From a virus, in IMG/VR virus record IMGVR_UViG_3300033148_009426, positions 1 through 21,637 of that record: a stretch of DNA of 21,637 nucleotides; one strand, given 5' to 3'. The notes beneath the pieces are model-generated. The model did no database searches, was not told where the DNA came from, and worked only from the letters and a program-made list of their open reading frames with translations. Each line of letters starts with the position of its first letter. The stretch's first letter is position 1. The position numbers and the translations under genes are program-made. Positions 1-21,637 of this stretch are shown one piece after another.

Positions 1-1
1 C

Positions 2-454
2 GCAAAGCTTGCGTTCGTTACCGGATTGCTGGGTGTTGGATTGGCAGGCAAGGATTCCATAGCCACCGGGCAGCTACTCTACCTCGTTCCGCTCGTTACT
101 TTCGTTTTCGACCTCTACATTTTGGGTGAGGATTTTTCCGTTAAGAGGGCAGGACGATTCATTCGCGAGAGCGCGGACTCACCTGATGAGGAGCGGACTT
201 GGGAGAGAGCGGTAATACGCACACGAGACTGGTTCAGCTATTTTGCCGGGCCGCTTTCGTCGGCCCTCGCCTTGGTCGCTGCGATCTTTGGCTTGCGCCT
301 TTTGAAGGCAGGAACTACGCCTGTCTGGTGGATTGCTCTCGGTGTCGTTTTTGTGCTGGTCGTCCTCGTTCATCGCACGATTCAGTCAGTCATCCTTGAT
401 CGCTTTGACCACTATGTTAGCGACGACAGAAGTAAAAGGCACACGCAAGCTTAG
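2..454 (+). CDS. Membrane protein, N-terminus cut by window edge
   Basis: The frame is open from base 2 with no stop, so the true start lies outside the window; the TTG at 26 is probably an internal Leu codon. The visible ~150 residues have at least three hydrophobic segments: one around the stretch LLYLVPLVTFVFDLYILG, one from WFSYFAGPL to FGLRLL, and one from VWWIALGVV to LVVLV. A charged, probably cytoplasmic loop (SADSPDEERTWERAV) lies between the first two. The tail is short and polar. I do not recognise the family. No signature residues of an enzyme are visible. The next gene is 101 bases downstream with its own ribosome binding site, so a shared operon is possible but not shown. Seen: hydrophobic segments and open frame. 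Inferred: integral membrane protein. Confidence 0.6.
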   Translation, partial: AKLAFVTGLLGVGLAGKDSIATGQLLYLVPLVTFVFDLYILGEDFSVKRAGRFIRESADSPDEERTWERAVIRTRDWFSYFAGPLSSALALVAAIFGLRLLKAGTTPVWWIALGVVFVLVVLVHRTIQSVILDRFDHYVSDDRSKRHTQA

Positions 455-555
455 CAAGATAACTAGGGCGAGCACAGACGGGCGACGTCGGTGGCCAATG
501 CGGACTAGCAAGGCTGACCCCGGACACCTTTACAGGAGGTAGCGAGGAATAGTAC

Positions 556-1791
556 ATGGATAAGCATTATAGTCTCTCGGATTTTGTGAACATGATCATA
601 CTCCACAGGCCAGCAATTGACAGTCTGATTCAAGCAAAATCGTCAATGAGTCACATGGATCTGCTGGAAATGTTCAGCTTGTCGACCGAACCAAAGGCAA
701 CCCGTTTCACCTACGTTATTGGTTCTATGAAGGGTTCTCAAGAAGACCAGTATGATGCCACGCTTGCTCGCTTTAGGAAGGCTGGTAATCAGAAGATCGT
801 ATCGATACTTCGGTCGAGGCGAGATTTCCCATGCATCGATATTCAAGAATGCATTTGGCTTGTGAACCGTAATTCGGATAGGGACAGAGGTCGCGATTAT
901 GGCTATCCCGATTACGGAGAATTCAAAGACCGGCAGTTTATATCTGGCAGGGCAAATGCGTTTTCAATCGATTGGAGCATGTTGTCGGATAGCGGCTATG
1001 AAGTCAACCAAGCTGAGCGGGCATTCAAGGCATGGAAGGTTCTCACAAGCACCGCTTCGACCACTCGCAATGTTACTTATGAAGACCTTGCTAAGGCCAT
1101 AGGTATTCATCATCGTGCAATTCGCTACGTCCTCGGACTCATACAGGACTATTGCATAGCGAGTAACCTTCCGCCACTAACTATATTGGTTGTTAACAAG
1201 CAGACAAATGAGCCTGGGGCAGGGTTTATCGCTTGGAGTCACGATAACCTTGAGGAAGGTCGTGGTCAAGTGCGCAGCTTCGATTGGGCTAAGGTGTCAA
1301 ATCCATTTGAATTCGCTTCAGACGGCACTGCCGAAGACGAACTCGTCACTCAGATTCTCAAGAAGCCCGACGCTTCCCATGAGATCTACACCAAAGTCAA
1401 GGTACGAGGCATGCAGCAGAGGATTTTCAGGCAGGCGCTGCTGAAAGCCTATGGCGGCCGCTGTGCATTAAGTGGCGTCGGATTCTCCTCAGAGATGCTT
1501 GATGCTGCCCATATCATACCTTGGTCCCAATGCTCGCCTGATTTGAAAATGAATCCCCGAAACGGGATTCTGATGCTTTGCTGTTATCATCGCTTGTTTG
1601 ACATTGGCATTCTGTCCATAGACGTGGAGTATCGTGTAATCTTCTCAGACAAGACTGGTCTGCAATTGGCCAAAGCAGATCAGGCGCTTGTGTCCTCTCT
1701 ACATGGGAGAAAGATTTCATTACCTAAGGACAAGGCGCTCTGGCCCGACAAAGGCCTGATCCGTCGACGCAATGAAAGCAACGCCAAATAA
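556..1791 (+). CDS. HNH endonuclease with ATL-like winged-helix domain
   Basis: A 411-residue protein. The C-terminal part is an HNH_2-type nuclease: RCALSG at Cys303, DAAHIIPW at His319, RNGIL at Asn336, then CCYHRLFD with His345 and a trailing ISID. These give the beta-beta-alpha metal fold that cuts DNA. Residues about 172-228 (VTYEDLAKAIG, HHRAIRYVLG, LPPLTILVVN) resemble the DNA-binding winged helix of O6-alkylguanine alkyltransferase-like proteins. That domain also appears fused to HNH nucleases thought to read modified or damaged DNA. Residues 1-165 are unrecognised. The start is ATG at 556 with GAGGA seven bases upstream. I infer a stand-alone, possibly modification-dependent restriction nuclease; no methyltransferase is nearby, which fits that. 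The HNH call is firm. The ATL-like call is moderate. The substrate is unknown. Confidence 0.88.
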   Translation: MDKHYSLSDFVNMIILHRPAIDSLIQAKSSMSHMDLLEMFSLSTEPKATRFTYVIGSMKGSQEDQYDATLARFRKAGNQKIVSILRSRRDFPCIDIQECIWLVNRNSDRDRGRDYGYPDYGEFKDRQFISGRANAFSIDWSMLSDSGYEVNQAERAFKAWKVLTSTASTTRNVTYEDLAKAIGIHHRAIRYVLGLIQDYCIASNLPPLTILVVNKQTNEPGAGFIAWSHDNLEEGRGQVRSFDWAKVSNPFEFASDGTAEDELVTQILKKPDASHEIYTKVKVRGMQQRIFRQALLKAYGGRCALSGVGFSSEMLDAAHIIPWSQCSPDLKMNPRNGILMLCCYHRLFDIGILSIDVEYRVIFSDKTGLQLAKADQALVSSLHGRKISLPKDKALWPDKGLIRRRNESNAK

Positions 1792-1817
1792 GAGGTGACG
1801 CGTGTGCAGTTAACAAG

Positions 1818-1893
1818 AGCATTGGTCAGGCTTCGGCTTCTTCCAATGCTGAGAGCCTATGCGACAGCATGGCAAATAGGCTCCATGCATTGG
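1818..1893. other. Candidate structured intergenic element with alternative hairpins
   Basis: Between the HNH and J-protein genes, AGCATTGG (1818-1825) pairs perfectly with CCAATGCT (1843-1850). The same CCAATGC can instead pair with GCATTGG at 1887-1893, enclosing a second perfect 8-bp stem, GAGCCTAT (1853-1860) with ATAGGCTC (1876-1883), through a symmetric 3x3 internal loop. The two folds are mutually exclusive. There is no following T-run, so it is not a simple terminator. It could be a leader of the J-protein gene, a protein-binding site or a recombination site. Base pairing is seen; function is inference. Confidence 0.4.
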
Positions 1894-1932
1894 CGTCGAA
1901 ACGAGTTAGGATGGAGACGATAGAGATTACCT

Positions 1933-3792
1933 ATGCGTGATTTCCTCTCCAAACTCTTCAAAAATCTAAGAACGAAAGCGCCTCAGAACTCTGTTGGATT
2001 GGAGCGCCTCGCCCAGCATTCGAAGAGACCATCCGGAAGGCGGGAGCCCCCGATTGAGCTTGACTGGTCGCAGGCCGAGTACATTCCTTTGCCGCCGTCA
2101 CCGCCGACTTGGGAAGTCGATGGTCGCGACGAATTTCATCGCGAGTATAATGATCCGACGATTGGACCTGTATTCCAGGCTGGATTCAAGAACCAGCACC
2201 AGCACGCCAAGGTGGTGAAGCTTGCCGTAGGGCTTTCCCCGGAACAGCGTGAGGGAAGAGTTGGGGAGGTCATCGCCAAGGCCTACACCAAGCTCATCAT
2301 CCAGCGAATGAAGTCCGGGCAGTTAGCGGCTGCGGCCAAGCGATGCATCGAGATGTTCGAGGTCGTTCCTGCTCACGTCAAGGATGTCGATCTCCGACGC
2401 TTCAATCGCATACTTACCCAAATGGATAAGGCCGGGAATAAACACAATTACACGCCGGTCGATGCGGTAAGTCCGTCGTCGCTGCCGCTGTTCACGGTCT
2501 CGGATGACACCCCTTGGACGCTCATGGATGAACGAAAGCTGCAGGGGGATGAACGGCCCGATCACGCCTTCGACATCGCCGCCATCGATGCGGCAGGGAC
2601 ATGGCTGCTCGACCGCTCCGGGGCCAGCGCGAAACGGCCGGCCGTGAAGAGCGTGCTCCGTCGGATGGATCGATGCGGTCTCCTTGTTGGAGAGAAGGCT
2701 CTAATGCATGACGCCTATCGAACGGGGACCGGCTCCGCGGGGTCCAGCATCGCAATCATGGACTCAAACGGGGTTCTGCACATTTACGACTCGGAGTTGA
2801 AAACCGTTACCGAATCGAACCTTCGGGAAGATGCGCGCGTGGTTGACCATTTCCGAACCATCGACACGAACTACTGGGGAGAGTTCAAATCCCAGGTACG
2901 AGCCGTGGACGTCGCTCCCGAGGGTGACCGGTACCTCTTTACCCTCGCCGACGAGGCATGGTGTTGCACGACATCTGGTCAAACCATCTGGGGCGTGGTG
3001 ATGCCACTCAAGGAAGGCTGGAAACGCGTCGTGGGCCGCAGCGAGCGCTTCGGCGTTGGTCGCGAGGTCTGCGAGGCGCTTCGTCTTTTCGACCTGTCAT
3101 TACCCGTGAGCCCCGCGGACATCAAGCGAGAGTATCGAGCGTTGGCACTGGCCCATCACCCTGACCGTCATGCTGGCGATCCAGCTGCCACCGAGAAAAT
3201 GAAGACCCTGAACAGAGCGTTCGAGGTTCTAACGGGCGTCGACCCGAACACGCTCGACTTCGAGGAATCCGACGTAACCTACTTCGCTCGGACGGCTCCC
3301 GACCACGTGATTGATGTGGACGGCTTCCGGCTCGAGATCACGATGACCGGTGGGACGCCTCAGGACTGGGTCTACGCCGCAAGCTTCGCTGCCTCCGACG
3401 TTGCAGCTTACCTAGCAACCTATTCCGGTAAGGTCATTCTAGTTTCGGGAGAGGGTCGGCCTATGGTAGTGTACGACATCGGCACTTGCCCCAGCGAAAT
3501 CATCGACGTAGGTCGGTATACGTACTTCCTCACGCCGACGCGGCTCTACGTCGTCGAGGACACTGTCAAGCTCGCGGCCTTCCTCGACGTCTTTCAACAG
3601 GGCCGGCTGCTGGTCGCGAAGTCCGGGTTTGGGCTACTCACGAGAAAGCGATTCCAATGGTTCACGGAGGCTGGCGTGAAGGTCGGTGAGCTGATGACGC
3701 GCGATCCGATTCGGGCGATCCATGCAACCGAACGCGGCGCGGTCGTGCAGACCCGGCAGCATCAGATCGAAGTACGGGGGCTCGCAATGTGA
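1933..3792 (+). CDS. J-domain (DnaJ-like) protein with propeller-like flanks
   Basis: A 619-residue protein. A J domain lies at about residues 384-445, with the diagnostic HPD at 409-411 (AHHPDRH) preceded by an IKREYRALAL helix and followed by a KMKTLNRAFEVL helix. J domains stimulate Hsp70 ATPase, so a DnaK-type partner is expected. It is not canonical DnaJ: there is no Gly/Phe region, no cysteine-rich zinc centre and no client-binding C-terminus, and the domain is deep inside the chain. The segments around it (SSIAIMDSNGVLHIYDS before, GKVILVSGEGRPMVVYDIG and YTYFLTPTRLYVVED after) look like beta-propeller strands. An N-terminal helical stretch near 110-165 looks TPR-like. The start is ATG at 1933 with only a weak upstream purine stretch. 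The gene ends 7 bases from the convergent helicase gene. Role unknown; a specialised co-chaperone is the best inference. Confidence 0.8.
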   Translation: MRDFLSKLFKNLRTKAPQNSVGLERLAQHSKRPSGRREPPIELDWSQAEYIPLPPSPPTWEVDGRDEFHREYNDPTIGPVFQAGFKNQHQHAKVVKLAVGLSPEQREGRVGEVIAKAYTKLIIQRMKSGQLAAAAKRCIEMFEVVPAHVKDVDLRRFNRILTQMDKAGNKHNYTPVDAVSPSSLPLFTVSDDTPWTLMDERKLQGDERPDHAFDIAAIDAAGTWLLDRSGASAKRPAVKSVLRRMDRCGLLVGEKALMHDAYRTGTGSAGSSIAIMDSNGVLHIYDSELKTVTESNLREDARVVDHFRTIDTNYWGEFKSQVRAVDVAPEGDRYLFTLADEAWCCTTSGQTIWGVVMPLKEGWKRVVGRSERFGVGREVCEALRLFDLSLPVSPADIKREYRALALAHHPDRHAGDPAATEKMKTLNRAFEVLTGVDPNTLDFEESDVTYFARTAPDHVIDVDGFRLEITMTGGTPQDWVYAASFAASDVAAYLATYSGKVILVSGEGRPMVVYDIGTCPSEIIDVGRYTYFLTPTRLYVVEDTVKLAAFLDVFQQGRLLVAKSGFGLLTRKRFQWFTEAGVKVGELMTRDPIRAIHATERGAVVQTRQHQIEVRGLAM

Positions 3793-3799
3793 AGGGCCA

Positions 3800-5989
3800 T
3801 TAGATCGGCGGTTCCTGGCCTAGCAGTAGCGAGAGAAACGTCTTCCGCTCTTCCTGTTTCCGTTTCTTCGCGCAGTTTGCGATTCCCCAGCGATCACCGA
3901 TGATGACAGCGGTTTCCTTTGCCCGGGTGACGCCGGTATAGAAAAGGTTGCGGTGGTGCATAAAGGAATGCGATTTATGAACCACCACGACAGCACACGG
4001 GAACTCGGAGCCTTGCGCCTTGTGAATTGTCAAGGCGTAAGCAAGCTGGATGTCCTGCATGTTCGGCGACCCGGCCTCGATCTCCACCGGCATTCCGTCG
4101 AATTCGACAATGAGCGAGCCGTCCCGCGCAACTTTGGTGACGACACCTACAGCGCCGTTCATGACGCCGATCTCGTAGTTGTTTCGGGTCTGGATGACTT
4201 TGTCGCGGGGAAGGAGCTTAGGTCTCCGCCCGGCCGGGACGACCGGAACCTCCACACCCCACAACTTCCGTTGTATGAGACGCTGCAACTCCCGGTTCAG
4301 ATCGCGCGTACCAAGCGGCCCCTTGTGGGTCGGCGTCAACAGCTGGACATCCGATACCAGGTCGAAACCGAGCCGTTTGTCGAGCACGTTTTCGAACAAC
4401 TCCAAAAGGAAACGCTGGGCGTCCCATTGGTCGGTGAACTGATCCACCAGGTACCACGCACGGCGGCCCGGGCCATCCGGCTCGCTGGTCTTGCGTACCT
4501 CGCCGTTCAGAATTGCGATGCTGTTTTCCTTGAGCACGCCTGCCTGCCTGACAACTTTGTCGAGTATAACCGCCGGCACAACTCGCGACTGGACGAGGTC
4601 TCGCAGCAGGTTGCCGGGACCTATCGGCGGAAGCTGATTATGATCGCCGACCAGGACAACAGCAGTCTTCTCCAGATTGATCGCCTGGAACAGACGCCAG
4701 GCCAACGGCACGTCCACCATGGAGACCTCGTCGATGATGATCACGTCGGCGTCGATAGGGTTGTCCGGACCGCGGGCGTAATCCTTGCCATTGAAACCGA
4801 GCAAACGATGAATCGTGCTCGCAAAGTGTCCGACGACCTCTTGAAGGCGTTTGGCTGCCTTGCCGGTGGGCGCAGCGAGGACGACACGCAGGTCGCGTTC
4901 CGCGTATATGCTCGTAATAGCCGAGATCGTGAACGTCTTGCCGCTTCCTGCCCCGCCGGAAACAAGGGAGATGGAATGCCGCAGAGCGGAGAGCGCGGCT
5001 TCCCGCTGACCGTCGTTCAGTTGGGGCGCAGTCTTCTGCACCACGGATTCGAGACAATCGGTGCCGGCAAAATGGGGATTGGGCAGGCGGGCTTGCCGAA
5101 ACAACGCCGCTATGTCTTCCTCCATCTTGCGGATGTCCGGTCGGGCGACGAGGAACCGGCCACCGTGCGCGGAACAAGAAAGCGTTTCTCCATCGATGAG
5201 CACACCCAATGCCTTCTCGATCCGGTCGCGGCTGTCAAGGACATCCATGACCAGCAGCGTGTTGCCCTGGTCGATCAACTCCTCGAACTCGATCCAGCAA
5301 TCGCCTTGGTCCAGCGCCACCCCCAGGCAATGGAGGACGCCAGCGCGGATGCGGACGGGGGCATCTTTGGCCGTCCCCATCTTGCGGGCGATCTTGTCGA
5401 CGCGTTTGAACCCGAACCCGCGCACCTCGCGGACGATGATATACGGGTCGGCCTTGAGCAGCCCCAGCGCGTCATTGCCGAACTTCTTGACCAGCGTCGT
5501 TACCTGGTGATGTGTGAGTCCGAAAGCGGCCAGCCAGGTGATCGCCTTGTTGGTTGCCCTGGTTCTGCCCCACTCGTCGCGCAGCTTTTCGACAACCGCC
5601 AGAGGGACTTTCGCTGATTCAGCGACCGTCTCCGGTTGCTCAAGGATCACCCTATCGAAATCGGCTCCGAAACGTTCTGCGATCAACCGCGCCTTGACTG
5701 GTCCGATACCCTTTATGTCCGGGTGGTTGGCTAGGTAGTTGGCGAGACCGTCGGCGTCCAGATCGAGGTCGTATTCCATTCCCTCGACCTCGAATTGTCG
5801 GCCGTACTTCGGGTGGGTAACCCAGCGGCCATTGAGCACAACTTGCTCGTGCTCGCGGGCGTAGAGCTTTCCGGCGAACTGAATCTTGTCTCCTAACGGT
5901 GTTACCAAACGACCTGCTGAAAATCGCGGCCCCGCATAGAAGACAGCGTCGATCCGTCCGCGAATTGTCGTTTGAGATTGTTTCAACAA
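3800..5989 (-). CDS. recD2: RecD2-type SF1 DNA helicase
   Basis: A 729-residue ATP-dependent 5'-to-3' DNA helicase of the RecD2/TraA branch. The N-terminal part has the RecD2 OB-like opening (GRWVTHPKYGRQFEVEGMEYD) and helix-hairpin-helix segments (IKGIGPVKARLI, RGFGFKRVDKIARKMG). Motor motifs follow: Walker A GGAGSGKT at about 345-352, motif II DEVSMVD near 418, motif III GDHNQLPPIGPG, and a C-terminal UvrD_C_2 segment with AYALTIHKAQGSEFP and YTGVTRAKE. Length and order match stand-alone RecD2, which acts in repair and recombination without RecBC. The start is TTG (5989, or the adjacent TTG at 5986) behind AAAGG; no in-frame ATG is available there. It stands alone on - among + genes and converges on the J-protein. 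It may be island-borne or a host gene. Confidence 0.93.
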   Translation of the reverse strand: MLKQSQTTIRGRIDAVFYAGPRFSAGRLVTPLGDKIQFAGKLYAREHEQVVLNGRWVTHPKYGRQFEVEGMEYDLDLDADGLANYLANHPDIKGIGPVKARLIAERFGADFDRVILEQPETVAESAKVPLAVVEKLRDEWGRTRATNKAITWLAAFGLTHHQVTTLVKKFGNDALGLLKADPYIIVREVRGFGFKRVDKIARKMGTAKDAPVRIRAGVLHCLGVALDQGDCWIEFEELIDQGNTLLVMDVLDSRDRIEKALGVLIDGETLSCSAHGGRFLVARPDIRKMEEDIAALFRQARLPNPHFAGTDCLESVVQKTAPQLNDGQREAALSALRHSISLVSGGAGSGKTFTISAITSIYAERDLRVVLAAPTGKAAKRLQEVVGHFASTIHRLLGFNGKDYARGPDNPIDADVIIIDEVSMVDVPLAWRLFQAINLEKTAVVLVGDHNQLPPIGPGNLLRDLVQSRVVPAVILDKVVRQAGVLKENSIAILNGEVRKTSEPDGPGRRAWYLVDQFTDQWDAQRFLLELFENVLDKRLGFDLVSDVQLLTPTHKGPLGTRDLNRELQRLIQRKLWGVEVPVVPAGRRPKLLPRDKVIQTRNNYEIGVMNGAVGVVTKVARDGSLIVEFDGMPVEIEAGSPNMQDIQLAYALTIHKAQGSEFPCAVVVVHKSHSFMHHRNLFYTGVTRAKETAVIIGDRWGIANCAKKRKQEERKTFLSLLLGQEPPI

Positions 5990-6106
5990 CTACCTTTCAG
6001 CATACCGCCGCGCGCAACGCAACCCCGCACAGCCTTGTCAGTGTTCATATACCGGAATCGCTTCCTAGCTGTCGGAAGGCGGATCAGTCGAGTTGATGAA
6101 TTGGCT

Positions 6107-6136
6107 TTGACTTTGAAGGGCCACAGGAGTTATATT
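6107..6136 (+). promoter_or_regulatory. Predicted sigma70-type promoter of the SIR2 operon
   Basis: TTGACT at 6107-6112 and TATATT at 6131-6136 are separated by 18 bases, each one mismatch from consensus. Short inverted arms CCACA (6121-6125) and TGTGG (6139-6143) bracket the -10 and could be an operator. Transcription from here would enter the small ORF at 6178 and the genes that follow. Motifs are seen; activity is inferred. Confidence 0.6.
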
Positions 6137-6177
6137 GTTGTGGAATAATGAAGTACGGGAATTGCAGGAGGAGTCCC

Positions 6178-6309
6178 ATGCCGATTCGCACGGAAATCCG
6201 TGATGAATCGAGGAATGGAACGGCAGTGTCTGAGGGAGCTGGCGTTAGCTTACTTTCGACAAGATATGCCTGTTCCGTGCCCTATGCGGGTCAATCGAAT
6301 TACTATTGA
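6178..6309 (+). CDS. Possible 43-aa leader or small protein, with start-proximal hairpin
   Basis: An ATG at 6178 sits five bases behind the very strong ribosome binding site GGAGGAG and opens a 43-codon frame (MPIRTEIRDESRNG ... CSVPYAGQSNYY) ending at TGA 6307-6309, 33 bases before the next gene. Nothing in the peptide is recognised; the last third is Ser/Tyr/Gly-rich and has one Cys. Directly after the start codon, CGATTC (6182-6187) pairs with GAATCG (6205-6210) and CACGGA (6189-6194) with TCCGTG (6197-6202). This makes a 12-bp stem with a small internal loop. The segment may therefore act as an RNA or operator rather than, or as well as, a coding sequence. The promoter at 6107-6136 reads into it. 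Alternatives are a leader peptide, a small antitoxin or regulator, or a non-coding RNA. Confidence 0.4.
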   Translation: MPIRTEIRDESRNGTAVSEGAGVSLLSTRYACSVPYAGQSNYY

Positions 6310-6342
6310 GTCGAAGTCTGTGGAAGCGAGGTTCACAATTCA

Positions 6343-7407
6343 ATGACCAAGCGTCTAGTCTTGCTGCAGGGGGCCGCTGGTCTGGACCTTACCCCCTGGT
6401 GTGACCAGTGGTCCGGGGTCGGATCGTCGGGAGACGAGAGAGCCCTTCCCTCGCCATGGGATTTGGGGGCTCTTGCTTCATTCGCGTCCGCTCTGGTTCT
6501 TTACGATGGAGTTGTCCTTCCTAACGGCCCGACTGAAGGGCGCCGATTCATACCAGAGTGGGCCTTTGGAGGATCGATCCACGCTTTCAATCAACTCGAA
6601 GGAATCCTCGACAAGCTGACTCTTCATCTCGAAACCTACGGTCACACCGCGAGTTCCAATCTCCAATCAGCAGTGTACGCACTCGGCAAGACACCAAGCG
6701 GATTGGGTTTCGGCGCTCTGGCTGCGAACGCGCTCGCATGGCAGCTCATCGCGTCGGATCGTTCTGACGGATCGGCCCACCTTGAGCCACTCCTTTCTGG
6801 AAGCTGCGCGATTGCCCGGTGCGCCTTAGAGTCTCAGCGGCCCGCGGTTACCGATGTGATCAACCAAGTGTATAGCGATGTTCTTAGTGGCTTCGGTGAG
6901 ATTCAGCTGCCTTTGATACTTGCAACAGCGGTTTCGAGAATGAACAAGCCCACGGATTTTATAGACGTTCTATTCGATTTGCGCGGCCAATACGCCAAAG
7001 TGAAGGAGCGATTCTTGGAGTTCGAAAGAATCGTTGCCGATCCTATCCAACCAGCCAGTGGACGAGTGATTCGAAGATTGTACGCTAACCTCTCTGAGCA
7101 ACTGCGCAAATCCGCTGGTATCGACGCCACGCCATCCGCAGTTCTGGAGGAGGTTCCCTCATTCATTAGCTTAGAACCAGCTTCCGTTCTGCGTTCGGTA
7201 ATCCGGCTTGCTCGTTCCTGGACTCGTCCTGAACTTCGCCTGCTCGGTCGTTGGACAAAGTCGGCTTCATTTGATACGGTCGGACGGTTACGAAGCATGT
7301 TCAGGACCAGGGGTACCGAGGTTGAGTGGACAACAGCAGCCGAGGTGTTACAAACATGGGGGACCGTTGCTTGGTATCCCGGTCGGCGCGTTTTGCAGCA
7401 TGCGTGA
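6343..7407 (+). CDS. Unrecognised 354-aa protein of the SIR2 operon
   Basis: I do not recognise this family. It is a soluble-looking, mainly helical 354-residue protein with no signal peptide. The N-terminal region has a hydrophobic segment SALVLYDGVVLPNG (about 49-62) preceded by a Trp-rich stretch (PWCDQWSG). A Gly/Ala-rich helix follows (LGFGALAANALAWQLIA). The C-terminal half is rich in basic and acidic helices (YAKVKERFLEFERIV, RVIRRLYANLSEQLRK) and ends with several Trp. No nucleotide-binding or nuclease motif is visible. ATG at 6343 is preceded by GAGG about 11 bases upstream, which is weak. It lies between a promoter-led small ORF and the SIR2 effector on the same strand, so a partner, sensor or inhibitor role in that system is the inference. 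Its stop overlaps the possible start of the next frame (ATGCGTGA). Confidence 0.72.
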   Translation: MTKRLVLLQGAAGLDLTPWCDQWSGVGSSGDERALPSPWDLGALASFASALVLYDGVVLPNGPTEGRRFIPEWAFGGSIHAFNQLEGILDKLTLHLETYGHTASSNLQSAVYALGKTPSGLGFGALAANALAWQLIASDRSDGSAHLEPLLSGSCAIARCALESQRPAVTDVINQVYSDVLSGFGEIQLPLILATAVSRMNKPTDFIDVLFDLRGQYAKVKERFLEFERIVADPIQPASGRVIRRLYANLSEQLRKSAGIDATPSAVLEEVPSFISLEPASVLRSVIRLARSWTRPELRLLGRWTKSASFDTVGRLRSMFRTRGTEVEWTTAAEVLQTWGTVAWYPGRRVLQHA

Positions 7408-7714
7408 TAAATGGCATGGCAACGGCATACAACGGAAAGCAATCTGCGCCCCCGCCGATGCTAAATGTTGGCTTGAAGACGAAGACATTTTGCCGAGAGA
7501 CGCGGGGGGGACTGTAGGAATTGTGATGACCCGCTTGCTTTGCTCAGTCAGCTTTGCCTGGGCGGATGGACACAATATTAGGAACTCAGTAGAAAGTCCG
7601 TGGACCGGCCAGAACCGTTGGAGTTCGATTCCACGAGCAAGGAAATGCCTTGACCTTTGTCATGTCACGCGAAATAACGAACAACTCAAGGTGGTCAGAT
7701 CGAGGGGAAACTGA
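7400..7714 (+). CDS. Possible 104-aa ORF coupled between the 354-aa and SIR2 genes
   Basis: The 321-base gap before the SIR2 gene is filled by an open frame whose ATG (7400) overlaps the upstream stop in an ATGCGTGA arrangement typical of translational coupling. It stops 14 bases before the SIR2 start. The 104 residues are Trp- and Cys-rich (KWHGNG, KCWLEDED, ARKCLDLCHV) and match no family I know. It has no ribosome binding site of its own and its composition is not strongly protein-like, so it may be non-coding spacer or a structured RNA. Spacing on both sides supports a gene; composition does not. Confidence 0.33.
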   Translation: MRDKWHGNGIQRKAICAPADAKCWLEDEDILPRDAGGTVGIVMTRLLCSVSFAWADGHNIRNSVESPWTGQNRWSSIPRARKCLDLCHVTRNNEQLKVVRSRGN

Positions 7715-7728
7715 CTCAGGAGCATTGC

Positions 7729-9483
7729 ATGCATGCTTCTATAGATAACGTGCTTCATCGTCTAGCCCACGATTCAGCGAGAGGGCGTCTTCTCTTGTTC
7801 TGCGGTGCCGGGATTTCGAAACAAGAGCCAACCAATCTTCCAACGGTTGATTCGCTCATCGGCGGAATTCTCGAGAGCGTTGCCGAGTCTGTTCCTGAAC
7901 TTTGGAGGGACATATTAGCTTGCTCATACCTATGCCACACAGCCCCGTTTGAGTTGTTTATGGCCGTTATTCAACAGGCTCTTCTCTTTAGGGTCTTTGA
8001 GACACTTGAACCACTTACTAATGGCGAACCGAATACCATCCACTATTCTCTTGCGAGATTGCTTTCCAGTAGAAAAGCTGCCCATCTGTTCACCACCAAC
8101 TTCGACAACATGATCGAATGTGCCCTCGGAGACGAACTCCATAACGTGAAGACATATTACTCATGGGATGACTGTGACCGATTTCGTTCACAACAACAGA
8201 GCCCATCTCTCTTGAAGATTCATGGATCGTTTGTTGATGCCGGTGGCAAGGACATTGCGGCGAGCACGATCTTAACGACGATAGATGCGATCTACAGAAG
8301 TTCAAAAGAAGCTCATCTTCGGAAATGGGCCGAGTTCCTAAATGGCCGATCAGTCGTGTTTCTGGGCTATAGTGGTCGGGATCGAATCGACGTGATACCA
8401 ATGCTCTCATATGCCAACGGCGCACACATGGTGTGGCTATGTCATTCGTCGGACGATAGATTCCGGATCTGCACAGAGTCTGATCCATTGCTGTCTAAGG
8501 AAGTTCGTGGCCTTATGGAAGGTGGTGCAGACATCGTACCTATCGCCGGTCGGACGGACCAATTCTTGGAGGTTTTAGGACAAACCTGCTGTTTGGAACA
8601 CGGTGGTCAGGGCGACATTCCACCGGCGACTAATGATCGGTACAAGAGAAAACCGACCTCATTCGTGCGCGCTGGATTCATGCCGCCCGTCTTCCCGAAG
8701 TACGCAAACCTCACTGCTGGATATTTGTTTCTCTGGGCCGGTTGGGCACAGCAGGCGGGGCGTGCATTTAGCAGATTTGTCGAAACCTGCACAGATGAAG
8801 AACCACGGCTTTTCAGCAATGCGTTCAGCGCGATAGGGCAAGTATTTGATACTCTGGGAGAACGGGAAGACGCCGACAAGATGTATCGACTTGCACTACG
8901 CGGCTTTTGGGGGCTTGGTGATTACACGTCAATCGTAAGGACGCAGTGTATGCTCGCAGAGTTGCTTGTGCAACAAGAGAGATACGATGAAGTGCAACAA
9001 CTCGCTGACGATTCTCTGTTTCTCGCGCAACGCGAGAACGATGATCGAGGTGTTGGTTTGAGTCACTTTGCCTCGGCTTACATGTACGAGCGCATGGAAG
9101 AGCATCAATCTGCGAGGGTCCGCTATGAAAATGCTGCCGAGGTGGCCGACAAGGCTGGAGACTTTTGGCTCGAAGCAGGATCGCTTCAAGGACTGGTGAG
9201 GACCAGACGGCAATTGAACGGCGGTTACGATGAAGACTCAATCGGGCACCTGCTGTCCGTATTAGACAAGATTTACTGGATCGGTGGTGGATCGGCACCT
9301 TCATTGAAGATTGCCAAGATGGTTGACCCATTCGCAGTTGTCCACGACTTGGCAAAAGCACTAGTTCAGATACGTGGGAATAACGCTTGTGAGTTTGCTG
9401 ATTCGAACACTACAGTGAACAGGTGCGGCCAGCGGGAACAACTTCTGGCCGCCATCAGAGCCGGATTGCGTCAGAAGTGTTGA
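7729..9483 (+). CDS. SIR2-domain protein with C-terminal TPR repeats, likely defence NADase
   Basis: A 584-residue protein. The N-terminal SIR2_2-type domain (about 15-285) shows the NAD-binding GAGIS (26-30), TTNFDN with Asn124 and Asp126, the catalytic-type KIHGS with His165, and FLGYSGRD (about 211-218). Related SIR2 domains in Thoeris ThsA, DSR1/2, SIR2-HerA and SIR2-pAgo hydrolyse NAD+ to stop phage growth. A linker with RKPTSFVRAGFMPP follows, then TPR-like helical repeats from about 365 to 497 (AIGQVFDTLGEREDADKMYRLAL and three more units), which probably sense a trigger. ATG at 7729 has CAGGAG about seven bases upstream. It is the last gene of the + block and converges on the ERCC4 gene 29 bases away. 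The SIR2 and TPR calls are firm; the anti-phage role is inferred from the family. Confidence 0.9.
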   Translation: MHASIDNVLHRLAHDSARGRLLLFCGAGISKQEPTNLPTVDSLIGGILESVAESVPELWRDILACSYLCHTAPFELFMAVIQQALLFRVFETLEPLTNGEPNTIHYSLARLLSSRKAAHLFTTNFDNMIECALGDELHNVKTYYSWDDCDRFRSQQQSPSLLKIHGSFVDAGGKDIAASTILTTIDAIYRSSKEAHLRKWAEFLNGRSVVFLGYSGRDRIDVIPMLSYANGAHMVWLCHSSDDRFRICTESDPLLSKEVRGLMEGGADIVPIAGRTDQFLEVLGQTCCLEHGGQGDIPPATNDRYKRKPTSFVRAGFMPPVFPKYANLTAGYLFLWAGWAQQAGRAFSRFVETCTDEEPRLFSNAFSAIGQVFDTLGEREDADKMYRLALRGFWGLGDYTSIVRTQCMLAELLVQQERYDEVQQLADDSLFLAQRENDDRGVGLSHFASAYMYERMEEHQSARVRYENAAEVADKAGDFWLEAGSLQGLVRTRRQLNGGYDEDSIGHLLSVLDKIYWIGGGSAPSLKIAKMVDPFAVVHDLAKALVQIRGNNACEFADSNTTVNRCGQREQLLAAIRAGLRQKC

Positions 9484-9512
9484 ATTGTAGTAATGAAAGG
9501 GCATAGATGGTA

Positions 9513-10022
9513 TCACATGGGGTCCGACCAATGGTGATTCCGCTCTGCCTCTTCGTGACAAATGAGGCTTGTCGATCCCTTCCTGTGAAATCTGGTCAAA
9601 TAGCCCTCGACGAAGCGGCAGGCCGCCTGCCGGTCTGAGCAGAAGAATACTGGGACGCCGAAGTCGATGACGATGGAAAGCAGAGCTCCCAGGACGGCGT
9701 TGGGATGCGCTCCGGAGCGGTAACGGCCGCCGATAATGTCCCGAAGGTCCGCTTCCACCACGACGCACGCGGCGTCGTACTCGGAGAGCCAGCGCAGCTC
9801 CCTGGCGAACCGTTTCCGGGAACGAATGGCGGTGGAGACGAAGTCCTCAAGGGTCTTGCGCTCCACCGCCACCGAGTCCTCGTGTCCTTCGATGGAATAA
9901 TCTCCGGCAGGGAGTGCCTTGCGAGTGACAATCACATGCTTAGGATCGAACGCGTAAGGCTCTTGTTCTCTCGTGTCGACGACGATAACGATCCGGTCCT
10001 CGTCAGAAAGGCTGCAGGGCAT
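9513..10022 (-). CDS. ERCC4-domain nuclease
   Basis: A 169-residue protein that is essentially one XPF/ERCC4 nuclease domain. The metal-binding signature is complete: VVDTREQEPY (Asp16, Glu19), GDYSIEG (40-46) and VAVERKTLEDF (Glu54-Arg55-Lys56, Asp60), the classic GDX-ERKXXXD pattern. These enzymes cut branched or flapped DNA. No helix-hairpin-helix tail is present, so partners must supply DNA targeting. The ATG overlaps the end of the DUF669 gene by 20 bases, and there is no good ribosome binding site of its own, which suggests translational coupling. It is the last gene of the recombination module. In phages and islands small ERCC4 nucleases often sit beside AAA_24 and DUF669 genes, as here. 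Confidence 0.9.
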   Translation of the reverse strand: MPCSLSDEDRIVIVVDTREQEPYAFDPKHVIVTRKALPAGDYSIEGHEDSVAVERKTLEDFVSTAIRSRKRFARELRWLSEYDAACVVVEADLRDIIGGRYRSGAHPNAVLGALLSIVIDFGVPVFFCSDRQAACRFVEGYLTRFHRKGSTSLICHEEAERNHHWSDPM

Positions 10023-10497
10023 CTTTGGCTGCCGTATCGTATTCGCCTCCGCCGTCTTCGAGGACGATGCGCCGGTTGAAGTAGACGTTTTCGTTTTCGC
10101 CCCGGGTACGCTTGGTCACCTCGACCTTGACGTTGAGCAGCTTGTCGAGGTTGTTAGGAAGCTCGGAGAGCTTTTCGAGGTCGAGTCCGCAGGTATGCAG
10201 GTCTGTCTTAAGCCACTTGATGTTCTCGCGAGTGGCTATCACGTTGTTGCGCCAAAGGAGCCTTCCTCGGAACTGCGGCGCGATCACTCGAAGCGTCCAC
10301 TTGAGCATCGGATTGCCCGAGGTCTGCGCGCGAGTCAACTCCACCCGCTCGACATTCACCTGGTATTTGCCGTCGGGGATCGGTTCGAACTCCCGGTCTT
10401 CGACTTCGGCTTGCGCGAAATCATCGTCAAACTGCGCAAGGTCGAGGTCCTCTGAACCGAGTGTCTGGTCGTTGTGTCCGTAATCTTCGTTCTGCAT
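10003..10497 (-). CDS. DUF669-type, SSB-like recombination accessory protein
   Basis: A 164-residue protein. I chose the ATG at 10497 because GGAGG lies nine bases upstream; the ATG at 10512 overlaps that ribosome binding site. The first ~35 residues are very acidic (DLDLAQFDDDFAQAEVED), then comes the DUF669-like core (EFEPIPDGKYQVNVERVEL, LKWTLRVIAPQFRGRLLWRNNVI, IKWLKTDLHTCGLDLEKLSELP). DUF669 proteins occur in phage recombination operons, usually beside AAA_24 ATPases. They are taken to bind single-stranded DNA through an OB-like fold. Twenty-two bases separate it from the ATPase gene upstream, and its 3' end overlaps the nuclease gene. An acidic tail at the N-terminus rather than the C-terminus is a small oddity compared with SSB. 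Confidence 0.82.
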   Translation of the reverse strand: MQNEDYGHNDQTLGSEDLDLAQFDDDFAQAEVEDREFEPIPDGKYQVNVERVELTRAQTSGNPMLKWTLRVIAPQFRGRLLWRNNVIATRENIKWLKTDLHTCGLDLEKLSELPNNLDKLLNVKVEVTKRTRGENENVYFNRRIVLEDGGGEYDTAAKDALQPF

Positions 10498-10519
10498 AGT
10501 TGAATCCTCCATCTATGGG

Positions 10520-11299
10520 TTATTTACCGGCGGGAATGGGCTTCTTGTCCCGCGTATCCCCCGGGGCCGAGGTCGACCGCGAGGCACCCGCCTTGGGTGC
10601 GGCCGCTGGCCTGTTGAACGCTTCTATGAATTTGGAAAAGTCGAGGTCGATGGTTTCGGGCAAGCGTCCCGTCCGATCACCGGCCTCGTAGTGCGGACTT
10701 GGCTTGGTGCGCATGACGCGGCGATAGGAGGTCTTACCGTCCTCATCGGTCACCGCCTCAAGGTCGCAGTAGAGGATGAGGTCAACCATTCCCAGCACGA
10801 TCTTACGGGCTTTGTCAGGCAGGGTCGGAACGATCCGGACGTATTTCCCGGTGCGTGTCTCGATCTCTCTTTCCACCGAATGGGAAACCAAGAAGAGTCC
10901 GTACGGAAGAAATGCCAGTTTAGTGAGGACGCGATGCAACTCGTTGTTGATCAGCGCCCAGCCCTTGCCGTAGCCAAGGTCGGATTCGTGCTCGATCTTG
11001 AACTTGGCGCAGATATAGTCGCTGCACATCCGGTAGGCGTTGTCGATTGTGTCGACGATGACTGTTTTGAATGGGTGCTTGCCTTCAGCGATCTCACTGC
11101 ATGCGACGAGCAGCTCGTCCCATGACCGGATGGGAACCTGATATACATCCAAGGCGTTCAGCCCGGGCTCGGTGGCCAGGAACAGCGCCCCATCGGAATG
11201 CGAGCACCAGGTCGATTTGCCGATCTTGCTGCGCCCATACACGAGTACGGTCAGATCGGCCAGGTTCTGTTTCTGCGGTGTTGTCTTTGTCGGTAGCAT
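10520..11299 (-). CDS. AAA_24 / Sak4-like RecA-fold ATPase
   Basis: A 259-residue ATPase. The start at 11299 follows GGAG about eight bases upstream; a frame extension to 11341 has no such site. Walker A is GRSKIGKST (22-30). Walker B is TVIVDTIDN with Asp83. A later LFLVSHSVERE strand resembles the sensor region, followed by a PTLPDKARKIVLGMVDLILYC stretch typical of AAA_24. The last ~35 residues are a Pro/Ala/Lys-rich disordered tail. Members such as phage Sak4 act with an SSB to anneal or pair single-stranded DNA. The neighbours here, a DUF669 protein, an ERCC4 nuclease and a RecB-fold nuclease, match that job. Family call firm; exact activity inferred. Confidence 0.88.
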   Translation of the reverse strand: MLPTKTTPQKQNLADLTVLVYGRSKIGKSTWCSHSDGALFLATEPGLNALDVYQVPIRSWDELLVACSEIAEGKHPFKTVIVDTIDNAYRMCSDYICAKFKIEHESDLGYGKGWALINNELHRVLTKLAFLPYGLFLVSHSVEREIETRTGKYVRIVPTLPDKARKIVLGMVDLILYCDLEAVTDEDGKTSYRRVMRTKPSPHYEAGDRTGRLPETIDLDFSKFIEAFNRPAAAPKAGASRSTSAPGDTRDKKPIPAGK

Positions 11300-11321
11300 A
11301 TATCTTCTCCTTTGTTTGTCC

Positions 11322-12338
11322 TCAGAATGCCGGGGTTTCACTCACCGAGGCTTCGTCCCGCAGCTCTTCATGCGGGGGGACTTTGCGATAAAGGTTGTCG
11401 ATGACGTTGGGACTGCCGTCGGAACGGCAGAGCGGGAAATACGCGCAGGGTCGCCGGTAATGGAAACAGAATGCGGTGTTCTGGTAGAAGACGCCGCGCC
11501 GTCGGGCGTCGAGGAACGCCTGAGTCAGTTCCCACAGCTCGGCCTGCAGCGTCTCGAAGCGGTCGCGCGAGATGTAGAGCATCTCCCGGTGGAACATGCC
11601 CGGCTCGGCGTACTTGGCGGCCAGTCGTTCCTGGAATGCGTCATCGCTTTCCGGAAGCCTGCGTCTGGCGCTGGTCTTCCCAGTATTCGATTTCGCAATA
11701 AGCGCTGCACGGCGGGCTTGGTACTCGGCTTCAGTCTCGCCGCCGCCTTGTTGAAGGCGCGCTTTGACCAGGATGTTGTAGAGCACCCCTGCGATGCGGA
11801 TGCCGAGCGCCTGCTCGACGTAGCGGGAGTAGAGGACGATCTGGAAGTCAGTCCACAACCGCTCCAGGTAATCCGCGTCTAGCTGAGATGTAGTCTTGTG
11901 CTCGAGCAGGTAATGCTCATCACCGGTGCGGACGATTCCATCCACGCGACCGGCCAGCACGAAACTCCTCGATGATGCTCTGGTGGCCGGGTTGATAATC
12001 TTCCCGCCAAAGGTTCTCTCCAGGCATACGACATCGAATTCCTCGGTCGGGTAGCACGAACCATAGCCCTTCATCATGGCGACAGCCAGGTGCCAATCGC
12101 GTTTTTGGGCGTCGTCCTGATTCCGGTTCGGATAGGTCCGGTCGATATGGTCGAGGACCGCTTCCAGGTTTCCGGTGCCGTGCCAGATCTCCAGGCATTG
12201 ATGGATCACCGTCCCGAACGCCAGGTTGTGATCATGCTCCAGGGGGACCAGTTCGTGGATGTAACGCCATTCGCATGCCTTGCGGCAGTTACGGAACAGG
12301 CTCCACATCGAGTAGGTGGTGGTCGTAGCCGCACCCAT
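11322..12338 (-). CDS. PD-(D/E)XK nuclease with probable Fe-S cluster (Cas4/AddB-like)
   Basis: A 338-residue RecB-fold nuclease from the ATG at 12338, whose A overlaps the upstream TGA (TGATG), so translation is coupled. The active site reads FGTVIHQCLEIWH (His46), GRVDGIV (Asp133) and LLEHKTT (Glu146, Lys148). Cysteines at 18/22 near the N-terminus and at 291, 298 and 304 near the C-terminus fit the split four-Cys iron-sulfur cage of Cas4 and AddB. Such enzymes resect DNA ends. Within this module it would supply the 5'-end resection that precedes annealing by the Sak4-like ATPase. No cas1/cas2 or CRISPR array is present, so it is not an adaptation Cas4. The 126-base extension upstream to 12464 is rejected because it overlaps the previous gene and lacks a ribosome binding site. 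Confidence 0.87.
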   Translation of the reverse strand: MGAATTTTYSMWSLFRNCRKACEWRYIHELVPLEHDHNLAFGTVIHQCLEIWHGTGNLEAVLDHIDRTYPNRNQDDAQKRDWHLAVAMMKGYGSCYPTEEFDVVCLERTFGGKIINPATRASSRSFVLAGRVDGIVRTGDEHYLLEHKTTSQLDADYLERLWTDFQIVLYSRYVEQALGIRIAGVLYNILVKARLQQGGGETEAEYQARRAALIAKSNTGKTSARRRLPESDDAFQERLAAKYAEPGMFHREMLYISRDRFETLQAELWELTQAFLDARRRGVFYQNTAFCFHYRRPCAYFPLCRSDGSPNVIDNLYRKVPPHEELRDEASVSETPAF

Positions 12339-12652
12339 CACGCGGCCCCCGTGGCTTTCAGTTCCGCAGAGACCGGATGCGCGTTTCCTACCCGTTCGAC
12401 CTTGAATGCCTCTTCGCCGAACTCGCGGGAAAGGAACCCGGTGAAAATCCTGGCGATGGCGCATCCGACATCGGTCGCCGCATCCACCACGCAGGAACGC
12501 TTTTTCGAGTCCAGGCAGAAAGACGCATCGAGTCGTACCAGCGCGCGACCGTGCAGGCTCTCAGCGGCGAGAACAGCCAAGAGCAGGGATTCCTCAACGT
12601 CCTGAATCGGGACCTTGGAATCGAAGTTGTATCGGTAGAGTTCTCGGTTCAT
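12338..12652 (-). CDS. Small conserved-looking protein of the recombination module
   Basis: A 104-residue protein starting at ATG 12652, eight bases behind a clear GGAGG. It opens with MNRELYRYNFDSK and contains VEESLLLAVLAAESLHGRALVRLDASFCLD, then CVVDAATDVGCAIARIFTGFLSREFGEEAFKVERV. The helical pattern and the repeated Cys suggest a compact folded protein with no membrane segment. I do not recognise a named family, though similar short proteins recur beside the PD-(D/E)XK and sigma genes in such islands. Its stop overlaps the nuclease start by one base, so the two are co-translated and it may be a partner of that nuclease. The 138 bases upstream hold a repeated element and alternative pairings described separately. 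Confidence 0.75.
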   Translation of the reverse strand: MNRELYRYNFDSKVPIQDVEESLLLAVLAAESLHGRALVRLDASFCLDSKKRSCVVDAATDVGCAIARIFTGFLSREFGEEAFKVERVGNAHPVSAELKATGAA

Positions 12653-12790
12653 GATCTATGCCTCCATTCCGTTCAGTGCGGTCCGTTGGAGGGCGCGCCC
12701 GGGCCGGATGTCGTTGGGGCTTTCTCGAACGCCTTGCCGGCATCCGACCCGGTCAATACCTACCGGAAGCGACCCTGGACCGTCGGATGG
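12653..12790 (-). promoter_or_regulatory. Intergenic leader with alternative pairings before the 104-aa gene
   Basis: Immediately after the sigma factor stop codon, GTCGGATG (12782-12789 on +) is the exact complement of CATCCGAC (12741-12748). The CATCCG of the latter can instead pair with CGGATG at 12705-12710. A GC-rich AscI-like palindrome (GGCGCGCC) lies near 12692-12699. The region also carries copy A of the bipartite repeat. Together these suggest a regulated leader or internal promoter for the nuclease-ATPase part of the module. No clear sigma70 promoter is visible. Confidence 0.35.
12737..12767 (-). repeat. Bipartite repeat, copy A
   Basis: On + it reads CCGGCATCCGAC, seven bases, then ATACCTACCGGA. 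Copy B at 21213-21238 has CCGGCATGCGAC, two bases, then the identical ATACCTACCGGA. Both copies lie about 80-115 bases upstream of the start of a short - strand gene (here the 104-aa gene). A shared operator or promoter is the likely meaning; a remnant of duplication is the alternative. Confidence 0.5.
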
Positions 12791-13378
12791 TCAGAGATAG
12801 TCCTTCAGTCCGGCGTCCTCGAAGATAGCGCGCAGCTTTTTGATGGACTCGTAGATCGTCCCCCGCGGAATTCCGGTGTCGCGGGAGATTTCGGTGACGG
12901 TATCGGTATCTAAGTGCTCGCAAAGTTCCCGAAGTTCCGGCGGCAGTTGCTTGATAGCCTTCTGAACATCGAGGGAAAGATCGCGCAACTCCCACGTGGG
13001 ACGTGAGGACTTGCCAGTACGGCGCAGGTAGTCTTCCTGGTCGATGGTGTCCATGCGCTCCACCGAGCCGCCTTCTTCGTCCTCGAACCGGTCGTTCAGG
13101 GAACACCGGCAGAGGCGATAATCCCGCATGCCGGCTTTCTGCGATTCGATAATAGTGGCGATCTTGTGCTCAACCACTCGGGCGATGAAGGTACTGCGCT
13201 GTGCACGTTTGGGATTGTACTTTGGGAGTCGTCGGAGCAGGTCCAGCAGCATTTCCTGCTCCAGGTCCTCGCGGTCGGACTCTGTGAATCCGACCCGCCC
13301 GACCAATTGTCTCGCCTTGTACTTAATGAGTTGAACGGCATACTCGTCGACTGCTTCGGGGTGATTGTCGAAACCCAT
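12791..13378 (-). CDS. RNA polymerase sigma-70 family factor
   Basis: A 195-residue, two-domain sigma factor. Region 2 lies at about 12-80 (LIKYKARQLVGR, TESDREDLEQEMLLDLLRRL, STFIARVVEHKIATIIE). Region 4, at about 140-190, has a clear helix-turn-helix (LPPELRELCEHLDTDTVTEISRDTGIPRGTIYESIKKL). The linker carries LCRCSLNDR and an acidic EDEEGG stretch. Regions 1 and 3 are absent, as in ECF-like factors. It binds core RNA polymerase and would redirect it to island promoters. ATG at 13378 follows GAGGAGG at 13384-13390. The first gene of the recombination module after it is 138 bases on. No anti-sigma gene is seen nearby, so control may be at the RNA leader level. The target motif is unknown; the repeated bipartite element is a candidate. 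Confidence 0.92.
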   Translation of the reverse strand: MGFDNHPEAVDEYAVQLIKYKARQLVGRVGFTESDREDLEQEMLLDLLRRLPKYNPKRAQRSTFIARVVEHKIATIIESQKAGMRDYRLCRCSLNDRFEDEEGGSVERMDTIDQEDYLRRTGKSSRPTWELRDLSLDVQKAIKQLPPELRELCEHLDTDTVTEISRDTGIPRGTIYESIKKLRAIFEDAGLKDYL

Positions 13379-13383
13379 TTGGA

Positions 13384-13483
13384 CCTCCTCGTGGCCGAGG
13401 GGGCGTGGGTGCCAACGGAAGCAGTGACCACTATGAGAAGAGGCGTTGCAGGTTCACCGCGTCAGCGGCACCCACAACGCCTC
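13384..13483 (-). promoter_or_regulatory. Sigma gene leader RNA with pseudoknot-type pairing
   Basis: Read on -, four segments occur in order: GAGGCGTTG (13483-13475), GTGGGTGCC (13475-13467), CAACGCCTC (13448-13440) and GGCACCCAC (13413-13405). The first pairs with the third and the second with the fourth, each by nine perfect base pairs. This is the a-b-a'-b' order of an H-type pseudoknot, or of two exclusive stems. Then CCTCG-GCCA-CGAGG (13400-13387) forms a tight hairpin that takes in part of the ribosome binding site GAGGAGG. This looks like a translational switch controlling the sigma factor. Pairing is seen; the ligand or trigger is unknown. A GTCA-loop 4-bp hairpin at 13457-13468 is a further option. 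Confidence 0.5.
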
Positions 13484-13553
13484 CACTTCGTGGCCGGTTA
13501 GTTGTCAGGTAGCGAAAAGCTTCATTGGTATCTGGGGAGCCAACCCCCTGCTC

Positions 13554-13892
13554 TCAGGCAGTGTTCTCCTCTACGATCATCTTGAAAGGAAGGCCGTGCT
13601 TGACCTCAAGAGAGCGGATTACTCCATTGCCCAATGCTTCAACTTGCGCGAAGAAATCGCGCACTTGAGCCTTGAGCACGAAGTCCTGCTTGGTGGCCTC
13701 AGGTCGCGGACCGTTTTCCGCGCAGAACTTTATCTCCCGGACCACCCGCGGCCGCGGATCAAGTACAAACTCGCCGTCGCGGATGACGATCCCCTCGATG
13801 CGGCCAAAATTGATGTGTTGCATCAACTCTATTAGCTGCGTCTTCGGTTGTGAGAGGGAAGACTTGGTGGTGTCACGATTGGTCTCCTGCAT
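13554..13892 (-). CDS. Conserved-looking 112-aa hypothetical upstream of sigma gene
   Basis: A 112-residue protein starting at ATG 13892, five bases behind GGAG. The N-terminus is polar. A core follows, LIELMQHINFGRIEGIVIRDGEFVLDPRPRVVREIKF, then CAENGPRPEATKQDF and a C-terminal VRDFFAQVEALGNGVIRSLEVKHGLPFKMIVEE. I recall similar short proteins (DGE-x-V-x-DP-P-RVVREIKF-x-x-ENGPRPE) in mobile islands of environmental bacteria but know no function for them. There is no HTH, enzyme or membrane signature. The Arg/Lys-rich core could bind nucleic acid. It lies 175 bases before the sigma gene on the same strand, with the structured sigma leader between them. Confidence 0.72.
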   Translation of the reverse strand: MQETNRDTTKSSLSQPKTQLIELMQHINFGRIEGIVIRDGEFVLDPRPRVVREIKFCAENGPRPEATKQDFVLKAQVRDFFAQVEALGNGVIRSLEVKHGLPFKMIVEENTA

Positions 13893-14083
13893 GTCACTCC
13901 TTCAGTATGAGGGTGGTCACAAGAGCGACGCACAGTGCGCCGACTCGCTACCCTCTGGAGCAATTGCAGGATATGATGGCGAGAAATATGGAAGCGCCCG
14001 CAACTCGGTGAGCGCTCGTGTGTTAAACCATGCCGTGTGATAATTGCAGTTGCAGCAAGACAAGCCTACTGCAAGAAGGAAGG
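13893..14083 (-). promoter_or_regulatory. Intergenic region with operator-like palindrome
   Basis: This separates the 313-aa gene from the 112-aa gene. CGCACAGTGCG at 13929-13939 is a perfect 5+1+5 palindrome 37-47 bases before the 112-aa start and could be an operator. CTGCAATT on - occurs twice, near 13967 and 14048. GAGCGCTC is a palindrome near 14010-14017. I see no convincing -35/-10 pair and no T-run terminator, so the promoter of the 112-aa/sigma unit remains unidentified. Confidence 0.3.
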
Positions 14084-15022
14084 TTACCCCTTGAACTGCA
14101 TGACCTGTTCAAGGTCGTTGGCAGCCTTCCACAGAATAGCGATCTCCTTGTCCGACGGATCATTAATAGCGCGGGAGACCGATGACTCGTGGATTTTCAG
14201 CTGGGCGGCGAGCTGTTTCTGGGATGGCCGAGGCAACAGGGCGGAGCCAGACCCGCGGTTACGAGAATTGAATGCATGATCACGTGCCGCCCGAAGGTGT
14301 TCTCTCAGCGCCTGCTTAATGGCATCGACAGTAGCTGCGCGTGAGGCGCGCTTTCGGAGTTTCTTCATGGCAACCTCTGGAGTCTCACCGACCAGTTGAC
14401 GCTCGATGCCGTCAACGTCAACGGCAATGCCTTCGTCACAGAGACTTATTACGGTCCGCAACTCGATGACGGACTCACAGGGTATTTGCAGGAGGTTACC
14501 GTCAGGAGGCTGTCCAAGGAAGAAGAGGACTGGTGAGCGTCCCTTTGGCAACACATCGACAAGCTGCGTTGCATCGGGCCATCCCAGCCCTCTGGCCGCC
14601 CAGATAGTTCTCGACTTCCCTGAAAGGGCCACGCGTCCCAGGTTCCAGACTCGACCAGGAAAGACTTCCGTGACACCAATCGACGCTGACAATGCCGACG
14701 ATAATGAAAGAAACAATGGCAGATAGTCCACTGCCCACTGCATCAAGCGTTCGCGTGGCACCTCGACTCGACCGTTTTCCGGACACGTAATGAAGAACCG
14801 GGTCACATGCTCTGAATATACAATCCGGTCCACTTCTTCAACGTGTCCTTCCGCACAAGCATCGCAGACTACGTGCGTTGCAGTAGCTGCTTGCTTGACA
14901 AGGCCAAGCCCCATCAGGCGGTCAAGATCGGATTGTGGGATTGCTTCCAAGTCCTCTAAGACGAGGGCTGGAGACGGATTATCTGCGCAGTGCCAAACAA
15001 GGTCATGAGGATCAGGTGACAT
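14084..15022 (-). CDS. Zinc-ribbon and HTH protein, partner of the 391-aa protein
   Basis: A 312-residue protein from the ATG at 15022 (TTG at 15025 would add one residue). The N-terminal part carries Cys53-x2-Cys56 (VVCDACAEGH) and Cys80 in FFITCPENGRVEV, a probable zinc ribbon with His60 or another ligand as the fourth. The middle (LWxLGR-like VWNLGRVAL, IWAARGL) is unrecognised. The C-terminal HTH, QKQLAAQLKIHESSVSRAI at about 267-285, resembles the DNA-reading helices of RpoN and small repressors. The family has no name I can give. Its start lies 11 bases inside the end of the 391-aa gene, so the two are translated together and probably act together. A DNA-binding regulator or target-recognition subunit is the inference. 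Confidence 0.75.
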   Translation of the reverse strand: MSPDPHDLVWHCADNPSPALVLEDLEAIPQSDLDRLMGLGLVKQAATATHVVCDACAEGHVEEVDRIVYSEHVTRFFITCPENGRVEVPRERLMQWAVDYLPLFLSLSSALSASIGVTEVFPGRVWNLGRVALSGKSRTIWAARGLGWPDATQLVDVLPKGRSPVLFFLGQPPDGNLLQIPCESVIELRTVISLCDEGIAVDVDGIERQLVGETPEVAMKKLRKRASRAATVDAIKQALREHLRAARDHAFNSRNRGSGSALLPRPSQKQLAAQLKIHESSVSRAINDPSDKEIAILWKAANDLEQVMQFKG

Positions 15023-16187
15023 CAATCTTCCACCTCTTGAGATATTTCTCGCCGAGAAGCCGTAGTTCTTCGCGCTTGCTTTTCAGGTCACATGAGTTTG
15101 GGTAGGTGACGCTGAACACGAGGGAGTTGCTACGGGCATTTCCATTGAGTTTGAAGCCAAACGTGGCCTTGGTCACGTGCAAAATAGATTTCGGTAGTCG
15201 CTTGCGGTTCAGATCTTCCTCCAGCATTTCATAGAGGTGATCCGCTCCTTTCTGTGGATCAGGCTCCAAGGTGATGCGTCTGCGCCGCCGTCCCAGAATC
15301 GAGAGGCGCATACATCGAATTGAAACTTCCTCGATACCGTCCACCGGATCTGTCGGGAATGGGAAGCCCCGCTCCATGAGCACATCGAGTTGGTAAGGCT
15401 TTACGTTTGGGTCCTCAGGCGCGAGATGCTCCCCAAGGATTGTTCGACAAAACATGCTCTGAAGAGGTTCAACGACCTTCTTGCCCCCTTTGGCATACAT
15501 CTCGAGCGTGGCTGAGTCATGGTCGTACGCGAAGACAACTTCGAAAGCCCGCCGCTCGGGCATCCGCTGAAAATTGCCGGCGTCGTCGAAATTGATGTAG
15601 GTGTTTGCGTAGTCACTCAGATACACGAAGTAATAGTCGTGATTGCAGCCGCGCGGGAAGTAATCGACTTTGCAGTGGTGCCCTCGCCCTTGGCGGTCAC
15701 GGTAGAATGCCGACATTGCATCCTGCAGCGCCCGCAAGGCCACGGCATCTGTTTTGGGCTTAGCCAAGGGCATGTTGCCCCGCTTTATCCAAGATCGCCC
15801 ACCGGAGAGACTGTCCGCTTTGGCAAACCGGATAGCCGGCTCCCAGACGTTCGGCCGGTTCATGAAGCACCAGATTGCCTTGTCATAGCGGCTGTCCATG
15901 GAATCAAGGACGGAAGACAAGTCCTCTCCGCCGTACTGCCCCTCCTCGATAATCACTCGCAGTCCGTCCTCGTTTGCCATCGAGTGGACATCGTGGAAAA
16001 CGATCTCTATGACTTTGCGCGGCCTTTCCGGCAGAAGCTGCCAGGCGTCAAATATACCATCTATTTGGGTATTCGAGAACATGTCCCATTCGACGTCGAG
16101 TGGATTTCCTTGATGTTCGAAAAACTCCCTGAGCAACGGGTTCGAAACTTGTCGCAGAACCCGTTTGGGATTGAACTGCTGAACCAT
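15012..16187 (-). CDS. Unrecognised 391-aa protein, partner of the zinc-ribbon protein
   Basis: A 391-residue protein starting at ATG 16187, nine bases behind GGAG. No family is recognised. It has an acidic N-terminal region with FDAWQLLPERPRKVIEIVFHDV, then a His/Tyr/Cys-rich stretch RGHHCKVDYFPRGCNHDYYFVYLSDY (about 169-193). An apparent beta-rich part follows (AFEVVFAYDHDSATLEMYAKGG). Next come a five-residue Arg run at 300-304 preceding ITLEPD, and a C-terminal module with VTKATFGFKLNGN, SLVFSVTYPNSCDLKS and EKYLKRWKIDVT. No Walker, nuclease or membrane motif is obvious. Overlap with the downstream zinc-ribbon/HTH gene implies a two-protein unit. The promoter region upstream carries two copies of a 14-base motif also found at the XRE/ImmA promoter, suggesting common control. 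Confidence 0.75.
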   Translation of the reverse strand: MVQQFNPKRVLRQVSNPLLREFFEHQGNPLDVEWDMFSNTQIDGIFDAWQLLPERPRKVIEIVFHDVHSMANEDGLRVIIEEGQYGGEDLSSVLDSMDSRYDKAIWCFMNRPNVWEPAIRFAKADSLSGGRSWIKRGNMPLAKPKTDAVALRALQDAMSAFYRDRQGRGHHCKVDYFPRGCNHDYYFVYLSDYANTYINFDDAGNFQRMPERRAFEVVFAYDHDSATLEMYAKGGKKVVEPLQSMFCRTILGEHLAPEDPNVKPYQLDVLMERGFPFPTDPVDGIEEVSIRCMRLSILGRRRRRITLEPDPQKGADHLYEMLEEDLNRKRLPKSILHVTKATFGFKLNGNARSNSLVFSVTYPNSCDLKSKREELRLLGEKYLKRWKIDVT

Positions 16188-16205
16188 CGTTTCAATCTCC
16201 TTATG

Positions 16206-16246
16206 CTAAATACTATGCGTGTAATCAGTCGCCTAAACACTAAACG
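16206..16246. repeat. Two 14-base direct repeats upstream of the 391-aa gene
   Basis: CTAAATACTATGCG (16206-16219) and CTAAACACTAAACG (16233-16246) match at 11 of 14 positions and start 27 bases apart, in the 85-base gap before the 391-aa gene. A third relative, CTTTATACTAAACG, lies at 18119-18132 over the -10 of the YdjM-like/XRE/ImmA promoter and matches the second copy at 11 of 14. Binding sites for the XRE repressor are the simplest reading; shared promoter bases are the alternative. Confidence 0.4.
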
Positions 16247-16272
16247 CCTAGGCCAAAAAAAGAGAAACCGCC

Positions 16273-16569
16273 TTATGACCGCCGCCGCTTGGTCTTTGAC
16301 AGATTCGTTACGGTGACGTTCATGTTCTTCTGCCGGGCGCGTTCTACGGCCAGGTCCATATCTGACTGCGGGACGCGCAGTATCTTCTGCTTGTTAGCCT
16401 GCGTCGACAATCGAGATAGCGCCTGATCGATTTTCCTTGGAGTGCCGCCGCGCTCGACTTCAATGGCGGTGGTGCCGAGAATAGCATCAAGTCTGCGTCC
16501 GCCCGAGATGGGCACCTCCGTGCGTGCGGCCCTTCCCTTGCCCTGTTTGTGAGATCTGCTTTCTGACAT
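16273..16569 (-). CDS. Small basic protein downstream of immA-like gene
   Basis: A 98-residue, strongly basic protein. ATG at 16569 lies eight bases behind AGGAGG. It opens with a Lys/Arg/Gly-rich stretch (SHKQGKGRAART) and contains PISGGRRLDAILGTTAIEVERGG. A helix ending in KQKILRVPQSDMDLAVERARQ follows, and the tail is KTKRRRS. I know no function. The repeated placement of short basic SGGRRLDA-type proteins beside regulatory genes in mobile islands is a weak recollection only. It is 27 bases after the metalloprotease gene and so probably its co-transcribed partner. A nucleic-acid-binding role fits the charge but is inference. Confidence 0.65.
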   Translation of the reverse strand: MSESRSHKQGKGRAARTEVPISGGRRLDAILGTTAIEVERGGTPRKIDQALSRLSTQANKQKILRVPQSDMDLAVERARQKNMNVTVTNLSKTKRRRS

Positions 16570-16596
16570 GATAATGTCCTCCTACAAGAATTACGG

Positions 16597-17298
16597 TTAA
16601 GTGGTGAACAGACCGGGCCCCGGTTGCTCGGTTTTGATCAGCCCGAGCCCGATCAAACGAATCTGCATAGCCTGCCCTGAAACGTTGAACTTGCCAGCAA
16701 GTTCACGAGCGACGTCTACTGTTGGTAGTTCGTCCTCGGCCAATCCCCATTTCGCCGAAAGGTCGGCCATTTCATCCTTAGCGATGTACGGAGTCCTGCT
16801 GCCGCGCAATGATTCCCATGCCTTGAACACCATGACCTTCGGCATTAACAGGAAACCGGAGAACGCGTCAGCCTGCCACTCGATTTGCTTCTTGCGAGAG
16901 CTAGTCCGACACACAATCGACGGATTATCAAGTTTGCCGAATAACAAAGTCTGATTCTGGTCTTGCATGAAGAGGTGACGGTGTAACTCCCAGTGTCCAA
17001 CTTCATGTGCGACCGTAAAGCGGTAACGGCCTTCCTTGGATGGATTGTCCGTGGGATCGAGTGACTGGTCTATTAGCACACGTCGGTCCTGGACCCACGT
17101 AGCGCCAAGCACGTCCGACATGCTGAGTTGCTTGACCAGATCGTCAAAACCCAGGCTAAGCTCCAAATGTGCTTCAAGGATTTCCTCAACCGGAATGGGC
17201 GGTTTCTCAACGACCCCATATTTCTGGCCATACTCGCCGAGCAGACGCAGTGTCGCACCTTCGATTTTGTCTTTGTGCAAGAACTTGACGTTGGTCAT
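16597..17298 (-). CDS. ImmA/IrrE-family metallopeptidase
   Basis: A 233-residue protein with the DUF955 zinc-protease signature HEVGHWELH (His98, Glu99, His102) and the third-ligand helix IEWQADAFSGFLLMP (Glu140). The sequence before the active site (LGATWVQDRRVLIDQSLDP, GRYRFTVAHEVGH) is typical. The last third lacks recognisable features except a wHTH-like end. ImmA in ICEBs1 cleaves the element's own XRE repressor ImmR on DNA damage and so frees excision genes. Here the gene follows the XRE gene by 14 bases, the same order and pairing. ATG at 17298 has GAGG upstream. I infer a derepression switch for this element. Confidence 0.93.
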   Translation of the reverse strand: MTNVKFLHKDKIEGATLRLLGEYGQKYGVVEKPPIPVEEILEAHLELSLGFDDLVKQLSMSDVLGATWVQDRRVLIDQSLDPTDNPSKEGRYRFTVAHEVGHWELHRHLFMQDQNQTLLFGKLDNPSIVCRTSSRKKQIEWQADAFSGFLLMPKVMVFKAWESLRGSRTPYIAKDEMADLSAKWGLAEDELPTVDVARELAGKFNVSGQAMQIRLIGLGLIKTEQPGPGLFTT

Positions 17299-17312
17299 TG
17301 CCGCCTCATGTA

Positions 17313-17678
17313 CTACTTCTCTTTCTTCTTTCGGGCCTGCTCCACAAGATCACGAAGTTGCTTGTCCGACATCCCCCGCGTACTCCTGAGCAGATCAGGT
17401 AGAACAGAATGTTTCTTGCGGATAATTTCGCTTAGCTCTGGATCGACCCGCCCCGCAAGTGCCAGTAATTCGTCAGCGTCCACGCCGAGGAGTTCAGCCA
17501 TTCTCATGATCTTCTCTGGCCTTGGCGGGTCGAACTCACCGCGCTCCACTTTGCTTAGAAACGTCGGACTAATGCCAACGGTATCGGCGAACTTCCTCAA
17601 TGTGAAATTCGGGTCTGTCTTGGCCTTCGCTTTTCGAATTTCACGGAGGTGATCACCAAATTTCTTGTTTCCTGCCAT
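17313..17678 (-). CDS. XRE-family HTH repressor, ImmR-like
   Basis: A 121-residue regulator with an N-terminal Cro/C1-type helix-turn-helix at about 8-70: LREIRKAK, then NFTLRKFADTVGISPTFLSKVERGEFDPP with its recognition helix, then KIMRMAELLGVDADELLALAG. The C-terminal ~50 residues are charged and helical (RKKHSVLPDLLRSTRGMSDKQLRDLVEQARKKKEK) and would dimerise or be the protease target. ATG at 17678 follows GGAGG by eight bases. It is 19 bases after the YdjM-like gene and 14 before the ImmA-like protease. It probably represses the promoter at 18120-18148 through the palindrome at 18090-18103, and perhaps the 391-aa unit. Confidence 0.93.
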   Translation of the reverse strand: MAGNKKFGDHLREIRKAKAKTDPNFTLRKFADTVGISPTFLSKVERGEFDPPRPEKIMRMAELLGVDADELLALAGRVDPELSEIIRKKHSVLPDLLRSTRGMSDKQLRDLVEQARKKKEK

Positions 17679-17697
17679 GACCGCGACCTCCGTTTAA

Positions 17698-18066
17698 TTA
17701 GCTTCCAATGCCAAGCAAGGGCAATCCCTTTGGCGTTGCCGCGTCAAGGATCAAGTGACTGACGTAGGCTGCCGATGCCACCACCGTCGCCATTTTCTGC
17801 GCAGGAGTCATATGCGTCGACCCCATGGTTCTCTTGTTGGCGTATGCAATCCCCATCAGCAGCGCAACGCTATGAAAGGGACCTCGGTGATTGGGGCACA
17901 AAGCGGGCTCGAGAGCATCAGCGCTGATCCCGATAGCAGCTCCAAATGCCAACGCGGCGGTAGTTCCACTCAGAGTCCATTCCTCATTCTGGGACCGTTT
18001 CACCAAACCGTACACGGCGAGCCCAGCAAGCGCTCCAACCGCGGCATGTGTACTTCTATCTGACAA
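17698..18066 (-). CDS. YdjM-like membrane-bound putative hydrolase (DUF457)
   Basis: A 122-residue inner-membrane protein with four hydrophobic segments. It has the DUF457 marks: His7 in the first helix (THAAVGALAG), SADALEP near residue 50, HRGPFHS at 60-66, and YVSHLILDAATPKGLPLL at the C-terminus. These His and Asp residues look like a metal site. E. coli YdjM is LexA-controlled, but the biochemical function of the family is unknown. The start is TTG at 18066, eight bases behind AAGGAG; no ATG fits. It is the first gene of the unit with the XRE repressor and protease, directly behind a near-consensus promoter, which is unusual company for this family. Length is slightly short of typical members. 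Confidence 0.83.
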   Translation of the reverse strand: MSDRSTHAAVGALAGLAVYGLVKRSQNEEWTLSGTTAALAFGAAIGISADALEPALCPNHRGPFHSVALLMGIAYANKRTMGSTHMTPAQKMATVVASAAYVSHLILDAATPKGLPLLGIGS

Positions 18067-18736
18067 TACTAATTCTCCTTAATCTATATACGCCATCTGG
18101 CGTCCTGTATTTCGTGTACTTTATACTAAACGGCGGAAGTCTTGTCAACATATTTTTCCGGCAAAACAGAAATCGAGACAAGCAACGGCGTATTTTGTTG
18201 TGGTTTCTGAAGTTGTGGAGGCTACTGGCGGAGTGGCAGGATTGCCGAGAAATGGCTAAGGTGTGCAGTTGGAAGAGCCATTGCTGAGATTGGGAGCGAT
18301 CTTTGGCCAGCTTCTCCCACATCTTGCGCTGGCGGTGCCAGTGGGGCACGGCGGCGATGGGGCGGACGTCCCTTTCCTTGATCGGATCACGGCCCGTGGT
18401 CGTGCGAGGAAGAAACAAGATTTCCTCTTGGATGTCCGGGGCAAGATTCAAGAGACTCATGATCTGGGTGATGCGGGCGCGCGTCACGTATCCCAGGCGG
18501 GCGAGATCGGCATAGTCACTCACCTCGTTGTTTCGGATCAAACTGGCGAATCGAATCGCCAGCGCCATCAATCGTGAGAGGCGGGGGACGTTGCCTGCCT
18601 CGACATTCCGCCTTCCGGAATCCGGCTCTAATGCCCGATTCACGCTGGACTGGTTCCCCCTCTTGGGTCGGAAGGTCCAGGTCACTTCCAAGGCGCTGGA
18701 ACCAGAATTGTCTTCTGTCAGGTCATTATGTTTCAT
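18056..18736 (-). CDS. HTH protein of the recombinase cassette, with non-family tail
   Basis: The frame starts at ATG 18736, overlapping the recombinase stop by four bases (ATGA). Residues about 50-145 are the conserved part: PRLSRLMALAIRFASLIRNNEVSDYADLARLGYVTRARITQIMSLLNLAPDIQEEILFLP, then GRDPIKERDVRPIAA and HWHRQRKMW (quoted in parts by motif). This HTH protein is regularly found right after such serine recombinases and may be an excision cofactor or regulator. After about residue 150 the sequence becomes Ser/His/Arg-rich and unlike a protein. It runs through the promoter and ribosome binding site of the next unit and overlaps its TTG start by 11 bases. I infer that the ancestral stop was lost by deletion or rearrangement, so the tail is probably not native. 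Confidence 0.7.
   Translation of the reverse strand: MKHNDLTEDNSGSSALEVTWTFRPKRGNQSSVNRALEPDSGRRNVEAGNVPRLSRLMALAIRFASLIRNNEVSDYADLARLGYVTRARITQIMSLLNLAPDIQEEILFLPRTTTGRDPIKERDVRPIAAVPHWHRQRKMWEKLAKDRSQSQQWLFQLHTLAISRQSCHSASSLHNFRNHNKIRRCLSRFLFCRKNMLTRLPPFSIKYTKYRTPDGVYRLRRISIVR
18090..18103. promoter_or_regulatory. Operator-like palindrome, 14 bp
   Basis: ACGCCA-TC-TGGCGT is a perfect 6+2+6 inverted repeat located about 10-25 bases downstream of the predicted transcription start and before the TTG start at 18066. Position and symmetry fit an operator for the XRE repressor two genes on. No second full copy is seen in the window; an ACGCC half-site lies beside a GCC-TA-GGC palindrome near 16244-16252. 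Confidence 0.5.
18120..18148 (-). promoter_or_regulatory. Near-consensus sigma70 promoter of the YdjM-like/XRE/ImmA unit
   Basis: On -, TTGACA (18148-18143) and TATAAA (18125-18120) are 17 bases apart: a perfect -35, a one-mismatch -10 and optimal spacing. The start site should be near 18113. It lies inside the 3' end of the upstream 226-codon frame, in an AT-rich patch. It is the best promoter in the window and fits a repressor gene made constitutively and autoregulated. Confidence 0.75.
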
Positions 18737-20340
18737 CGTAATTCCGCCTCGTTAGATTGGTCTTTTCTCTCGCAAAGTGCCTTGATGCCGAGCGACCGGA
18801 ATGTCACCTTTACACTCCCGTCTCTGCCGTCATACCCGATGCGCTCGATAAGAAGCTTGATGATCCGAGATTGCTCCCGAGAGTTCAGTGATTCCCAAAT
18901 TGGCTTGAAGGCCGACAGGGACCGTGCTATGTCCTCCTCGTCTATCGCTTCCCTCTGCAGTGTGATGATCTCCTCTTCGATCTCGGTCATCCGCTGTTCG
19001 GCGCTACGAATCTGGTCCTGGAGATCAGCCAGTTGATCGATTTTGGGGCTATCGACTGAAATGCTTGCTGGTTCCCCGATGAGCTTCCGCAACCTTAGAT
19101 GTAGACGCCTAAGTTGTTTCTTCTGGATGAGTCGTTCTCGGTTCAGGTCTGCCAGACGGTTTTCCGTCTTTGCCCGGACCCGCTTCACCGTCTCTGCGAT
19201 AATCTCCTCGTTTGAGCCGATCCCATGAATATGCTCAACGATGAATGACTCGATGTCGTGGGCGTTGATAGATTTGGTGGGGCATGCCGACCACCCTCGC
19301 TGCTGGGCATTGAGGCAGACGTAATAGCGGTAGCGTCGGCTTCCCTTGGCGGTGTAGGTGTGCATCATGGCGGTACCACAGGGGATGCAATAGAGCAGCC
19401 CTCTCAGAATTGCTCCGTGCTTGCTGGGCATTTCCGCCCCGCCGCTGCGAGCGTTCTTCCGCAACAGGTCCCGGGCTTGTTGCCACCGGTCCTCGCTGAT
19501 GATCTGTTCGTGTTCTCCGGGATAAGCCGAATCCTTGTGTCTTACCTTTCCGGTATAGACGACATTTGTGAGCAGACGGAACAGGCCATTCTTGGTGAAC
19601 GGCTTGCCTCCACGCTCATGTCCTTTCTTGGTAATCCAGTGTTTCGTGCGCCAGTCACGTCGGTTGAGTTCCTGCACGACTGCGAGTAACCGCTCGTGCT
19701 CGAGATACAGGTCGAAAATCGCGCGAACCCGCTCAGCCTCTTCTGGGTTGACGACTAGTCGACCAGCTCGTGAGTCAACATCATAACCCAACACCGGCAT
19801 CCCACCGGTCCATTTGCCCTTCTTTCTCGACGCTGATATCTTGTCTCGCGTGCGCTCGGAGATGATCTCACGCTCGAATTGTGCGAAGGACAGCAGAATG
19901 TTCAACGTGAGCCGACCCATGGAACTGGTCGTGTTGAATTGCTGGGTGACAGAGACGAAACTCACCCCGTGCTTGTCGAAAAGTTCCATGATTCGGGAAA
20001 AGTCGAGTAGTGAGCGACTCAAGCGATCCACCTTGTAGACCACTACGCAATCGATCTCTCCTCTTTCGATATCGGAGATGAGTCGTCTGAGCGCCGGGCG
20101 TTCCATGTTGCCCCCGGTGAAACCGCCGTCGTTGTAAGCATCGGGTTGACAAACCCAGCCTTCATGCTGTTGGCTCTTGATGAACGATTCGGCCGACTCC
20201 CGCTGAGCGTCCAGGCTGTTGAACTCCTGGTCAAGCCCTTCGTCTGTGGACTTACGGGTGTAGATTGCACAGCGGACAGTGCCATTGTTGCCCGGGCTTA
20301 TGCTTCCTGGCGGTGAGTAAGCCTGACTTCCCGTTCTCAT
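18733..20340 (-). CDS. Large serine recombinase / site-specific integrase
   Basis: A 535-residue serine recombinase. The catalytic resolvase domain (about 23-170) has CAIYTRKS with nucleophile Ser31 and Arg29, VVYKVDRLSRS, and FAQFEREIISERTRDKI leading into the long helix. A Recombinase domain follows (LGYDVDSRAGRLVVNPEEAERVRAIFDLY). Next is a zinc ribbon with paired Cys (LLYCIPCG at about 317, then YVCLNAQQRGWSACPT), and a coiled-coil region near 430-480. It joins attP and attB and, with a directionality factor, excises the element. The ATG overlaps the DUF2924 stop by four bases and has GGAGGG ten bases upstream. All catalytic residues are intact. It probably mobilises the module to its left; the att sites cannot be identified from one end. 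Confidence 0.95.
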   Translation of the reverse strand: MRTGSQAYSPPGSISPGNNGTVRCAIYTRKSTDEGLDQEFNSLDAQRESAESFIKSQQHEGWVCQPDAYNDGGFTGGNMERPALRRLISDIERGEIDCVVVYKVDRLSRSLLDFSRIMELFDKHGVSFVSVTQQFNTTSSMGRLTLNILLSFAQFEREIISERTRDKISASRKKGKWTGGMPVLGYDVDSRAGRLVVNPEEAERVRAIFDLYLEHERLLAVVQELNRRDWRTKHWITKKGHERGGKPFTKNGLFRLLTNVVYTGKVRHKDSAYPGEHEQIISEDRWQQARDLLRKNARSGGAEMPSKHGAILRGLLYCIPCGTAMMHTYTAKGSRRYRYYVCLNAQQRGWSACPTKSINAHDIESFIVEHIHGIGSNEEIIAETVKRVRAKTENRLADLNRERLIQKKQLRRLHLRLRKLIGEPASISVDSPKIDQLADLQDQIRSAEQRMTEIEEEIITLQREAIDEEDIARSLSAFKPIWESLNSREQSRIIKLLIERIGYDGRDGSVKVTFRSLGIKALCERKDQSNEAELR

Positions 20341-20882
20341 TCGTGTTCGTCCCTCCTTTCGGCCGCCTGGTGACCGCTATCATATGCATTGCTTCCGGTG
20401 AGCCCGAAGAAGACGAAACCATTCCACTTGTTCCCGGTCACCTCGCGCGCAATAGCACTGAGCGACTTGAAGCGGCGATCTTCGTACTCGAATCCCTCGT
20501 CGAGGACCTTGACCACAACCGTCTTGTGCCTGAACTCGCGAACGAGAAGCGTGCCCGGTAAAGGCAGTCGAGAATCGCGGGAGGGGTTGAGCCGTCCGCC
20601 TATAGTCCTGCTGCGCATCTCGGCAGACCCGTACTTGTATGGATCGCGGGGAGTACGGATTCTCAGGTCAGCATCATTGGCCAGTTCCTCGGCCCGGCGA
20701 CGAGCCCGTTCGGATAGGTCGCCTTCCGACAGGGACTGCAGTCGCCAGGCGATGCGCTTGCGCAAGAACTCTTTGTGGTACGAACGTGTCTCCTCGCCGA
20801 ACACATCAAGGTACTTTTCCTTGAGTTCCCCAACGGTCATTCGGCCTAGTTCCTGGACCTCCTTGTAAGTCTCTGCGTTCAT
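20337..20882 (-). CDS. DUF2924 protein of the recombinase cassette
   Basis: A 181-residue protein. I chose the ATG at 20882, seven bases behind GGAGG; the frame is open to 20996 but that part overlaps the previous gene and lacks a binding site. The family's features are all present: ELGRMTVGELKEKYLDVFGEE, RSYHKEFLRKRIAWRLQSL, then the C-terminal LLVREFRHKTVVVKVLDEGFEYEDRRFKSLSAIAREVTGNKWNGFVFFGL (quoted by motif: VREFRHKTV, GFEYEDRRF, SLSAIAREVTG, WNGFVFFG). DUF2924 sits directly before serine recombinases in many islands and its role, perhaps a recombination accessory or DNA-binding factor, is unproven. Translation is coupled to the recombinase by an ATGA overlap. Confidence 0.92.
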   Translation of the reverse strand: MNAETYKEVQELGRMTVGELKEKYLDVFGEETRSYHKEFLRKRIAWRLQSLSEGDLSERARRRAEELANDADLRIRTPRDPYKYGSAEMRSRTIGGRLNPSRDSRLPLPGTLLVREFRHKTVVVKVLDEGFEYEDRRFKSLSAIAREVTGNKWNGFVFFGLTGSNAYDSGHQAAERRDEHE

Positions 20883-20907
20883 ATTCAAACCTCCATTCTT
20901 CGAAGCG

Positions 20908-21135
20908 TTAAGTTGCCTCTGAATGAAGGCTTCGGTGGCCCGAACTATCAAGGCGATTCTCCGTAAACGGCTCAGATTCTTTGACTTGCGCCACATTGCC
21001 TGCGGCTCTCAAGTGGTCAGAAGACACGGATGTGCGCCTTGACTTGAGATATCCAAAACAACCTCCGGCCAGGATCGAGGCGATCTCGGTTGCGACCTCG
21101 TCTGGTTCCGTTGGTAGGCGATCATCGTTATCCAT
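20908..21135 (-). CDS. Small 75-aa ORF heading the recombinase cassette
   Basis: A 75-residue frame from ATG 21135, six bases behind GGAGG; the frame extends to 21219 but that extension has no ribosome binding site. The core EVATEIASILAGGCFGYLKSRR is a hydrophobic helix followed by a basic patch, a pattern I associate with the tiny ORFs that open DUF2924/serine-recombinase cassettes. The acidic start (MDNDDRLPTEPDE) and polar end are unremarkable. It ends 25 bases before the DUF2924 start. Function unknown; a small regulator or directionality-type factor is possible. Confidence 0.7.
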   Translation of the reverse strand: MDNDDRLPTEPDEVATEIASILAGGCFGYLKSRRTSVSSDHLRAAGNVAQVKESEPFTENRLDSSGHRSLHSEAT

Positions 21136-21212
21136 GTGTTCCTCCGTCGCAGGGGAGGCACACGACCATCCCACTGTCTGGTTGTCCACGTCTTGCCAGA
21201 CCATTTGTCGGT

Positions 21213-21238
21213 CCGGCATGCGACAGATACCTACCGGA
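21213..21238 (-). repeat. Bipartite repeat, copy B
   Basis: CCGGCATGCGAC, two bases, then ATACCTACCGGA. It lies 78-103 bases before the start of the 75-aa gene, close to the distance of copy A (12737-12767) from its gene. Beyond the core the copies also share CTTGCC to the left; copy B has about 15 extra bases there that form a short AGACC/GGTCC hairpin. Likely a common control element of two island units. Confidence 0.5.
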
Positions 21239-21528
21239 GGTTTTCGAGAACCGTCGAGGCGGCTTCGACTAAGGCCACTGGGCTGTTAACCAGCGGGAAT
21301 CTGGAAATGGAGAAACGGAGAATTAGGAGGGGATATTCGTGGGCATCGAACGCAACTGGTCCGGTTTGCTTCTCACCCCGGAAGGAACGTCTCGGAATGG
21401 AGAATCAGGGAGGATGTGCGGAAGAACGTAACTCCGCGTCACTCAAACAGAAACGACAAAACCTCGACTGGTTGTCCCATCGGGGTTTCGCGTTAAACAA
21501 AAACCGCCAGAGTTGGCGGTTGTAATTT
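21220..21528. other. Gap between recombinase cassette and tRNA-Asn
   Basis: This 309-base stretch holds no convincing gene. It contains the rest of the bipartite repeat (to 21238) and the tRNA terminator (from 21492). It also has a 30-codon + frame from GTG 21339 to TAA 21431, behind a strong AGGAGG, whose peptide (ERNWSGLLLTPEG) I do not recognise. Purine-rich stretches ATGGAGAA recur near 21307 and 21399. One end of the mobile element may lie here, but no repeat of the tRNA 3' end occurs elsewhere in the window. Confidence 0.4.
21492..21521 (-). terminator. Rho-independent terminator of tRNA-Asn
   Basis: On -, AACCGCCA (21521-21514), a four-base loop and TGGCGGTT (21509-21502) form a perfect 8-bp stem that runs straight into TTT-GTTT. 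It starts eight bases after the tRNA CCA end, so it terminates the tRNA transcript. Confidence 0.8.
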
Positions 21529-21604
21529 TGGCTCCCCCGGCAAGACTCGAACTTGCGACCCGATGATTAACAGTCATCTGCTCTACCAACTGAGCTACAG
21601 GGGA
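21529..21604 (-). tRNA. tRNA-Asn (anticodon GTT)
   Basis: All arms are present on -. The acceptor is TCCCCTG pairing with CGGGGGA, and the D-arm is GCTCAGTTGGTAGAGC. The anticodon stem GATGA/TCATC encloses loop CTGTTAA with anticodon GTT. The variable loop is GGGTC, and the T-arm GCAAG-TTCGAGT-CTTGC. Discriminator G and an encoded CCA follow (21532-21529). It is a normal bacterial tRNA decoding AAC/AAU and is probably host chromosomal sequence flanking the island. Its promoter is mostly beyond the window edge. tRNA genes are common island borders, although large serine recombinases usually do not target them. Confidence 0.97.
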
Positions 21605-21637
21605 GTGTAGACTTTTAGTTTTCATATCGGCAGATTT

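What the first reader, a model, noticed from the sequence alone, without database searches (positions are those of the whole stretch)
13384..13483. Pseudoknot-type leader RNA in front of an island sigma factor
Two perfect 9-bp complementary pairs occur in a-b-a'-b' order within 80 bases of leader, plus a 5-bp tetraloop hairpin that takes in part of the ribosome binding site. By rough count, one such 9-mer pair in this space is expected about 0.02 times, so two together are unlikely by chance. It suggests a switch that gates translation of the sigma factor and hence of the recombination module.
Basis: partly seen in the sequence, partly recalled or inferred. Interest (0 to 1): 0.65.

Follow-up and report, generated by a model that had tools for sequence, protein, structure and literature searches.

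The report
Bistable pseudoknot leader RNA, sigma gene
A stretch of messenger RNA in front of a sigma-factor gene, carried by a widespread family of virus-like mobile elements, can fold in two mutually exclusive ways that evolution has preserved in many bacterial phyla, and it matches no curated RNA family, so it is probably a new kind of on/off switch for these elements.

Summary
On the minus strand, a (13483-13475) pairs with a' (13448-13440) and b (13475-13467) with b' (13413-13405) in a-b-a'-b' order, sharing one base; 3 of 20,000 shuffles do as well. A hairpin sequesters the whole AGGAGG. The leader precedes sigma genes of 26-95% identity in some 90 loci. Pseudoknot pairs are 94% kept in 47 divergent leaders, with repeated two-sided changes; P1 covaries too. 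P0 also covaries, and three independent U-to-C changes in the shared strand are matched in both alternative partners: the signature of a bistable RNA. Prefix folds give P0 first, then P1. The P0 domain recurs in front of the DUF2924-serine-recombinase operon of related elements, twice with a pseudoknot. No Rfam family matches. Best reading: a new cis-regulatory leader of integrative, phage-like elements, gating translation of the sigma (recombination) and integrase operons. RNA structure: near certain. Switch: strongly supported. Translational role: likely, untested; polarity and trigger unknown. An uncurated 2010 candidate (Rhodopirellula-1) could not be compared.

The parts
12791..13378 (-). 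Sigma-70-family factor, 195 aa
   Evidence: Pfam Sigma70_r2 1.5e-6; PHROG 1740 RNA polymerase sigma factor 1.3e-18
13384..13403 (-). SD-sequestering hairpin: 13400-13396 with 13391-13387, extended by 13402-13403 with 13385-13384; holds the whole AGGAGG (13389-13384)
   Evidence: Sequence; median P(unpaired) of the SD core 0.025 in 52 homologues against 0.31 with upstream sequence shuffled; two-sided changes in helices 4 and 5
13405..13413 (-). b', 3' pseudoknot arm GGCACCCAC
   Evidence: b.b' 94.1% of cells paired in 47 sequences; own partner beats swapped partners, 0/2000 permutations
13440..13448 (-). a', 3' strand of P1 CAACGCCTC
   Evidence: P1 86% of cells paired with two-sided changes; 0/2000 permutations
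13456..13469 (-). P3 hairpin capping P1 (13469-13465 with 13460-13456)
   Evidence: MFE; 94% of cells paired in the family
13467..13475 (-). b, 5' pseudoknot arm GTGGGTGCC (13475 shared with a); part of it also pairs with the 5' ACC in P0
13475..13483 (-). a, 5' strand of P1 GAGGCGTTG; with b the shared switch strand of P0 and P1
13469..13511 (-). P0, alternative 5' hairpin: ACC/GGT closing pairs, outer stem ACAAC 13505-13501 with GTTGT 13478-13474, inner hairpin CCAC 13493-13490 with GTGG 13486-13483
   Evidence: 92.8% of cells paired, 8 of 14 pairs changed on both sides in 40 sequences; prefix fold of 44-60 nt gives P0 in divergent homologues
13534..13548 (-). Hairpin GGGGG-TTGGC-TCCCC just after the stop of the upstream ORF; similar hairpins at this place in homologues
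   Evidence: Sequence and alignment of upstream regions; not tested statistically
13554..13892 (-). Upstream ORF, 112 aa, conserved immediately 5' of the leader; two alpha-beta-beta repeats predicted
   Evidence: Family member in 57 of 61 upstream regions; AF2 pLDDT 90; no PDB fold match; weak DUF2292 hits

Best explanation
It is a cis-acting, bistable 5' leader RNA of a family of integrative, phage-like elements. SHOWN by comparative data: a 5' hairpin P0; an alternative long helix P1 (a.a') that uses the same central strand; a pseudoknot b.b' that bridges P1 to the ribosome-binding site; a hairpin that sequesters the SD of the sigma gene; and reuse of the P0 domain (twice with a pseudoknot) in front of the integrase operon of related elements. 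INFERRED: as the RNA is made, P0 forms first and is displaced by P1 plus pseudoknot once a' and b' emerge, unless something (most likely a protein of the element, or ribosome or polymerase traffic) holds P0. Which fold wins sets how well ribosomes can start on the sigma gene, and so expression of the sigma/recombination operon, and in related elements of the integrase operon. Polarity is open: predicted start-codon accessibility rises when b' is engaged (weak lean to pseudoknot = permissive in the window's clade), while the short integrase form leans the other way.
For: Leader found in front of sigma homologues in about 90 loci of many phyla. Pseudoknot: 94% of cells paired, two-sided changes (U-A 19, A-U 14, C-G 3 at one pair), covariation far above slid controls; own b/b' pairing beats swapped partners in 0/2000 permutations, likewise P0 and P1; at least 8 independent Watson-Crick changes at one pseudoknot pair on a sigma-protein tree. 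P0: 92.8% paired, 8/14 pairs with two-sided changes, covariation 0.314 against 0.03-0.12 slid. Exclusivity: U39-to-C in the shared strand, three independent events, is matched on both sides in P0 (A-U to G-C) and in P1 (U-A to C-G). Prefix folds switch from P0 (44-60 nt) to P1 (75 nt or more). SD buried: median P(unpaired) 0.025 against 0.31. Same domain in the integrase operon. No terminator-like site in the leader.
Against: No RNA, reporter or binding data exist. The folding program used cannot score the pseudoknot. The SD hairpin is local and stays closed in the model whichever fold is taken, so the link from P0/P1 to SD opening is not demonstrated. Inferred polarity differs between the long and the short form. 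Some homologues (L028 clade) have an incomplete P0 outer stem, and the short integrase forms lack a' and mostly b'.
Confidence: 0.6

Rival explanations
1. Processive antitermination RNA, like HK022 put: the nascent leader binds RNA polymerase (or a polymerase plus element protein) and lets it read through terminators in the two long operons that carry it.
For: Two copies per element, each heading an operon, as with putL and putR (PMC9378689); P0 is the universally shared part; works across phyla, as a polymerase-binding RNA could.
Against: The sigma leader ends at the SD, with SD sequestration in most members. put is about 70 nt with two stem-loops and no described alternative fold, unlike P0/P1. 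No Rfam match.
Confidence: 0.18
2. Metabolite riboswitch: P0 is a small aptamer and P1/pseudoknot/SD hairpin the expression platform.
For: Aptamer-versus-platform layout with a shared switching strand; sequence-conserved internal loop YGG/AG and 5' box in P0.
Against: Only a roughly 40-nt hairpin is shared by all members; the genes are sigma and integrase of mobile elements, not metabolism; host range spans phyla.
Confidence: 0.1
3. Leader-ORF attenuation: GGAGG-N5-GUG inside P1 starts a short ORF whose translation remodels the leader, as in IncB/IncI-alpha repZ control.
For: GGAGG...GUG is in nearly all sigma leaders; in some short forms the GUG is in frame with the downstream ORF.
Against: Single-base indels change the frame between close relatives; GGAGG becomes GAAGG, GUAGG or CUCAGG in other copies, and in L103/L104 the GUG is lost while P0 pairing is restored by compensation.
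Confidence: 0.06
4. A DNA-level feature (operator, recombination or origin site) whose symmetry mimics RNA pairing.
For: Near integrase operons; P0 is a quasi-palindrome; precedent of STAXI, for which a single-stranded DNA form was considered (PMC2864571).
Against: Asymmetric internal loops, pseudoknot pairing 60-90 nt apart, G-U tolerance, fixed position before start codons and SD-hairpin conservation fit RNA.
Confidence: 0.04

Closest known systems
HK022 put RNA
   Same: Cis-acting structured RNA found in two copies, one per operon, of a temperate element.
   Different: put: about 70 nt, two stem-loops, binds the polymerase beta' zinc-binding domain; here a bistable P0/P1 with pseudoknot that abuts a buried SD.
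IncB / IncI-alpha plasmid repZ leader (recalled, not tested by alignment)
   Same: A pseudoknot and an SD-blocking hairpin in one leader control translation of a mobile-element master gene.
   Different: repZ needs leader-peptide translation and an antisense RNA; no conserved leader peptide here; topology differs.
STAXI motif (RF01728)
   Same: Pseudoknot motif near DNA-manipulation and integrase genes.
   Different: STAXI is a tandem repeated short pseudoknot in Enterobacteriales; no Rfam match here.
Rhodopirellula-1 (Weinberg et al. 2010 candidate, without an Rfam accession in that paper)
   Same: Listed taxa (Proteobacteria, Planctomycetes) and likely cis-regulatory flag overlap ours.
   Different: Cannot tell: its alignment is in a supplement that could not be read; its authors marked it only '?' as an RNA.
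HDV-like ribozyme
   Same: a-b-(hairpin)-a'-(variable)-b' order of helices.
   Different: P1 is 9-15 bp rather than 7, and no HDV-family match in Rfam; cleavage-site and catalytic-residue conservation were not sought.

Membership tests
Any Rfam 15 family | Covariance-model match at or above the gathering score | tested here: not met
   Window, seven homologue loci (gathering) and four loci (E-value mode): no leader match; best was mir-935 at 24 of 73 bits, E 0.49
Cis-regulatory structured leader RNA | Conserved structure with compensatory changes, fixed position upstream of homologous genes | tested here: met
Cis-regulatory structured leader RNA | Changes expression of the downstream gene | not testable with these tools
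   needs reporter assays
HK022 put-type antiterminator | Two stem-loops of about 70 nt, no alternative fold | tested here: not met
   P0/P1 alternative folds and pseudoknot; put description from PMC9378689
HK022 put-type antiterminator | Binds RNA polymerase and suppresses termination | not testable with these tools
   biochemical
HDV-like ribozyme | Nested double pseudoknot with 7-bp P1 | tested here: not met
   P1 9-15 bp; no Rfam match
repZ-type leader (IncB/IncI-alpha) | Translated leader peptide that opens the SD hairpin | tested here: not met
   Frame and start codon not conserved
Riboswitch | Metabolite binding | not testable with these tools
   -
Rhodopirellula-1 candidate motif | Same consensus and structure | not tested
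   Supplementary alignment not available here

The most novel reading that the evidence does not exclude
A new class of RNA switch that sets the active/dormant decision of a phylum-crossing family of phage-like elements: one RNA domain, with two evolutionarily maintained exclusive folds and a factor that recognises P0, coordinates translation of both an element-encoded sigma factor (with its recombination operon) and the integrase operon.
Probability: 0.35. Interest if true: 0.85.

Novelty: new variant of a known kind. Interest (0 to 1): 0.7.

Why it matters
Bistable leader RNAs are usually argued from folding energies; here evolution itself records both folds, because changes in one shared strand are matched in two alternative partners. 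It offers a concrete handle on how a very widespread and almost unstudied group of integrative elements controls its sigma factor and integrase, and a new covariance model with which to find them. If P0 is a protein operator, it would join two operons of one element in a post-transcriptional regulon.

Tried and rejected
(1) Plus-strand folding: weaker (z -2.25) and not the coding sense of sigma. (2) Known Rfam family: none. (3) Leader peptide from GGAGG-N5-GUG: frame and GUG not conserved. (4) Early idea that the CACCWGACAAC box is a promoter: in integrase copies a promoter-like TCGAAC-N17-TAGATAG lies further upstream, and the box pairs in P0; rejected. (5) Second leader in the window's own DUF2924 operon (20996-18733 minus): not recognisable. 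(6) Leader in Wolbachia phage WO, whose sigma and AAA24 genes are similar: not found. (7) Upstream ORF as a known RNA-binding fold: no PDB fold match, only weak DUF2292 and EF-hand hits. (8) Transcription attenuation within the leader: no terminator-like site. (9) Raw mutual information was dominated by relatedness, so swapped-partner and tree-based tests were used. (10) Pattern hits L032, L035, L067 (no sigma context) treated as chance; L126, L127 left unexplained.

Full report
OBSERVATION. The sigma gene lies on the minus strand (13378..12791; Sigma70_r2; PHROG sigma). In its leader, a (13483-13475) is complementary to a' (13448-13440), and b (13475-13467) to b' (13413-13405), in a-b-a'-b' order. 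The arms share base 13475. Three of 20,000 dinucleotide shuffles contain two perfect 9-bp helices in that order; 576 contain any. The minus-strand leader folds with z = -5.2. The RBS hairpin is longer than stated and holds the entire AGGAGG.

HOMOLOGUES. A protein search gave 9 viral and 18 genome loci with sigma relatives of 36-95% identity; the leader is conserved in all but L010. Two DNA patterns from the 5' half of the leader gave 67 further viral loci; 61 of 68 hits lie about 90-127 nt before a sigma homologue of 26-81% identity, and four lie before another operon (see below). A covariance model applied to 392 Planctomycetota genomes found 18 genomes with hits at E <= 0.001. Of the 23 hits examined there, together with two earlier ones, all but five had an identifiable context: sigma, or the DUF2924/recombinase operon. 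The five without one are L126, L127, L128, L129 and L135, some of them weak or at contig ends.

STRUCTURE. In 47 non-redundant leaders the pseudoknot helix is paired in 94.1% of cells and P1 in 86%, and the covariation score is 0.200 against 0.06-0.10 for slid partners. One pseudoknot pair is U-A in 19, A-U in 14 and C-G in 3 sequences. Alignment-light tests agree: each sequence's b fits its own b' better than those of others (0 of 2000 permutations), and the same holds for P0 and P1. On a sigma-protein tree, one pseudoknot pair needs at least 8 changes between Watson-Crick types, so the signal is not simply shared ancestry.

THE MISSED HALF. A 5' hairpin P0 (13511-13469) pairs ACC with GGU and ACAAC with GUUGU, with an inner CCAC/GUGG hairpin. 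Over 40 sequences including the integrase copies, 92.8% of cells pair, 8 of 14 pairs change on both sides, and covariation is 0.314 against 0.03-0.12 slid. P0 and P1 use the same strand. Where that strand changes U to C at one position (three independent events), both the upstream and the downstream partner change A to G (for example L113, L120, L130). L103/L104 change the strand, the 5' box and b' together. Prefix folding of seven divergent leaders gives P0 at 44-60 nt and, in all seven, P1-type pairing from about 75 nt. This is thermodynamic folding of growing RNA, not a kinetic simulation.

SD. Median P(unpaired) of the SD core is 0.025 in 52 leaders against 0.31 when upstream sequence is shuffled. 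With b' engaged in the pseudoknot, predicted start-codon accessibility rises by more than 0.2 in 15 of 47 leaders and falls in 2, while the SD is unchanged. Polarity therefore stays open.

SECOND SITE. The P0 domain also sits before smallORF-DUF2924-serine recombinase operons of related elements, in several cases on the same record as a sigma leader. In Desulfosarcina (L026 and L111) it carries P1 and the pseudoknot; in planctomycete-type copies P0 is followed directly by an SD hairpin. A promoter-like TCGAAC-N17-TAGATAG lies tens of bases upstream of the box there (by eye), so the box is inside the transcript. The window's own integrase operon has no recognisable copy.

CONTEXT. A 112-aa ORF family lies immediately upstream of the leader in 57 of 61 cases. 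Its predicted structure is confident (pLDDT 90) and has no PDB relative. Sigma is followed by PD-(D/E)XK, AAA_24, DUF669, ERCC4 and RecD2 genes in the window and close relatives. Wolbachia phage WO has a similar sigma-AAA24 order but no leader.

MECHANISM. Shown: conserved P0, P1, pseudoknot and SD hairpin; mutual exclusivity of P0 and P1; two gene contexts. Inferred: translational gating and a P0-stabilising factor. Rivals are put-like antitermination, riboswitch, leader-ORF attenuation and a DNA site. No intrinsic terminator was found in the leader, which argues against attenuation there.

KNOWN WORK. No Rfam 15 family matches. Literature searches in open-access papers found no description. 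One uncurated 2010 candidate, Rhodopirellula-1, has overlapping taxa and could not be compared, so novelty is stated relative to Rfam and to the papers that could be read.

Noticed in passing
L078:3243, L026:1229, L023:1188, L082:11565(-), L092:340, L074:936, L029:9452(-), L084:83, L086:409, L107-L111, L125, L132-L134: The P0 leader domain recurs before smallORF-DUF2924-serine recombinase operons, suggesting a shared post-transcriptional control of integrase and sigma.
   Followed up: yes
13554-13892 (-): Conserved 112-aa ORF of unknown function next to the leader; AF2 pLDDT 90, two alpha-beta-beta repeats, no PDB match; a candidate P0-binding protein.
   Followed up: partly
L012-L017 and L018-L022: Near-identical sigma leaders in MAGs assigned to different phyla (Ozemobacter, Acidobacteriota, Desulfobacterium, Phycisphaerae, Anaerolinea; Blastocatellia, Myxococcota, Desulfobulbaceae): very broad transfer or misbinned contigs.
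   Followed up: no
upstream of integrase-operon copies (e.g. L092, L074, L084): Promoter-like consensus TCGAAC-N17-TAGATAG and a 5' hairpin precede the leader; the window has a related CTCGAAA...GGTAGGTA before its DUF2924 operon (about 21230).
   Followed up: partly
L136 (Wolbachia phage WO, KX522565): Phage WO carries a related sigma-AAA24 module with similar gene order, hinting at common ancestry with this element family.
   Followed up: partly
L130: Two sigma-family genes in tandem after one leader.
   Followed up: no
L004 and L009 (one 83-kb contig): One viral contig holds two copies of the sigma-leader module about 50 kb apart.
   Followed up: no
7729-9483 (+): SIR2_2-TPR protein, possibly an anti-phage defence gene, beside HNH (556-1791) and DnaJ-domain (1933-3792) genes.
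   Followed up: no
21532-21604 (-): tRNA gene at the contig end, next to the recombinase operon; a possible integration site.
   Followed up: no
L126:1501-1628, L127:1501-1649: P0-like hits without a recognisable sigma or DUF2924 gene downstream; may be decayed or a third context.
   Followed up: partly
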